Origin: Ostreibacterium oceani
GTDB taxonomy: Bacteria; Pseudomonadota; Gammaproteobacteria; Cardiobacteriales; Ostreibacteriaceae
Reading direction: 5' to 3'
DNA: 64,000 bases
NCBI RefSeq assembly: GCF_009362845.1
Contig: NZ_WHNW01000011.1
Location: 1 to 64,000, forward strand
Made by a program: the position numbers and the translations under genes. Position 1 is the first letter of the stretch. Each line of letters begins with the position of its first letter. Of this stretch, positions 1-64,000 are shown in pieces. Below the pieces are notes generated by a model. That model worked only from the letters and a program-made list of their open reading frames with translations, was not told the DNA's origin and ran no database searches.

Positions 1-143
1 CTATCACCCACCGCTAATTCAGGCCCAGTGACAAAGGCATCGTATTCCCCACTACCTACCAACAAATCTGGCGGAACAATCAAAGAATCCCATCCCGCAG
101 GACGACTAGTCTCGGATAGATTATCGTAAAGCGTTTCATCGCG
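1..143 (-). pseudogene. Possible 3' fragment of a disrupted gene, cut by the window edge
   Basis: On the minus strand an open frame runs from just after a stop codon at 144-146 to the window edge. It reads as protein-like sequence (SRPAGWDSLIVPP, then GSGEYDAFVTGPELAVGD) but has no ATG. The neighbouring minus-strand gene at 819-1133 ends abruptly after a hydrolase-like N-terminus. These two pieces could be remains of one gene split by the DNA that holds the plus-strand lipoprotein gene. I do not recognise the family of this piece, and the plus strand is also open here, so the call is weak. Confidence 0.3.
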
Positions 144-214
144 TTATTTGTCGTTCTGTGATAGGATGATCTTTATTTACAGAATGCCTTTATGGTCTTT
201 ATGGAGATTGATTT

Positions 215-844
215 GTGTTACGCGCCTTATTTTTGCTGATAGTTTGTACATTTTTGTCGGGTTGCTTCACTGCTTTGATGTGGTCACATTCATCGGTTGA
301 CGAATATACCTATCGAAATGTTGAAATTGACGGTTTTTTTGTCAATGACGTGCGCTCAAAATTGATTGTAACCAGCTACGATAATGCTTATTCATTTTCG
401 ATTTCAGAAAGTTTTGCTGATACCTTGATGCTCTCAAGAGAAATACAATTCACTCCGGAATTTGCCAATTTTATCATCAACGAGGAAAATGAAATCAAGG
501 GTTCAATCACATTAACCTATAAGTTTGCGCATAACGATGATCGTAGCCCAGAGCAGACAAAAGCGCTTAGGGCGCAACTTGCTTCCCTTGGATTCAAGGC
601 TTCAAGAGATAAAATGACTTATACCAGAGATACGAGCCTTCATGGTCGCAAGCATTTGTTACCAGAAGGAATTCAATTACAACGATTAGACAAGAAACTG
701 ACAATTAGAGTTCGACAGCCAGCCAGTATACCCATGGAAGTTATTGGGGATGTTACTGAAAAAGTATTATTAACACCTGTGACATTACTAATAGATAGTA
801 TAGTAACGCCGGTTTTATTTATGCAAGATTTGACCAGACATTAA
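215..844 (+). CDS. Predicted lipoprotein, function unknown
   Basis: 209 residues with a GTG start at 215, preceded by GGAG at about 203-206; no in-frame ATG fits better. The N-terminus is a short lipoprotein signal with lipobox LSGC (Cys at about residue 17), so the product is probably exported and lipid-anchored. The rest is soluble, mixed and polar, ending with a hydrophobic stretch (residues about 185-203) that might be a second membrane contact. I do not recognise the family. It is the only plus-strand gene in a minus-strand neighbourhood, and its 3' end overlaps the 3' end of the truncated gene at 819-1133 by about 26 bp, which suggests it came in by insertion. Confidence 0.65.
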   Translation: MLRALFLLIVCTFLSGCFTALMWSHSSVDEYTYRNVEIDGFFVNDVRSKLIVTSYDNAYSFSISESFADTLMLSREIQFTPEFANFIINEENEIKGSITLTYKFAHNDDRSPEQTKALRAQLASLGFKASRDKMTYTRDTSLHGRKHLLPEGIQLQRLDKKLTIRVRQPASIPMEVIGDVTEKVLLTPVTLLIDSIVTPVLFMQDLTRH

Positions 845-1133
845 AACCCTCGTCATGATTATACGCCAATTCATAGGTGATGGGCGTCTGAGGATAGTCT
901 GTTTGTAGTTGCTTTTGATACGCGCTCTGAACCACTCGTTGGCTAAGCTTCGCATCTTTTTCCGTATTCCATACGCCATTGACAAAAAATAGGCTTATGG
1001 GGGTTCCACAGGATTGGACGCTATCCTTTTCACTGGCAAGGCTGAGCGATGATGTGGAAAAAATTGTTCCTAGCAAGCAGTACATAGAAATGCGTGTGCA
1101 TTTTTGTAGGTAATGAGCAGTCATTCGTTTCAT
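819..1133 (-). pseudogene. Truncated secreted protein with an alpha/beta-hydrolase-like N-terminus
   Basis: 104 residues with a strong RBS (GGAGGA) lying inside the last codons of the upstream gene; the ATG directly follows that gene's TAA, so translation is probably coupled. After a signal peptide (hydrophobic residues about 14-33, cut near SLA) it reads ISLFFVNGVWNT and later TYELAYNHDEGF. From memory this resembles the first strand and loop of large secreted alpha/beta-hydrolase-like proteins, which continue for several hundred more residues. Here it stops at NVWSNLA, inside the overlap with the convergent lipoprotein gene. I read it as a gene truncated by insertion; a genuine short secreted protein is the alternative. 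Confidence 0.55.
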
Positions 1134-1922
1134 TTAATTTTCCTCCATAAACTCGATATACAGGCAAGGTTGAGCAACGTCCTTGAAAGAAAGGACTTGC
1201 CCACTGCGATACATATTAAAATGGCTATAGACCTCAGCACGCTCAGGCGTGTTAATGAGTAAGGCCTGACTCCAAGCGCCAAGATGGTGCGGCATAATGT
1301 CTTCATCTAACCAGCCGTTTGCAACGGCTTCATCTACTCGATCAAACAAACATTGTATTGCCGCATCCATTAGACCTTCAGTCGCGTCTAGGCGTGTGGT
1401 ATCATTGCTATGCCTTGCCATAATGGTTTCTTGCAGCATAGCGGCATCTTGGTACATGGCATAGCGCAGATTTCGCAGTTTGTCACCGGGGAGTCGCTCA
1501 TAAATCGCCAACTCCAAATCATCACGGATACCATCGCCATCGCTATCAATCCCCTCTAGGGTTAGTTTCCCCGCCTCGCCTGGGTGGGCAGGGATGGTGG
1601 CATCGGGATCTACGGAAAAACCTGGATGCGGGAAAGGGTCAGCGTCTGGCGTTGTCAGATTGGGAGATTGGTTAGCGGATTGTTTGGTGGATTGTTTGGT
1701 GGATTGTTTGGTGGATTGTTTGGTGGATTGGTTGGCGGGATCGTTTAGCGGTTTAGTTGCATCTGCCCATGCTGTGTTTCCCAGTAGCACTAGCGCTACG
1801 AAGATTGCCTTTATTGGGAAGATTGCCTTTATTGGGAAGGCACTTATTGATTTTTCCATTGTTTTTTTTGCCATTAATTTTGCCCTGCTGGTCTGTTGAG
1901 TTTTTGCTATACCATAACACAA
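1134..1922 (-). CDS. Secreted protein with calcium-binding-like Asp loop and QSTK repeats
   Basis: 262 residues from the first ATG, but the likely start is Met17 or Met22 (ATGs near 1874 and 1859), directly before a signal peptide ending in AWA. The mature N-terminus is a low-complexity linker made of QSTK units encoded by a 12-bp tandem repeat. A D-x-D-x-D-G-I-x-D-D loop follows (GIDSDGDGIRDDLE), typical of EF-hand or thrombospondin-3-like calcium sites, then a helical domain with two cysteines. The signal peptide itself contains an 18-bp duplication (FPIKAI twice). It is translationally coupled to the truncated hydrolase-like gene downstream, so the two probably acted together outside the cytoplasm. 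Family not recognised. Confidence 0.65.
   Translation of the reverse strand: MCYGIAKTQQTSRAKLMAKKTMEKSISAFPIKAIFPIKAIFVALVLLGNTAWADATKPLNDPANQSTKQSTKQSTKQSTKQSANQSPNLTTPDADPFPHPGFSVDPDATIPAHPGEAGKLTLEGIDSDGDGIRDDLELAIYERLPGDKLRNLRYAMYQDAAMLQETIMARHSNDTTRLDATEGLMDAAIQCLFDRVDEAVANGWLDEDIMPHHLGAWSQALLINTPERAEVYSHFNMYRSGQVLSFKDVAQPCLYIEFMEEN
1677..1736. repeat. 12-bp tandem repeat, four copies plus one degenerate
   Basis: Unit GGATTGTTTGGT repeated head to tail, encoding QSTK units on the minus strand in the secreted protein. The period is a multiple of three, so copy number changes would keep the frame. Confidence 0.9.
1801..1836. repeat. 18-bp tandem duplication in a signal peptide
   Basis: AAGATTGCCTTTATTGGG occurs twice back to back. 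It duplicates six residues (FPIKAI) at the start of the hydrophobic core of the signal peptide of the minus-strand gene. Confidence 0.9.
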
Positions 1923-2036
1923 AACAACGATGAATCATTTCTGATGCGGTAATTTATGATACACTGTGATACGTGTTATTTTATGGGCTGATAGATGCAG
2001 TAGTCTAGCAAGATGCAGCAGTCTAGCAGCAGTCTA

Positions 2037-2056
2037 GGCGTGATAATCACCACGCC
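2037..2056. other. Small inverted repeat upstream of cfa
   Basis: GGCGTG and CACGCC are separated by 8 bp, within the 188-bp gap between divergent genes. It could be an operator or a weak hairpin. It is preceded by short repeats of GCAGCAGTCTAG type. No clear promoter was identified. Confidence 0.3.
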
Positions 2057-2110
2057 CGGCCATCATAACTCGCAACGATAAACCATAACAAACAACGATA
2101 CGCTATTGCG

Positions 2111-3274
2111 ATGGATAAAACGACCCAACTGCTATTACGTGCGCTAGAAAACACCGTCTACGGACAGTGCGAAGTCATTTTGGATACGGGACAATCGTAT
2201 GCGTTTGCGGGGAAATACCCAGGGCCTGCCGCCAGTATTCGCATTCACCATCCACAGATGCTCCGCCAAGTGGCGATTGGCGGTGATATTGCCTTTGCCG
2301 ATGCTTATCGCTTGGGGCATTGGGATAGCGAAGATATTGCTGGGTTGGTTGAGTTTGTGCTTTGTAATGAACACGCATTGCAGCCGTTTATTTTTGGTCA
2401 GCGTTTGCGCCAATGGCTATCACAATTGCTGTATGTGTTTCGCCGTAATACCCGCGCGGGCAGCCGCAAAAACATCCATGCGCATTATGACTTGGGTAAT
2501 GATTTTTATGCGTTGTGGCTAGATGCGACGATGTCTTATTCGTCAGCTTGGTATCGCCACGGCAATGAGGATTTATTTACCGCACAACAGCATAAATATG
2601 ACCGTATTTTGGCGCAATTTGATACCCAACCACAGCAACTATTGGAAATTGGCTGTGGCTGGGGTGGGTTTGCTGAACGCTGTTTAACCCAGACCAATCA
2701 CCATGTCAAAGGCATTACCATTTCAACCCAACAACACGATTATGCCGTCCAGCGACTACAGCCGTTTGGCGATGCAGCAACGGTTGTTTTAGAGGATTAT
2801 CGAGACCAGCGCGGCAAATACGATGGATTGGTGTCGATTGAAATGTTTGAAGCCGTTGGTGAGCGCTATTGGAAAACCTACTTTGCTCAAGTCAACGCGC
2901 TGCTACAAAAAAAAGGCACGGCAGTCATTCAAACCATCACCATCGATGACGACCATTTTGCAAATTACCGTAAAAGTGGCGATGCGATTCGTAGCTTTAT
3001 TTTCCCTGGCGGGATGTTGCCAAGCCCTAGTCGATTGAAACAACTGGCGCAGGCGGCTAATCTGCAAATTACGGATACCTTTTACTTTGGGCAGGATTAT
3101 GCCAAAACCTTGTTGGATTGGTTAGCGCGGTTTGACCGCCAAGTCGATTTAATTGCGAGCCAACACTTAGACCCTGGGTTTGCCCGATTATGGCGCTTTT
3201 ATTTGGCGTATTGTGCAGGTGCGTTTAACGCAGGGCGGACCAATGTGGTGCAACTGACACTACGCCATGCGTAA
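2111..3274 (+). CDS. cfa: Cyclopropane-fatty-acyl-phospholipid synthase family methyltransferase
   Basis: 387 residues, the usual length of bacterial Cfa (about 380). The family transfers a methylene or methyl from S-adenosylmethionine to the double bond of phospholipid acyl chains at the inner membrane. Visible landmarks are NDFYALWLDATMSYSSAWY, the SAM-binding loop LEIGCGWGG, KGITIS, the RSFIFPGG segment and the C-terminal NAGRTNVVQ. The ATG at 2111 has no clear RBS. It is first of a four-gene run (cfa, MFS, DUF3833, SDR). Similar groupings occur in other proteobacteria, sometimes in stress regulons (from memory), so a specialised fatty-acid methylase rather than the housekeeping Cfa is possible. 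Confidence 0.9.
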   Translation: MDKTTQLLLRALENTVYGQCEVILDTGQSYAFAGKYPGPAASIRIHHPQMLRQVAIGGDIAFADAYRLGHWDSEDIAGLVEFVLCNEHALQPFIFGQRLRQWLSQLLYVFRRNTRAGSRKNIHAHYDLGNDFYALWLDATMSYSSAWYRHGNEDLFTAQQHKYDRILAQFDTQPQQLLEIGCGWGGFAERCLTQTNHHVKGITISTQQHDYAVQRLQPFGDAATVVLEDYRDQRGKYDGLVSIEMFEAVGERYWKTYFAQVNALLQKKGTAVIQTITIDDDHFANYRKSGDAIRSFIFPGGMLPSPSRLKQLAQAANLQITDTFYFGQDYAKTLLDWLARFDRQVDLIASQHLDPGFARLWRFYLAYCAGAFNAGRTNVVQLTLRHA

Positions 3275-3308
3275 CTAGCGAATAAAGTGGTAACAAACGT
3301 GGTGCCTC

Positions 3309-4775
3309 GTGACACGTAAAGCCCCTACGGGTTTGCCCGATACGCCTGTGTCGGATGTGCCTGTGTCGGATGTGCCTGTGGGGCATCGGCGTCGTCATTT
3401 GCTGCAATATAGCTTGCTGGCGTTGCCGTTGGCGTTTGCTGGATTGCCGATTTATCTGCATGTCCCCGAATTCTATGCCACGCAGTTTGCGTTATCACTG
3501 CCAGAGATTGGTTTGTTATTGCTGTTACTCCGTGCTTTTGACGCAGTGCAAGACCCATTGATTGGCTATTTCAGCGATCGTTTTTTTCGCTTTCGACGAT
3601 TGATTATCAACGTAGGGGCGGGGCTGCTATTGGTGGGTTTTTGGGTGTTGTTTCACCCTGACTGGTTCTCCCCCAAAGCTGCCTTGATTATCGGTATGCT
3701 ATTGTGTAATTTAGGGTTTAGCGTGGTGAGTATTAATTATTATACCCTAGGTGGTTTGTGGGTGTCGCGTGAATCAGAGCGCGCGCGGATTACCACGTGG
3801 CGCGAAGGATTTGGGTTAATCGGGTTATTGCTCGCAGCCGTCGCGCCAATGATGCTGGGGAGCCGAGATGATGCGCCAACTGCCTTTCATTGGTTATCAG
3901 TCATTTATGTTCCGATGTTATTATTGGGGCTGTGGGTGTTTTTCCGTTGGTTTGAACGCAGCGTACTCAGCGGTACGTTCAGCGGAACATCCAGTAGCAC
4001 GTGCAGCGGCACATTTAGCAGGGCACCCAGCCTGCCCACCCGTTCACCAACCTATGGATTGGGTGGCGTGTTTTATCCTTGGGGGCGACAGTTTTACGTA
4101 ATCTATGCGTTTAATTTATTGGCGAGCGCAATCCCTGCGGTGTTGTTTTTATTCTTTGTTAATGACCGTATACTAGCGCCAGATTGGAGTGGCTTGTTTT
4201 TATTGATCTATTTTCTCGGTGGTGCATGCGCCATGCCACTTTGGCAGTGGCTTGCGAAAAAAATAGGCAAACGACAGGCTTGGTTAGTCAGCATGGCGCT
4301 TGCGACAATGACCTTTGTTTGGGTATTTGGTCTCGCGGCGGGGGATCTGGTGGCGTATGGTTTTGTCTGTTTGTTATCGGGCTTGGCGTTGGGCGCTGAT
4401 TTGGCGTTGCCACCTGCGATAGTCGCTGATCATTTGGCATCTACAGGCAATTATCGCCGTGCATCGCGACATTTTTCGATGATGACTTTTTTATCCAAGT
4501 CGGCATTGGCATTGGCAACTGGGGTGACATTGCCCATGCTTGGTTGGCTGGGCTATCAACCGGGGCAGGTGAGTGATTATGCGGTAACTAATTATTTGAG
4601 TTATACTTATGCTTTGTTGCCATGTATGATAAAGTTGTTTGTGATGGGGTTGTTGTGGCGTTTTATCCGTTGTCATACCAATGGTACGAATGGTACGGAT
4701 GGTACGAATGGTGCGAATGGTGCGAATGGTGCGAATGAGACGACTATAAACAATCCGACAACAGAGCGTAGTTAA
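3309..4775 (+). CDS. MFS transporter, MelB/GPH-like family
   Basis: 488 residues with GTG start and about 12 membrane segments. The early motif RAFDAVQDPLIGYFSDR is typical of the glycoside-pentoside-hexuronide/MFS_2 group, which move sugars or lipids with a cation. Three low-complexity stretches from 3n tandem repeats are seen: an N-terminal VSDVP duplication (15 bp), a degenerate Ser/Thr/Gly stretch in the central loop (about 3966-4020) and a C-terminal NGT/NGA tail (9-bp unit, six copies). It starts 34 bp after cfa and ends 2 bp before the DUF3833 gene, so it is co-transcribed. MFS_2 proteins include a lysophospholipid carrier in animals, which would fit a lipid operon, but the substrate is unknown. 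Confidence 0.8.
   Translation: MTRKAPTGLPDTPVSDVPVSDVPVGHRRRHLLQYSLLALPLAFAGLPIYLHVPEFYATQFALSLPEIGLLLLLLRAFDAVQDPLIGYFSDRFFRFRRLIINVGAGLLLVGFWVLFHPDWFSPKAALIIGMLLCNLGFSVVSINYYTLGGLWVSRESERARITTWREGFGLIGLLLAAVAPMMLGSRDDAPTAFHWLSVIYVPMLLLGLWVFFRWFERSVLSGTFSGTSSSTCSGTFSRAPSLPTRSPTYGLGGVFYPWGRQFYVIYAFNLLASAIPAVLFLFFVNDRILAPDWSGLFLLIYFLGGACAMPLWQWLAKKIGKRQAWLVSMALATMTFVWVFGLAAGDLVAYGFVCLLSGLALGADLALPPAIVADHLASTGNYRRASRHFSMMTFLSKSALALATGVTLPMLGWLGYQPGQVSDYAVTNYLSYTYALLPCMIKLFVMGLLWRFIRCHTNGTNGTDGTNGANGANGANETTINNPTTERS
4680..4733. repeat. 9-bp tandem repeat encoding NGT/NGA tail
   Basis: Unit AATGGTACG or AATGGTGCG in six copies at the 3' end of the MFS gene. It adds a flexible cytoplasmic tail without changing the frame. 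Confidence 0.9.
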
Positions 4776-4777
4776 CC

Positions 4778-5335
4778 ATGAAAATAAAGGTATTACTGAT
4801 GAGTATCACGGCATTGATTAGCGCTTGTTTTGGCGATATAAAAGGGGAACAGTACGATACGGAACAGCCTAAGCTGGAATTATCGGCTTATTTTGATGGG
4901 CCGATTAAAGCGTGGGGCATCATCCAAGACCGCAGTGGCAATATCACCACACGGTTTGACGTAGAGATTATCGGGCAGTGGCAGGGCGACCAAGGCATAC
5001 TGGATGAAACGTTTCGGTTTTATGACGGTAAAGTGCAAACGCGGCGCTGGGAAATTACTAAAATTGATGGACTTAATTATGTTGGTACAGCAGGTGATAT
5101 TATCGGTGAAGCCAAGGGCAAAGCGCACGGCAACGCCGTGTATTGGACCTACACCATGGATGTGCCAGTCGATGACACGCACTATCGTCTGAAATTTGAC
5201 GACTGGATGTGGCTGATGAATGACGATGTGCTAATCAACCGTTCGTATATGAAAAAATTTGGTATTACGGTGGCTGAGCTGACGATATTTATGCAAAAAC
5301 AATCCAATGAACCCAGTAACCCCAGTAACCCATAG
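4778..5335 (+). CDS. DUF3833 family lipoprotein
   Basis: 185 residues. The N-terminus is a lipoprotein signal ending ALISAC, and the body carries the family pattern: LSAYFDGPIKAWGIIQDRSG, then RFDVEIIGQW, LDETFRFYDG and RRWEITK. DUF3833 proteins have no established biochemical role but recur next to cfa-like genes and short-chain dehydrogenases. The 2-bp gap to the MFS gene and 14-bp gap to the SDR show one operon. The C-terminus ends in SNPSNP from a 9-bp repeat. Probably located in the periplasm or on the outer membrane. Confidence 0.8.
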   Translation: MKIKVLLMSITALISACFGDIKGEQYDTEQPKLELSAYFDGPIKAWGIIQDRSGNITTRFDVEIIGQWQGDQGILDETFRFYDGKVQTRRWEITKIDGLNYVGTAGDIIGEAKGKAHGNAVYWTYTMDVPVDDTHYRLKFDDWMWLMNDDVLINRSYMKKFGITVAELTIFMQKQSNEPSNPSNP

Positions 5336-5349
5336 TATTATTATATAGC

Positions 5350-6138
5350 ATGCCAAATCAACCAGCATATACTTGGATTATCGGGGCCAGCGCAGGCATT
5401 GGTAAAGCCCTAGCCCAATACTACGCCCAACATGATGCTGAGCAGGGGGATTGTTTGGTGTTGTCAGCACGAAATGAAGCGGCGCTCATTGATTTACAAC
5501 AGTCATTGGCTGGCGGGCCACACCACGTGGTGGCGTTTGATGTGAGCTGCTATGACAGCGTATTGCAGGCAAAAAACACGATATTAAGCCGTCAATTAGA
5601 TATTCATCGGGTAATTTTTATGGCAGGGGTTTACCAACCGATGCGCTTAGGCGAGTTGCAACACGCACAAGTAGCGCAGATTATTTCGGTGAATTTGTTG
5701 GGGGCTTTTTATGTGACAGAAATTGTCCTGCCAATACTGCTTGCGCAAACGGACAACCGCGACAACCGCGACAGCAATCGTAGTCGACCGCAATTGGCAT
5801 TGTGTGCCAGCGTTGCTGGCTATCGTGGTCTGCCCAATAGCCAGCCTTATGGCGCGACCAAGGCAGGCGTGATTAATCTTGCCGAATCGCTACGCACAGA
5901 ATACGGCAAACAACTGGATATTCGCTTGATTAACCCTGGGTTTGTGGCAACCCAATTGACGGCAAAAAATGATTTTCATATGCCAGCACAGCTAACCCCT
6001 GAGCAAGCCGCTACTGCAATTGCCAAGGGGCTTGCGGGTCGGCGGTTTGAAATACATTTCCCCAAACGCTTTACCTACGTGGTAAAACTCATTAGTCGCC
6101 TGCCGTATTGGCTGTACTTTGCGCTATTTACGCGTTAG
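5350..6138 (+). CDS. Short-chain dehydrogenase/reductase
   Basis: 262 residues. The NAD(P)-binding glycine motif IGASAGIGKAL opens the protein and the catalytic YxxxK is in QPYGATKAG, with an upstream Ser in LCASVAGY. The C-terminal segment (KLISRLPYWLYFALFTR) is hydrophobic and may dock on the membrane, as in SDRs acting on lipids. A 9-bp duplication gives DNRDNRDS in a loop near residue 137. Last gene of the cfa operon. The substrate is not deducible; a ketone or hydroxyl on a modified acyl chain is a reasonable guess. The stop codon lies inside an 11-bp tandem array. Confidence 0.85.
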   Translation: MPNQPAYTWIIGASAGIGKALAQYYAQHDAEQGDCLVLSARNEAALIDLQQSLAGGPHHVVAFDVSCYDSVLQAKNTILSRQLDIHRVIFMAGVYQPMRLGELQHAQVAQIISVNLLGAFYVTEIVLPILLAQTDNRDNRDSNRSRPQLALCASVAGYRGLPNSQPYGATKAGVINLAESLRTEYGKQLDIRLINPGFVATQLTAKNDFHMPAQLTPEQAATAIAKGLAGRRFEIHFPKRFTYVVKLISRLPYWLYFALFTR

Positions 6139-6175
6139 TCGGGCGTTAGTCGGGCGTTAGTCGGGCGTTAGTTAG
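6132..6175. repeat. 11-bp stop-spanning tandem repeat, four copies
   Basis: Unit GCGTTAGTCGG begins inside the last codons of the SDR gene; the gene's TAG (6136-6138) is repeated in each copy. Confidence 0.9.
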
Positions 6176-6183
6176 GCTTGGCT

Positions 6184-6252
6184 TATTCAAAAACCCCTAT
6201 TCAAAAAAACCTATTCAAAAAAACCTATTCAAAAAAACCTATTCAAAAAACG
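6184..6252. repeat. 14-bp tandem repeat in the gap after the SDR gene
   Basis: Unit TATTCAAAAAAACC in about four good copies plus a degenerate first copy. The gap 6139-6640 holds no convincing gene: a weak open frame from a TTG at 6178 is only translated repeat. Confidence 0.9.
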
Positions 6253-6387
6253 AACGACAATTTAGCAGATGAGCCGATGAATGACCACCGTTATCTGATT
6301 ACTTTGTCATCGAAATATCCTCGCGACGCGATACATCCTAATGGCGCCAAATATCCTAATGACGGGTTATCACGGCAGGGTTTCACA

Positions 6388-6425
6388 GGGCTACATAGCC
6401 CGCTATAGTCGCCCTATAGTTTTTT
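6388..6425 (+). terminator. Rho-independent terminator of the cfa operon
   Basis: Two close hairpins: GGGCT/AGCCC (6388-6401) and CTATAG/CTATAG (6403-6419), the second followed by six T (6420-6425). It ends transcription coming from the SDR gene. Confidence 0.6.
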
Positions 6426-6461
6426 CTTATAAAATCTATTTGTAGAACCCATCGAATCATG

Positions 6462-6511
6462 TTATGCTTAAAACGCTTTTAAGTGTCATATTTTGTTATT
6501 TTTAAGCATAA
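6462..6511. promoter_or_regulatory. 12-bp perfect inverted repeat upstream of the ABC operon
   Basis: TTATGCTTAAAA at 6462-6473 is mirrored by its exact complement at 6500-6511, with 26 bp between that include AAAACGCTTTT. It lies about 130 bp before the substrate-binding protein gene, so it may be an operator or a leader hairpin of that operon. Confidence 0.45.
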
Positions 6512-6640
6512 TGTTTATTGGGGCAGGTGCTGCTGTATGCAATAAAGCCGAACCTGGTTTAGACTGACCTAATTGCCATAATAATTAAATAGTTAAGCAG
6601 TAATATATCCATCAACAACCTGATAAAAGAGGAAAGTAAC

Positions 6641-7438
6641 ATGAGTGTAAAAAACGTATTAAAAAATATCAAAACGACCGCGTTAGCTAGCGCAATTGCC
6701 TTGACTGGGGTTGCCATGATGTCAACGGCAGGGGCTGATGAACTAGACAAAATTAAAGAAAAAGGCGTGTTACGCATTGCCATGAGTGGCGCGTACCCAC
6801 CGTTTAATTTTGTCAATGATCAAAATGAAGTGGTGGGGTTTGACCCCGCTATTGGTAGCGAAATTGCAAAACGCATGGGGCTAGAAGTTGAAATTATCAC
6901 CACAGCATGGGATGGAATTATTGCAGGGTTATTGGCCAATAAATACGATGCCGTCGTTGGTTCAATGTCAATCACGGAAGAGCGTCAAAAAGTAATAGAT
7001 TTTGTTGGCCCTTATTATACAACGCGCCGCGCCATGTTTACCAAACCCGACAGTGGTATTGATTCGTTAGAAAAGGCAGCTGATAAGCGCATGGGTGTGA
7101 CTTTGGGGGAAACGCACGAAGACTGGGCGCGAGCTAAAGACTATAGCATTCGTACCTACAAAGGTCTGCCAGAGTTGCTGTTAGAGCTAAAAAATGGCCG
7201 TGTGGATGTCATTGTTAATGATGGCATTGCCGCAATTTTGGCTATCAAGGAAAATGGTTATGACTTTGTTCAAGTGACGCTGCCAGAAGCAGAAAGCCAG
7301 CCGATTTCGGCAGGTATTGCTATTCGTAAAGGTAACCCAGAGTTAGCCGCCGCAATGCAGGCCGCACTCGATGCGCTAATGGAGGATGGTACGTACCTGA
7401 AAATCGCCGAAGAATGGATTGGTGCTGACATCCGTTAG
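6641..7438 (+). CDS. Periplasmic substrate-binding protein of a polar amino-acid ABC transporter
   Basis: 265 residues with RBS AGAGGAAAG before the ATG. A signal peptide (residues 1-32, ending TAGA) precedes a family 3 solute-binding fold: GVLRIAMSGAYPPFNF, GFDPAIGSEIAKRMG, WDGIIAGLLANKYDAVVG and MSITEERQKVIDF are typical of amino-acid or opine binders. It captures the solute in the periplasm and delivers it to the two permeases at 8480-9810. First gene of the operon. The last codons and stop are triplicated by a 17-bp repeat. A long hairpin downstream (7516-7551) may protect or trim this message relative to the distal genes. Confidence 0.9.
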   Translation: MSVKNVLKNIKTTALASAIALTGVAMMSTAGADELDKIKEKGVLRIAMSGAYPPFNFVNDQNEVVGFDPAIGSEIAKRMGLEVEIITTAWDGIIAGLLANKYDAVVGSMSITEERQKVIDFVGPYYTTRRAMFTKPDSGIDSLEKAADKRMGVTLGETHEDWARAKDYSIRTYKGLPELLLELKNGRVDVIVNDGIAAILAIKENGYDFVQVTLPEAESQPISAGIAIRKGNPELAAAMQAALDALMEDGTYLKIAEEWIGADIR

Positions 7439-7474
7439 GCGCTGACATCCGTTAGGCGCTGATGTCCGTTAAAC
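7424..7474. repeat. 17-bp stop-spanning tandem repeat, three copies
   Basis: GCTGACATCCGTTAGGC begins in the last codons (ADIR stop) of the binding-protein gene and is repeated twice more, so the TAG at 7436-7438 is copied with it. Confidence 0.9.
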
Positions 7475-7515
7475 GATTGAAACGGTTTTATACCTAATTG
7501 ATCTAATTGAAATCG

Positions 7516-7551
7516 CCAGCAACAGAGTGCTTGATTGTATTGTGTTGTTGG
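7516..7551 (+). other. Possible intercistronic hairpin
   Basis: CCAGCAACA (7516-7524) can pair with TGTTGTTGG (7543-7551) over 9 bp with one G-T pair. There is no T run, so it is more likely an mRNA-stabilising or processing structure after the binding-protein gene than a terminator. Confidence 0.35.
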
Positions 7552-7567
7552 TGATTCAAACAATGAG

Positions 7568-7611
7568 CAATCAATGAACAATCAATGAACAATCAATGAA
7601 CAATCAATGAA
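7568..7611. repeat. 11-bp tandem repeat, four copies
   Basis: Unit CAATCAATGAA in the leader of the creatininase-family gene. Each copy carries an ATG without an RBS. Confidence 0.9.
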
Positions 7612-7665
7612 TAAACGCCAGATAATTGCAAGTCAAGTCACAAGTCAAGTAACAAGGTGAAAGCA

Positions 7666-8469
7666 ATGCCGAAGTCAATTAACACAAATTATGGGAAATT
7701 AACGTGGGAACAAGTGCGGGATGCTGACAAAGACCGAGTGGTTATTTTAAATGTATCGGCAACCGAAGACCACGGCCCACATATGCCATTGGATACAGAT
7801 ACGGTGCTGGGTATGGCGGTTGCCAATGGTGTGGCAGCAGCGATTCCTGATGAAGTGCTTGTCATGCCACCCATTGCTTATGGGTTCAACGAGCATCATA
7901 AGGATTTCCCTGGGGTCATTTGGATCCAACCTGAGACGCTAATTGCATTTATCACTGATGTGACGAAATCATTGGCACACCATGGTTTTCGGCGTATTTT
8001 GTTATTGAATTCTCATGGTTCTAACCACCCTGTGCTGGATTTGGCAGCACGCAAAACCGTGATAGAAACAGAGATTATTTGTGTCTCTGCTTCTTATTGG
8101 AATCTGTGTTCAGAGCGAATTAACGCGATACGACAATCAGATATCGGCGGCATTGCACATGCTTGTGAATTTGAGGCAGCAATGTATGCGCATCTGGAGC
8201 CAGAGCATGTTGATTTAAGCAAAGCGGCAACACAAAATCTGCATGATGACAAAAGCCAATTTTTTAACCTTGATTTAACCACAGGCGGTGGCAAAGCCAT
8301 GCTAATGCGCTGGTGGTCAGCGGTATCCCCTGATGGCACGATGGGCGATCCTGTGGTCGCAAACCCAGAGACGGGGCGCGAATTTTTAGCCGCTGCAATC
8401 GAAGAAACGACAGCGCTTGTTCGTGAAATACGCGCGCTGCCAATACTGTCTCGTATAGACCATCACTGA
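7666..8469 (+). CDS. Creatininase (creatinine amidohydrolase) family hydrolase
   Basis: 267 residues from ATG 7666, chosen because AAGG at 7654-7657 is correctly spaced; an in-frame GTG at 7657 would overlap that RBS. Metal-ligand motifs of the family are present: ATEDHGPHMPLDTDT, LLNSHGSN and the glutamate in HACEFEAAMY. These cytoplasmic metal enzymes hydrolyse cyclic or linear amides such as creatinine, formamides or related small molecules. Its place inside an amino-acid ABC operon, between the binding protein and the permeases, suggests that it acts on the imported compound. The true substrate is not known; creatinine is only one option. Confidence 0.85.
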   Translation: MPKSINTNYGKLTWEQVRDADKDRVVILNVSATEDHGPHMPLDTDTVLGMAVANGVAAAIPDEVLVMPPIAYGFNEHHKDFPGVIWIQPETLIAFITDVTKSLAHHGFRRILLLNSHGSNHPVLDLAARKTVIETEIICVSASYWNLCSERINAIRQSDIGGIAHACEFEAAMYAHLEPEHVDLSKAATQNLHDDKSQFFNLDLTTGGGKAMLMRWWSAVSPDGTMGDPVVANPETGREFLAAAIEETTALVREIRALPILSRIDHH

Positions 8470-8479
8470 GGAGAATACG

Positions 8480-9127
8480 ATGGATTTTGAACTCATTTTA
8501 AAAGTCTATCCGTTTTTTATTAAGGCGGCAGGCATTACGATTTTACTATCAATACTCACTGCTTTGCTGGGAATTTTTTGTGCGGTGTTGGGTGTTTATG
8601 CACGGCTTTCGCGGTTTGTTTGGTTACGATTTATTGGTGCGGCGTACGTCAGTGTGTTTCGTGGGACGCCTGCACTGATTCAATTGTTTATTCTGTATTT
8701 TGGTGGCCCCCAAATTGGGATTCAATTAACCGCATTTGAAGCAGGTGTGATTGGACTGGGGCTAAATATCGGCGCATACATGACCGAGACGATTCGGGGT
8801 GCGATTGTCTCGGTTAATAAGGGACAAAGTGAGGCTGGGCGTACCTTGGGGTTGAGCCGCTGGCTGACCATGCGCTATGTGATTTTACCACAAGCCTTTC
8901 GTTTGATGATTCGCCCCTTAGGGGTCAATATTAATGCCCTGATTAAAGGAACATCGCTAGTGGCGGCGATTTCGGTGGTCGAGCTGACTTACACAGCACA
9001 ACGCTATATCGGTTCGACCTATAAACCGTTTGAGATGTTTTTACTGGCTGGGGTTTTCTATATGGTCATTGTCTATGTCGTTGCACGTGGCATTACTTGG
9101 CTGGATAACAAAGCGAAAATCGCTTGA
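8480..9127 (+). CDS. Amino-acid ABC transporter permease (first)
   Basis: 215 residues, the usual size of HisM/HisQ-type permeases, with about five membrane segments. The EAA coupling loop is seen (AGRTLGLSRWLTMRYVILPQ), as is FRGTPALIQLFILYFG, a signature of the polar amino-acid family. RBS GAGGAG lies 7 bp before the ATG. It pairs with the second permease at 9154 to form the membrane channel. Confidence 0.92.
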   Translation: MDFELILKVYPFFIKAAGITILLSILTALLGIFCAVLGVYARLSRFVWLRFIGAAYVSVFRGTPALIQLFILYFGGPQIGIQLTAFEAGVIGLGLNIGAYMTETIRGAIVSVNKGQSEAGRTLGLSRWLTMRYVILPQAFRLMIRPLGVNINALIKGTSLVAAISVVELTYTAQRYIGSTYKPFEMFLLAGVFYMVIVYVVARGITWLDNKAKIA

Positions 9128-9153
9128 TTAAGATGACTTAAGGGGTACACATT

Positions 9154-9810
9154 ATGGGATTAGATTTTACCGTCATTAATGGTTATTGGGGCGTTATTTT
9201 TATCGGGTTGTTATGGACGATAGGGATTACGCTTGCTGCCGCGTTGGTGAGCTTTTTTGGTGGCATTATTTTTGCGGTTATTGCGCTGTACACGCCTAAC
9301 TGGATTCGGCTACCGTTTCGCGCCTTTGAATGGACGTTTATGGGGACGCCTCTGCTGTTGCAGTTGTTTTTGATTTACTTTGGGTTAGTGCAAATTGGCA
9401 TTGATTTACCCGCTTTTGTGGCTGGGGTGATTGGGTTGGGTTTACACTTTGCTGTGTATAATTCAGAGCTTATTCAAAGTAGTATTCTCGCCGTTGATAA
9501 AGGACAAATGGAAGCTGCGCGGACATTAGGGCTAAGCCGTGGACAAGCGCTACGTAAAATCGTCATTCCGCAAGCCGTACGCGACGTTATCCCACCAATT
9601 GGCAATAATATGATTGCGTTACTGAAAGACTCAGCATTGGTTTCTATCATTGGGGTGTCAGAGCTTACCCTGTCTGCCCAACGCGGTATTGGTAGCACGT
9701 ACCGCCCATTTGAATTCTATGTGCTCGTAGCGGCTTGCTACTACGTCATTAATTTGGCAATGGAATGGGGGCTTCGCCATATCGAACGTCGTATCCAAAC
9801 GGCACGATGA
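9154..9810 (+). CDS. Amino-acid ABC transporter permease (second)
   Basis: 218 residues, a paralogue of the preceding permease: FMGTPLLLQLFLIYFG and the EAA loop AARTLGLSRGQALRKIVIPQ. Begins 26 bp after its partner. The RBS region is AAGGGG. The gap to the ATPase gene is unusually wide (142 bp) because of an 11-bp tandem array. Confidence 0.92.
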   Translation: MGLDFTVINGYWGVIFIGLLWTIGITLAAALVSFFGGIIFAVIALYTPNWIRLPFRAFEWTFMGTPLLLQLFLIYFGLVQIGIDLPAFVAGVIGLGLHFAVYNSELIQSSILAVDKGQMEAARTLGLSRGQALRKIVIPQAVRDVIPPIGNNMIALLKDSALVSIIGVSELTLSAQRGIGSTYRPFEFYVLVAACYYVINLAMEWGLRHIERRIQTAR

Positions 9811-9820
9811 GGCAGGCTAC

Positions 9821-9897
9821 AAACAGACTGCAAACAGACTGCAAACAGACTGCAAACAGACTGCAAACAGACTGCAAACAGACTGCAAACAGACTGC
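9821..9897. repeat. 11-bp tandem array, seven exact copies
   Basis: AAACAGACTGC repeated seven times without error between the second permease and the ATPase gene, starting 10 bp after the permease stop. The identity of the copies implies recent expansion. The array would lengthen the untranslated stretch and might reduce coupling to the ATPase gene. Confidence 0.97.
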
Positions 9898-9952
9898 AAT
9901 CAAACCGATAACAACGAATAGTTAATATGACCGACTGATTAGGATAAAAGAA

Positions 9953-10726
9953 ATGACAAAACAAAAACCATTTATTGATATTCGCCATGCGAAAAAAAGT
10001 TTTGGGCCGCTAGAGGTACTCAAAGACATTAGCCTACAAGTTGAGCGGGGTCAAATTGTCGCCATTATTGGTCCATCAGGATCGGGGAAAAGCACCTTGC
10101 TACGCGCGATTAACGAATTAGACCCGTTAACAGGTGGTGAAATCTGGCTAGAAGGCACCCAGATTAATAAAGATTTACCGCATCGGCAATACGAAAAACA
10201 CCTCAATCAAGTTCGCCAAGATATCGGGATGGTGTTTCAGCATTTTAACTTGTTTCCGCATTTGCGAGTCCGTGAAAATATCACGCTGGCGCCCAAACTG
10301 CTAAAAAAAATATCGGACGAAGCGGCCAATGCCTTGGCTGAAGAACAGTTAAAAAAAGTTGGAATGTTAGAGCGTATTGATTTTTTCCCCTCGCAGTTGT
10401 CAGGCGGGCAAAAACAGCGTGTCGCCATCGCGCGTGCATTGGCGATGCAGCCCAAAGTCATGTTGTTTGATGAAGCGACCTCAGCACTAGACCCTGAGTT
10501 GGTCGAAGAGGTGAACCAAGTCATGAAAAACCTTGCCAAGGAAGACATGACCATGATTATTGTCACCCACGAAATGGATTTTGCCGAGAGCGTCTGCGAT
10601 CGGGTGTTATTTATGGATCAAGGCGTAGTCGTTGAAGAAGGGCCGCCTAGCGTGATTTTTCACAATCCAACGCATGAGCGCACCCAAAACTTTTTGCGTA
10701 AACATTTGGCGAATAATCGCGCGTAA
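9953..10726 (+). CDS. Amino-acid ABC transporter ATP-binding protein
   Basis: 257 residues. Walker [13 protein letters not shown]-loop [10 protein letters not shown], signature [15 protein letters not shown], Walker [15 protein letters not shown] and switch His in [10 protein letters not shown] are intact, so it should be active. It belongs to the GlnQ/HisP group and energises the transporter made of the two permeases and the binding protein. The start follows AGGATAAAAGAA. Last gene of the operon. Confidence 0.94.
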
Positions 10727-10788
10727 TTGGTCGGTTTTGAGTTTAAGACTAATATGTAAAACTAACTCATTTAAGGCGAATTAATGTA

Positions 10789-10823
10789 AAGCCGCTTGCT
10801 TTTCAGTACGAATCAAGCGGTTT
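10789..10823. terminator. Bidirectional terminator between convergent operons
   Basis: AAGCCGCTTG (10789-10798) pairs with CAAGCGGTTT (10814-10823), a 10-bp stem with one wobble pair and T-rich sequence following in the plus direction. It separates the ABC operon (plus) from the copper efflux operon (minus). Confidence 0.65.
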
Positions 10824-10832
10824 CTCTATTGG

Positions 10833-10877
10833 CACTATTCCTAGTAAGACTATTTCTAGTGACGCTATTCCTGCCAG
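10833..10877. repeat. 15-bp stop-spanning imperfect repeat, three copies
   Basis: Units CACTATTCCTAGTAA, GACTATTTCTAGTGA and CGCTATTCCTGCCAG. On the minus strand the last codons and TAG of the CusC-like gene (stop at 10865-10867) are copied downstream. Confidence 0.7.
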
Positions 10878-12328
10878 CCGCCACCCATTGCTTTAAATAA
10901 TGCAACGCTAGCCGCTAGCCGAGCCAGTGATGCGCGTTCAAGGGTATCGCTGGCTGTGAGCCACGCTTGCTGACTTGTCAGTACGGTTTGTAGGTCAGCG
11001 ACACCCAAATCGTGTTGTTTTTTGGCGATTTGATACGTTTGGTAGGCATTGTCTGACGCTTGTTGTAATTGCGTTTGGCGTGTGGTGGTTTTTTGTGCAG
11101 TGGTTAGCGCGTTTTCGGCTTCTTTAAAGGCAATAAGCACCGTTTGGCGATAATTAGCGACCAGCTCCTTTTGCTTGGCGGTGACGCGGTTGAGGTTGGC
11201 TTGTAAACGACCGCCTTGAAAAATCGGCGCAAATAGCGAGCCTGCAATAGGAAGCGCCGTTGCTGATGGATTGATTGCTAACAAAAGGTTAGCCCCAATG
11301 TTAAGCGACGGATAAAACGCCGCCCGCGCGGCCCCAATATCTGCATTGGCGGCTTGTAAACGGGCCTCTATTGATTTAATGTCTGGCCTGCGCTCGAGTA
11401 ATTCAGCCGGTTGTAGTGCGGCGATTTTGGGGACATTCAGTTCGCTGAAATCTTGAGCTTGTAGGCGAAAAGTCTGCGCTGGCTCGCCGACTAAAACAGC
11501 CAATGCGTTTTGTGTTGTCTCTAGTGCTTGTTCTAGTGCGGTGACGGTTGCATTGGATTCGGCGACGTTTTGTTCTTGCTGTGATATGTCGAGTTGGGTG
11601 CGCGAGCCTGTTTGGAATCGTGCTTGTATGACTTGTAGTAATTGGGTTGCGATTTGCTGTTTTTGTTTTGCGATACGGAGTTGGGATTGTCGGTTAAGCA
11701 CCTCAAAGTAGGTATTGGCGACATCACTCATCACAATCAATGCCAAAGCATCATGGGCATACTGTGATCCGAGTAATGCGCTACTCGCGGATTCGGTATT
11801 GGCGCGATTACGCCCAAATAAATCAACTTCGTAGGCAATGCCTGCATCGACGGTGAAATCAGGAATACCATTTTTGCGCTGATCAGTAATGTTGGTGGCT
11901 TGTGTGGTGCCTGTGCGCAAACCAGTGCCAATCCCTGCCGTGGGTAGGCGTGACGCGTTAACAATTGTGCGTGTTTCTCTGGCTTGCTCAATGCGGTGTA
12001 AAGCGGCCTGTAAGTCTTGGTTGTTTGCCAAGGCGCGTTTGATTAATTGATTGAGTTCATCGCTACCAAAATCCGTCCACCATTCAGGGCGAATATCGTT
12101 TGCAATACCATTTTCAGTATTATCTAGCGCAGCATTATCTAGCGCACGACCTTCAGTCTGTGGTAGCGCGCGCCAAGGCGGTGTTTCGATTGTAGGGGCT
12201 TGGTAATCAGGCGTGAGCGAGCAAGCCGGCAATAGCAATGCCATTATGGCTGCCATTATAGCCAAAAATAACGGGTTTTTTTCGGGGGGCGTGATGTGTT
12301 TAATCGTCAATGCGAGTAAGTTTTTCAT
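10865..12328 (-). CDS. Outer-membrane efflux lipoprotein, NodT/CusC family
   Basis: 487 residues. A lipoprotein signal ends LLPACS (Cys near residue 36), followed by TPDYQAPTIETP, usual for the NodT family. The body has two long repeated helical hairpins rich in Gln and Ala (QALLGSQYAHDAL and LQQASDNAYQTYQIAK regions), which form the periplasmic barrel of TolC-like trimers. It provides the outer-membrane duct for the RND pump. The start overlaps the stop of the CusA-like gene by ATGA, so translation is coupled. Confidence 0.9.
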   Translation of the reverse strand: MKNLLALTIKHITPPEKNPLFLAIMAAIMALLLPACSLTPDYQAPTIETPPWRALPQTEGRALDNAALDNTENGIANDIRPEWWTDFGSDELNQLIKRALANNQDLQAALHRIEQARETRTIVNASRLPTAGIGTGLRTGTTQATNITDQRKNGIPDFTVDAGIAYEVDLFGRNRANTESASSALLGSQYAHDALALIVMSDVANTYFEVLNRQSQLRIAKQKQQIATQLLQVIQARFQTGSRTQLDISQQEQNVAESNATVTALEQALETTQNALAVLVGEPAQTFRLQAQDFSELNVPKIAALQPAELLERRPDIKSIEARLQAANADIGAARAAFYPSLNIGANLLLAINPSATALPIAGSLFAPIFQGGRLQANLNRVTAKQKELVANYRQTVLIAFKEAENALTTAQKTTTRQTQLQQASDNAYQTYQIAKKQHDLGVADLQTVLTSQQAWLTASDTLERASLARLAASVALFKAMGGGWQE

Positions 12329-15300
12329 GATGTTTGTTCCTCACTGATTGGGAGTTTATAACGCCACTGCAAGTAAATCGCATAAATGGCCGGGATAAAC
12401 AATAAAGTCAAAATAAGTGTCGATGCCATGCCGCCAAGCATGGGTAGCGCAATACGACGCATGACATCAGAGCCAGGCCCTTCGGTTAAGAAAATAGGAA
12501 TCAATCCGAGCAGAATAGTCCCTACCGTCATGAGTTTGGGGCGCAAGCGCTGTATTGAACCAAGGCGGATATTGTGTAATAAATCGATTAAGGTTTTGGG
12601 TGGGTTTTTTTGGATTTGTAAATCAATATAAAGCAGCATGATAATCGCGGTTTCAACGGCAATCCCCGCGAGGGCAATGAATCCAACGGCAACGGCAACC
12701 GATAAGTTATAATCTGCCAACCATACCATCCACAGGCCACCGATAAGACCAAATGGAATCGAGAGCATAATCAAGACGGTTTTATCCCACCGACCGAAGT
12801 GCAAGTACAATAAACTAATAATGATTAACAAGGTAGCGGGTATCGCAACGCTCAGGCGTTCGTTCGCTTTTTGAATTTCTTCAAACTGCCCTGAGATAGT
12901 TACCGAATAGTTAGGTGGCAAGGTCAGGGTTTGTAAGGCTTCTTGTAATTCGTCGATATAAGACCCTAAATCTTGCCCTTCGATATCGACAAAGACAAAG
13001 CCATTAAGGCGTGCGTTCTCTGACTTAATCATGGCAGGGCCGTTGTTTACGCGAATATCGGCAAGTGTTGACAGTGGAATATGACCACCATCAGCGCTAG
13101 GGATTAGAATATTATCTAAATCGCTGATATGCTCTCTGAACGGCCTGTCGTAGCGTAAAATGATGGGGTAGCGTGCCCTACCATTGACCGTTTCATCAAG
13201 TATCATGCCACCTAGTGCGGTTTGAATAATGCCCTGTACTGTGTCAAGCGCAATGCCATAGCGGGCAATTTCACGGCGGTTGGGGATGATTTCAAGGTAC
13301 TTTGCGCCTTGAACTCTGTCTGCGATGGCACTCCGTGTGCCAGGCAATTCACGGGCGAATTGCTCGACTTCACGGGCAATTTTATCGATTTCTGTTAAGT
13401 CTGGTCCTGATATTTTAATCCCAACAGGCGTACGAATACCAGTACTTAACATATCAATTCGAATTTTAATAGGATAGCCCCAGCTGTTCATCATCCCTGG
13501 GAGGCGGACTTGCTGGTTCATTTCGGCGATTAATGCTTCTGGCGTGAGGTTTGGACGCCACTGGTCGCGCGGTTTGAGTGACACCCACGTTTCGATCATG
13601 GGTAATGGGGCGGGGTCGGTTGCTGAGTCAGAACGTCCCGCTTTGCCGTAAACCAGATCGACCTCTGGAATGGTCATCAGTTGACGATTAGTGACTTGTA
13701 GAATTTCGCGCATTTTCATGGGCGAAACGCCAGGGAGCGTCATTGGCATATACAAAATACCGCCTTCATATAGCGGTGGCATAAATTCGGAGCCAATTTT
13801 GGTCGCAGGCACCAGTGTACTCATTAAGGCAATCAGCCCCAAAAACACGGTGGTTTTCCTGAATCGTAAGGCGCCATTTAATAACGGACGGTACAAGAAA
13901 ATAAAAAAGCGGTTAACTGGATTCTGGGTCTCTGTGCGAATTTTGCCGCGGATTAGGTATAACATTAACACGGGAACCACGGTAATCGATAAAATACTCG
14001 CTGCTGCCATGGCATAGGTTTTGGTAAACGCGAGCGGCGTAAATAGGCGTTCTGATTGCCCTGTAAGCGCAAAAATAGGCAAAAACGAGACAGTAATAAT
14101 CAGCAATGAAAAGAATAGCCCAGGGCCGACTTGTTTGGCACTTTCGAGGAGGACTGATTGTTTTTCAGCTGTTGTTGCGTCGGCATCCAGCATAGAGAGC
14201 TTTCTATGCGCATTTTCAATCATGACAATGGAAGCATCTACCATCGAGCCGATGGCAATGGCAATCCCGCCTAAGGACATGATATTGGCGGTAATGCCCT
14301 GCATATTCATTAAAATAAACGCAGAAAGGATACCAAGGGGCAAGGTAATGACCGCGACAAATGCACTACGCGCATGGAGCAGAAAGACAAACACGACCAA
14401 GATAACCATGAGACTTTCTTCTATCAATTTGTCTTTTAAGTAATCTACAGCGCCTTCAATCAACTCGCTGCGGTCATAGACAATGGTTAATTCCACGCCT
14501 TCAGGCAAGCCTTGCTTAATTGAGGCAAGCTTTGCTTTGATATCGTTGATCACAGTGAGCGCATTGGCGCCTGGCCGCATCACGACAATGCCGCCTACGG
14601 CTTCGCCTTGTCCATTTAACTCAGTGACGCCACGGCGTATCGCAGGGCCTTCGATTACTCTGGCGACATCGCCAATCGTAATGGGTTGACCATCGATGGT
14701 TTTTAGCACAGATTGCGCTAAATCATCGGGTTTTTCGACATAACCAAACGAACGGATTAAATACTCCGCTTCTGCCATTTCTAAGGTGCGTCCGCCAGTT
14801 TCTTTGTTACTAGTGCGAACGGCGTTGATGACAGTCGGCAGCGCAATATCGTAAGCGCGTAGCTTGTTGGGGTCAACGAGGACTTGATATTCTTTGACAA
14901 AACCACCAACACTGGCGACCTCTGCTACCCCATCGACACTGGCCAGTTCAAAACGAACAAACCAGTCTTGCAAACTACGCAGCGATTGTAAGTCATGCTG
15001 TTCGCTTTTATCATAAAGGGCATACTGAAAAACCCATCCAACCCCTGTGGCATCAGGGCCTAGCTGTGGCTTTGCATTGCTTGGGAGTTGTGGCGCGATT
15101 TGTGATAGAGACTCTAGTACGCGGCTACGCGCCCAATAAATATCGACGTCGTCTTCGAAAATGACATAAACAAACGACGTGCCGAATAGCGAAAATCCAC
15201 GAACATCTTTGGTTTTGGGTAGCCCTAGCATTTGACTGGATAATGGAAAAGTCACTTGGTCTTCAATAACTTGTGGCGCTTGACCTGCCCATTCGGTACG

Positions 15301-15486
15301 TATAATGACTTGCGTATCTGAAAGGTCTGGGATGGCATCTAACGGTATTTTTTTGATAGCAAGGCTACCCGCAAATAGGAGTGCAAGGGCGCCAAGTAAG
15401 ACAAAAACCCGATTGTGTACTGACCATTCGATAATGCGCGTAGTCAAACCCGTGGTTGGATCGGCGTCTGGGATACGATTACTCAT
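12325..15486 (-). CDS. cusA: Heavy-metal RND efflux pump, CusA-like (copper/silver)
   Basis: 1053 residues, full length for the HME-RND family. The three methionines that hold Cu(I)/Ag(I) in CusA appear conserved in context: LYMPMTLPG, APLPMIETW and RIDMLSTGIRTP. The proton-relay Asp in TM4 is in GSMVDASIVMIENAHRK. It is the inner-membrane pump that pushes metal from periplasm or cytoplasm out through the CusC-like duct. It overlaps the CusB-like gene by 8 bp at its 5' end and the CusC-like gene by 4 bp at its 3' end, giving the order B-A-C. Confidence 0.92.
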   Translation of the reverse strand: MSNRIPDADPTTGLTTRIIEWSVHNRVFVLLGALALLFAGSLAIKKIPLDAIPDLSDTQVIIRTEWAGQAPQVIEDQVTFPLSSQMLGLPKTKDVRGFSLFGTSFVYVIFEDDVDIYWARSRVLESLSQIAPQLPSNAKPQLGPDATGVGWVFQYALYDKSEQHDLQSLRSLQDWFVRFELASVDGVAEVASVGGFVKEYQVLVDPNKLRAYDIALPTVINAVRTSNKETGGRTLEMAEAEYLIRSFGYVEKPDDLAQSVLKTIDGQPITIGDVARVIEGPAIRRGVTELNGQGEAVGGIVVMRPGANALTVINDIKAKLASIKQGLPEGVELTIVYDRSELIEGAVDYLKDKLIEESLMVILVVFVFLLHARSAFVAVITLPLGILSAFILMNMQGITANIMSLGGIAIAIGSMVDASIVMIENAHRKLSMLDADATTAEKQSVLLESAKQVGPGLFFSLLIITVSFLPIFALTGQSERLFTPLAFTKTYAMAAASILSITVVPVLMLYLIRGKIRTETQNPVNRFFIFLYRPLLNGALRFRKTTVFLGLIALMSTLVPATKIGSEFMPPLYEGGILYMPMTLPGVSPMKMREILQVTNRQLMTIPEVDLVYGKAGRSDSATDPAPLPMIETWVSLKPRDQWRPNLTPEALIAEMNQQVRLPGMMNSWGYPIKIRIDMLSTGIRTPVGIKISGPDLTEIDKIAREVEQFARELPGTRSAIADRVQGAKYLEIIPNRREIARYGIALDTVQGIIQTALGGMILDETVNGRARYPIILRYDRPFREHISDLDNILIPSADGGHIPLSTLADIRVNNGPAMIKSENARLNGFVFVDIEGQDLGSYIDELQEALQTLTLPPNYSVTISGQFEEIQKANERLSVAIPATLLIIISLLYLHFGRWDKTVLIMLSIPFGLIGGLWMVWLADYNLSVAVAVGFIALAGIAVETAIIMLLYIDLQIQKNPPKTLIDLLHNIRLGSIQRLRPKLMTVGTILLGLIPIFLTEGPGSDVMRRIALPMLGGMASTLILTLLFIPAIYAIYLQWRYKLPISEEQTS

Positions 15487-17146
15487 GACGATGTTCCTCG
15501 TCTTTTGCAGCGCGGGTTTCTGTTGGGTTGGCTTTATCCATGCCTGAGCCCATGTTTGAGTCCATGCTTGAGTCCATGTTTGAGTCCATGTTTGAGTCCA
15601 TGCTTGAGTCCATGTTTGAGTCCATGCTTGAGTCCATGCTTGAGTCCATACTTGAGTCCATACTTGAGTCCATGCTTGAATCCATGCTTGAATCCATGCT
15701 TGAATCCATGCTTGAATCCATGCTTGAATCCATGCTTGAATCCATGCTTGAATCCATGCTTGAATCCATGCTTGAATCCATGCTTGAATCCATGCTTGAA
15801 TTCATGTCCATGTCGCGTTGCATGTCGCGCTCGTTTGGTGCACGCATTTGACTCGTGCCGCCACGAAGCGATGCCTCTGCATCAATCAAAAATTGGCCAG
15901 AAGTCACGATAGTCGCCCCACTGTCTAATCCAGATAGAATCTCTGTTTGTCCTTGTGCCGTAATGCCCGTTTTGATATCCACAGGCCGAAAGTAGCCATC
16001 GCCAAGGCTCTCGATGACTTTGGGGCCTAAGGCATCGTAGATAACGGCTTCGCTAGGTACGGCTAATGATTCTCTTGTGTCGGAATTAAATTGGACATCA
16101 ACGTAGCTGGCGATTTTGAGCTGTTGATCAGGGTTCGGTAAAACCAAACGGACAGTGCCTGTGCGCTTTTGCGCATCAGCCGTTTCATAAATAAAGTCGA
16201 TGGTCGCGTCAAAATTTTGCCCTGTTTCGGTTGACTGAACGACTGCGCTTTGCCCAACGGCGAGAAAGGGCAAGTCGCTGAGTGGCACATCGGCTTTGAC
16301 CCATACCTCGCTATAATCTTGTACGATAAGTGCAGTATTTCCTGCGTTGATAAAAGCCCCTTCGCTAATATTGAGTTGTTCTATCGTGCCTGATTTTGCT
16401 GAGTAGAATGGGGTTTCATCGAGTAAACGGCCTTTTTTTCTGAGTAGGGCAATGGCGCTGTCATCCATGCCAAAAAGGCGTAGGCGATTTTTGGCTTGTT
16501 TTGATTGATTGCCAATTAGATAATCGGATTGGGCGTTCATTAAATCGGGGCTGTAATAGGTGAATAATAAATCACCTTTTTTGATGGGGTCGCCTGCTGC
16601 TTTGGCGGTTAAGTCGACTACCCAGCCTGCCGTTCGCATATCCATGCGATATTCGCTGCGTTCATTAGGCATGATTTGGGCAAAGCTGCGGATATTTTTG
16701 CCAATTTGCTGGCGTGTCACAGTGGTGGTTTTGACGCCTAGTGCTTGTTGAAAAGTTGCACTGACTTTGATAGCACCGTCAGGCATGTCGGATTCACTTT
16801 CTTCATAAACTGGGACGAGGTCCATGTCCATAAACGGGGATGGGCCGGGTTTGTCAAACTGGGTACCAGGGACCATCGGATCGTGCCAATAGAGTATTTT
16901 CCTCTCATCAATGGTGACATCGTTGTTCGTTTCATTTGATGCATCGGTGAAACAAATAGGATCTGGCACAAGCTGCATCCCACAGATAGGACAAGTGTCG
17001 CCTTCATCACCGCGAATATGTGGGTGCATGGCGGAAACATATTTGCCTTCTTGGCAAACGCTGGGTAGTTCTGGGTTAGACGATTCTGCAATGGCTGGCT
17101 TAGCAAAACCAATACTGGCGATTAGTATCGCGAATAAAATACGCAC
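15479..17146 (-). CDS. cusB: Periplasmic adaptor (CusB-like) with two metal-binding domains and a long MDSS repeat tail
   Basis: 555 residues; a typical CusB is near 400. Order: signal peptide (1-20, ending AIAES); a heavy-metal binding domain (SAMHPHIRGD, CPICGMQLVP) at about 37-63; a second such domain (YWHDPMVPG, FMDMDLVPVY) at about 88-115; then the adaptor barrels and hairpin. The protein ends with about 21 copies of Met-Asp-Ser-Ser (residues about 450-531). Adaptors of this family link pump and duct and hand over Cu(I)/Ag(I). A Met-rich tail could bind Cu(I) but has no counterpart in the well-studied members. The start has RBS GGAGAA. Confidence 0.9.
   Translation of the reverse strand: MRILFAILIASIGFAKPAIAESSNPELPSVCQEGKYVSAMHPHIRGDEGDTCPICGMQLVPDPICFTDASNETNNDVTIDERKILYWHDPMVPGTQFDKPGPSPFMDMDLVPVYEESESDMPDGAIKVSATFQQALGVKTTTVTRQQIGKNIRSFAQIMPNERSEYRMDMRTAGWVVDLTAKAAGDPIKKGDLLFTYYSPDLMNAQSDYLIGNQSKQAKNRLRLFGMDDSAIALLRKKGRLLDETPFYSAKSGTIEQLNISEGAFINAGNTALIVQDYSEVWVKADVPLSDLPFLAVGQSAVVQSTETGQNFDATIDFIYETADAQKRTGTVRLVLPNPDQQLKIASYVDVQFNSDTRESLAVPSEAVIYDALGPKVIESLGDGYFRPVDIKTGITAQGQTEILSGLDSGATIVTSGQFLIDAEASLRGGTSQMRAPNERDMQRDMDMNSSMDSSMDSSMDSSMDSSMDSSMDSSMDSSMDSSMDSSMDSSMDSSMDSSMDSSMDSSMDSNMDSSMDSNMDSNMDSSMDSNMGSGMDKANPTETRAAKDEEHRHE
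15553..15800. repeat. 12-bp tandem array, about 21 copies, inside the CusB-like gene
   Basis: Plus-strand unit TCCATGCTTGAG or TCCATGCTTGAA, encoding MDSS/MDSN on the minus strand. Two sub-blocks are visible: a mixed GAGTCC block (15553-15672) and a homogeneous GAATCC block (15673-15800) that looks most recently expanded. Confidence 0.97.
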
Positions 17147-17200
17147 GGGGTGTTCTCCTTTATTTGAATAGACGAAAAAGCAATCAAAAAAAGAAGCGAA

Positions 17201-17644
17201 CTAGATTCTTAGGCGTTGTGTGGTGAGGTATGGGGCAGGGGTGGCGGGGTAAAGCGAAGGTTCGCTAGCTAAGTAGTGCTTAGCCGAAACATCAAAAGAC
17301 ATCGCGGCGTACGGTGAGTCATCGTCAAAATGTTGCCACGAAAAATCGAATGGTAAATAATCAGCGGCCTGAGGTTTTTCCTGTGCTGGATGAATCGGCG
17401 CGTTGATTACATCGATTTGGGCGCTTGTGCAGGTTGCATCAGCGGTAGTGTTTGCCTCGATAAAACAATCGGATGAGTGGCTTGCATGGTGCTTGCCATC
17501 GTGATTGACGGTGGTGAGGTCTTTAACTGCGGCGGGTTGAATTCCAGCCATCTGGCAATGCGGTGCAAACGCGACCAAACAAGACGCTATATTTAGCGTT
17601 GGCAGCGACATCATCAGTAGCATTAGCAGGAAGTTTCTCATCAC
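17201..17644 (-). CDS. Small secreted Cys/His-rich protein at the head of the copper operon
   Basis: 147 residues with an N-terminal hydrophobic signal (residues about 4-26). The mature part has a block of His, Cys and Asp (HDGKHHASHSSDC) that could hold metal, and later cysteines. It lies 54 bp before the CusB-like start on the same strand, so it is probably the first gene of the operon. Short, poorly conserved exported proteins of this kind often lead metal-efflux operons. I do not recognise a named family. A role as periplasmic copper binder or sensor is inference. Confidence 0.6.
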   Translation of the reverse strand: MMRNFLLMLLMMSLPTLNIASCLVAFAPHCQMAGIQPAAVKDLTTVNHDGKHHASHSSDCFIEANTTADATCTSAQIDVINAPIHPAQEKPQAADYLPFDFSWQHFDDDSPYAAMSFDVSAKHYLASEPSLYPATPAPYLTTQRLRI

Positions 17645-17711
17645 AACAGTCTATGCCAAATGTAAACGCGGTGCAAGTAAAATATCAATAGCTGAAATAT
17701 CAGTAGGGTAG

Positions 17712-17800
17712 CTCAATACCATAACTCAATACCATAACTCAATACCATAACTCAATACCATAACTCAATACCATAACTCAATACCATAACTCAATAACCA
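17712..17800. repeat. 13-bp tandem array, about seven copies
   Basis: Unit CTCAATACCATAA in six exact copies and one partial, between the head of the copper operon and the 3' end of the ferric-reductase-like gene, filling most of the 174-bp gap. Confidence 0.97.
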
Positions 17801-17818
17801 CTATGGTCGTTGGTGTGT

Positions 17819-19150
17819 TTATGTGTTGTTTTGGTGAGTGTTGGTGCGCGAAGAATATTGGTTTTTCATTTTTGTTAGTAAATAAATAGCCAATTTATCC
17901 AAGCCAATACCAGTTCGAAACTCAAATGCTTCGTATTTGAAATGTGATGGTCTTAGTCCATATCGGCGCAAACCTGTTTGTAATGCCTCACGCAAAGTTT
18001 TTGGCCCGCAAAATGCGACTCGAACAGATTGCATGTTCTCACCAGTTAAGGTGGCAATTTTTTCTGCCGTTAATCGCTGTCCTTCGTCAGAGGCGATTAT
18101 ATGCAGCTTTAGTGTTGGTTTATCACGTGACAGCTGTTCTATTTCGCTCAGGTGAGGTGCTTGTGCACGTGATTTGACGCAGTAAAATAATGTGACGGTA
18201 TCAGCGTTTTCAGTCAACGTGTGCGCGATGGGGAGGAAAGGCGTAATGCCAATACCACCTGCAATCCATATATTTTCTCTAACTTTGGGCTGACAAAAAC
18301 GACCAAATGGACCTTGAACACTGACATCTTGTCCTATCGCGATAATGTTGGGTAATCGGGTTGTATAATCTCCTAATGATTTGACGGTTAATCGTAATTC
18401 ACCATGTGCCCCAATTTTGGAAAAACTAAATGGATGTGCTTCTTGATTGCCCGCCCCGACAAATCGAAAGATACCAAACTGCCCAGCGTTGGCTTTTATC
18501 TGGCGAGATTTTGGACGTAATGTAATAGCTATTGCATCTCCAGTTGGTGTTATCTCTGTAATAACATACGAATGCGAGGGGCGTAAGTGTTCAGGCAATA
18601 GGTTCCATAAATAGGCAAGCGCGCCGACAAGGCAAAATACAAAAGTGTAAAAACCTGCAGCGTCAGTCATGCTAAAGGGTTTCAGTATAAAAATAAAATG
18701 GATAGCACCCAGAATAAACATAGCACCCATGAATTTATGTGTCCACTTCCACAGGTGGTATGGGATAAAAGTCGCAATAGAAATGACACAAAGCACTAAA
18801 ATGCCATATAAACTCAACTCACCCATTGTCTCGGCGATGTCACTCAACCATGTCTCTTGTCCGAAACCTTCCATGTCTGCATCGATGGTGTCGTGCAATA
18901 AAATAGCAATTAAGGCAATAATACCAGTCCATTTATGTAGAATATATACATAATCTAAGCTGCCGAATAGGGTTTCGATGAGACGAAACTTGGTGGCCAT
19001 AATCTGTGCCCAAGCCATTAGTATCAATGCGGCTAACCCCAAATATTGAGAAAATAAGGCAAGTGAATCTGAAATATTGGGTAGGATTGCTAGTTGGTAG
19101 GCAGGAAATAATGTGGTGCTGACAATCAAAATAATACCGAATAAACGCAT
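17819..19150 (-). CDS. Ferric-reductase-like transmembrane flavocytochrome
   Basis: About 443 residues from ATG 19150, chosen for its RBS GAGG six bases upstream (an in-frame ATG at 19177 has none). Six membrane segments carry paired His (LHKWTG, LLHDTID, PYHLWKWTHKF, IHFIF) suited to two b haems. The cytoplasmic half has an FAD site (HPFSFS), an NAD(P) site (IWIAGGIGITPFLPIA) and the terminal FCGPKTL. It moves electrons from NAD(P)H across the inner membrane, possibly to reduce Fe(III) or Cu(II). Its place beside the copper pump suggests a link to metal redox state, since Cu(I) is the pumped form. Confidence 0.8.
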   Translation of the reverse strand: MRLFGIILIVSTTLFPAYQLAILPNISDSLALFSQYLGLAALILMAWAQIMATKFRLIETLFGSLDYVYILHKWTGIIALIAILLHDTIDADMEGFGQETWLSDIAETMGELSLYGILVLCVISIATFIPYHLWKWTHKFMGAMFILGAIHFIFILKPFSMTDAAGFYTFVFCLVGALAYLWNLLPEHLRPSHSYVITEITPTGDAIAITLRPKSRQIKANAGQFGIFRFVGAGNQEAHPFSFSKIGAHGELRLTVKSLGDYTTRLPNIIAIGQDVSVQGPFGRFCQPKVRENIWIAGGIGITPFLPIAHTLTENADTVTLFYCVKSRAQAPHLSEIEQLSRDKPTLKLHIIASDEGQRLTAEKIATLTGENMQSVRVAFCGPKTLREALQTGLRRYGLRPSHFKYEAFEFRTGIGLDKLAIYLLTKMKNQYSSRTNTHQNNT

Positions 19151-19282
19151 AGTAAACCTCAAGTTGAATATCAGCACGGTTGGTACTAATGACAGGCGAA
19201 ATTAATGACGGTAGTATACTGAAAGTCCCCGATAAAACAACTAAGTCATATCGCAACTTAATTGTTTTGTCGGTTTTTCCGC

Positions 19283-20626
19283 TTAATTTGTGTGTTGATA
19301 TAGTGTATCCAATTCGAGGAGGCTGCTTAATTCGCTTAGGGCGTTTTGGCTTTCGTTGTATAGCGCGATATCGGCGAGTGCATCCGTTGAAAGTGTGTCG
19401 CGATAGTGCGCGTTTACCCAGTCCACTAATTGGTTGTAGAGACGTTCGGTTAGGATGACGTTACCGCTCAGGTGTGCGAGCTCGGCATCGGTTAAGACCA
19501 CCCGCAGTCGTAAGCAGGCAGGTCCGCCACCATTGGCCATGCTTTGCTTTAAATCAAAATATTTGACGTCCGTAATAGGGTTATGGGCGATAACAAGGTG
19601 TTTTAAATAGGTGTTGACGGCAAAGTTGTCTTGGCATTGGCTGGGGGCGATAAGCGTCATGCCATTTTCGGTTGAAATGAGCTGTGAATTAAATAAATAA
19701 CTACTCACGGCATCTTTGACCGAGACCATCGCATCAGGGACTTCGACGATTTCAAAAGACGTGCCGCATTTTTCTTGTAGTGATTGATAAACGCGATTTT
19801 GCTCTAAAAAGGCCTTTTCGTGGGTGAATAAAACGTGTTGATTACCCACCGAGATGACATCATTGTGGAATACGCCTTGGTCAATGACGTCAGGGTGTTG
19901 TTGCGCAAAGACGCAATTCTCTGGTGCGATACCGTGGCGGCGCATAATGGCTTCAAAGCTCTCTTTGGTTTGTCTGGCGGGGTATTTCTGTGGTTTTTCG
20001 CCGCCCTCGAATTCACTATATCCATAAACAAATAAATGCACACCAGTGTCGCCGTATGTTTGGCAAAAACGCGTATGATTGGCTGCGCCTTCATCGCGTA
20101 ATAAATAAGTCGGCAGTGGTTCGTGGTGGGCAAAATAATCAGGGTGATTAAAAATGCATCGCAGTGCATGGGCGGTTTGTGGTGCTTCGACAGCGCGATG
20201 CAGCATGGTGGCTAAATTGGCTGGCGTAAAATGCACTCGGCCATCGGCGCTGTCAGCCGAGGGTGTTACCGTGGCCGCATTGGCAACCCACATGTTAGAG
20301 GCCGAGCAAAGGGCGTTCAAATACGTTGGGGCTTGTGATAATTGGGCTAAAATTTGTGCATCACTGCCTAAAAATCCAATGCGTTTTGCATAGGATAAGT
20401 ACGGGCGACAGTGCGGTGGGAGTATGCCTTGTTTAAGGCCCATGTCAGCTAGCGCTTTCATTTTTGCAAGCCCTTGTAATGCGGCTGTTTTCGGTGAAGA
20501 GACTTGTCCTTTGTTAGTGGCGGATGCTACGTTGCCGTAGGATAGTCCAGCATAGTTGTGTGTATTCCCAACGAGCCCATCAAAATTGACTTCGTAGGCT
20601 TGATTTGCGGTGCGATTGGTTTTCAT
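19283..20626 (-). CDS. astB: N-succinylarginine dihydrolase
   Basis: 447 residues, matching AstB (about 445). The N-terminal EVNFDGLVGNTHNYAGLSYG and PHCRPYLSYA, and the catalytic Cys in ANGGGPACLRLRV, are clear. It hydrolyses N2-succinylarginine to succinylornithine, ammonia and CO2, the second step of the AST pathway. Last gene of the minus-strand ast operon, 33 bp after astD. RBS AAGGAG lies before the ATG at 20626. Confidence 0.95.
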   Translation of the reverse strand: MKTNRTANQAYEVNFDGLVGNTHNYAGLSYGNVASATNKGQVSSPKTAALQGLAKMKALADMGLKQGILPPHCRPYLSYAKRIGFLGSDAQILAQLSQAPTYLNALCSASNMWVANAATVTPSADSADGRVHFTPANLATMLHRAVEAPQTAHALRCIFNHPDYFAHHEPLPTYLLRDEGAANHTRFCQTYGDTGVHLFVYGYSEFEGGEKPQKYPARQTKESFEAIMRRHGIAPENCVFAQQHPDVIDQGVFHNDVISVGNQHVLFTHEKAFLEQNRVYQSLQEKCGTSFEIVEVPDAMVSVKDAVSSYLFNSQLISTENGMTLIAPSQCQDNFAVNTYLKHLVIAHNPITDVKYFDLKQSMANGGGPACLRLRVVLTDAELAHLSGNVILTERLYNQLVDWVNAHYRDTLSTDALADIALYNESQNALSELSSLLELDTLYQHTN

Positions 20627-20659
20627 GTTAGGCTCCTTGTTGCCAGTTATTGCTGCCCA

Positions 20660-22195
20660 TTATTGCTGCCAGCCTGGTGCCAGGGTGTCAGGTAGGGTTA
20701 GGTTGTTGGCCATCATGCTAGCAACAGGATAGGCGCAATAATCTGCGGCATAGTATGCCCCAGGGTTGTGATTGCCCGACAGTCCTGTGCCACCAAACGG
20801 CATGGCACCACTCGCGCCTGTGAGTGGTTTGTTGCGATTAATGATGCCTGCATGGGACAACGCATAAAACTGTTGCCATTCGTCTTCGCAGTCGGTAAAA
20901 ATACCTGCCGATAGGCCATAAGCGGTCGCGTTTGCAAGCTCGATGGCGTGCGTTAAGTTATCTGCGTGGTGAATTTTTAACAAAGGACCAAAGTACTCTT
21001 CGTCAGGGATTAATGCGACATCAACCGCTTTCATGTCAATAATGCCAGGGCTTAAATAGGGTTTGTCTGCAATAACAGACTGCATCGGTAGTAAGGGTAT
21101 GCCACCTAAGCTGGTGAGGCGTTTTTCTGCTGCCAGCAGGCCATCGGCGGCACGTTGGTTAATCAACGTTGAGTAAAATGGCTGCGGTGTCGCATCAGGC
21201 GCATCGATGTGAAGCTGTTGGGCAGCGTTGCATAAGGCATCAATAAAGGCTTGTTTTTTGGGGCTGTCAACGATAATTAGTCGTCTGGCGCAAGTACAGC
21301 GTTGTCCTGCGGTGATAAAGGCAGACTGTATCGTGTGATAGACGGCAGCCTCAATATCAACGTTAGGGGTGATGATTAGTGGGTTGTTGCCACCCATTTC
21401 TAGGGCAATGATTTTATCAGGCTGGCCTGCAAATTGGCGGTGAATTTGAATGCCAACCGCAGAGCTGCCTGTAAAGAAAAACCCCCGTAATAGCGGGTGG
21501 GCGGTGATGGCTTTTGCGGTTTGTAGCTCACCGGGGACAAAATTAATCACGCCGTCGGGAAAGCCCGCCGCCTGCATCAAGCGAATCAAACGTTCGCCAA
21601 CTCGTGGGGTCTGTTCGCTAGGCTTAAATACGATGGTATTGCCTGCAATCAACGCGGGGATAATATGGCCATTGGGTAAATGCCCCGGGAAGTTATACGG
21701 ACCAAAAACCGCACAGACACCATGGGGGCGGTGGCGCAGCTGGGTTTGTTGCTGCCCTTGTTGTTGCCCTTGATCGTTATGCATCATGCCAGTTCTTTCG
21801 TGGTAGGCGTTGATTGATACCGCGATTTTAGCAATCATGGTATTGACTTCGCTGAGACTTTCCCATTGCGGCTTGCCTGTTTCTTGCATAATATCGTCTG
21901 CGAGCAGGGTCTTGTTGTCCTCTAATAGCGTTTTGTACTGATGAATTAACGCAAGACGCGCATCGAGTGGCGTCTGCGCCCATGACTGAAAGGCAGCTTG
22001 TGCCGCGTGAAAGGCTATGTCGATACTCTTTTCATCAGCGCATTGCCCTTGCCAAACGACACTGCCTGTTGCTGGGTTGTTTGAAATCAGCATGTCACCC
22101 GTGGCGCTAACCCACTGGCCATTGATGAAACAGCATTGGGATAACGTGTTGATATGGTCATTTATAGCGTTATTTATAGGGTCGTGTGTGGTCAT
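20660..22195 (-). CDS. astD: Succinylglutamic semialdehyde dehydrogenase
   Basis: 511 residues from ATG 22195. This start is chosen because the end of astA (MEEK stop) supplies GAGGAAAA as its RBS. Aldehyde dehydrogenase landmarks: CAVFGPYNFPGHLPNGH, ALEMGGNNPLI, the catalytic Cys in AGQRCTCARR and YFGPLLKI. It oxidises N-succinylglutamate 5-semialdehyde to N-succinylglutamate with NAD+. A QQGQQQ stretch near residue 145 is a small local expansion. Confidence 0.95.
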   Translation of the reverse strand: MTTHDPINNAINDHINTLSQCCFINGQWVSATGDMLISNNPATGSVVWQGQCADEKSIDIAFHAAQAAFQSWAQTPLDARLALIHQYKTLLEDNKTLLADDIMQETGKPQWESLSEVNTMIAKIAVSINAYHERTGMMHNDQGQQQGQQQTQLRHRPHGVCAVFGPYNFPGHLPNGHIIPALIAGNTIVFKPSEQTPRVGERLIRLMQAAGFPDGVINFVPGELQTAKAITAHPLLRGFFFTGSSAVGIQIHRQFAGQPDKIIALEMGGNNPLIITPNVDIEAAVYHTIQSAFITAGQRCTCARRLIIVDSPKKQAFIDALCNAAQQLHIDAPDATPQPFYSTLINQRAADGLLAAEKRLTSLGGIPLLPMQSVIADKPYLSPGIIDMKAVDVALIPDEEYFGPLLKIHHADNLTHAIELANATAYGLSAGIFTDCEDEWQQFYALSHAGIINRNKPLTGASGAMPFGGTGLSGNHNPGAYYAADYCAYPVASMMANNLTLPDTLAPGWQQ

Positions 22196-22196
22196 A

Positions 22197-23243
22197 TTAT
22201 TTTTCCTCCATCGCAATCAGGCTGACTGAGTCGCCAGCGGTAACGCCTAAAACGGCAGCGCATTCTGCGGTTATTTCTAGGGTGTTGTCTAACACATTAG
22301 CAGGCGCAATGGTGATGCGGTAATGGGCAATATTACGATTACTTATCATATAGCGTTGGTTGGGGTCGTGTAGTTCGGTTTTGGCGCTTGTGGCGGTTAG
22401 GATACTGACCGTTTTAACCGTGGTCTCACGGACCGAGCGAATCAAGCTTTTGCGGCAGTGCACGGTAGGGCCGCCATCAAATAAATCGACATAGCCATCG
22501 TAGTAAAATCCTTCTTTTTCGAGCATATGGATTGCTTTTGCAGAAATATCGTGTGGTTTACCGATGCAGGCTTGTGCTTCTTCGGGGAGCAAATCAACAT
22601 AGACGGGGTATTTGGGCATTAACTCTTGGATAAATTGAGTGCCCTTGGTAGCAGAGATATAGTCTGCATTTTCAAACGGTAAATCAAAGAATTTTTTCCC
22701 CAGTGCTTGCCAAAATGGTGAGTGGCCTTCAGCATTTTGCCAACCACGTAGCTCTGCCATGACGGATTCGTCAAACTGATCGGGAAAATCCGCGAGCATT
22801 AAATAGCGAGACCGTGACATAAATTGACCATAGCCACTATGGCGATAAGGTTTTCTCAAAAATAACGAGCCCAGTTCGGCGGCGCGGGTAAAGTCATTTA
22901 CTAGGTGCAACACACGATTTTCAATGGTCTTTTTGAGTACGTCTGAGTACTGTACAATCAAAGTTGATTTATAAGAATAAAACGGTGTCCGTGTGCCAAT
23001 GCCAACGTAAATGGCGGTGGTGCCGACGACGGTTTGTGTGTCGCTGTCTTCGGCAACTAAAAAATAAACGCCTTCGGATTTGTTAGCGTCAATCAAGCCT
23101 GCAAACGTGTCTTTGGAATTGGTGACGCGACTCAGCCATGTGCCTTCGTCATTCGGCATTGATGTCATGCCAGATCCGACTTCGATAGACATTTCGAGTA
23201 AGGCGTCTAAATCTTCTAATTCAACAGGTCTTAAAAATAGCAT
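22197..23243 (-). CDS. astA: Arginine N-succinyltransferase
   Basis: 348 residues from ATG 23243, giving the expected start MLFLRPVELEDLDAL; an earlier TTG is less likely. AstA family sequence is clear: TPFYSYK, GSLFLRKPYRHSGYG, SRSRYLMLADFPDQF and FDGGPTVHC. It transfers succinyl from succinyl-CoA to arginine, the first AST step. There is a single subunit gene, unlike the paired aruF/aruG of pseudomonads. One base separates its stop from the astD start, so the two are translationally coupled. Confidence 0.94.
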   Translation of the reverse strand: MLFLRPVELEDLDALLEMSIEVGSGMTSMPNDEGTWLSRVTNSKDTFAGLIDANKSEGVYFLVAEDSDTQTVVGTTAIYVGIGTRTPFYSYKSTLIVQYSDVLKKTIENRVLHLVNDFTRAAELGSLFLRKPYRHSGYGQFMSRSRYLMLADFPDQFDESVMAELRGWQNAEGHSPFWQALGKKFFDLPFENADYISATKGTQFIQELMPKYPVYVDLLPEEAQACIGKPHDISAKAIHMLEKEGFYYDGYVDLFDGGPTVHCRKSLIRSVRETTVKTVSILTATSAKTELHDPNQRYMISNRNIAHYRITIAPANVLDNTLEITAECAAVLGVTAGDSVSLIAMEEK

Positions 23244-23351
23244 GGAATTTCTCGGGGTTATCAATATTTATCAGTATGGTTAAGCTAAAAAATGGTTAGA
23301 TTAACGGGGTTAAGGGTGCTTAGGATGCTTAGGGCTTTGATGTTAATGGGT

Positions 23352-24593
23352 TTAGGAAGAGTCTAAATTAAACCATTGATTGGCATAGCCTAACAACAAC
23401 AACGTTGAGATTTTGCTGCGCTCACTTAAGCTGTCTAGTAACACATACTCGCTATCGGAATGGATATTGCCACCTCGTACGCCGAGCGTGTCGATATTTG
23501 CAAGCCCTAGTGCTTTTAAATTATTGCCGTCACAACAGCCGCCCGTTGCAATAACTTGGGTGCTAAGCCCTAGGTGTTCATTGACTTGTTGTAGTGCGGT
23601 GAATAAGGACTGTTGCTTGCTATCCATGGGCTTGGCTGGGCGCGTCATTTTACCATGGCGTTCGATTTGATAATCGCTATCGCTGTGGCGCTGGATTAAG
23701 GCATCGACTTGTTGCAGAACTTGCGTTGCCGCGGTATCGCTTTCTACGCGAATATTAAATCGTGCAATCGCCAAATCTGGTACGACATTCAGTGCTTGCC
23801 CGCCTTGTATTGTGCCGATATTGAGCGTGGTGGTTTGGTTTGGGTCGTTTAGTTGGTGTAGGTCATGGACTAGGCTGGCGAGTTTAGCAATCGCGTTGCG
23901 TCCGTCATAAAACGCGCGACCCGCATGTGCGGCTTTGCCTTTGACGACGATCGTAAAATTGCCCGAGCCTTTGCGTTGCCCGACAAATTCGCCACCAGGT
24001 AGGCTGGGTTCATAAATTAAGCCAAACGCGTGCCCACTAAACTGCGGGAAAACGCTAGCGGAAGATTGCGAACCAATCTCTTCGTCAGGCGATAAATACA
24101 CATCCCAACCGATATTTTTGGCGCTTAAGTGCTGTTCAAATGCTTGCAAGGCGGTCAGCATCACCAAAATACCACCTTTCATATCCGCAACCCCAGGCCC
24201 GTTTAGGGTGTTGTTGTCGATAAACTGGCATGTCTGGAAGGGGTGGTTTTCGGGGTATACCGTGTCCAAATGCCCGCACAGCAGCACGCGATTGGTTAAT
24301 TCTGGGCGTTTGCGTATCAGTAATCCGTCAGTGATGGGGGTTTGAATACATTCGCCGTGATCGTTAATTTGCGCCAGTGGCGGTAGCGCTACTGTTGCTG
24401 AATAATCACTAGGGGTTAGCAGTGGGGCAAAGGCATGAGCTAGCTTATCTCGATAACGATCGATGCCTGCAATGTGGGTGCTACCCGAATTGATATTAGC
24501 CCAGTCAACCAACGTATCGACTAATGATTTTTGCTGGCGATCAATCCAAGCCAGTAAATCGTTGGTCTCCTGTGGTAGGGTTAGCTTTTTCAT
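23352..24593 (-). CDS. M20 family metallo-hydrolase, candidate replacement for AstE
   Basis: 413 residues resembling glutamate carboxypeptidase/acetylornithine-deacetylase-type M20 enzymes. Zinc ligands and catalytic residues are visible: His in LLCGHLDTVY, Asp in GPGVADMKGG, Glu-Glu in SPDEEIGS, and the last His in GNIHSDSEY. It lies inside the ast operon between astC and astA. No AstE (M14-like succinylglutamate desuccinylase) is encoded in the window. M20 enzymes readily cleave N-acyl amino acids, so it may perform the final step, succinylglutamate to succinate plus glutamate. That role is inferred from position and chemistry. Confidence 0.8.
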   Translation of the reverse strand: MKKLTLPQETNDLLAWIDRQQKSLVDTLVDWANINSGSTHIAGIDRYRDKLAHAFAPLLTPSDYSATVALPPLAQINDHGECIQTPITDGLLIRKRPELTNRVLLCGHLDTVYPENHPFQTCQFIDNNTLNGPGVADMKGGILVMLTALQAFEQHLSAKNIGWDVYLSPDEEIGSQSSASVFPQFSGHAFGLIYEPSLPGGEFVGQRKGSGNFTIVVKGKAAHAGRAFYDGRNAIAKLASLVHDLHQLNDPNQTTTLNIGTIQGGQALNVVPDLAIARFNIRVESDTAATQVLQQVDALIQRHSDSDYQIERHGKMTRPAKPMDSKQQSLFTALQQVNEHLGLSTQVIATGGCCDGNNLKALGLANIDTLGVRGGNIHSDSEYVLLDSLSERSKISTLLLLGYANQWFNLDSS

Positions 24594-24605
24594 TGCGTAT
24601 TATCC

Positions 24606-24660
24606 GTTATCAATTAATCTGTCATCAACTAATTTGTCATCAACTAATTTGTCATCAACT
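24606..24660. repeat. 15-bp stop-spanning tandem repeat after astC
   Basis: Unit GTCATCAACTAATTT (plus strand) in about 3.5 copies. Read on the minus strand, the last codon and TGA of astC (stop at 24655-24657) are copied downstream in the same frame. Confidence 0.9.
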
Positions 24661-25845
24661 GGGTTGGTAGGTTTGTGCGACTTGGTCTAGTGCATTAATC
24701 AGCTGATCGATTTCGGCTTTGCTCACAATTAACGGCGGCAATAGGCGTAGCGAATTACCGCCAGCCTTGACTACCAGTATGTGGTGTTCGTTGCGTAGCA
24801 TTGTTAACAGTTCGGTGTTGGGTGGGGTCACTTTGAGCCCAACCATTAAGCCTAAACCAGTGACTTGTCCGTAGACGTGCGGGTACTTGTTGGCGAGTTG
24901 AGTGAGCGCTGCTCGTAAATACTCGCCGTTGTCACGGACTTGTGTTAAAAACGCGGGGTCGCTGATGATGTCTAATACGGCATTGCTAACAGCGGTAGCA
25001 AGTGGGTTGCCACCAAAAGTCGAGCCATGCGTGCCAACGACCATATGTTGACCAACGGCATTGGTTGCCATGCAAACGCCAACAGGAAAGCCGCCACCAA
25101 TGCCTTTGGCGCTGGTTAATACATCGGGTGTGACACCGAGGGCTTCGTAGGCGTATAGGTAACCCGTGCGGCCTGCGCCGCACTGTACTTCATCAAACAT
25201 CAACAAGATACCCTCGGCATCGCACAAATCGCGTACGGCCTGTAGGTAGGCTTTGTCGGCGACATTGATACCGCCTTCGCCTTGGATAGGTTCTAGAATA
25301 ATCCCTGCGGTTTCGTCTGTGATGGTGGCTTTGAGTGCATCAATATCGCCAAATTCGACTTGGTCAAAGCCATAGTCGTTAGGAATAAAACCCGCCATGT
25401 AGCTTTTATTGCCTGAAGCACAAACCGTGGCAATCGTGCGACCGTGAAAGGAATGCGTCATGCCGATGATTCGGGTGCGTTGTTTGTCGCCTTTGTCATA
25501 ATGGTAACGCCGCATGGCTTTGAGACCACATTCATTAGCCTCTGCCCCAGAGTTGGCAAAAAACATCACGTCAGCAAACGTCAATGCCGCTAAACGGCTA
25601 GCCAGTGTTTCGGCGGATTCAATACGAAACATATTAGACAAATGCCATAGTTTGTCCGATTGGTCCTTGAGTGCCTTGACAATATGCGGATGGCTGTGCC
25701 CCAAGCAATTGACGGCAATGCCTGTCGTAAAGTCTAAGTATTTGTCATTGGTGTCGGTGAATAGATAGCACCCCTCACCCCGAGTAAATAAGATATCAGG
25801 CGGGGCATAAACTGGCATGAAAGCGTCGCGTGTTGTAGGGTTCAT
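24655..25845 (-). CDS. astC: Succinylornithine/acetylornithine aminotransferase
   Basis: 396 residues from ATG 25845, which has GGAG six bases upstream; an ATG at 25857 overlaps that RBS. Class III aminotransferase with FFANSGAEANE, MTHSFHGRT, FDEVQCGAGRTG and the PLP lysine in TSAKGIGGGFP. It converts succinylornithine plus 2-oxoglutarate to succinylglutamate semialdehyde plus glutamate, and may also serve as the biosynthetic ArgD. First gene of the ast operon, divergent from a LysR gene. Confidence 0.92.
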   Translation of the reverse strand: MNPTTRDAFMPVYAPPDILFTRGEGCYLFTDTNDKYLDFTTGIAVNCLGHSHPHIVKALKDQSDKLWHLSNMFRIESAETLASRLAALTFADVMFFANSGAEANECGLKAMRRYHYDKGDKQRTRIIGMTHSFHGRTIATVCASGNKSYMAGFIPNDYGFDQVEFGDIDALKATITDETAGIILEPIQGEGGINVADKAYLQAVRDLCDAEGILLMFDEVQCGAGRTGYLYAYEALGVTPDVLTSAKGIGGGFPVGVCMATNAVGQHMVVGTHGSTFGGNPLATAVSNAVLDIISDPAFLTQVRDNGEYLRAALTQLANKYPHVYGQVTGLGLMVGLKVTPPNTELLTMLRNEHHILVVKAGGNSLRLLPPLIVSKAEIDQLINALDQVAQTYQPS

Positions 25846-25876
25846 GGTGGTCTCCATCGTTAATGATATTGGCTTT

Positions 25877-25904
25877 ATCATAGCACTTGAAGGTAAAGGT
25901 GCAA
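25877..25904 (-). promoter_or_regulatory. Candidate promoter of the ast operon
   Basis: On the minus strand TTGCAC and TATGAT are separated by 16 bp, ending about 30 bp before the astC start. A plus-strand TATAAT at 25922-25927 with no good -35 could serve the divergent LysR gene, about 44 bp before its ATG. Confidence 0.5.
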
Positions 25905-25970
25905 GCGATATATTGTTAGTGTATAATAACTTTTAATTATCAAAAAAAGCAAGATTAAGGAGTTTTTCTT

Positions 25971-26846
25971 ATGCAACCGAGCACCACGGCGCTGCGTTAT
26001 TTTGTGACGGCAGCAGAATACCTTAATTTTACCGTTGCTTCGCAGCACTTGCACGTGACGCAAGCTGCAATCAGTAAACAAATCAAATTATTAGAAATTT
26101 ATCTCGGGGTGGAGTTGTTTGTTCGTGAGCGCCAGCGTATTCGCTTAACTGCTGCTGGCGAGATTTACTTTAAAAATGCGAAACGCATTTTAAAAGAAAT
26201 CGACAAGCTGACGCTAACCGTGCGCAATTTTGAATCGACGTTTGATGAAATTCATATCGGGGTATTACCGACTTTTTCGGCGCGGTTTTTGGTGCCATTA
26301 ATGCCAGATTTGTATCAGCGTCACCCTGAAATACGCCTAAAATTGACGACTGAGCTGGGTAAAATAGATTTTACTCAGATGCCGTATGATATTGTCATTA
26401 GTTTTAATGAAGTCGCGCAGGATGAGGTCATGTGTTACAACATTATGGACGAGCATTTAATCGCGGTGGCTTCGCCGCAGTTGGTTGAGGAGGAAAAACT
26501 CACGCTCAACCAAATTGAAAAAGCCCCGCTACTGACGTTTCTAATTCGTCCTAATTTGTGGCATGATTGGTTTGCCAGTGTAAATCGCTCAGCGCCACCG
26601 CCACAATCTGGGTTGGTGTTTGAGAATTTTCAAATTCTCATTCATGCAGCGATTGCAGGGCTTGGGATTGCGTTGATTCCTGAATTTTTGATTCGTGAGG
26701 AACTCAAACGCGGTCAATTAAAACAAATCCATAGCCGACCACTACATTCAAAGCCGTACTATTTTATGGCGATTCCACAAGAGAAAATGCAAGATGAAAA
26801 AATTATCAAATTTAAAGAATGGCTGTTAAGCCAAGCGGCCAATTAG
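25971..26846 (+). CDS. LysR-family transcriptional regulator, probable regulator of the ast operon
   Basis: 291 residues. The N-terminal helix-turn-helix is standard (LRYFVTAAEYLNFTVASQHL, TQAAISKQIK), followed by an effector domain. The overall look is GcvA/AmpR-like. RBS AAGGAG lies upstream of the ATG. It is divergent from astC across a 125-bp region, the usual arrangement for a LysR protein controlling its neighbour, here arginine catabolism. In enterobacteria ast is controlled by ArgR and NtrC, so a LysR would be a different wiring. The stop codon is inside a 12-bp duplication. Confidence 0.85.
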   Translation: MQPSTTALRYFVTAAEYLNFTVASQHLHVTQAAISKQIKLLEIYLGVELFVRERQRIRLTAAGEIYFKNAKRILKEIDKLTLTVRNFESTFDEIHIGVLPTFSARFLVPLMPDLYQRHPEIRLKLTTELGKIDFTQMPYDIVISFNEVAQDEVMCYNIMDEHLIAVASPQLVEEEKLTLNQIEKAPLLTFLIRPNLWHDWFASVNRSAPPPQSGLVFENFQILIHAAIAGLGIALIPEFLIREELKRGQLKQIHSRPLHSKPYYFMAIPQEKMQDEKIIKFKEWLLSQAAN

Positions 26847-26863
26847 TTCGTCAATTAGTTCGT
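26840..26863. repeat. 12-bp stop-spanning duplication
   Basis: CAATTAGTTCGT occurs twice; the first copy contains the LysR gene's TAG (26844-26846) and the second repeats it in the same frame. Confidence 0.85.
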
Positions 26864-27064
26864 TTCGGTGCTATCGTTGTCACGTGCGATCAGTGAGTCG
26901 TGTCAGCGGATAGTTGTCAGTTCTGAGGGCTGTGATACAATGCGATAGTTTTCTTAAATTTTAGCGTTAATCTTGCTTTAAAGGATAATGTGGGTCATAA
27001 ATAGGTTGGGCCAGTAAGGTTAGTGGGTAACCGTTTTAAGAATGGTTTTGTGAGAAATAAGCTG

Positions 27065-27955
27065 ATGAAAAATATAAATAATGTAGTGGTGCGGTGGGTG
27101 ATTGGGGCGTTTTTTATGCTATCTGCGATGCAGGGCTATGCGCAGGTTAATATTTTGGTCGCAACGACAATGGAGTCACGTAATGACGGCATTCTTGCAA
27201 CCAATAATTTGTATGCAGAGTTTAGCAGTGATGCCAGTTGGACGGTAACGGATGCACGAAACACCTTAGGCGCCTTAGCTACGGTGCCAACACCTGATTT
27301 TTCAGGCTATGATGTGGTCGTCATTGGTGCAACGTATTATGGGTTGGCGCCAGATGAAATGGCCACGTTACAGGCGGCGATCGATAGCCAAGCGTCTACC
27401 TCGTTTGTGCTGTTTTTCGATGGCTGTTGCGGCAATGGTGGTGTTTCCACGGAAAATATCAACAATCTGGTCAGCGTAGTAAATAACACCTTCGATCCCT
27501 CGGTAATCGGTGGAACAGGGGCATTCGTTAATAATGGAATAGAAAATTTTGTGTTGACAGCATCGCCTTTGGCGGCCAGTTTCCCAGGTGTTATACGAGG
27601 GGGCGCTTATTCACCATTTACTGGAGTGCCAGATGGCAATGTAATTTATCGCAGTGGCGATGGTAATGACGTGGGATTTATTATTCCTATAACGGAGAGC
27701 GTGGGTGCGTGTGTATTTAGTATGGCAGATGTTTCGCCATTTAATGCGATGGCTTATCCATCAAATCAGGGCAATATAGGTGCTGCTTTTGTCGATGCGG
27801 CAACCAATCCACAAGGGTCTTGTTTTTTGCGTAGTACGCCGCTACCCCGCAGTGTTACTGCGCTGAACTGGTGGTCGCTGCTAGTGAGTATGATGCTTGT
27901 GTTTGCAGGGGTGCATCGCTACTATCGTAATCGCAGCTGCAACGCTAATTCGTAA
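27065..27955 (+). CDS. Secreted protein with C-terminal membrane anchor (PEP/IPTL-CTERM-like)
   Basis: 296 residues from ATG 27065, which places a clean signal peptide (MKNINN, hydrophobic core, GYA-Q cut) at the N-terminus; an in-frame GTG at 27023 would add 14 residues. The mature part begins VNILVATTMESRNDG and looks like a Rossmann-type alpha/beta domain with Cys-Cys (FFDGCCGNGG). The end is Pro/Arg (TPLPRS), a Trp-containing hydrophobic helix and a basic tail (HRYYRNR). That layout matches exosortase or IPTL-type sorting signals, but no sortase gene is in the window. Function unknown. The stop is duplicated by a 13-bp repeat (27941-27966). Confidence 0.7.
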   Translation: MKNINNVVVRWVIGAFFMLSAMQGYAQVNILVATTMESRNDGILATNNLYAEFSSDASWTVTDARNTLGALATVPTPDFSGYDVVVIGATYYGLAPDEMATLQAAIDSQASTSFVLFFDGCCGNGGVSTENINNLVSVVNNTFDPSVIGGTGAFVNNGIENFVLTASPLAASFPGVIRGGAYSPFTGVPDGNVIYRSGDGNDVGFIIPITESVGACVFSMADVSPFNAMAYPSNQGNIGAAFVDAATNPQGSCFLRSTPLPRSVTALNWWSLLVSMMLVFAGVHRYYRNRSCNANS

Positions 27956-27966
27956 CGCTAATCTGT
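27941..27966. repeat. 13-bp stop-spanning duplication
   Basis: AACGCTAATTCGT and AACGCTAATCTGT in tandem; the TAA (27953-27955) is formed at the junction and again after the second copy. Confidence 0.8.
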
Positions 27967-28110
27967 AACGGCATTTTGGGCTTTATTTTATTATGCTGAT
28001 TCAGTATCAATAGACGGTAAAGTCATGCCTGTCAACAGGTTGTCTTACCTTTGTATCTTGCCTTGGTATCTTACCTTGCTATGCTGTTACCTTCGGTGCC
28101 ATAACACACC

Positions 28111-28305
28111 TTACAATTTACCGCGTAAACAGGTGGCGAATTGGGCAAATTTGCGCTGGACATAGCCATGGTCGGCGTAAGTCGCTAAAAAATCGGTAGC
28201 GGTTGTGTCTGATCTGCCCACAAAAAACGGAGTATTTTTCAAGTAGCTTTTGTATCGGATTGTCGCCCAGAAATCAAGCCGTAAGCCAAGATAAACTGAG
28301 ATAAT
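28111..28305 (-). pseudogene. Possible gene remnant in the gap before the sugar dehydrogenase
   Basis: The 474-bp gap 27956-28429 has no ATG-started gene of useful size. On the minus strand an open frame of about 64 codons reads as convincing protein (YLGLRLDFWATIRYKSY, PFFVGRSDTTATDF, LATYADHGYVQRKFAQF) and ends at TAA 28111-28113, but lacks a normal start. The same frame upstream begins MIVIMAKFLS and is broken by TAA beside a 10-bp duplication of AGATAATTTA. I read it as a decayed or frameshifted small gene. The family is not recognised. Confidence 0.4.
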
Positions 28306-28360
28306 TTAAGATAATTTGGCAGTAGACAGAAATTTTGCCATAATGACAATCATAGTAAAT

Positions 28361-28402
28361 GATAAATGATTTGCGATAAATGATTTGCGATAAATGATTT
28401 GT
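28361..28402. repeat. 14-bp tandem repeat, three copies
   Basis: Unit GATAAATGATTTGC immediately upstream of the sugar dehydrogenase leader. Confidence 0.9.
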
Positions 28403-28429
28403 GGTGACTGATTTAAGAGAGGTGAATCG

Positions 28430-29620
28430 ATGCGATTGAAACAGGCGAAAACCCCGCGGTACTCAAAAGCGTTTGGGGGTTTGTTTGGCGTAGTGTGGTT
28501 GTTGTTTCTCTCGCTGAGTGCGTCAAAGGCAGACGACGTTTTTCAGACAAAAGCGTATTCGCTGAAATTGGTAACAGTGGCAACAGGTTTGGCTAATCCT
28601 TGGTCGATTGCTTTTTTACCCAATGGTGATGCGTTAGTGACTGAGCGCGCTGGGCGGTTACGATTGATTGAAAAAACAGAAAACCCAGAAAATCCCTATC
28701 AGCTAACATCTGATGCAATTGCTGGATTGCCAGCGGTAGCCGCGCATGGGCAAGGTGGGTTATTAGATATTGCGTTGCACCCCAATTTTGCAGAAAATCG
28801 GTGGCTGTATTTGTCTTTTGTGGATGAAACGGATGCTGGATTTACCACGCGATTGATGCGTGCGAAATACCAAGATAACGCGCTGCAGAACGTGGAAATG
28901 CTGTTTGAGGCACTGCCTCGCTCGCGGGCAGGTCAGCACTTTGGCGGGCGGCTGCACTTCGACAAACAGGGCGACTTGTATCTGAGTATTGGTGATCGAG
29001 GCGAGCGGAATCGCGCGCAAGATGGACTGGATCACGCAGGCAGCATCATTAGACTGCACGACGATGGACAAATTCCTACAGATAATCCGTTTGTGGGTGA
29101 CAGCCGTGTTTTAGATGCAATCTACAGTACAGGGCATCGCAATCCGCAAGGAATGGCGATACATCCTGATACGGGCGAAATCTGGATTAATGAACATGGT
29201 CCACGCGGTGGTGATGAAATTAACCGTATCGAAGCAGGCGCAAACTATGGCTGGCCATTAGCGACCTTTGGTGTTAATTATATTGGCACGAAAATCACCG
29301 ATAACCCCGAGTTGCCAGGCATGGTGTCACCGCTACTTCAATGGACGCCATCGATTGCCCCTAGTGGCATGATTTTTTATACTGGTGATGCGTTTCCTGA
29401 GTGGCAGGGACAGTTGTTGAATGGGGCATTGGCGCATCGACTGATTTCACGTGTTGCTGTGGTTGAAGCCGATGACGGATATGAATTAACCGAAATAGAG
29501 CGGCTCCTCTCCGAATTTAATCAGCGCATTAGGGATATTCGGCAATCACCTGATGGGGCGCTGTGGTTATTGACGGACGAACGCCGCGGTGGTGTGTACC
29601 AAATTCAGCGTGTCGATTAA
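28430..29620 (+). CDS. PQQ-dependent aldose sugar dehydrogenase-like protein (YliI/Asd family)
   Basis: 396 residues. A signal peptide (hydrophobic residues about 17-31, cut near SKA) leads to a six-bladed propeller: ANPWSIAFLPNGDALVTER, HGQGGLLDIALHPNF, GRLHFDKQGDLYLSIGDRG, TGHRNPQG, INEHGPRGGDEIN and NYGWP. These are hallmarks of soluble periplasmic glucose/sorbosone dehydrogenases that use PQQ to oxidise aldoses. RBS AGAGAGGTG precedes the ATG. No PQQ synthesis genes are in the window. A stretch with CCCTGTAAAAAG repeats lies in the 175 bp downstream. Confidence 0.88.
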   Translation: MRLKQAKTPRYSKAFGGLFGVVWLLFLSLSASKADDVFQTKAYSLKLVTVATGLANPWSIAFLPNGDALVTERAGRLRLIEKTENPENPYQLTSDAIAGLPAVAAHGQGGLLDIALHPNFAENRWLYLSFVDETDAGFTTRLMRAKYQDNALQNVEMLFEALPRSRAGQHFGGRLHFDKQGDLYLSIGDRGERNRAQDGLDHAGSIIRLHDDGQIPTDNPFVGDSRVLDAIYSTGHRNPQGMAIHPDTGEIWINEHGPRGGDEINRIEAGANYGWPLATFGVNYIGTKITDNPELPGMVSPLLQWTPSIAPSGMIFYTGDAFPEWQGQLLNGALAHRLISRVAVVEADDGYELTEIERLLSEFNQRIRDIRQSPDGALWLLTDERRGGVYQIQRVD

Positions 29621-29795
29621 CCTACGTGGTGGATTGTGTAAAGAAGCACAAATCAGCGCCCTGTAAAAAGCCCTGTAAAAAAGATATCATTGGCAATGGA
29701 TTCATGGGTAGATTTATGGATGCTTTCAATGGGTTTTGCAAATAGTCTAAGTAAATGAATGGTTCATTAATATGGGTAAATAAAAGGTTAACTCA

Positions 29796-30344
29796 TTGAA
29801 TAAAAGCAAAAATAGCGAAAAAATAAAAAACGCAAAAGAGACGAAGGCGGCGAAAGTTAAATTCCCCCCGCCACTGATTTATCTGGCGGTGATTTTATTC
29901 GGTGTGGCGCTGCAAAAATGGGTGGGCGAATGGCCATTTGAATGGTTGTTTGCATTATCTTTGGGGCAGGCTTTGTCTATCGATGCGCTTTATTCAGTAC
30001 GAGGCTGGATGCTGGTGTTTTTCGGGGCAGCGGCGGCGGGATTGATTGGTGATAGTTTGGTGCGTTTTATTCAGACAAGGCAGAACCCAGAGCCTTGGAC
30101 GCCATCACCGCAGTTGATTACCACTGGTGTTTATCGTTTTACTCGTAACCCTATGTATTTAGGTATGGCGCTATTGCAAGGGTTTTATGGCCTTTATGCC
30201 TTAAATGGTTGGGTTATTCTGTTGCTGCCGTTATCGATGTTAGGTGTTTACTTTATCGCGATTCGTCCTGAAGAGACCTATTTAGCTGGTGTGTTTGAAA
30301 AAGACTACCACCGCTACAAACAATCCGTTCGGCGGTGGTTATAA
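29796..30344 (+). CDS. Isoprenylcysteine carboxyl methyltransferase-like membrane protein
   Basis: 182 residues with a likely TTG start at 29796 (AAAGG upstream). After a Lys-rich N-terminus there are about four membrane segments, then the family core TTGVYRFTRNPMYLGMALL and the C-terminal RPEETYL/FEKDYHRYKQSVRRWL, which bind SAM in ICMT/PEMT-like enzymes. Bacterial members methylate unknown small or lipid substrates at the inner membrane. The stop codon is repeated by a direct repeat (30335-30363). Confidence 0.8.
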   Translation: MNKSKNSEKIKNAKETKAAKVKFPPPLIYLAVILFGVALQKWVGEWPFEWLFALSLGQALSIDALYSVRGWMLVFFGAAAAGLIGDSLVRFIQTRQNPEPWTPSPQLITTGVYRFTRNPMYLGMALLQGFYGLYALNGWVILLLPLSMLGVYFIAIRPEETYLAGVFEKDYHRYKQSVRRWL

Positions 30345-30363
30345 TGCACAGTGGTTATAATGC
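30335..30363. repeat. Stop-spanning direct repeat, 16-bp period
   Basis: GTGGTTATAATGC at 30335-30347 and again at 30351-30363; the TAA at 30342-30344 is copied. Confidence 0.85.
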
Positions 30364-30388
30364 GGTGATGAGTCTTAATCATCGATTG

Positions 30389-30412
30389 AAAGTTAGATAA
30401 AAAGTTAGATAA
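30389..30412. repeat. 12-bp stop-spanning duplication
   Basis: AAAGTTAGATAA twice. On the minus strand the last codons and TAA (30405-30407) of the HisA-like gene are copied in frame. Confidence 0.88.
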
Positions 30413-31148
30413 ATTTAGCGCGTACAAATGGCTGATTGGCAATTGCTAACGCCTCAGGCAAGGTAAAGACGTGGTTAAATAATGCCCAGCCAACGACCGC
30501 GCCGTAAATTTTAGGTAATTGACGCAAGTACGCAATATCATCAAGACTCAGTGCGACACCGCTGGCAATGACGGGGCAACTCACCTGGCTGGCTAGTTCG
30601 GTGACGTTGGCGAGGCTAAGCTCTGTCCCTGCATGATAGTGATCAATGTCGGTATAAATAATGGCTGCAACGCCTAAATTTTCGTAATATTTGGCTAATT
30701 CGCTGGCAGTAAATTGGGAGGTTCGTTCCCAGCCGTTGGTCACGACGTGGCCTGCTTTGACATCAAGGCTAACGACAATTTTTTCTGGGTATTTAACGAT
30801 TAGTTGTTCAACAACATGTCGATTTAAAACCGCCGCTGAGCCAATAATAAGGCGATCAGCGCCCGCATTAATCCACTGGTCAGCAATGCTCATTGAGTGG
30901 ATGCCGCCAGCGACTTGTACGGGGATGTCAACGGTGGCGATTAGGCGCTCAATGACGGCTGTGTTATCACTGCCGTGTCCAAAGGCGGCGTCTAAATCGG
31001 TGACTTGTAGATAAGTGGCCCCTTCGTCCTGAAATTGCTTTGCCGCATCAATTGGCGATAAGTCAAAAATTTCTGGGGTTGCTTTGGGTGTATGTCTTAG
31101 GTTGACACATTGACCGCCGATAATTTCGATAGTGGGGTATAGTTGCAT
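30405..31148 (-). CDS. HisA-like TIM-barrel protein (divergent phosphoribosyl isomerase)
   Basis: 247 residues with RBS GAGGAGG before the ATG. The fold is that of HisA: VQVAGGIHS, ADRLIIGSAAV, VVSLDVKAGHV, IYTDIDHYH and CPVIASGVALSLDDI. Two sites differ from biosynthetic HisA: the first catalytic Asp (usual P-A-I-D-L) is Glu here (YPTIEIIGG), and the second phosphate loop is SGVA rather than SGG. No other his genes are nearby. It is probably a HisA paralogue of separate function; divergent HisA/HisF-like proteins occur alone in other proteobacteria. A functional HisA with a conservative change cannot be excluded. Confidence 0.75.
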   Translation of the reverse strand: MQLYPTIEIIGGQCVNLRHTPKATPEIFDLSPIDAAKQFQDEGATYLQVTDLDAAFGHGSDNTAVIERLIATVDIPVQVAGGIHSMSIADQWINAGADRLIIGSAAVLNRHVVEQLIVKYPEKIVVSLDVKAGHVVTNGWERTSQFTASELAKYYENLGVAAIIYTDIDHYHAGTELSLANVTELASQVSCPVIASGVALSLDDIAYLRQLPKIYGAVVGWALFNHVFTLPEALAIANQPFVRAKFI

Positions 31149-31328
31149 AGCCTCCTCGTGCGTTAGTGCGTTAAATGTCGTGCGTTAAATGTATAGATTT
31201 GTATAGATTCGTCGTGTCGTTTTGTCGTTATTTGATTGCTTATCAATAAATACTAATTGTAGTATAACATAAAGCGATGATATTTGCAGAAGATGATATT
31301 TGCAGACGCTAAGTTTTGCTGAGCCGGT

Positions 31329-31718
31329 CTATTTGAATACCCAAAAATAATAAATAAGGTAATTGATAAAGGTAATGCAACCTGTGGTGAGTATCTGGGA
31401 AACCCAAATTAAATCAGTCCAACTAATGAGTAGCTTGAGTAAAAAATAGTTCAAAGTTGCCTGGATGGCGATTGCCAAACAATATCTAGGGGCAACGACT
31501 CGAAACGCGGCGTTAGAATGAAAAACTTTTCGTTGTGATAAAATAAATTTGGTAACCGCGCCGCCGATAAAGCCAATGCCACTCGCAGTGAGTGGCGTCA
31601 CGGATGCAGTCGCGAGGAGAATAAACATAATAGCGTAGTGCACAATAGTCGCTAATGCACCCGTTAGGGTATGTAAGAAAAATCGGACGGTATGCGATTT
31701 TAGTATCTGCCTTAGCAC
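31329..31718 (-). CDS. GtrA-family membrane flippase-like protein
   Basis: 129 residues with four membrane segments and the GtrA pattern RFFLHTLTGALATIVHY, then GAVTKFILSQRKVF and INYLIYYFWVF. GtrA proteins are thought to flip undecaprenyl-phosphate-linked sugars from the cytoplasmic to the periplasmic face. It lies 3 bp after the GtrB-like gene, and together with the GT-C gene upstream it forms a gtr cluster that decorates surface glycan. Confidence 0.85.
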   Translation of the reverse strand: MLRQILKSHTVRFFLHTLTGALATIVHYAIMFILLATASVTPLTASGIGFIGGAVTKFILSQRKVFHSNAAFRVVAPRYCLAIAIQATLNYFLLKLLISWTDLIWVSQILTTGCITFINYLIYYFWVFK

Positions 31719-31721
31719 GAT

Positions 31722-32471
31722 TTATTTTTTAAGGAATGAAAAAATAGGATGGTACCAAAGTTTGCAGCGCGCCAATAAACCTACAATAGATACGCCGACA
31801 ACGCCAATACCATACTGAACCGAGCGTTTGAAATTAATTGAGCTTGCTGCTTCAAAATACTTGGTAGGGACAGAAATCTCGCCCAAAGCATAGTCGGCTA
31901 AAATAACTTGGGCGAGCATTTGATTGTCAAAGACAAAATCTTCGGAATTGTCATCAAAAGGGATGTTTTCAAGCAATTCACGTGAAAATGCGCGATATCC
32001 TGTGTGATATTCAGACAGTTTTGCGCCGAGTAATAAATTCTCAAATGCGGTAAGGAATCGATTGGCAATGTATTTCCAGTACGGCATACCGCCTTTGAGC
32101 GCACCGCCGCCTAAAATCCTTGAGCCCAATGCCGCATCATAAATGCCCGATGCAATCATGCTAATCATTGCGCCTGCTAATTTGGGGTCGTATTGATAGT
32201 CTGGATGCACCATAACAACAATATCAGCGCCATGCGCCAAAGCAGTCTGATAGCAAGTTTTTTGGTTGCCACCATAGCCACGATTTTCATTGTGTTTAAT
32301 GACGGTGATACCTAGCGATTCAGCAACCGTCACCGTATTATCGTGGCTATTGTCATCGACTAGGATGACTTCATCGATAATGTCGTGCGGGAGTTCACGA
32401 TAGGTTTGTTCCAAGGTCAGTCCTGCGTGATACGCGGGCATTACAACAATAATTTTTTGTCCGTTAAGCAT
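31722..32471 (-). CDS. GtrB-like glycosyltransferase (family 2)
   Basis: 249 residues. GT-A fold with [49 protein letters not shown] and SRILGG as in dolichyl-phosphate-sugar synthases. One C-terminal hydrophobic segment (about 218-240) should anchor it. It charges undecaprenyl phosphate with a hexose in the cytoplasm; GtrA flips it and the GT-C protein (32550) uses it in the periplasm. No strong RBS was found before the ATG. Confidence 0.87.
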
Positions 32472-32549
32472 GATAATGTCAGTTTATTAGTTCACCAGAG
32501 AATGCCTTGACGTGTCTAGTGTGTATGCCTGCCTAGTATACTAGTATCC

Positions 32550-34385
32550 CTAGCGTACTTTGCTAGCCGTAATCATTTGATTGACCAGCTCAGGCTGATT
32601 GACGATGTCGAAAATTTTAACATATTTATCCTCATAAAGCGCTGGAAATTTGTCAAACAGCGCATCACAGGCGTCAAAGCTGACAGGGTGCGAGCGCGTT
32701 GGGCGCATGGCGGGTTTTTGCCAGATGAAGAGGCGGATGTCTTTGTTTATCCAATCATTCTCTTGAGAGAGTTGTACGAAATTGTCAAAATGTAAGTTAC
32801 GTTTGGGGTGGGCAGATAATTCGCCAATAACGGTGTCTGGATTGCACAATCCGTTGGTAAAGCCAGGGAGTACGGGCTGTGAAAGTGCCGCTTCATAGCG
32901 GGGGCCTGCCCAGTAATCGCTTCTAAAATAAAACGGCGCTAGGACAAGGTTGCCGTTATATTTAGGATTGTTTTTGATTGCTTGCGGGAGCGTGAGCGTT
33001 GGTAAGGCTTGAATTGTCTGTTGGACTAAATTTCGTTCAGGATTCGGCGAAAAGTAATAATAAGCGCTGGCCGTGTTGCTGTTATTTGGCTGTTTGAAGG
33101 CTGGCAGTATGCTGTGTTGATAAATCTGTCCATTTAATAAGCCAACGCTGATAATGGCGATTAAAGGCAGTGTAATTCCTTGGGTTAAGATATTTTTTTT
33201 CTTGGCTCTCTGTTTTTCGTGTGTGTTTGGTGGCGTTTTTTTGTTTAATTTTTTTAATTTGTTTAATGCCGAGTGGCGTAACCTAGCGAGAAAATTAATC
33301 GTGCGATAAGCGCCGACACTGGCACATAAAAAGAGTAATGGCAAAATAGCCATTAAATAACGCCCAAACGTGAGTTCATTAAATACCCAAGCGGGTTTGG
33401 ATAGATAGATGCTCAGTAAAATAAGCAAAGCGCCAAGCAGCGCTGACCTCACGATAGGGAATTGAGTTAAGGTCGCAGGCAGTCCAATCAATGCAAGTAG
33501 CAGGGTCCCTGTTGTAACAAGGGTATGCGAGTTGCCTAACCAAACATAAACGACCTGTTGGTAAGTTTCGAGCGTGGGTAAGTCTCTGCCGCCTTTGGCG
33601 CTAAGTAAGTCAAACGAACCAATCAGCGGCGGTAGAATCAATACGAGTGTCAGTAGGCTAAACGGGATGCCAATGTTACATAGACGCCAGCAATGCGTGA
33701 GTAGCTGTGACTTATCCCGACAAAGGTTGGCCGTTGCATAGTAGATAAACGGGGCGATAACAAATGGTCCGATAACAGGGAGCGCCCAAATCGCCGTGGC
33801 TGCAAATAGGCTATAGCAACAGATACTCATGACAATCTGCCGCTGGCTTTTGGCTTGCTCCCAATAATAAGTAAATGCCGCGAGTGCAACCCATGCAAAC
33901 GGGATAACAAAGGCGTAAGGACGAGCGATACGGCTGTAAGTGATGAGTAGCGGTGAGCAAGCGATAAATAAGGCGGTCAGTAAGGCAATCACTGGGCTTT
34001 TGGTTTTTAGGTAGATAAATGCAGCGCCAATAAAGGCAATGGAGATAATCATCCCTGGTAACCGCATCAGTGTTTCGTTTACCGTGGTCAGTTTGGCGAG
34101 TAACGCATAATAAATGGTCATTGGGATGCTGTGGTCGGCGTAACCAAAATTTCGATAAAGCTGGCGGATAGAGAGTTCTTCTATACGGAAAATGGCATGC
34201 CACTCATCATCAATAAGAATTTGTTGTGTGAATTGGTCCAGTCTCAGCCAGCAGCCCAGCATAAAAATCAGCATAAAAATAGCCCATACTGCCCAAGGTT
34301 GAACAGCCGTTTGGGTGAGCGCTTGAGTGATAGTCTGGGTGGTGGTCTGAGTATTAGTCTGAGCAGTGTGGGTGTTTTTAGGCAT
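32550..34385 (-). CDS. GT-C family glycosyltransferase (ArnT/GtrC-like membrane protein)
   Basis: 611 residues from ATG 34385; an in-frame TTG at 34457 would give 635, and neither has a clear RBS. A Thr/Gln-rich N-terminal stretch (TQTTTQTITQ) precedes about 11 membrane segments. The first periplasmic loop holds IDDEWHAIFR, the acidic catalytic region of GT-C enzymes, and EETLMRLP-type sequence follows. A large soluble C-terminal domain ends the protein. It would transfer the lipid-linked sugar to O-antigen or another surface polymer. First gene of the gtr cluster; its stop lies in a short imperfect repeat (about 32533-32557). Confidence 0.82.
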   Translation of the reverse strand: MPKNTHTAQTNTQTTTQTITQALTQTAVQPWAVWAIFMLIFMLGCWLRLDQFTQQILIDDEWHAIFRIEELSIRQLYRNFGYADHSIPMTIYYALLAKLTTVNETLMRLPGMIISIAFIGAAFIYLKTKSPVIALLTALFIACSPLLITYSRIARPYAFVIPFAWVALAAFTYYWEQAKSQRQIVMSICCYSLFAATAIWALPVIGPFVIAPFIYYATANLCRDKSQLLTHCWRLCNIGIPFSLLTLVLILPPLIGSFDLLSAKGGRDLPTLETYQQVVYVWLGNSHTLVTTGTLLLALIGLPATLTQFPIVRSALLGALLILLSIYLSKPAWVFNELTFGRYLMAILPLLFLCASVGAYRTINFLARLRHSALNKLKKLNKKTPPNTHEKQRAKKKNILTQGITLPLIAIISVGLLNGQIYQHSILPAFKQPNNSNTASAYYYFSPNPERNLVQQTIQALPTLTLPQAIKNNPKYNGNLVLAPFYFRSDYWAGPRYEAALSQPVLPGFTNGLCNPDTVIGELSAHPKRNLHFDNFVQLSQENDWINKDIRLFIWQKPAMRPTRSHPVSFDACDALFDKFPALYEDKYVKIFDIVNQPELVNQMITASKVR

Positions 34386-34457
34386 TGTTGTTAATGGCTT
34401 TTGTTGCAAGAAGGAAGGCAAGAAGGGAAGCAAGGGGAGAGGTTTTTCAAAAGACAA

Positions 34458-34774
34458 ATGATAAACAAAGCGCTAGATAACAATGTGTCAAAACGGTGAA
34501 GGTTTTTTAGCGATTATCAAGGTGTTTAACACATTGCATCTAACTATTTTTGCAGTAAGTGTTTGGGTGGCCGCTGTCAGTTGTCACGTGGTTTTAGCCT
34601 GTTTGGTTGTGAGGTTAGTGCTGTCAGTGCATGAAATGATTAAAAAATAGCAACAAAACAGCGAAAAACAGCAGGTAAGCGAATGGCGATAAGCGCGCCA
34701 AACGCTGCTGCTTGATGCTGCTTGAATTTTATTGTAATGATGGTGCTGTTTTGTTGCTATTTTTTGGTGCTTGT
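34458..34774. other. Gap between the gtr cluster and dodecin; no gene seen
   Basis: 317 bp without a credible gene. It contains the 21-bp inverted repeat described separately, and a short minus-strand frame (34584-34802) that overlaps dodecin's end and is probably spurious. Confidence 0.6.
34642..34765. other. 21-bp perfect inverted repeat with an 82-bp centre
   Basis: The left arm 34642-34662 starts with six A, then TAGCAACAAAACAGC; the right arm 34745-34765 is its exact reverse complement, ending in six T. It starts 10 bp downstream of the dodecin gene (minus strand). No target-site duplication is visible. It could act as a bidirectional terminator with a long loop, or be a non-autonomous element. 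Confidence 0.85.
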
Positions 34775-34978
34775 TTAGTCTTTTAAGACAAACGTTATGC
34801 ACAGATTGACGCGATATTCGTCAATTTTGCCGTCTTTGATGGTGACGCTTTGGTCTTTGACCCAAGCAGACGTCATGCCATCGATGGTTTTGTTGGCGCG
34901 CTCAACCGCGTTTTCGATCGCGTGTTCGAAGCTGGTTTCAGACGAGGCAATAATTTCGGTGACTTTGGCGATAGACAT
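34775..34978 (-). CDS. Dodecin-family flavin-binding protein
   Basis: 67 residues, exactly dodecin length. The family pattern is seen: AKVTEIIASSETSFEHAI, ERANKTIDGMTSAWVKDQ and KIDEYRVNLCITFVL, with the flavin-stacking Trp in SAWVKD. Dodecins assemble into dodecamers that store or buffer flavins in the cytoplasm. RBS AGGAG is 7 bp before the ATG. Monocistronic; it ends near the long inverted repeat. Confidence 0.92.
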   Translation of the reverse strand: MSIAKVTEIIASSETSFEHAIENAVERANKTIDGMTSAWVKDQSVTIKDGKIDEYRVNLCITFVLKD

Positions 34979-35353
34979 GTGTTGATACTCCTAATTGATT
35001 TGATTGGTTGCTTAAATTGGGCGCTTAAATTTTGGCGTTCGTTGAATTAGACACTTGTCAGCATCTTGTCAGTTGCTTGCTCCTCATGGCGTAAATGAAC
35101 TTGAACAAACTTGAACAAATAAAAACCCGATCTTCAGTTGCCAGTGTAGTGTATTTTTCCGAGTGGAGCAACGAGAACATTATTTTAACGAAATAGTGTT
35201 ACAGAGGGCGGTGACTTTTATGTTATGATAATCCGCTTTGTTTTTAGTGGCATTTTAGATGTGTCAGCTGTATGTTTCGCTATGCTTCGCTGTGCATGTT
35301 TGCCATTAGATAATGTAATTAGTCAGTAGAATAGAATATAATGAGAGGTAACG
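34979..35353. other. Divergent upstream region of dodecin and thrS
   Basis: 375 bp without a gene. An ACTTGAACAA direct repeat lies near 35098-35118. TATGAT at 35224-35229 is a candidate -10 for the thrS operon, though its -35 is weak. No recognisable thrS operator structure was resolved by eye. Confidence 0.4.
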
Positions 35354-37258
35354 GTGATTAAAATCACGCTTCCCGACGGTAGTGTGCGGGAGATGTCAGT
35401 CGGTACAACGTTGGCAGATGTCGCGCAGTCAATTGGTCCAGGGCTTTATAAGGCGGCAGTTGCAGGCACTGTTAATGGCGTTGAGCGGGACTTGTGCGAC
35501 CCGATTACAGCCGATGCAGCGGTCACCTTGTTAACGACAAAGGATGCGGCTGGTGTTGATGTGATGCGCCATAGTTGTGCACATTTGTTTGGTCACGCGG
35601 TTAAGCAATTGTTCCCAGAGACGCAGATGGTGATTGGCCCAGTGATTGAGAATGGGTTTTACTATGATGTACATAGCGCGCACCGCTTTACGCCAGAGGA
35701 TATGGAGAAAATTGAAGCGCAGATGGAGTCACTGGCTGCAACGGGTTATGACGTGCTGAAGCGTGTGACGCCGATAGCCGAGGCACGTGAGATTTTTGTC
35801 GCGCGGGGCGAAGATTACAAGGTGCGATTAATCGATGAAATGGACGCATCGGTAACTGCGGTCGGGCTGTATTATCACCAAGAATATGTCGATATGTGCC
35901 GTGGGCCACATGTGCCTAATATGGGGCATTGCAAGGCGTTTAAGCTGACCAAGCTGGCAGGTGCGTATTGGCGTGGTGATGCAAGCAATGAACAGCTACA
36001 GCGCATTTATGGAGTCGCATTTGCGGATAAAAAAGCGCTAAAAAATCATTTGGAGCTCCAAGCAGAGGCCGAGCGTCGTGACCACCGTAGGCTAGGTAAG
36101 GCGCTGGATTTGTTTCATATGCAGGACGAAGCACCAGGCATGGTGTTCTGGCATCCAAATGGCTGGATGGTTTATCAAAAGTTAGAGCGTTACATGCGCC
36201 AACAGCAACAGCTAAGTGGTTATCAAGAGATTAAAACCCCACAAATTTTAGATCGGTCATTGTGGGAACGTTCTGGGCATTGGGATAAGTATAGCGATGC
36301 CATGTTTACGACACAAAGTGAATCGCGTGACTTTGCGGTCAAACCGATGAATTGCCCTTGTCACGTGCAGGTGTTTAACCAAGGCTTAAAAAGCTACCGT
36401 GAATTACCATTGCGATTGGCTGAGTTTGGTTCTTGTCATCGCAACGAGTTGTCGGGCGCATTGCACGGGCTGATGCGAGTGCGAGGCTTTGTGCAAGACG
36501 ATGGTCATATTTTCTGTACCCCTGCGCAAATTCAATCAGAGAGTATTGCCTTTATTAACTTTTTGCATCAGGTTTACGAGGATTTAGGGTTTACTGAGAT
36601 TCTCTATCGATTGTCAACGCGACCCGAAAAGCGCGTTGGATCTGATGCCGTTTGGGATAAGTCTGAGCAAGCGTTAGCCGATGCGCTCAATAGCCAAGGC
36701 GTAGACTGGGAGACGTTGCCAGGGGAGGGGGCATTTTATGGGCCTAAGATTGAGTTTTCACTAAAAGATGCCATTGGTCGCGTTTGGCAATGCGGCACAC
36801 TACAGGTCGACTTTAATATGCCTGAGCGATTAGGTGCGTCTTATATCAACGAAGCGGGTAACCGCGAAACGCCGGTTATGCTGCATCGAGCAACGCTGGG
36901 GTCGTTTGAGCGCTTTATTGGTATTTTGACTGAACATTACGCAGGCGACTTCCCATTTTGGCTGGCGCCAGTGCAAGCGACGGTGCTTAATATTTCAGAA
37001 AAACAGAACGATTATGTCCTAGCGGTGACCGAAAAAATGCAAAAAGCAGGATTTATTGTGAATAATGACTTGAGAAATGAGAAGATTGGGTATAAAATTC
37101 GCGAGCATGTTGCAAAACGAACGCCTTATTTGTTAGTGGTCGGCGGTGAAGAAATGCAGCAAGGTACCGCAAATCTTAGAAAGCGCGGACAAAAAGAGCC
37201 AGTTGGAACAATGACAATCGACGAAATCATTGAGTTGTTCCGAACGCAAGATAAGTAA
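35354..37258 (+). CDS. thrS: Threonyl-tRNA synthetase
   Basis: 634 residues with GTG start and RBS GAGAGGT. An N-terminal TGS domain ([19 protein letters not shown], 1-60) is followed by the editing domain ([16 protein letters not shown]) and class II catalytic core: [10 protein letters not shown] with the zinc Cys, [21 protein letters not shown], then the C-terminal anticodon-binding domain. It charges tRNA-Thr in the cytoplasm. It heads a conserved block with infC, rpmI, rplT, pheS, pheT and ihfA. Confidence 0.97.
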
Positions 37259-37310
37259 AATTAACGTAACGTATTGAATAAAATATTTTTTCGATACTGG
37301 AGAATGAGTC

Positions 37311-37832
37311 ATAGCTAAAGAGCAAGAAACACGAATTAACGAAGCCATCAAAGATGCTTCTGTCAGGTTAATCGATGAGAATGGCGAGCAGCTGGGGGTG
37401 GTGCCGATAGCGGATGCCCTGAGCCGTGCTGAAAGTGTTGAGTTGGACTTGGTGGAAATTGCTGCCAATAAGGACGGTGTCATTTGCAAAATCATGGATT
37501 ACGGTAAGTACCGTTATGAGTTGCAAAAGAAAAAAGCCGAAGCCAAGAAAAAACAAAAACAAATTCAGGTCAAAGAGGTTAAGTTCCGACCAGGAACTGA
37601 CGTGGGGGATTATCAGGTAAAACTACGCAACCTGATACGTTTCCTAGAAGACGGTGATAAAGTCAAAATAACGATTCGCTTTCGCGGTCGTGAAATGGCT
37701 CACCAAGAGTTAGGTGCAGAATTGCTGAAACGTTTGGAGTCTGATTTGGCCGAATATGGCGCAACAGAACAAAAAGCGGATATGCAAGGTCGGCAAATGA
37801 CCATGGTCATGGCGCCGACAAAAAAGAAATAG
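37311..37832 (+). CDS. infC: Translation initiation factor IF-3, apparent ATA start
   Basis: 173 residues if it starts at ATA 37311. The frame is closed by TGA at 37305-37307, and homologous N-terminal sequence ([21 protein letters not shown]) begins right after, so the start must be ATA 37311 or GTC 37308. GGAG at 37299-37302 is correctly spaced for the ATA. IF-3 prevents premature subunit joining and discriminates against non-standard starts, and infC genes use rare starts (AUU in E. coli) for self-control. Core motifs [31 protein letters not shown] and [10 protein letters not shown] are clear. Confidence 0.93.
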
Positions 37833-37890
37833 CACTGAGTAATATAAACGAACGACTAGGTAAAGTCGTCAATGCGGAGTTGTTAACATT

Positions 37891-38085
37891 ATGTCAAAAC
37901 TAAAAACACACAAAGGCGCCGCCAAGCGCTTTAAAAAGACCGCGAGTGGTTTCAAACGAAATCAATCGCATCGCCGTCATATTCTGACTAAAAAGTCGAC
38001 GAAGCGTAAGCGTCAATTGCGCATGGGAATGATGGTCTGTCAACGTGATGTGGCAGCTGTCAAACAAATGTTACCCAACGTTTAA
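37891..38085 (+). CDS. rpmI: 50S ribosomal protein L35
   Basis: 64 residues, basic. [18 protein letters not shown] and [17 protein letters not shown] identify L35, a small protein of the large subunit. It lies between infC and rplT as in most bacteria. Confidence 0.97.
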
Positions 38086-38104
38086 CTTGTTAGGAGAATA
38101 GACA

Positions 38105-38461
38105 ATGGCAAGAGTAAAAAGAGGTGTGACTGCGAGAGCGCGCCACAAGAAAGTATTAGATAAAGCAAAAGGTTACTACGGTGCTCGTAGAAAGACTTAT
38201 AGAAGCGCCAAACAAGCAGTAATCAAAGCAGGGCAGTATGCCTACCGTGATAGAAAGCAAAGAAAACGTCAGTTTCGCCAGCTATGGATTGCGCGTATTA
38301 ATGCAGCGGCGCGACAGTGCGATTTATCTTATAGCCGATTTATCGATGGATTAAAGAAGTCTAATATAGAAATTGACCGCAAAGTATTGGCTGATATTGC
38401 CGTGTATGACGCGGTTGCATTTGCTAAATTGGCAGAAAAAGCCAAGGCTGCAATCAGCTGA
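38105..38461 (+). CDS. rplT: 50S ribosomal protein L20
   Basis: 118 residues. [32 protein letters not shown] and [16 protein letters not shown] identify L20, needed early in 50S assembly. In E. coli L20 represses its own operon by binding the leader of rpmI. RBS AGGAGA precedes the ATG. Confidence 0.97.
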
Positions 38462-38500
38462 TTTTATTGGCTGATTTGGATATGCTTCGGCCTCAAGGAA

Positions 38501-38533
38501 CAAAAGCACACTGCTTAATGTGGTGTGCTTTTG
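38501..38533 (+). terminator. Terminator after rplT
   Basis: CAAAAGCACAC (38501-38511) pairs perfectly with GTGTGCTTTTG (38523-38533) over 11 bp, then GTTGTTTTG. It could attenuate readthrough into pheST. No Phe-rich leader peptide like E. coli pheM was seen in the 234-bp gap to pheS. Confidence 0.75.
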
Positions 38534-38695
38534 GTTGTTTTGGGGGCGGCAGTCACGCATCATTTGCGTCGGGTTGGACTGGGATTGGACTGCGGTACTG
38601 GTCTACAAGCTATTGCACTACAAGGTGCACTGTAGCCCGATTGCAGCATTCGATTGCGATGTTCGCATGAATAAGTCAATTTGCAAGGTAAGTCA

Positions 38696-39685
38696 ATGGA
38701 TAAAGAATTAGAATTACTACTAACGCAGGCGCTTACGCTGATTGCACAGGAAAAGCGACTGGATAACCTAGATAAAATCCGTGTTGAATGGCTAGGGAAG
38801 AAAGGATTTTTTGCACAAAAAATGACAGATTTGTCTGCCTTGTCGGCTGAGGAAAAGCCAAAATTCGGACAACTAATCAATCAAATGAAAACCCAAGTTC
38901 AACAGGCATTGATTGATAAAAAAGCAGCACTTGAAGCAGACCAGTTGGCCTATCAACTGCGCCGAGAGCGCTTAGACATAACAATGCCAGGTCGTTATCG
39001 AGAGATCGGTAGCCGGCATCCTATTTCCTTGGCGCGCGAAAAAATCGAGCGTTTTTTCACGCGTCATGGCTTTGTTATTGAGACAGGGCCTGAAATCGAA
39101 GACGATTTTCATAATTTTGAAGCACTAAACATCAGCAAAGATCATCCTGCCCGCGATATGGCTGATACGTTTTATGTTGATGACGAAATGGTATTGAGAA
39201 CGCACACGTCTAATGTGCAAATACGCACGATGAAAACACAGCAGCCGCCGCTAAGAATGATTGCACCAGGTCGTGTTTACCGTAGTGATTCCGACATGAC
39301 GCACACACCGATGTTCCATCAAATCGAAGGCATGTGGATTGATGAGGCGGTGAGTTTTGCGGATTTAAAAGGAGTGCTGATTGCATTTCTTCGTGATTTT
39401 TTTGATACACCTGATTTGCGCGTGCGATTTCGCCCCTCGTATTTTCCGTTTACTGAGCCTTCGGCTGAGGTCGATGTGGCCTACGGGGATTCAGGATGGC
39501 TTGAGGTGTTGGGCTCTGGCATGATGCATCCAAAAGTACTAGAAGCGGGTGGTATTGATTCGAGCAAATACTGTGGCTATGCTTTTGGTATGGGGATTGA
39601 ACGGTTGGCTATGCTACGTTATCAGGTTAAAGATTTGCGCCTGTTTTTTGAAAACGATGTGCGTTTTTTGCATCAATTTAAATAG
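38696..39685 (+). CDS. pheS: Phenylalanyl-tRNA synthetase alpha subunit
   Basis: 329 residues from ATG 38696, which has AAGG seven bases upstream (an earlier in-frame ATG at 38681 does not). An N-terminal coiled coil (1-90) binds tRNA. The class II core shows HPISLAREKIERFF, TGPEIEDDFHNFEALN, GRVYRSDSDMTHTPMFHQIEG and FRPSYFPFTEPSAEVD. Forms an alpha2-beta2 enzyme with PheT that charges tRNA-Phe. Confidence 0.97.
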   Translation: MDKELELLLTQALTLIAQEKRLDNLDKIRVEWLGKKGFFAQKMTDLSALSAEEKPKFGQLINQMKTQVQQALIDKKAALEADQLAYQLRRERLDITMPGRYREIGSRHPISLAREKIERFFTRHGFVIETGPEIEDDFHNFEALNISKDHPARDMADTFYVDDEMVLRTHTSNVQIRTMKTQQPPLRMIAPGRVYRSDSDMTHTPMFHQIEGMWIDEAVSFADLKGVLIAFLRDFFDTPDLRVRFRPSYFPFTEPSAEVDVAYGDSGWLEVLGSGMMHPKVLEAGGIDSSKYCGYAFGMGIERLAMLRYQVKDLRLFFENDVRFLHQFK

Positions 39686-39699
39686 GCAGGTTGATTGTT

Positions 39700-42180
39700 A
39701 TGTTGATAAGTAAACAGTGGTTGAATTCATTTGTACAGACAGATTTGTCGACCCAAAAAATTGCTGAGAAATTGACCGCACTGGGTTTGGAGGTTGAATC
39801 GATTCAATCTGCCGCGCCTGCGTTGGATAAAATCGTAGTGGGCAGCGTTGTTGCACTGGAGCCGCACCCTGATGCGGATAAGCTTCGCGTGGCCTCTGTT
39901 GATGTGGGTGAAAAAACGCCTTTGCAGATTGTCTGTGGCGCCCCCAATGTTGCTGTTGGCGGGGTTTATCCTGTGGCGGTCGTTGGCGCAGTGATGCCAC
40001 AGGGTCTAAAGATTAAAAAAACAAAGCTCCGTGGCGTTGAATCTAGTGGCATGTTATGCTCGGCCAGCGAGTTGGGGCTAGCTGAAAAAAGCACGGGATT
40101 AATGGCGCTGCCTACTGAATTGACCGTAGGTGAGCCCGTTGAAAAAGCCCTTGATTTAGTCGATGAAATCATCGAAATTGGTTTGACCCCAAACCGTGGG
40201 GACTGTTTTTCGATGTTGGGTGTTGCACGAGATTTGGCTGCCAGCTTAAATGTGAATGTCGATTTAGCCAATGCGATGGCGATAACGTCAGAAAACGCAG
40301 CGACTATTGCCTCAGGTTCAGACTCGGGCTCAGGCTCAGAATCAGAGTCAGAGTCAGAGTCAGAGTCAGAGTCAGAGTCAGATAAGCATTCACCCCAAGT
40401 CAAGCTCGAGGCAATCGATGCTTGTCCACAGTATATTGCACAAACCATTAGCGGTATCAATAATCGCGCCAGTTGTCCCATGTGGCTTTTAGAGCGATTG
40501 CGGCGTGCTGGGGTGCGCTCAGTGTCACCAGTCGTTGATGTGGTCAACTACGTGATGTTGGAGTTAGGGGCGCCAATGCATGCTTTCGATGCGCAAAAAA
40601 TAGATGGCGATATTGTGGTCCGTTGGGCAAAACCTGCCGAGTCATTGGCGTTATTAGATGGTAAAACCATTGATTTGGCAAAAGACATGTTGGTTATCGC
40701 GGATAGCCAGCAGCCCATTGCTTTGGCAGGTATTATGGGCGGCGCGAATAGCGAAGTGTCAGCAGATACCACGACAATCGTGCTCGAATCGGCATGGTTT
40801 GCGCCGAGCGCTATTGCGGGGCGGGCACGGCGCCTTGGTTTGCATACCGATGCTTCCAAACGCTTTGAACGCGGGGTCGATTATTCGATGCAGGCGCAAG
40901 CAATCGCGCGTGCTGGACAGCTCATTGTGCAAATTTGTGGCGGACAGTTACACCAACAGACCATCGCTTTAGATAAGGCCAATTTACCCTCAAGGCCAAC
41001 AATTACACTCAGACAAAAGCAAGTCGATCAGTTATTAGGGACAAAGTTTCCAAAGCGCCTCATTGTTGAAATATTGCGTGCGTTAGGGATGACGGTATCA
41101 GAAACGGATAAAGGCTGTTATGAAGTCGTGCCACCCAGTTATCGCTTTGATTTGTCAATAACACCTGACTTGATTGAAGAGCTTGCTCGCGTTTGGGGTT
41201 ATGATAATATTCCTGTTGCCCCCATTCATTTTACTGAGTCTGGCGAAGCATCTAAGCCTCAGTCGTTATCGATGTCACGCGGTGATATCCATAGCACGTT
41301 AGTTAATTTAGGCTATAGCGAAGCGATTAGTTATAGTTTTGTTGATAGTGCGCTGGCTGATTTATTATCCGATACAAACGGCAGTATGGCGCTGAGAAAC
41401 CCAATCTCTCAAGAGATGGGGGTGATGCGCACCAGTTTATTACCCAGCCTAGTGAAGTTGGTGGCCTATAATAAAAATCGACAACAAAATGAGTTGCGGC
41501 TGTATGAATTTGGGAGTGGGTATTGCCGCAATGATGATGGCACAATTACTCAAACCAGAAAGTTAGCAGGTGTTGCGACAGGGTTAATGCACCCGATGCA
41601 GTGGGGCTACCAACAGCGTACGGTTGATTTTTTTGATTGCAAAGGCGATATCGAGACGATATTAATGCAGTGTGGTGTACCGCTTGACGCACTAACCTTT
41701 GCGCCCGCTACGCAAAGTTGGTTGCATCCAGGGCAATCAGCGCATATAATCTATCGTGATGAGGTGATAGGATTTATTGGCGCTCTGCACCCTAGTGTGC
41801 AGAAAAAACTCGAAATCAGTGCACGGGTTTTTGCGTTTGAAATAGACGTCGATGCGATTACAGATAAGCCCGTTCCTGTTGCGAAGCCTTTGTCTAAGTA
41901 TCCTGAAATTCGTCGCGATATTTCTGTATTAGTTGCACAACGTTGTGCAACAGCACATTTGTTGGCGGCGATTAAATCAGTGTCTCAAGACTTGGTGACA
42001 AATGTCTGTTTATTTGACGTTTATATTGGCAGGAATATTCCTAAAAACACGAAGAGTATGGCCATTGCTATTTATTTACAAGACCAAAAGCAAACCCTAA
42101 CGGATTCGCAAGCCGATGCGATTATCCAAGAAGTAACTAACAAATTATCTACTGAATTTAACGCAACATTGAGAGGTTGA
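39700..42180 (+). CDS. pheT: Phenylalanyl-tRNA synthetase beta subunit with a Ser-Glu repeat insert
   Basis: 826 residues from ATG 39700, against 795 in E. coli. Order: N-terminal domain, EMAP-type tRNA-binding domain ([20 protein letters not shown], 40-150), B3/B4 editing region, B5, catalytic-like domain and C-terminal FDX-ACB ([12 protein letters not shown]). The excess length is explained by an insert of Ser-Glu dipeptides at about residues 205-227, just before the B3 region, encoded by a 6-bp repeat. This is unusual in an essential enzyme and presumably sits in a surface loop. Confidence 0.95.
40313..40380. repeat. 6-bp repeat (GAGTCA) inside pheT
   Basis: Degenerate TCAGGC/TCAGAC units followed by at least seven near-exact TCAGAG units, coding Ser-Gly, Ser-Asp and Ser-Glu. 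Confidence 0.93.
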
Positions 42181-42182
42181 TT

Positions 42183-42479
42183 ATGACAATGACACTAACA
42201 AAAGCTGATATCGTTGAAGCAATTGCAAAAAAAATCGATATCGAAAGAACTGAAATCAAAGTTTTGGTTGATGAGATTTTTGAAGAAATTAGAAAATCGT
42301 TAGAGAGTGGCGAGAACGTTCGCATTTCTGGCTTTGGTAATTTCTTGTTACGTGACAAGCCAGTACGCCCAGGGCGTAACCCGAAAACAGGTAAAGAAGT
42401 TGACATTTCAGCACGCCGCGTGGTGACCTTTAAATCGGGTCAAAAATTACGGGCGCGAGTTGAGTCGGTCAAACCCTAG
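42183..42479 (+). CDS. ihfA: Integration host factor alpha subunit
   Basis: 98 residues from ATG 42183, with RBS GAGAGG formed at the end of phe[29 protein letters not shown] and the DNA-bending arm [12 protein letters not shown] are diagnostic. IHF bends DNA sharply at specific sites for replication, recombination and promoter control. It follows pheT directly, as in E. coli. Confidence 0.96.
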
Positions 42480-42494
42480 TCCATCGCAACATCA

Positions 42495-42547
42495 AGCCAT
42501 ATCACTGGCGCTCGATTGTCGAGGAGTCAGTGATGTGGCTTTTTTTC
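42495..42547 (+). terminator. Rho-independent terminator after ihfA
   Basis: AGCCATATCACTG (42495-42507) pairs with CAGTGATGTGGCT (42528-42540), a 13-bp stem with one wobble pair, followed by seven T. It ends the thrS-ihfA block. Confidence 0.9.
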
Positions 42548-42745
42548 TAGCGTGCCTGTCAGCGTGCCTGCCGCCTAGTTTATCTCGGGGTAATGGTTTG
42601 AAGGTGGCGGTAACGGGTTTGAGTTGGTTAACGGTTTGAGGCGAGATTTTTAGCCCTCAGCGATGCCCTATGGCTATTTGGCGATTAACCTGGACAACCG
42701 TGATCTAGACAATCAGTTGATGATAAAATAACAAAAGAGGGTGTT

Positions 42746-43870
42746 ATGCGTTATACAGTAAAACTAAAAAACGATAATACAGTATTCGAGGTCGATGAAA
42801 ATGAGACCATTTTAGATGCCGCCCTGTCTCAGGGTGTTCGTTTGCCGTATGGCTGTAAAAATGCACAATGTTTTGGTTGCTTGCAAGAAATTGAGCATGG
42901 TGAGGTTGAATATCGCCGTGAAATCAAAGATGTTGGCGACTTGCTCAAATACCAAACGATGCTCTGTCAAGCCTATGCCAAATCAGATGTCGTGCTGTCT
43001 GGCCAGCAATTACCTGATTTAACAGTTGATACAGTAGCTACCGATGCACAGTCTGCCGATATGCAATCAACTAGCACCCACACGCAAGCGAAAGAACCAT
43101 CGTTGTCAGCAGACCAGCAGGAAGGCACAGATAAGCCCGCAAGACCGCCGATTACGGTGAGTACGTTTCCCGTTAAGGTGGTCAAAAATAACAAATTAGA
43201 CGACGAGGTTCACCAAGTTGAACTGGCCTTGCCTGAGCGCATTACGTTTGCCTTTATACCTGGTCAATATCTTGATGTATTGCTAGAAAACGGGGAACGC
43301 AGAAGTTTCTCTATCGCGCATTATGACGAAGAGAAAAAAGTCATTACGATTTATATTAAATATATAACGGGTGGTTTTTTTTCCGATTATGTTTTTTCGC
43401 ACTTAACACTAGGCACGATTTGGACAATTGAGGCACCATTAGGCCCCTTTATTTTGCAAGACAGCGAACGCCCCGTGCTAATGATTGCGACTTCTACTGG
43501 TATTTCTCCGCTATTTGCTATGCTGGATACACAGGCACAGCAACACGAATCACGGCAATTTTTGTTGTATTGGGGCGTACGTTATCCTAGTTATTTATTT
43601 CTTGACGCCGCATTGGATGAGTTGGCCACTAAGCTGCCCAATTTACAGTATACGCCTGTGGTTTCTCGTCCAACCGATGAATGGGCGGGTCGTGCGGGCT
43701 ACCCGCAACACGCGGCTATCGAAGACATCAAAGACTTATCGGCGTTTGATATTTATATTAGTGGTGGACAGGCGCTGATTGATGATGCGGTAGCCAGTTG
43801 CCTCGCTGCAGGTGCCGTGAGAACACAAATTTATTTGGATGTGTTTAGTTTTCAATCGCAGAACAGATGA
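42746..43870 (+). CDS. 2Fe-2S ferredoxin/flavin oxidoreductase (AscD/RfbI-like)
   Basis: 374 residues. The N-terminal plant-type ferredoxin domain has Cys37, Cys42, Cys45 and Cys74. A low-complexity linker (about 93-135) joins it to an FAD domain (RRSFSIAHY) and an NAD domain (STGISPLFAML, SGGQALID). Such proteins pass electrons from NAD(P)H to a partner, for example in 3-deoxy-sugar formation (RfbI/AscD) or to oxygenases. Its stop overlaps the Wzm start (ATGA), so it is co-translated with a polysaccharide exporter. That favours a role in glycan modification, though no deoxysugar genes are in view. Confidence 0.8.
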   Translation: MRYTVKLKNDNTVFEVDENETILDAALSQGVRLPYGCKNAQCFGCLQEIEHGEVEYRREIKDVGDLLKYQTMLCQAYAKSDVVLSGQQLPDLTVDTVATDAQSADMQSTSTHTQAKEPSLSADQQEGTDKPARPPITVSTFPVKVVKNNKLDDEVHQVELALPERITFAFIPGQYLDVLLENGERRSFSIAHYDEEKKVITIYIKYITGGFFSDYVFSHLTLGTIWTIEAPLGPFILQDSERPVLMIATSTGISPLFAMLDTQAQQHESRQFLLYWGVRYPSYLFLDAALDELATKLPNLQYTPVVSRPTDEWAGRAGYPQHAAIEDIKDLSAFDIYISGGQALIDDAVASCLAAGAVRTQIYLDVFSFQSQNR

Positions 43871-44655
43871 CAGCAAATGCATTGACCTATGCGCGCTTTT
43901 TTTTGGCTGCTTGTCGAAGAGAGGTATGCAACCGCTACATGAATAGCACCTTTGGTGTGTTGTGGCTGTTTTTAAATCCTGTTTTGCAGCTAGCGATTTA
44001 TTATTTTGTTTTCGAGATTATTTTTCAAATCAAATTTAATACGGCGGCTGGTCAAAACTTTATTACTTTTTTAGCGGTGGGGCTTTGGCCTTGGGTCGCC
44101 TTTAGCGAGGCGCTAGTGTCTGGTACTAATGCAATTGATAAGCATAAGGATTTGCTAAAAAAAATCTATATTCCGAGTAGTATTTTTGTTGCCGTCGAGG
44201 TCATAGTGCCATTCGCCATCCATTTTATTGGGCTGATATTTGCGCTGCTAGTGATTCGTTTGTTTTTGGGGCAGTCGATTGAATTTGTATGGTTGCCTAT
44301 TGTTTTGTTGGTTTATGTGATTCAGTGTGGGTTTTGTCTTGGACTTAGTTTGTTATTGGCAGGTTTGCAGGTCTTTTTAAAAGATGTCGCACAAATACTC
44401 ACCCCGATAGTGATGGTTTGGTTTTACCTGACCCCAGTAATCTACCCACCGCACCTAGTGCCTGAGGGCCTACAAGTTATCTTGCAATACAACCCGTTGT
44501 CACATTTTGTATTTGCCTACCGCGAGTTATTGCTTGCGGGTAATCTGCCGAGTGTTGGCGTTTGGGGTTGGTTATTTTGTTTTGCTGTGGTGTCGGTATT
44601 TCTTGGTTTTGCGGTATTTAAACGGCTATCGACAAGATTTGAGGATATGTTTTAG
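43867..44655 (+). CDS. wzm: ABC-2 polysaccharide exporter permease (Wzm-like)
   Basis: 262 residues with six membrane segments. NRYMNSTFGVLWLFLNPVLQ is the usual N-terminal stretch of Wzm/KpsM permeases, and YLTPVIYPP and YNPLSHFVFAYRELLL close the family pattern. It forms the channel that moves an undecaprenyl-linked glycan to the periplasm. Its stop TAG overlaps the GTG start of the Wzt gene. Confidence 0.9.
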   Translation: MTANALTYARFFLAACRREVCNRYMNSTFGVLWLFLNPVLQLAIYYFVFEIIFQIKFNTAAGQNFITFLAVGLWPWVAFSEALVSGTNAIDKHKDLLKKIYIPSSIFVAVEVIVPFAIHFIGLIFALLVIRLFLGQSIEFVWLPIVLLVYVIQCGFCLGLSLLLAGLQVFLKDVAQILTPIVMVWFYLTPVIYPPHLVPEGLQVILQYNPLSHFVFAYRELLLAGNLPSVGVWGWLFCFAVVSVFLGFAVFKRLSTRFEDMF

Positions 44656-45842
44656 TGAAAAGCGAAACGTTAATCGAATTAGTCTCGGTATCCAAGTCGT
44701 ACCCCAAGCTCAACACCACGGGGCTAAGGCTTTCGGCATTGAAATCTGCCTTATTTAATCGCCCTTATCCGCACGACCACTCAATTATTGAATCGGTGTC
44801 TTTACGCGTCGCGCGTGGTGAGTCATTGGGTATTATTGGTGAAAATGGCGCGGGCAAATCAACGTTATTAAAGCTTATTTCTGGCGTATTGCATCCGACG
44901 CATGGCACGGTGACTTGCCACGGTCGTATTTCGGCATTATTAGAGCTGGGTGCAGGTTTTCACCCAGAATATAGCGGTCTAGAAAATATTAAAATGAACG
45001 CCGTTTTGTCTGGATTGTCTGGGCCAGCGTTAGCAGAAAAACTCACCGCAATTATCGACTTTGCCGATATCGGTGAATATATCCACGAGCCGATTAAGCA
45101 CTATTCATCGGGCATGGTGGTTCGTTTGGGGTTTGCGATGATGACGGCGCTATCGCCTGATCTGTTGATTACCGATGAAGTGCTTGCGGTAGGCGATGAA
45201 TCCTTTCAAAAAAAATGTATCGCTTGGATGCAAAGTTATCTGGCCAGTGGCGGCACATTACTGCTGTGTTCTCATGGCATGTATCATATTCAAAAATTAT
45301 GCACACATGCACTGTGGATGGAAAATGGTCGTATTCGTCAGTATGGCAGTGCACTTGATGTCACCCAAGCCTATTTGAGCTACCACGAGAAAAAAAGCAA
45401 AAAAGCGCAATCAGAATTAGCAACGACAGCAATCAGTGAAGGTCAATACAGCATTCAATCCGCGACGTTATGCGATGCCGATGGACAGGCCTTAGAAAAA
45501 ATCAAACACCAATCTGACTTATACCTTAAAGGCGTGGTCTATTCGCCTGATGGGCGCTCGCCAGTGGTGGCCGTTGGGATTAATCGATCTGATGGCAGTG
45601 CCATTTATGGCATGACAAGTGCGATGGATGATGTGACATTGACACCAATTGATGAAAAGCATTTTGCATTTACTGTCTGTTATCCTACGATTGCGTTATT
45701 GCCAGGGCAGTTTATCGTGAACTTACATGCAATGGATCCAGAAGCCATTCGTCTTTTTGATACCTATGAATTGCCGCTAACCGTTCAAGGTGACCTTATC
45801 GCCTTAGGCAGTGTTTATCTGAATCATCATTGGATTAAATAA
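44655..45842 (+). CDS. wzt: ABC polysaccharide exporter ATPase with C-terminal glycan-binding domain (Wzt)
   Basis: 395 residues, GTG start. Walker A GENGAGKSTLL, signature YSSGMVVRLGFA and Walker B LLITDEVLAVGDE lie in the first 240 residues. The remaining 150 residues are a Wzt C-terminal beta-sandwich that in O8/O9-type systems recognises the capped end of the finished O-chain. Glycan export in this strain is thus probably gated by a terminal modification, and an upstream redox enzyme or nearby transferase could help make it. Confidence 0.9.
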   Translation: MKSETLIELVSVSKSYPKLNTTGLRLSALKSALFNRPYPHDHSIIESVSLRVARGESLGIIGENGAGKSTLLKLISGVLHPTHGTVTCHGRISALLELGAGFHPEYSGLENIKMNAVLSGLSGPALAEKLTAIIDFADIGEYIHEPIKHYSSGMVVRLGFAMMTALSPDLLITDEVLAVGDESFQKKCIAWMQSYLASGGTLLLCSHGMYHIQKLCTHALWMENGRIRQYGSALDVTQAYLSYHEKKSKKAQSELATTAISEGQYSIQSATLCDADGQALEKIKHQSDLYLKGVVYSPDGRSPVVAVGINRSDGSAIYGMTSAMDDVTLTPIDEKHFAFTVCYPTIALLPGQFIVNLHAMDPEAIRLFDTYELPLTVQGDLIALGSVYLNHHWIK

Positions 45843-45845
45843 ACC

Positions 45846-46751
45846 ATGTCAGTTATGCCCGTTATGCCAGTTATGCCAGTTATGCCAGTTTCTGTGGTCA
45901 TGGTGTCTTATTATACGGGGCAAGTGTTGCAAGACAGTGTTGCGGCGTTACTGGCAGGCCGTCAGCAATTATTGCAAAACGCGGCGGGCGCAGCACTGCA
46001 GCTTATCATTGTCGATAATGGCAATGATGAAAAAACGCGTGCTTATTTGCACCAATTAGCCGCTGATAAACAGATTGACCTTCTCTCAGGGCAGGGCAAT
46101 ATTGGATTCGCAGCAGGCAGTAATTTAGGCGTATCACGCGCAAAACATGCGTGCTTATTATTAATTAATCCTGACTGTATCTTGCCGCCAGACGCATTGC
46201 TTAGCTTGTTGGCTAGACAGGCAGCGATGGACGCAACAACACTACTATCGCCTTGGATTGTTAATCGAAATGGCAGTGAGCAACGCGGTTTAAGGCGTAA
46301 TGTGTTGACGCCGATGGCGCTCGCCATCGAAATGCTAAAGCTCGATAAGCTATTGCCCAGCTTGCGGCATAAACGGTTTAATTTGGTGGGTCAGCCTGTG
46401 TCAGCGGAATTGCTGAGTATCCCTGTCTGTAGCGGCGCTTGTATGCTGATGCCGACGGCACTGTTTCATCGGTTAGGTGGATTTGATGAACGGTATTTTT
46501 TGCATGTTGAAGATATTGACTTTTGCCGACGGCTTGTGGAAAATGGCGGACGGATTTTATTAGATACGCGGGTTTCTATCACGCACGTCAAAGGAACAAG
46601 TAATGCAAGCAAGCGGCAAGTAGAGCGCCATAAACGGGATGGTTTTCGGTACTATTTCTCGCGCTATCATCCGTTGTTTTGGGTGAGTCCTTTGGGTTGG
46701 GGGCTACAACTCATGATAGAATTAAAGTATCGTCTTACACCGTCGGATTAA
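45846..46751 (+). CDS. Glycosyltransferase family 2, with repeated start codons
   Basis: 301 residues if the first ATG is used. The reading frame opens with a 9-bp repeat, giving five ATG codons (45846, 45855, 45864, 45873, 45882) in MSV-MPV-MPV order, before the true domain start VSVVMVSYY. Domain landmarks are LIIVDNGNDE, GQGNIGFAAGSNLG, LLINPDC and FLHVEDIDFCRRL, as in rhamnosyltransferase-like enzymes. It adds a sugar to the lipid-linked glycan exported by Wzm/Wzt. No clear RBS is present 3 bp after wzt. Confidence 0.85.
   Translation: MSVMPVMPVMPVMPVSVVMVSYYTGQVLQDSVAALLAGRQQLLQNAAGAALQLIIVDNGNDEKTRAYLHQLAADKQIDLLSGQGNIGFAAGSNLGVSRAKHACLLLINPDCILPPDALLSLLARQAAMDATTLLSPWIVNRNGSEQRGLRRNVLTPMALAIEMLKLDKLLPSLRHKRFNLVGQPVSAELLSIPVCSGACMLMPTALFHRLGGFDERYFLHVEDIDFCRRLVENGGRILLDTRVSITHVKGTSNASKRQVERHKRDGFRYYFSRYHPLFWVSPLGWGLQLMIELKYRLTPSD
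45851..45886. repeat. 9-bp repeat that multiplies the start codon
   Basis: Unit AGTTATGCC/CGTTATGCC in four copies at the 5' end of the glycosyltransferase gene; each carries an in-frame ATG. Confidence 0.9.
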
Positions 46752-46979
46752 ATCGTTGGGTTGATTACGCTGGGTGCTCAATTTAAAGGCAGTGCAAATG
46801 GGCGCAGTCAAATGGATAAATAGCTAGAAAAAAGATAGGCAAAGGTAAGTGAACGCAAATTAACGCAAACTAACGTAAATGGATAAAGCGGTGTGCAAAA
46901 TATGGTGTACAAAATATGGTGTGCAATGACCTCAGACGAAAAATGGATAAGAACATGTGGTGCTTCTTTGTCAGGTTGA

Positions 46980-48005
46980 ATGATTTTTATGCAATCAATA
47001 AAGACTAAATCTTTTGCGCTATTTGTCTTTGCAGGCATGATTGCTTGTCTGTTGCTTTGGGCGTTGCTTGCGGTTTTTTTTACGCCGTCTTATTTGGCGA
47101 CGCAATTGAAATTCACCGATTCTGGATTGGATTTTCAGTCGTTATCTCAACCGCTATCTCAGTCGCTATCTCAGCCGCTAAATGATAACAATATTCAGAA
47201 AGCCAACCCCTTAGCGTCCCAGCCAATACTGGATGCCAAGTCCCAAGCCGCGATTCATTTGCCGTTTGACAAAGCGAGACAGGCGTTTTTTTATGAGACG
47301 TTGGTGCTGCGATTTGCCAAAAAACACCCCTTGCAAACGTTTACGTTGTCTCTTTGGGGAAACGAAGCACATTCGCCTTATTCATCCAAAACGTTAACTA
47401 AGGCAAAAAACCTATCACCCGTTGAGATCCCGATTTTATACACGGATGGTTTGACTGCTCGTGTGCACCTAGAAAATTACGCCGAACAGTTAGCGCAGTT
47501 AGACCAGTTGGGCGGGATTCGTGCAATGACATTGGCCGCTGATGGCATCATTGCGCCTTATGAGTTGGCGGAAGTTATTTGGCAGCCCCGTGAGATACGC
47601 TGGTTTGATTTGCCTGCTTTATTGGTCAGTAAACATAGCCCGTTAAAGCCGCACCAGTTCATGATTAGCTACGCAGGTTTGCTGGGGTTGGTTTTTTTAT
47701 TGATATTAGTGGCGGCAAAACAGCTAAGCGCCAAAGCGTGGTGGGCTGTATTGGCGCTTTGTTGGGTGCTTTGGGATAATTGGCGCTGGATCACGTTACG
47801 TGACAGTATGCTGCCAGCGACGACGTGGCCAGTAGTGTTTGAGGCAACCTCTGAGCATCACGGGGTAGCAAGCGAGAAAAACGGATTGCAAACGATTGAG
47901 CCTGCGGTCGAGCCGCGTGGCGTCAGTGCCAATCCACAGGGGAGTATACCGCTACAGCAAGGTTCACAGCTACAGCCAAGGTTGCAGGAGGCGCCTGATG
48001 ATTGA
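46980..48005 (+). CDS. Membrane protein of unknown function in the glycan cluster
   Basis: 341 residues from ATG 46980 (or ATG 46989). One N-terminal membrane segment (about 11-34), a large periplasmic domain and two further segments (about 226-265). A 12-bp repeat gives SQPLSQSLSQPL near residues 53-67. The C-terminus is a Gln/Pro-rich cytoplasmic or periplasmic tail. No family was recognised. The last 8 bp overlap the next gene. The 228-bp gap before it holds 14-bp repeats (GTGTGCAAAATATG type, about 46890-46925). Confidence 0.65.
   Translation: MIFMQSIKTKSFALFVFAGMIACLLLWALLAVFFTPSYLATQLKFTDSGLDFQSLSQPLSQSLSQPLNDNNIQKANPLASQPILDAKSQAAIHLPFDKARQAFFYETLVLRFAKKHPLQTFTLSLWGNEAHSPYSSKTLTKAKNLSPVEIPILYTDGLTARVHLENYAEQLAQLDQLGGIRAMTLAADGIIAPYELAEVIWQPREIRWFDLPALLVSKHSPLKPHQFMISYAGLLGLVFLLILVAAKQLSAKAWWAVLALCWVLWDNWRWITLRDSMLPATTWPVVFEATSEHHGVASEKNGLQTIEPAVEPRGVSANPQGSIPLQQGSQLQPRLQEAPDD
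47136..47183. repeat. 12-bp repeat encoding SQPLSQSL
   Basis: Four degenerate copies of CAGTCGCTATCT within the membrane-protein gene. Confidence 0.85.
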
Positions 48006-49419
48006 GTTAATGGTTTTTTTAGCGGCGCAGACCCTCTTGGGCAGCGCTTTGGTTTTAGCTTGCCTCAAACGGCGTTATGGCTACGTATTTTTTGCGTTAG
48101 GATTGGGTGTGCTGCTGGGCATAGTTGCCAACCTGGGCTTGATTAGTTTTTACCAAACCATCCGCAGTGATTGGCAATGGGCAGAGATTGCTGGCTTGAA
48201 TGTATTATTGGCGCTGCCAATTCTGTGGTTTTTTCGCGCCAAAAATTGCACGCTAGAGGAATTACGCTTAGAAAAAGCACCGAGTAACCTGTCGCGATTT
48301 ATATTTACGCTATTGCTGGGCTATTTGTTAATTCGTCTTGGGCTGTCTGTCTTTGATTATGGTCGTGAGATAACGGCGCTGACGGATTTGTCCCCGCATT
48401 TGTCCCCGCATTTGGGCAGTATTCGTCTTTTTGACCATCCAAGTAACGTTAAGGGTGACGCGCCTTTTTACGTAACGGAGATGGGAAAAATGTTCTTGGA
48501 TTTATATACGCAATCTATTCAACGCGCAGGAATGGCGCCGCTACAAACCAGTGTTAATAGCCTGTTACTGTATTGGTTTATGATGATGGTTGGTATGGGG
48601 CTGATGGTTTATGGTGGCTTGCGATATTTGGGTGCGCCACCGTTACTTGCGCTAACCGCGATCTATTTGTTGGTATCTTTGCCCGTGTTAACACCGATGC
48701 TGATGACGATATCGCCCTCAATATCACTTTCATCAGAGAAAATACACGCTCAAATAGGTGGTTATGGGGCAATCGCAATGATGGTGCAAGTCGCTTTGAC
48801 AATCGGGGTTGCGATTTTTTTGACCTATCGCGAGCGACGGTTTATGATGCTCGTGGTGGTTTTGCTACTGTTGGGCTTGGCTTATTTGCATGCTACGCTG
48901 TTTTGGGTGCCTGTTATTGCGATGATTTTTTTTGCTTTATTGGGTAATTTAGGCGGTAGTGTGGCAACAACGGTATTGCTTATTTTACTGTATGCGTTAG
49001 GTATTGTCACTCAGACAACTGGTGCGATGATAGGGGATTTTATGGCGCTTGATACAGGCTGGAACTCGGGCTGGAATCCATCGAGTCTATCGCATGACCT
49101 ACGTGCCCTCGCGAATGTGTTATGGCATAGTCAATGGGGCTGGTTATTGCTTGCAGTGGGTGTTACGTTGTTATTTTTGCCGCGTGCAAAAAACCAACTT
49201 GCTTACCAGGGGCTATGGTTATTAAGTGTCGCTGGGGCGGTGGCTTGGATTGTCATTGTCGTGATGGCCTCATTAACGACCCCGTCACTGTTGTCTCAGT
49301 CGTCGGCTTTGTCTGTTTGGTCGATTATCCAGTTGCCAGCGCAGTTTGCCGTGTTGTTGGGACTGCTGCCAGTCTGTTTGTATCTTATTTTAGATCGCGA
49401 TCCCCATTCGTTAGCGTAA
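47998..49419 (+). CDS. Polytopic membrane protein, possible GT-C-like or glycan-processing protein
   Basis: 473 residues from ATG 47998, which has a perfect AGGAGG seven bases upstream; longer in-frame starts lie inside the previous gene. About 11 membrane segments. The first sizeable loop has DYGREITALTDL, then FDHPSNVKGDAPFYVTEM, an acidic region that could be catalytic, as in membrane glycosyltransferases, but no named family is recognised. A 12-bp duplication gives SPHLSPHLG. Coupled to the preceding membrane protein and last gene of the glycan cluster. Confidence 0.65.
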   Translation: MIELMVFLAAQTLLGSALVLACLKRRYGYVFFALGLGVLLGIVANLGLISFYQTIRSDWQWAEIAGLNVLLALPILWFFRAKNCTLEELRLEKAPSNLSRFIFTLLLGYLLIRLGLSVFDYGREITALTDLSPHLSPHLGSIRLFDHPSNVKGDAPFYVTEMGKMFLDLYTQSIQRAGMAPLQTSVNSLLLYWFMMMVGMGLMVYGGLRYLGAPPLLALTAIYLLVSLPVLTPMLMTISPSISLSSEKIHAQIGGYGAIAMMVQVALTIGVAIFLTYRERRFMMLVVVLLLLGLAYLHATLFWVPVIAMIFFALLGNLGGSVATTVLLILLYALGIVTQTTGAMIGDFMALDTGWNSGWNPSSLSHDLRALANVLWHSQWGWLLLAVGVTLLFLPRAKNQLAYQGLWLLSVAGAVAWIVIVVMASLTTPSLLSQSSALSVWSIIQLPAQFAVLLGLLPVCLYLILDRDPHSLA

Positions 49420-49496
49420 TGTCATGCGATTGTCCGCAAAACTTAGGCACGGCGATTAGGCGCGAGAATTACATGACAGTTAACTAGAAAAACGTG

Positions 49497-50432
49497 TTAG
49501 ATTCGTTCATTTGGCGCGGTGTGTTGATACAAACAGGTCAGTAATGCGCTAAGGGTTGGTGTGATTTGTTTGTTCTTATGAATCATGACGCCAAGCGAGC
49601 GGGTGGGTGGGTGCGCTGATGATTGCGCTAATGATTGCGTTGATAGTTGTGAAGCCAAGCCAGACGCTAGCGGATGGGCAATGAGTTTATGACTTTTCAT
49701 AATGGCAGGCAATACAGACCAACCCAAGCCCGCCTCGACCATCACTTTGATGGTCTCTAAATAATTGGTCGTAAAGGCAATTCGGCATTGTAGTTCATTG
49801 GATTTTAAAACATCATCGATAATTCGGCGGGTGAACGTCCCTTCGTCAGGTAAAATAGCAGGGTATTGGCATAGCGTGGCTAAATCAAGGTGCTTTTGTG
49901 TCGCCAACGGGTGAGATTTCCCTAGCATCATCATCAGCGTATCAGACCATAGTGGTGTGATGTCGAGCTGGTTGTCAGCGGTTGTGGGCAAGGTGGCTAT
50001 GGCAATATCTGCGCTACCGTGGATAACGGCTTGATGGGCAACTTCTGAATCAGTAAAATGCATGTCGAGCTGCGCATCAGGGTAAGTCGTGACAAACTGT
50101 TGTAGCATATTAGGCAAGCGGTACAAGCCGATATGGTGACTGGTGGCAATGCGAAGTTTACCACGAATGGGGTTGTCAGACTCCCCCGTTAAATCGCGTA
50201 AATGCTCCATCTTGTCTAAGATAAGCTGCGCCTCGGGGAGTAATTTTTGCCCTGTTTCGCTGAGCATAATTCGTTGTCCAAGGCGTTCAAATAATACTGT
50301 ATCTAACGTCGATTCTAAGGTTGAAATGCGTTTGCTAATGGCGGGCTGTGTGATATGTAGCGCCTGGGCAGCTTTGGAGAAAGAGCGGTATTCTGCGACC
50401 TTAACAAAGGCTTGTAGTTGAGCGAAATCCAT
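49497..50432 (-). CDS. LysR-family transcriptional regulator next to leuC
   Basis: 311 residues. Helix-turn-helix FVKVAEYRSFSKAAQALHI and TQPAISKRISTLE, then the effector domain. A Ser/Gln/Ala-rich insert near residues 264-280 (SQLSTQSLAQSSAH) comes from an imperfect 12-bp repeat. It is divergent from leuC, as is a LysR gene beside leuCD in Pseudomonas aeruginosa (from memory), so it may govern leucine synthesis. Confidence 0.88.
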   Translation of the reverse strand: MDFAQLQAFVKVAEYRSFSKAAQALHITQPAISKRISTLESTLDTVLFERLGQRIMLSETGQKLLPEAQLILDKMEHLRDLTGESDNPIRGKLRIATSHHIGLYRLPNMLQQFVTTYPDAQLDMHFTDSEVAHQAVIHGSADIAIATLPTTADNQLDITPLWSDTLMMMLGKSHPLATQKHLDLATLCQYPAILPDEGTFTRRIIDDVLKSNELQCRIAFTTNYLETIKVMVEAGLGWSVLPAIMKSHKLIAHPLASGLASQLSTQSLAQSSAHPPTRSLGVMIHKNKQITPTLSALLTCLYQHTAPNERI

Positions 50433-50572
50433 GATGATAATTTAGCAAATAACCAAAAGGAATGCAATGAATAAAAATTATGAATTTGAGTTATTTTTAG
50501 GTTTTGCTACACTGGTAGGTAATTCAGCAGATTAGCGCGCTCAGCGGATGGGTATTTGGGTGGCGCGTTTGC

Positions 50573-50617
50573 AAAAAATCTGCGAACAAATCTGCAAAAA
50601 ATCTGCAAAAAATCTGC
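50573..50617. repeat. 11-bp tandem repeat upstream of leuC
   Basis: AAAAAATCTGC in three exact copies plus one 12-bp variant, 50 bp before the leuC start. Confidence 0.93.
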
Positions 50618-50667
50618 ATAACAGGCCAGTATACTGGGCCGACATAATACGTAAAAGAGGTGATGAA

Positions 50668-52080
50668 ATGGGGCAAACATTATACGACAAAATTTGGCAG
50701 CGCCATGCGGTTAGGACAGAAAATGATGGCACGGTGTTGCTGTATGTTGACCGACATTTGGTGCACGAGGTCACCTCTCCGCAAGCATTTGAAGGCCTCA
50801 AGTTGACCAAACGCCAGCTGTGGCGAACCGAAGCGATATTAGCGGTGCCTGATCACAATGTGCCGACAGATAATCGCAGTGCAGGGGTTGCAGGTATCGC
50901 AGACCCAATATCCAAGTTACAAGTCACCACGCTAGATAAAAACTGCCAAGACTTCAAGGTAAACGCCTTTTCAATGACCGATACCCGCCAAGGTATTGTG
51001 CATGTCGTTGGGCCCGAGCAGGGGGCGACCTTGCCAGGAATGACGGTGGTCTGTGGTGATTCGCATACCGCGACGCATGGGGCATTTGGCGCATTGGCGT
51101 TTGGTATCGGTACCTCCGAAGTCGAACACGTCATGGCAACCCAAACCCTAACACAGAAAAAAACGAAAACGTTTCGCATTAATGTCGAAGGACAATTGCA
51201 GCCAGGTGTCTATGCCAAAGATATTGTGCTGGCGATTATCCGCCATATTGGGACGGCAGGTGGAACAGGCTATACGCTGGAATTTGCGGGTTCTGCGATT
51301 CGCAATTTGTCGATGGAAGGTCGCATGACGGTTTGCAATATGGCGATTGAGGCGGGTGCGCGTGCGGGATTAATTGGCGTTGATGAGAAAACCATCGCGT
51401 ATGTCAAAGGCCGTCCATTCGCACCCAGTGGTGAATTATGGGACAAAGCGGTTGGTTATTGGCAAACGCTACACAGTGATGACGATGCGGCTTTCGATAA
51501 AGAAGTAACGCTACAGGCGGCCGATATCGCGCCGCAAGTTTCTTGGGGGACATCGCCCGAAATGGTGGTGGATGTGACGCAACAAGTGCCTAAGCCAAGT
51601 GATTTTGCGGATAAAGTCAAAGTACAGGCCGCCGAGAACGCGCTGAAATATATGGGGCTCACAGGTGGTGAACCGATAACGAGTATTGCGTTGGATCGCG
51701 TGTTTATTGGATCGTGTACGAATTCTCGAATTGAAGATTTACGCGAGGCTGCCAAAGTCGCCAAAGGCAAAAAAGTTGCCAGCACTATCAAACAGGCGAT
51801 GGTTGTGCCTGGTTCTGGCTTGGTCAAGCAACAAGCCGAAATCGAAGGCCTAGACAAAATTTTTATCGACGCGGGGTTTGAGTGGCGTGACCCTGGGTGT
51901 TCAATGTGTTTGGCGATGAATGCAGATAAATTGCTACCAGGTGAGCATTGTGCATCCACGTCTAATCGAAATTTTGAAGGTCGCCAAGGTAACGGCGGGC
52001 GTACGCATTTGGTCTCACCCGCGATGGCGGCGGCAGCGGCGATTGCGGGACATTTTGTTGACATTAGAGAATGGCTTTAG
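50668..52080 (+). CDS. leuC: 3-isopropylmalate dehydratase large subunit
   Basis: 470 residues from ATG 50668, chosen for RBS AGAGG and the usual [13 protein letters not shown] start; longer frames only translate the upstream repeat. The Fe-S cluster cysteines are in [13 protein letters not shown] and [11 protein letters not shown], and the active-site stretch [20 protein letters not shown] is intact. It isomerises 2-isopropylmalate to 3-isopropylmalate with LeuD, the second leucine step. Confidence 0.97.
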
Positions 52081-52092
52081 GGCGGAGTTAAT

Positions 52093-52740
52093 ATGAAAGC
52101 ATTTACAATAGAAACGGGGTTGATTGCCCCGCTTAACCGTTCGAACGTCGATACGGATGCAATTATCCCCAAACAATTTTTAAAATCCATCAAGCGCAGT
52201 GGGTTTGGTGTCAATTTATTTGACGAATGGCGTTATTTGGACGAAGGACAGCCGCATGCAGACAATAGCCAGCGTCCGAAAAATCCTGATTTTGTGTTAA
52301 ATAATCCATTGTATCAAGCGGCGACGATTTTATTGGCGCGTGAAAATTTTGGCTGCGGTTCGTCACGCGAACACGCCGTATGGGCGCTAGAAGACTATGG
52401 TTTTCGCGCTGTTATTGCCCCGAGTTTTGCGGATATTTTTTATAATAATTGTTTTAAAAACGGCGTGTTGCCGATTGTGTTGCCGTTTGATGTGGTGGAG
52501 TCGCTGTTTGCTTTGTCTGATGGCACCGCAGTAAAAGCAACCATTGATTTGGCCAAACAAACCGTCTGTGTTGAGAATGAAGTTTATCCTTTTGATATTG
52601 ATAGTTTTCGCAAAGATTGCTTGCTCAAAGGGTTGGATGCTATTGGGCTAACGCTACAATATGCTGACGAAATCAAAGCATTTGAAGCAGATTATCGCAA
52701 AGCTTGCCCGTGGATTTTTGCATCAAACCCACAGAACTAA
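52093..52740 (+). CDS. leuD: 3-isopropylmalate dehydratase small subunit
   Basis: 215 residues. [20 protein letters not shown] and [16 protein letters not shown] are diagnostic of LeuD, the swivelling subunit that completes the aconitase-like site with LeuC. Starts 12 bp after leuC. Confidence 0.97.
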
Positions 52741-52770
52741 CTCGTCTTAATAATAGAACAGAGGATTTTA

Positions 52771-53403
52771 ATGAAATTAATTATCGGCAACAAAAATTAC
52801 TCCTCGTGGTCATTGCGTCCGTGGTTACTGATGGCATATCATGGGCTGGATTTTGAAACGGTATTGATCCCCCTTTACTCAGCCGAGATGCCAGCGTTGA
52901 TGGCAAAATACTGTCCGTCAAAAAAAGTACCCACACTACACGATGGCGCGTTAATTGTGAGCGATTCGCTAGCGATATGCGAATATATTTCAGAGAAATA
53001 TTTATCGAATAACGGTTGGCCAAGCGATATTGAAACCAGAGCAAAAGCTCGTGCGTTAGCCGCTGAAATGCACTCAGGCTTTTTTCAGATTCGCACTCAG
53101 ATGCCAATGGACATTCGCGAAAAGCATAAAACCTACGATGCCAGTGATAACGCGTTGTTTGCTGAAATCGCACGCATAGATGCCATTTGGTCACAAGCGG
53201 TCGACGATGAATTTTTATGCGGGTCATTTGGCATTGCCGATTGTATGTTTGCCCCTGTTGCCTTTCGTTTTCAAACGTATGATGTGGCATTGTCAGCGCC
53301 CGCTAAACGTTATCAGAAAGCCTTGCTCGCACTGCCTGCCATGCAGGCATGGCAAGACGCAGCACTTTTGGAAACCATGATAATAAAAAATTTAAATATT
53401 TGA
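52771..53403 (+). CDS. Glutathione S-transferase family protein
   Basis: 210 residues. Thioredoxin-like N-terminus (NKNYSSWSLRPWLLMAYHG with the likely catalytic Ser, then SKKVPTLHDGALIVSDSLAI for glutathione binding) and a helical C-terminal domain. It sits between leuD and leuB, where pseudomonads carry a methyltransferase gene (from memory). A detoxification role is typical but the substrate is unknown. RBS AGAGGA. Confidence 0.87.
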   Translation: MKLIIGNKNYSSWSLRPWLLMAYHGLDFETVLIPLYSAEMPALMAKYCPSKKVPTLHDGALIVSDSLAICEYISEKYLSNNGWPSDIETRAKARALAAEMHSGFFQIRTQMPMDIREKHKTYDASDNALFAEIARIDAIWSQAVDDEFLCGSFGIADCMFAPVAFRFQTYDVALSAPAKRYQKALLALPAMQAWQDAALLETMIIKNLNI

Positions 53404-53410
53404 TAAAATT

Positions 53411-53932
53411 ATGAAAATATTATCTATTAACTCGGTTAAAAAAGAATTATTGGAGATAAAAGAGACGTTTCTTTTCTTTTGTATCCCTATCATGGGAACA
53501 AGTATTATGCTGTATTTAACGAATGAGTTTAATTTTGAAAAGGTAATATGGTTTTTAAATAATTTTTCAATGTCTATTATATCCTTATTGTTATTGTCCA
53601 TAATATTTTTTGTATCCTTTCTGGTGTTTCTTTTTTATTATGATTTGTTTAACAGAGTAAGAACTAGGTTCGTTAGATGGGTTGCTATTGCTAAAGAAAT
53701 TAGCCTAATAGCATGCTTTATCTATATCGTTTTTTTTGCGGCTGCATTGTTTTTTAAGTCTGATGAGATTAGCGGGATATTAAAATTATTGTCAGCTACT
53801 GTTTTTGTTTGGTTTATTGCCATTTTGCTTCAATCTTTAATGGGATGTTTGAAAGAAAAGGATAGGTGTTTGGCATTTTCATCGCTAGTTATTGTGTTTT
53901 TAGCATCCTTTCTTCATTATGTGTTAACGTAG
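53411..53932 (+). CDS. Small membrane protein of unknown function, AT-rich
   Basis: 173 residues with about four hydrophobic segments (residues about 20-37, 48-75, 90-112, 118-138) and a short Cys/Lys loop, then a last segment. It is much richer in A and T than its neighbours and uses Lys, Ile and Phe heavily, unlike the leu genes on either side. It begins 7 bp after the GST gene without a good RBS. No family recognised. The composition suggests recent acquisition into the leu operon. Confidence 0.6.
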   Translation: MKILSINSVKKELLEIKETFLFFCIPIMGTSIMLYLTNEFNFEKVIWFLNNFSMSIISLLLLSIIFFVSFLVFLFYYDLFNRVRTRFVRWVAIAKEISLIACFIYIVFFAAALFFKSDEISGILKLLSATVFVWFIAILLQSLMGCLKEKDRCLAFSSLVIVFLASFLHYVLT

Positions 53933-53976
53933 CAGAATTAATTGAATTTTTGTAATAAAATTGTAGGAATTAAACC

Positions 53977-55065
53977 ATGACAAAAAAAATATTATTATTG
54001 CCAGGTGATGGCGTTGGACCTGAGATTGTTAAGCAAGCGGAAAACGTGTTACGCTATTTGATTGATAGTGGGCAGCTTGATGCGACGTTAGAGACGGCAT
54101 TAATCGGTGGCGCGGGTTATGATGCCGCTGGCGTCCCGTTACCTGAGGAAACCATAACCCAAGCACAACGTGCCGATGCGATTTTATTGGGCGCGATTGG
54201 CGGACCAAAATACGATACACTGGCGCGTGATTTGCGGCCAGAGCGTGGTTTGCTGGGTATCCGTAATGCGTTAGGACTATTTGCGAATTTGCGGCCTGCA
54301 ATCTTGTTTCCGCAATTGGCGGCCGCATCGAGCTTAAAGCCTGAATTAGTCGCAGGGCTTGATTTAATGATTGTGCGTGAATTAACAGGCGGTATTTATT
54401 TTGGCCAGCCACGCGGTATTGAAACGCGCGAGGTAAGTGGCAGTAATGAAAAAGTCGGCTATAACACCATGGTGTATAGCGAATCAGAAATTGCGCGTAT
54501 TATGAAGGTCGCCTTTGATATTGCCGAAAAACGAGACGGACGCTTGTGTTCGGTTGACAAAGCTAATGTGTTAGAGGTCTCTGAATTATGGCGCGAAGGG
54601 GCTGAGGCCGTTGGTCAGTCTTACCCTAATGTGGCGCTATCGCACCTCTATGTGGACAATGCCGCGATGCAATTGGTGCGCGCGCCTAAGCAGTTTGATG
54701 TGATGGTGACCAGTAATTTATTTGGGGATATTTTGTCAGATTGTGCCGCGATGCTGACAGGCTCGATTGGTATGTTGCCATCGGCGTCGTTTGATGAACA
54801 AGGCAAAGGGCTTTATGAGCCAGTGCATGGCTCCGCCCCCGATATTGCCGGCCAAGACAAGGCCAATCCGTTGGCCACTATTTTGTCGGTAGAGATGTTA
54901 TTGCGTTATACGCTGAATGAGGCAACACTCGCTGATCAAATCAACCAAGCGGTTAATCAAGTACTCGACCAAGGCTATCGAACGGCTGATATTATGAGTG
55001 ACGGGATGACGTTGGTGGGCTGTGAGGCAATGGGCGAGCAAGTGTTAGCCGCGTTACGTCGTTAA
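53977..55065 (+). CDS. leuB: 3-isopropylmalate dehydrogenase
   Basis: 362 residues. [41 protein letters not shown], the NAD/substrate stretch [19 protein letters not shown] and [15 protein letters not shown] are clear. It oxidises and decarboxylates 3-isopropylmalate to 2-ketoisocaproate. RBS AGGA. Its stop is duplicated in a 15-bp repeat. Confidence 0.97.
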
Positions 55066-55083
55066 CCATTACGGCGTTAACCT
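55054..55083. repeat. 15-bp stop-spanning duplication after leuB
   Basis: TTACGTCGTTAACCA then TTACGGCGTTAACCT; the leuB TAA (55063-55065) recurs 15 bp on, in frame. Confidence 0.8.
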
Positions 55084-55151
55084 AGCACGCTTTTAGCGAA
55101 CTTTAATATAATTAATCAATAAGTTATTACAAGAATAAGCGAGTGAAATAG

Positions 55152-56279
55152 ATGAGTAAAATAAAACGAGTAGGGTTAGTGGGTTGGCGTGGCATGGTGG
55201 GTTCTGTGCTGCTGGATAGAATGTGCGCAGAAAATGATTTTGCACAAATTGATGAGCCTGTATTTTTTACGACGTCTCAAGCGGGCCAAGCAGCCCCTGA
55301 TGTGGGTAAACCCGTGCCAGTGTTACAAGATGCGAATGATATCGCAACACTAAAAACCATGGATGTCATTATTACCTGTCAAGGCGGTGATTATACCCAA
55401 GCCATTTATCCGCAATTACGCCAAGCAGGTTGGCAAGGGTATTGGATCGATGCGGCCTCTAGCTTGCGCATGGATGATGAGGCGGTTATTATTTTAGACC
55501 CTGTGAATCATTCCGTGATTGACACGGCGATGGCAGACGGTAAAACAACGTTTGTTGGTGGTAATTGCACGGTTTCATTAATGTTAATGGCGTTGGGCGG
55601 GTTATTCAAAGCCGATGCGATTGAGTGGATGACATCAATGACGTATCAAGCGGCATCGGGCGGTGGTGCGCGCCATATGCGCGAATTAATTACGCAAATG
55701 GGACTGATTCGTGATGAAGTCGCCAACGAGCTTGCCGACCCTGCCAGTGCGATTTTAGATATTGACAGAAAAGTCGCCGATATTATTGCTTCAGGCAAAT
55801 TGCCCGTGGATAATTTTGGCGTGCCATTAGCAGGTTCGTTGATTCCGTGGATTGATACGGCGCTGGATAACGGGCAAAGCCGTGAAGAGTGGAAAGCCAT
55901 GGCCGAGACGAATAAAATTTTAGGGCGCATGGCTAACCCGATTGCAATCGATGGTACTTGTGTACGGATTGGCGCGATGCGTTGCCATAGTCAGGCCTTT
56001 ACGATTAAGCTAAAACAAGCCATACCATTAGACGAAATTGAGCAAATGCTCGCGGCTGCCAACGATTGGGTGCGTGTCATTCCGAACGAACGCGACATCA
56101 CTGCGCGCGAGTTATCACCCGTTAAAGTCACAGGCAATTTGCATGTGCCCGTGGGGCGGTTGCGCAAAATGAATTTGGGTGATACGTATTTAAACGCCTT
56201 TAGTGTGGGTGATCAGTTGTTATGGGGTGCGGCAGAGCCGTTACGTCGTATGTTGCGGATTATCTTAGAGAGTCGCTGA
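55152..56279 (+). CDS. asd: Aspartate-semialdehyde dehydrogenase
   Basis: 375 residues. [29 protein letters not shown]-type sequence, the catalytic Cys in [16 protein letters not shown] and [11 protein letters not shown] identify Asd of the gammaproteobacterial type. It makes aspartate semialdehyde for lysine, threonine and methionine and for diaminopimelate. It follows leuB as in Pseudomonas. The stop opens a 14-bp tandem array. Confidence 0.97.
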
Positions 56280-56359
56280 TTGAACACCACTGATTGAACA
56301 CCGCTGATTGAACACCACTGATTGAACACCACTGATTGAACACCACTGATTGAACACCA
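56276..56359. repeat. 14-bp stop-spanning tandem array, six copies
   Basis: Unit CTGATTGAACACCA starts with the asd stop (TGA 56277-56279) and repeats six times, one copy with a single change. Confidence 0.96.
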
Positions 56360-56367
56360 CTATTGAA

Positions 56368-56398
56368 CAAAAGCCACTGATCGAATACGTGGCTTTTG
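56368..56398 (+). terminator. Terminator after asd
   Basis: CAAAAGCCAC (56368-56377) pairs with GTGGCTTTTG (56389-56398), 10 bp, followed by GGGTTGTGCTTTTTG. It ends the leu-asd block just before the convergent MATE gene. Confidence 0.75.
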
Positions 56399-56428
56399 GG
56401 GTTGTGCTTTTTGTGCTGCAGCGGGCTG

Positions 56429-57790
56429 TCAGTGGGTTGGCAGAATTTGCGGGCGAGTTAAGTGGATAAACTTACGTGCTTCTAGCGTTGCGGTAATGGT
56501 TAAACCAATGGCGAGTCCCAGCCATAATCCGTAGGCACCTTTGTCCAAGGTAAAAGCGAGCAGTAACGCTACCGGCATACCAATAAGCCAATAACCAATA
56601 ATAGCGTAGTGCATGGGGGCTTTGGTCTGTTCTAAGCCACGCAGCGCCCCCGCGCCACAGACTTGGATGGCGTCTGGGATTTGAAAAATAGCGGCGATAG
56701 TGAGCAGCCCCACCGCGAGGGTCAATACGGCGGTATCATGGCTATAAAGTCTGGCAATATTTTCGCCAAATAAGACAATATTTAGAATAGAAAAGACCAT
56801 AAACAACGCACCAAGCCCCATGCCTGATAACCCAATGACTCTCGCCTTGGCTAAGTCATTGTGGGCCATGGCTCGCCCAATCCTTGCGGTTAGTGCCATG
56901 CTAATCCCCAGCGGTATCATAAATACAAGTGACGCATAGTTAAAGGCGATTTGGTTGGCTGCTGCTGTTGTGACCCCCATTCGTCCTGATAGCATGACCA
57001 CAAACGCAAACATACCGACTTCAAGCAATAACGCAACAGCATTGGGCAATCCCAGCGAAAAAAAACGCTGAATGGTCAGCAAAGCGGGGCGAGAGAATGC
57101 TTGCATTAGCCGATAGTGTCGTGTCTTTTGACTAGATAACAAATAGCCCCAAGAGACAAAAAACACAATGACAATGCTAATCACACTAGACAGCGCAATG
57201 CCTGCGGCCCCCATTTTGGGGAAACCAAATAATCCGTGGATAAAAATATAATTACCAATAATGTTAATAGGGATAGACAAGGCGGTAATTAGCATAACGA
57301 TTTTTGCGTTTTCTATTCCTTCGTTAAAAAAACGTGTCGGCAACATCAACGCCAAAAAAGGAATGCCAATTGCCATTACGCGTAAATAGTCGGTGGCAGG
57401 CGCGATAATGATGGATTGGACGCCCACCCAGACCATTAGCCACGGCATATACCAAATCAAAATCATCCCGACAATGCCCACAATAAGCGCTGTCCAAACA
57501 TTTTGCTGAAAAAGGTGGCGTAGTTGTTCAGTGTTGCCTTTGGCGTGGGTTTTGGCAATCATGGGGGTGAGTGTCATACAAATGCCAATGATAATGAGCG
57601 CAACCACATCCCAGAGGATAATGCCTTGCGCCACTGCAGCCAGTGTTAGTTTGCCATCGCTACTGGCCATAATGCTGTCGATAGTGACAATCGACATTTG
57701 TAGCAGCTGGTTGAGGATAAATGGCGCACCAATCACCAAAGTGCGCTTGCCTTCAGCGAAATAATCAGCCAGTGAGTTTGAAGCGTCCAT
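56429..57790 (-). CDS. MATE family efflux transporter (NorM-like)
   Basis: About 453 residues from ATG 57790 (a GTG at 57796 is also possible); 12 membrane segments. Typical MATE features are the N-terminal PFILNQLLQMSIVTIDSIM, GICMTLTPMIAKTHAKG and the second-half repeat GLPNAVALLLEVGMFAFVVM. It exports drugs or metabolites with Na+ or H+ antiport at the inner membrane. It starts 26 bp after the DUF1963 gene on the same strand. Confidence 0.9.
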   Translation of the reverse strand: MDASNSLADYFAEGKRTLVIGAPFILNQLLQMSIVTIDSIMASSDGKLTLAAVAQGIILWDVVALIIIGICMTLTPMIAKTHAKGNTEQLRHLFQQNVWTALIVGIVGMILIWYMPWLMVWVGVQSIIIAPATDYLRVMAIGIPFLALMLPTRFFNEGIENAKIVMLITALSIPINIIGNYIFIHGLFGFPKMGAAGIALSSVISIVIVFFVSWGYLLSSQKTRHYRLMQAFSRPALLTIQRFFSLGLPNAVALLLEVGMFAFVVMLSGRMGVTTAAANQIAFNYASLVFMIPLGISMALTARIGRAMAHNDLAKARVIGLSGMGLGALFMVFSILNIVLFGENIARLYSHDTAVLTLAVGLLTIAAIFQIPDAIQVCGAGALRGLEQTKAPMHYAIIGYWLIGMPVALLLAFTLDKGAYGLWLGLAIGLTITATLEARKFIHLTRPQILPTH

Positions 57791-57815
57791 ACGCACTAAT
57801 CAGCGAAACGATAAA

Positions 57816-58724
57816 TCAATGGCAATCCCAGTGAAACCAAAGCGATGCGAAGTTTTTATTGCGTAAGTCGTCGGGTCTAATAAAAAAGTGACCAACCCCG
57901 TTATCCCCCCACATAATGTCATTATCGCCGTCCATATCGGTATCGATTTGTAGCAGTAATTGGTAACTGGTGTCTGTGCGTGGGTCAGTTTGTGTAAAGT
58001 AGGGCGCACCCAATAGTTTATGCCCCTCTGCGGTGGCAGTACGCTGTATGGCGTCGTAAAACTGCTCGGCTTCTTTGTCAGACACCGTAACATCTTCTAA
58101 TACATTGAATGGGTTGGTTTGCATGGCTGCGGCTAATTCAATGGTGTCAATATTGGGGTAGTCGATTGCCGATTCAAAGGTTAAATAGTGTGCGCCAAAG
58201 ACGGGGACTAGCGCTTCGTTGTCGATTTCACCCTCGCCCTTGATTGTACTGGGATTGGTGGTATCAAGGGTAGGGAGCTGGCTGGCTTCCCAGTAATAGT
58301 AACGAACCGCTTGGGCATCATTGCGTGCATGGTTGTTTATATCGTCAGCGCTATTCTTATTATCACCCCCATCCTCATCCTCATCGAAGTTGGCACCATA
58401 ATAAGGGTCATACATGGGAATGAAAATCTGTAACAAGCCGTCTTTGGGCAGTGCTGAGGGTAGGTTAATCTCGGCGAAATTGATTTGTGCCAGCAAATAA
58501 AGCGGTCGACCCGTTGAATCGACTGGTTTGTCAGGTGTTTTTTGGGGTGTGCCCTCAGCTGAGTTTTCGGGTGATTTTTCAGGTGAGTTATCAGGCCAAA
58601 ACGGCGTGCCGCCAAACTTACTGGCTAGTGGGTTGGTGTCGTTGGGCTGGTATTTCGCGTGGATACGAATGGCTGATTGCTGGCTTTGCTCAAATGCCTT
58701 TTGAAATTCGATGGGAATAAACAT
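57816..58724 (-). CDS. DUF1963 (YwqG-like) protein
   Basis: 302 residues. SKFGGTPFWPDN, LYLLAQINFAEINLP, KDGLLQIFIPMYD, a Glu/Asp-rich stretch (DEDEDGG), then LGAPYFTQTDPR and LLLQIDTD near the end fit the YwqG/DUF1963 family, whose role is unknown. A Pro/Lys/Ser low-complexity insert (NSPEKSPENSAEG) breaks the first motif at about residues 45-75. Cytoplasmic. Cotranscribed with the MATE gene. Confidence 0.8.
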   Translation of the reverse strand: MFIPIEFQKAFEQSQQSAIRIHAKYQPNDTNPLASKFGGTPFWPDNSPEKSPENSAEGTPQKTPDKPVDSTGRPLYLLAQINFAEINLPSALPKDGLLQIFIPMYDPYYGANFDEDEDGGDNKNSADDINNHARNDAQAVRYYYWEASQLPTLDTTNPSTIKGEGEIDNEALVPVFGAHYLTFESAIDYPNIDTIELAAAMQTNPFNVLEDVTVSDKEAEQFYDAIQRTATAEGHKLLGAPYFTQTDPRTDTSYQLLLQIDTDMDGDNDIMWGDNGVGHFFIRPDDLRNKNFASLWFHWDCH

Positions 58725-58957
58725 ATTGCCGATGGATTGGGGTTGACTTAATACCTTATTATACCCTTATTATACCGACTTTATCCGTAGACTGAGAAAT
58801 TAATACACCAACAGGTGGCGGTGATTTTTATTCTGTTATGATTTTACGGTAGTGGCACTGATATTATAGTGGATTTAGCGGTTAGCTGATGCTTACTTGG
58901 TGCTGTTCAAAAAATGAACAATGTAAAAAACCAAGTAGTAACCACGTTTCCACAGAG

Positions 58958-58992
58958 TTATCCACAGCTTTATCCACGAATTTTGTGGGTAA
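58958..58992. promoter_or_regulatory. Cluster of DnaA-box-like sites
   Basis: TTATCCACA at 58958-58966 (perfect), TTATCCACG at 58970-58978, and TGTGGGTAA (reverse of TTACCCACA) at 58984-58992; a further perfect TTATCCACA at 59353-59361. Confidence 0.6.
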
Positions 58993-59713
58993 CTCTGACT
59001 AAATTTAGTCATGGCGCGCTGCTATTAAAAAATGACATAGCCTGATTAATTGACATTTTTCTGTCATATTTCTTTAAGTTTTTCAGTAGCAGTCACCTGA
59101 TTTATTTTCCTTAATAAATTCGTTCTCGAATCTTGTGTATAATTAAATCAATTAAAAAACAAATAGTTAAATAATATTGTTTTTTGACGGCGCTGTTTTT
59201 TGATGATTTTTAAACGAAATCATGCTGCTTTTCTCAAAGTGAATTTGCATGAAATAAATGTCATCTCGTGATAAGTTTGAGTATCACGCTATTGGTAAGG
59301 GGTTTGCCGATGTCAATAAAAAAAATGAAAAAAATGACTTGACGAATTCAATTTATCCACAAGCCGATGAAACACAAATTTTATGTACTGTTTGGTGTAA
59401 GAATTAGTCGACAATTTGAGCGAAGGTGATGTGAGAAAATTCCGTAAAAATGCAAAATAAGGGGCGTGAAATAGCAGGCATGCCTAGGCAAATTGATAAT
59501 CTTTACGCGCCGCCAATTAATCGCCTCATTATAGCCATCATTATAGGCCTTATTATAGCATCAGTGTAACCCTCGCTATAAATCTCGGTATAAATTTTGG
59601 CATGGGCCCAGTCTATAAAAATGGGTTTGCAGTGATGCCAATCTAACAGATGCTTAAAGGTATTTAAAGGTATTTAAAAGTACTTATAAAGGTACTTAAA
59701 AGTACTTAATAGG

Positions 59714-59744
59714 GGCAGTCAGGTAAGGTATTGCCTGCTCCCCT
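59714..59744 (-). terminator. Possible terminator after adhC
   Basis: AGGGGCAGTCAGG can pair with CCTGCTCCCCT around an AT loop, with an internal bulge. It lies about 70 bp downstream of the minus-strand adhC stop. Confidence 0.35.
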
Positions 59745-59789
59745 GTTGTTAATTTATCCCTTTATTTTACGTAGGCGACGATACGCTAA

Positions 59790-60999
<1,210 letters not shown>

Positions 61000-61045
61000 A
61001 ATTGGACAAGGATGCGATGAACGGGGTGAACGATACAAGCGAATA

Positions 61046-61105
61046 TCCGATAAGCAAATTTTCGATAAGCGGATGTTCGATAAGCGAATGTTCGATAAGC
61101 GAATT
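61046..61105. repeat. 15-bp tandem repeat, about four copies
   Basis: Unit TTCGATAAGCGAATG (with variants) in the gap between adhC and aroK. Confidence 0.9.
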
Positions 61106-61341
61106 ATCTAAGTCGCGACAAAGCAATCGCAACGAAGCAAGTCTCAACTAAGCGTTATTTGTCATTTTTGTCAGCTTAGCCATATAAGTTATCGAATAAT
61201 GCGCTTAAAATCAACCAATGGATAAAACAATGGAGAGAAATTGTGTATTTACATTGCGTATTTTAGTTGAGTGCCATGAAAAAATAGGCAAAAAATATGC
61301 CTTAAAATCAAGCTATGCTAAAATAAAAAAATCTCACGCTA

Positions 61342-61389
61342 GGTGAATAGTTGGGTGAATAGTTGGGTGAATGGCTGGGTCAATAGCTG
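61342..61389. repeat. 12-bp tandem repeat upstream of aroK
   Basis: GGTGAATAGTTG and variants, four copies. Just before it TATGCTAAAAT (about 61314-61324) is a plausible -10 region for aroK, after a small AGGCA/TGCCT hairpin at 61286-61302. Confidence 0.85.
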
Positions 61390-61481
61390 GATGAATAAAA
61401 ACAACAAAGCGGAAGTGGTGAAAGACTTGTTTTTGGGTCAGTTTGGGGCGCGTTTGAGGCACGTTTGGGGGAGAAAGTCGG

Positions 61482-62009
61482 GTGATAGAATTAACAGGTA
61501 ATATTGTTTTGGTCGGTCCGATGGGCGCGGGTAAAACAACCTTGGGCAAAAAAATCGCCCAGCATTTTCACGTGCCGTTTATTGATGTCGATGATACTAT
61601 CGAGCAACACTTGGGGGTCGATATTCAGACCATTTTTGATACCGAAGGCGAGTCAGGATTTAGGAGCCGTGAAGCGGCTGTGCTTGATAAAATCTTTGAA
61701 ACGAATCATTGTGCCGTGATTGCAACAGGCGGTGGTTGCGTATTGACAGAGGCCTGTCGTCAAATGATTATGCGTCAGCGGCTGGTTGTCCATACAGACG
61801 TTGGGCTAAACCAACAGTATATCCGTCTGCGTCATGATAAAAAGCGGCCGATTCTGCAACAAGGCAATCTAAAAAACACGCTAAAGCGATTGCGCGCCGA
61901 ACGCCATGAATTATACTGCGGCGTGGCAGATCTCTATTTACTGACTGATGGACGTAGTTTTCGTTCGATGATCCAATGCGTTGAATCCGCATTAACTGAT
62001 CAAGTATAG
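61482..62009 (+). CDS. aroK: Shikimate kinase
   Basis: 175 residues with GTG start and RBS GGGGGAGA. Walker A GPMGAGKTTLGK, the shikimate-binding FIDVDDTIE, GESGFRSREAAVL, ATGGGCVL and the lid KKRPILQ are all present. It phosphorylates shikimate with ATP in chorismate synthesis. aroB, the usual partner, does not follow. Confidence 0.95.
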   Translation: MIELTGNIVLVGPMGAGKTTLGKKIAQHFHVPFIDVDDTIEQHLGVDIQTIFDTEGESGFRSREAAVLDKIFETNHCAVIATGGGCVLTEACRQMIMRQRLVVHTDVGLNQQYIRLRHDKKRPILQQGNLKNTLKRLRAERHELYCGVADLYLLTDGRSFRSMIQCVESALTDQV

Positions 62010-62011
62010 CA

Positions 62012-62962
62012 ATGCCAGCGACAATGCCAACGAAAAAATACATCATGATTTATCACCCCGATAATCATTATCTGACAGGGTTTGTCTCGCAATTGCAAAG
62101 CGCATTGCCTAATCACCAAGTATCCAAATGGTCTGCTGGTATGGCGGTAGACTATTTGCTGGCATGGCAGCCCAACGCATCGGTTATGCAGACGCCTAAT
62201 TTATCGGTGTTGTTTAGTTTAGGTGCGGGTGTTGACGCGTTATTGAGGCAAGCGAAGGATTTGGATTTGTCTGTCCCAATCGTTCGTCTAGTCGATGCGG
62301 GTATGGGGGCGCAAATGTTTGAAATGGCATTGTACGCAACGTTGGTTTATTCGCGTGATTTTCAGCGGCTTGCCAATGCACAGCAGCAAAAACGCTGGCT
62401 AGATATATTATCACTAAAGCGCTTGCCATTTACGACACCTATCGGGATTTTGGGGTTAGGGGCGTTAGGTGGGTTTGTTGCTAGCAAAATGGCGGCATTG
62501 GGGTATTCTGTCAGTGGCTATTCCCGAGACAAAAAAGTCATCTCGGGTGTGACGTGCTACTGTGGCGATGCATTATCTGAATTGCTCAACCGCAGCGAAG
62601 TGCTTATTAATTTATTACCGCTAACCCCGCAGACGCAAGGCATTTTAAATAAACAGTTAATGGCGCAATTGCCACGCGGCGCGTTTTTGGTCAATCTGGC
62701 GCGCGGTGAGCATTTGGTGGAAGATGACTTGCTATGGGCGTTAGATAATGGCGTGCTATCGGGGGCGCTACTCGATGTGTTTCAAGTCGAGCCATTGCCT
62801 GTCACGCACCCCTTTTGGACGGATGAACGGATTATCATCACACCACACATTGCGGCGCTGACACAACAGGATGACGCCGTCGCGCAAATTGTCAATAATA
62901 TCCACGCGTTTGAAGCGGGTCAGCCAATGACAGGGGTGGTGGATAGAGAAGCGGGCTATTGA
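62012..62962 (+). CDS. D-2-hydroxyacid dehydrogenase, glyoxylate/hydroxypyruvate reductase A-like
   Basis: 316 residues (a second ATG at 62024 is also possible). Substrate-domain sequence VLFSLGAGVDAL and the NAD(P) site GILGLGALGGFVASKMAALG are followed by NLARGEHLVEDDLLWALDNG and LDVFQVEPLP, with the catalytic His in ITPHIAALT, a set typical of GhrA. It reduces glyoxylate or hydroxypyruvate. Two bases separate it from aroK, so they are co-transcribed. The stop is inside an 11-bp repeat. Confidence 0.9.
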   Translation: MPATMPTKKYIMIYHPDNHYLTGFVSQLQSALPNHQVSKWSAGMAVDYLLAWQPNASVMQTPNLSVLFSLGAGVDALLRQAKDLDLSVPIVRLVDAGMGAQMFEMALYATLVYSRDFQRLANAQQQKRWLDILSLKRLPFTTPIGILGLGALGGFVASKMAALGYSVSGYSRDKKVISGVTCYCGDALSELLNRSEVLINLLPLTPQTQGILNKQLMAQLPRGAFLVNLARGEHLVEDDLLWALDNGVLSGALLDVFQVEPLPVTHPFWTDERIIITPHIAALTQQDDAVAQIVNNIHAFEAGQPMTGVVDREAGY

Positions 62963-62988
62963 TGGGTTATTGATGGGTTATTGGATGA
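62956..62988. repeat. 11-bp stop-spanning repeat
   Basis: CTATTGATGGG, TTATTGATGGG, TTATTGGATGA; the TGA (62960-62962) is copied in the second unit. Confidence 0.85.
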
Positions 62989-63085
62989 GTTAGCGGTTTA
63001 TTGATGGCGTGCGTGACGAGGGTGAGCGATAGGGGCGGGACTAGAGATAGAGGCTAGAGATAGCACTAGCACTAGGCTAAAGCCA

Positions 63086-63115
63086 CCCCGTTAGTGATTG
63101 GCGGATATAACGGGG
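63086..63115. terminator. Possible terminator between convergent genes
   Basis: CCCCGTTA (63086-63093) and TAACGGGG (63108-63115) form an 8-bp stem between the GhrA-like gene and cysK. There is no T run. Confidence 0.4.
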
Positions 63116-63185
63116 CGGTCAAAGCGGCTCGGTGTGTCAAAATGTAAAATAACGATGGCATTACACGACGGCATTACACGACGTA

Positions 63186-64000
63186 TTACTGCGCGATGTC
63201 GTATAAAAAGGTCGTTAGGTAACGCTCACCATTCGATGGGGTGATGGTGACAATTTGCTTTCCTGGTTCATTTTTTGCAAATTGTTGTGCGACATAGGCC
63301 ATTGCGCCACCTGAAATACCGACTAATACACCTGCTGATTTAGCGAGTTCACGCGCGACTCTGACCCCATCGTCGACGTTGACTTGAAAAACCTCATCAT
63401 AAAGACTGGTATCTAATACAGTGGGAATAAAACCTGCCCCAATGCCTTGGATTTTATGTGGTGCAGGGGGCTCGCCCGATAACACGGCGGATTCAATTGG
63501 TTCTACGGCGATGATTTTCAGATTGGGGTTTTTCTCTTTTAAATATTTGCCCGCGCCGGTTATCGTACCGCCCGTGCCAACGCCCGAGATAAAAATATCA
63601 ATATTGCCACCAGTTTGCTCCCAGATTTCAGGGCCAGTGGTTCGATAATGAATATCGGGGTTGGCTGGGTTATCAAATTGCCTAGCGAGAAAGGCGTTGG
63701 GACTGTTTTCGGCTAACTCACTGGCTTTGGCAACGGCACCTTTCATGCCGAGTTCTTTGGGCGTGAGTACCAATTTGGCGCCATAGGCTGTCAGTAGTTT
63801 GCGGCGTTCTAGGCTCATGCTTTCAGGCATGGTAATCGTCAATGGGTAGCCTTTGGCGGCAGCGATGCAGGCCAGCCCAATGCCTGTGTTGCCCGATGTG
63901 GCTTCGATAATTTCCATACCAGGTTTAAGCTCACCGTTGGCTTCTGCCGTCTCGATGATGCTGAGTGCGATGCGGTCTTTTACACTAAAGCCCGGGTTAA
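63186..64000 (-). CDS. cysK: Cysteine synthase A, cut by the right edge
   Basis: The frame stays open to the window edge, so the 5' end is missing. Beyond the first internal Met it reads [16 protein letters not shown], which holds the PLP lysine, then [12 protein letters not shown] for substrate binding, [16 protein letters not shown] for the PLP phosphate, and [10 protein letters not shown]. It makes cysteine from O-acetylserine and sulfide. About 271 residues of an expected 310-320 are present. Its stop is next to an imperfect 13-bp repeat (GGCATTACACGAC, about 63157-63184). Confidence 0.95.

Follow-up and report, generated by a model that had tools for sequence, protein, structure and literature searches.

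Enzymes that release acyl groups from glutamate

AstE, the succinylglutamate desuccinylase of the arginine succinyltransferase (AST) pathway, is a member of the AstE/AspA family and is recognized by the profile TIGR03242. An amide of the same type is cleaved in the unrelated M20 superfamily by carboxypeptidase G2 (M20A), a secreted enzyme that acts on folates; it hydrolyzes the amide between an acyl group and the amino group of L-glutamate, which is the type of bond present in succinylglutamate. DapE, also an M20 enzyme, strips succinate from an amino group. Here we describe an M20 gene that lies within an ast operon of Ostreibacterium oceani, and argue that the family to which its product belongs, NF005602/PRK07338, is very probably a non-orthologous succinylglutamate desuccinylase, the last AST enzyme both here and across a large group of Pseudomonadota. 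This reading is drawn from the position of the gene in the operon, the lack of AstE, a distribution confined to genomes with AstA, the mutual exclusion with AstE, the conserved catalytic residues and a fold like that of carboxypeptidase G2.

The ast operon of Ostreibacterium oceani

The window (the whole stretch of DNA analyzed) spans 64,000 nucleotides of contig NZ_WHNW01000011.1. Its minus strand carries a run of five genes, in transcription order astC (24655..25881), the M20 zinc hydrolase gene (23352..24593), astA (22197..23264), astD (20660..22216) and astB (19283..20626), with intergenic gaps of 61, 87, -20 and 33 bp. The initial annotation had placed astC, astA, astD and astB in a single operon, and profile matches bear this out. 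AstD, the succinylglutamate-semialdehyde dehydrogenase (TIGR03240, 668.8 bits), and AstB, the N-succinylarginine dihydrolase (TIGR03241, 634.9 bits; PF04996, 640.5 bits), both exceed the NCBIfam equivalog cut-offs. AstA, an arginine/ornithine N-succinyltransferase, is above the cut-off of the subfamily model TIGR03243 (374.7 vs. 284.35 bits; PF04958, 384.9 bits) and below that of the AstA equivalog TIGR03244 (346.8 vs. 391), while AstC, a succinylornithine/acetylornithine transaminase, passes TIGR00707 (446.6 vs. 410.05) and falls below TIGR03246 (428.9 vs. 609.95). The M20 gene is therefore flanked by genes for AstA, AstB, AstC and AstD of the AST pathway, with AstA and AstC assigned by the broader models and not by the narrow ones.

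The M20 gene itself is an open reading frame of 413 amino acids with an ATG start. Its product matches NF005602/PRK07338 at 515.4 bits over residues 8-406, against a curated cut-off of 357. NCBI names this family only "hydrolase", and NCBIfam assigns it no specific function. Pfam recognizes M20 and M20_dimer domains only. The protein scores below the cut-off of the glutamate carboxypeptidase model NF004788 (185.6 vs. 349 bits), a likeness, shared with carboxypeptidase G2, that is to be read as one of working only, and below the cut-offs of the DapE equivalogs (best score, 103.3 vs. 304.2). The AstE model TIGR03242 is absent from the 25 best of its 54 NCBIfam matches, and no AstE match was obtained with Pfam either.

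Divergent from the operon, at 25971..26846 on the plus strand, is a gene for a GcvA-like, LysR-type protein with LysR Pfam domains. A LysR protein of 48-52% identity is found, again divergent, beside the same operon in two genomes from the same taxonomic order (G149, locus L148, and G356, locus L150); the gene is a candidate regulator of the ast operon. In a scan of 19100-26100, promoter and terminator sites were no more numerous than in shuffled sequence. Elsewhere in the window, inspection by eye suggests a metal-efflux membrane-fusion protein for the minus-strand gene at 15479-17146, with a C-terminus made up of an extended Ser-Met-Asp-Ser repeat tract that is Met-rich and possibly metal-binding.

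AstE-like proteins of the genome

That AstE is missing had been noted from the operon, and a search of the genome (2.18 Mb in 36 contigs, rated 100% complete) with two profiles found none elsewhere: PF04952 has 0 matches, and of two candidates scored with TIGR03242 none reached E ≤ 0.001. PF24827, a model of the AstE/AspA catalytic domain, has three matches over its cut-off (L001, L002 and L003), none with a TIGR03242 match at E ≤ 0.001, and all three were set aside as candidates for AstE. L001, on contig 4, is DoeB of ectoine breakdown (TIGR02994, 491 bits) and lies beside DoeA. L002 is a distant DoeB-like protein (32 bits). L003, on contig 10, is of AstE/AspA type and gives a weak match to NF052223, the model of the Shewanella acetylornithine deacetylase (44.9 vs. 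400 bits).

Two further observations concern these proteins. DoeB is the strongest AstE/AspA-type match here and might be misread as AstE, and L003 adjoins a gene that by eye resembles an amino-acid permease.

Their scores over the PF24827 cut-off might suggest that L002, L003 or a promiscuous DoeB is the real desuccinylase and that the M20 protein does something else. L001, however, is DoeB by its score and by its neighbor, L002 and L003 go unrecognized by TIGR03242 at the threshold given above, and the two genomes from the same taxonomic order that share this operon (G149 and G356) had no first-look candidate in a search with TIGR03242 only. We regard this explanation as very improbable, and as less likely than the biosynthetic role discussed below. 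The presence of the paralogues L002 and L003 is a point against the desuccinylase reading of the M20 protein.

Distribution of AstE and PRK07338 among genomes with AstA

The occurrence of AstA, AstE and NF005602 was surveyed in whole genomes, 369 in a class survey and 289 in a phylum survey, the latter searched at stricter thresholds (1e-20 for AstE and 1e-60 for M20). The class survey found AstA in 30 genomes, AstE at no less than 279 bits in 10 and NF005602 over its cut-off in 17. The next best AstE match is at 40.4 bits (87 other genomes have only weak matches, at or below this score); for NF005602, the lowest score over the cut-off is 415 bits and the next is 314. Corresponding numbers in the phylum survey are 62 for AstA, 41 for AstE (E ≤ 1e-20) and 20 for NF005602, where the lowest score over the cut-off is 512 bits and the next 276. 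Six AstA genomes are common to the two surveys. In the union of 86 AstA genomes, 47 have AstE, 35 have PRK07338, four have neither and, at the thresholds used, none has both.

AstA is present in all 35 PRK07338 genomes and likewise in all 47 with strong AstE matches. The two enzymes, though of unrelated families, would share a reaction and a position in the pathway. Fisher tests within the AstA genomes gave 9.5e-6, 2.3e-15 and 5.4e-20, values that are uncorrected for kinship or phylogeny, and the split follows taxonomy in part. Outside the class to which O. oceani belongs, 18 of 19 AstA genomes have PRK07338, one has neither enzyme and none has AstE; within the class, 11 families have PRK07338 and four have AstE, with none in common. 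The M20 gene shares a contig with astA in 33 of the 35 PRK07338 genomes and lies within about 150 bp of it in 31, the exceptions to this proximity being G340 (where the M20 gene is at a contig end), G499, G289 and G606. The suggestion in the initial annotation that the M20 enzyme could be an unrelated replacement for AstE gains support, at the level of sequence, from the split among the 86 genomes and from the adjacency to astA.

The most serious rival for O. oceani itself is that the M20 enzyme is the biosynthetic acetylornithine deacetylase (ArgE), located in the ast operon by chance, with the AST pathway incomplete or finished in some other way. ArgE is also an M20 enzyme, and the genome has ArgB while ArgJ was not found, so the organism probably needs some enzyme that processes acetylornithine. 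There are seven M20 matches in the genome; none of four others that were scanned reached E ≤ 1e-40 with TIGR01892, the model for ArgE, and the weak L009 and L010 were judged by eye. Yet the score of the window protein to TIGR01892 is itself weak (66.4 bits vs. a cut-off of 297.7), and L005, a PRK06837 ArgE/DapE family deacylase (534 bits), is a free candidate for ArgE in the same genome. Moreover, PRK07338 is never over its cut-off without AstA (35 of 35 genomes), although most AstA-negative genomes are assumed to be arginine makers. The Caulobacter vibrioides control, finally, matches ArgJ, AstA and NF005602 (E ≤ 1e-60) and not AstE; the NF005602 cut-off was exceeded by one control, which is not stated to be C. 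vibrioides. On balance an ArgE role is unlikely, and the desuccinylase reading is preferred.

The AstA genomes with neither enzyme vary in completeness. G100 (67% complete) is represented by a 6-kb fragment in which AstA is cut at the contig end, and G248 (88%) has AstA-AstD; AstB was not found in either genome. The other two are both rated 100% complete. In G025, AstC-AstA-AstD share a contig and AstB lies on a different one (L134, L164 and L167), and G420, from outside the class, has AstC-AstA and, on a separate contig, AstB, with no AstD recognized nearby (L159 and L168). Since these two complete genomes lack both enzymes, absence of AstE does not always imply PRK07338. ORF lists and BLAST with ast queries, the non-exhaustive means by which the neither-enzyme genomes were checked, revealed no hydrolase candidate for a third desuccinylase beside the ast genes of G025, which has either a third type of desuccinylase or an unfinished pathway. 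A variant of a different kind is seen in G564, where a second ast cluster (L163), with PRK07338 and a LysR regulator, has the order M20, astC, astD, astB, astA.

Genomes without AstB and the step in the pathway

In the class survey, AstB accompanies PRK07338 in 12 of 17 genomes, and the remaining five gave no match to AstB anywhere in the genome; the search was run on 15 of the 17, with AstB found in 10, and AstB of O. oceani (G000) and of G340 is known from their loci. The five are G231, G329, G115, G020 and G114 (loci L144, L152, L155, L156 and L143). G114 is 85% complete and the other four 93-100%, and all five keep the M20 gene, AstA and AstD. Succinylation of ornithine is established for AOST enzymes, and loss of AstB would leave a route that begins with ornithine succinylation and still ends in succinylglutamate. 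Retention of PRK07338 in the AstB-less genomes argues that the gene goes with the product of AstD and not with succinylarginine; these genomes possibly use an ornithine-only succinyltransferase route.

The same genomes bear on whether the M20 enzyme might act earlier, desuccinylating N2-succinylornithine or N2-succinylarginine in a shunt or salvage reaction. Placement of the gene between astC and astA would suit such a role, and M20 deacylases do accept basic acyl-amino acids (ArgE and LysK are among the fold matches). However, this activity would reverse the pathway and leave the succinylglutamate made by AstD without an exit; the exclusion with AstE (both in 0 of 86 genomes) is expected only if the two enzymes serve the same step; and the M20 gene is retained in all five genomes without AstB. 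Action at an earlier step is accordingly improbable, and less likely than an ArgE role. Hydrolysis of succinylglutamate remains the preferred assignment.

Named relatives of the family

Named relatives were taken as the best 80 of 576 from a scan of genome contigs with the family alignment. Sources among these best 80 include Legionella, Kordiimonas, Caulobacter, Brevundimonas, Maricaulis and Thalassospira, and further Marinobacterium, Neptunomonas, Oceanospirillum, Amphritea, Nevskia, a SAR324 bacterium and others. Within the locus, 75 of the 80 have AstA, 68 AstD, 62 AstB, 25 AstC and none AstE. For the 57 loci of at least 16 kb in the same set, the counts are 55 for AstA, 52 for AstD, 51 for AstB and 0 for AstE. 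Five of the 80 have no AstA: L042, L098 and L117, which are short or truncated loci, and L112 and L113, where the M20 gene is present and AstA is absent within about 17 kb. The proteins of three named loci also occur in survey genomes, and the two sets are therefore not independent; two of these three matches are Legionella species belonging to the class of O. oceani.

Several features of individual loci may be noted. L112, L113 and L117 (the last ending at a contig end) come from uncultured Gammaproteobacteria and have PRK07338 alone or with AstC only; they are perhaps decaying pathways. A tandem AstA pair stands beside the M20 gene in L052, L059, L061, L066, L069, L070, L073 and others, from marine Oceanospirillaceae and related bacteria, and two tandem AstA genes are like the two-subunit AruF/AruG arrangement. 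PLSDB records label the gene "hydrolase" both in Legionella adelaidensis, where its neighbors are astA, astD and astB, and in Sphingomonas parapaucimobilis, where they are astA and astB.

Conserved residues and predicted structure

Conservation was assessed in 97 family rows (94 of them distinct), made up of the 80 named loci and 17 proteins retrieved with the profile only. In a tree with 13 other M20 proteins the 97 rows form one clade (SH-aLRT 99); the tree was built by a quick method, has some long branches and excludes one outgroup row of less than 230 amino acids (L035). Three of the M20 proteins of O. oceani itself (L005, L006 and L008) had no phmmer match and were excluded from the residue alignment. 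H108, D110, D137, E171, E172, E195 and H378, which we take to be the metal and catalytic residues, are identical in all 97 rows. With the positions aligned to carboxypeptidase G2, the M20 two-metal site and the catalytic Glu are both present, and the complete metal ligands noticed earlier in the zinc hydrolase between astC and astA prove to be a constant of the family.

Other residues set the family apart. R226 is found in 97 of 97 family rows and in 0 of 13 other M20 proteins, and K321 in 97 of 97 vs. 3 of 12. The three outsiders with K321 (L028-L030) are the nearest non-members, all from AstE genomes, and they also carry R318, so R318 and K321 alone are no marker of function. C354 occurs in 95 of 97 rows and N358 in 96 of 97, each against 0 of 12; the 80 named loci had been retrieved by two peptide patterns, GG[CV]CDGNN and Gx[PA][NV][IV]DTLGV, and because both residues sit inside a pattern used in this way, their near-invariance partly reflects how the loci were chosen. 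In the profile-only set, each is present in 16 of 17. R226 and K321 lie outside the patterns.

An AlphaFold2 model of the window protein, built with a 17-sequence alignment, is a confident one, with a mean pLDDT of 92.5. Foldseek and VIA-align 2 both place carboxypeptidase G2 first among its fold matches (in VIA-align 2, Z 42.2 and 22% identity, with an rmsd of 4.2 over 383 residues), and the best VIA-align 2 entry outside carboxypeptidase G2 has a Z of 34.4. Carboxypeptidase G2 is the closest solved sequence and fold, with the same metal and catalytic residues and with an arginine (R324) aligned with R318; it differs in having Ala and Phe at the positions of R226 and K321 (alignments to 7m6u and 6xj5). 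The window protein shares superfamily and fold with DapE as well, and the organism's own DapE has arginines at the positions of R207 and R282. That enzyme (L004) is a separate, true DapE without R226, R318 and K321. In the Haemophilus enzyme the arginines that match R207 and R282 by motif are thought to contact substrate carboxylates, according to PMC4012986.

By analogy with these enzymes, the M20 protein would be a dimeric two-zinc amidohydrolase of the carboxypeptidase G2/DapE type that converts N2-succinyl-L-glutamate, its proposed substrate, to succinate and L-glutamate. The glutamate part is predicted to be bound by R318, R282 and N269, and the extra carboxylate of the succinyl group may be held by R226, which follows the dimer-lid His223 by three residues, together with K321. 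Such extra positive charge would fit a substrate with three carboxylates.

Implications for arginine catabolism

It is likely, on the broader view, that PRK07338 constitutes a second class of desuccinylase, evolved independently from a carboxypeptidase G2-like N-acyl-glutamate hydrolase, and that it predominates outside the Gammaproteobacteria and also, within that class, in Legionella and many marine members, serving an ornithine-only route in some lineages without AstB. No statement that an M20 enzyme replaces AstE was found in searches of the open-licence literature, including passages of PMC4551563, PMC9007349, PMC4012986 and PMC11511702. If the assignment is correct, the family now named only "hydrolase" would have a function, and the gap in the pathway would be filled wherever AstE is missing. 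It would also give a clear example of non-orthologous replacement, with one hydrolase family taking the place of an unrelated one, and metabolic models of Caulobacter, Kordiimonas, Legionella and the marine Oceanospirillaceae would gain a complete route of arginine catabolism.
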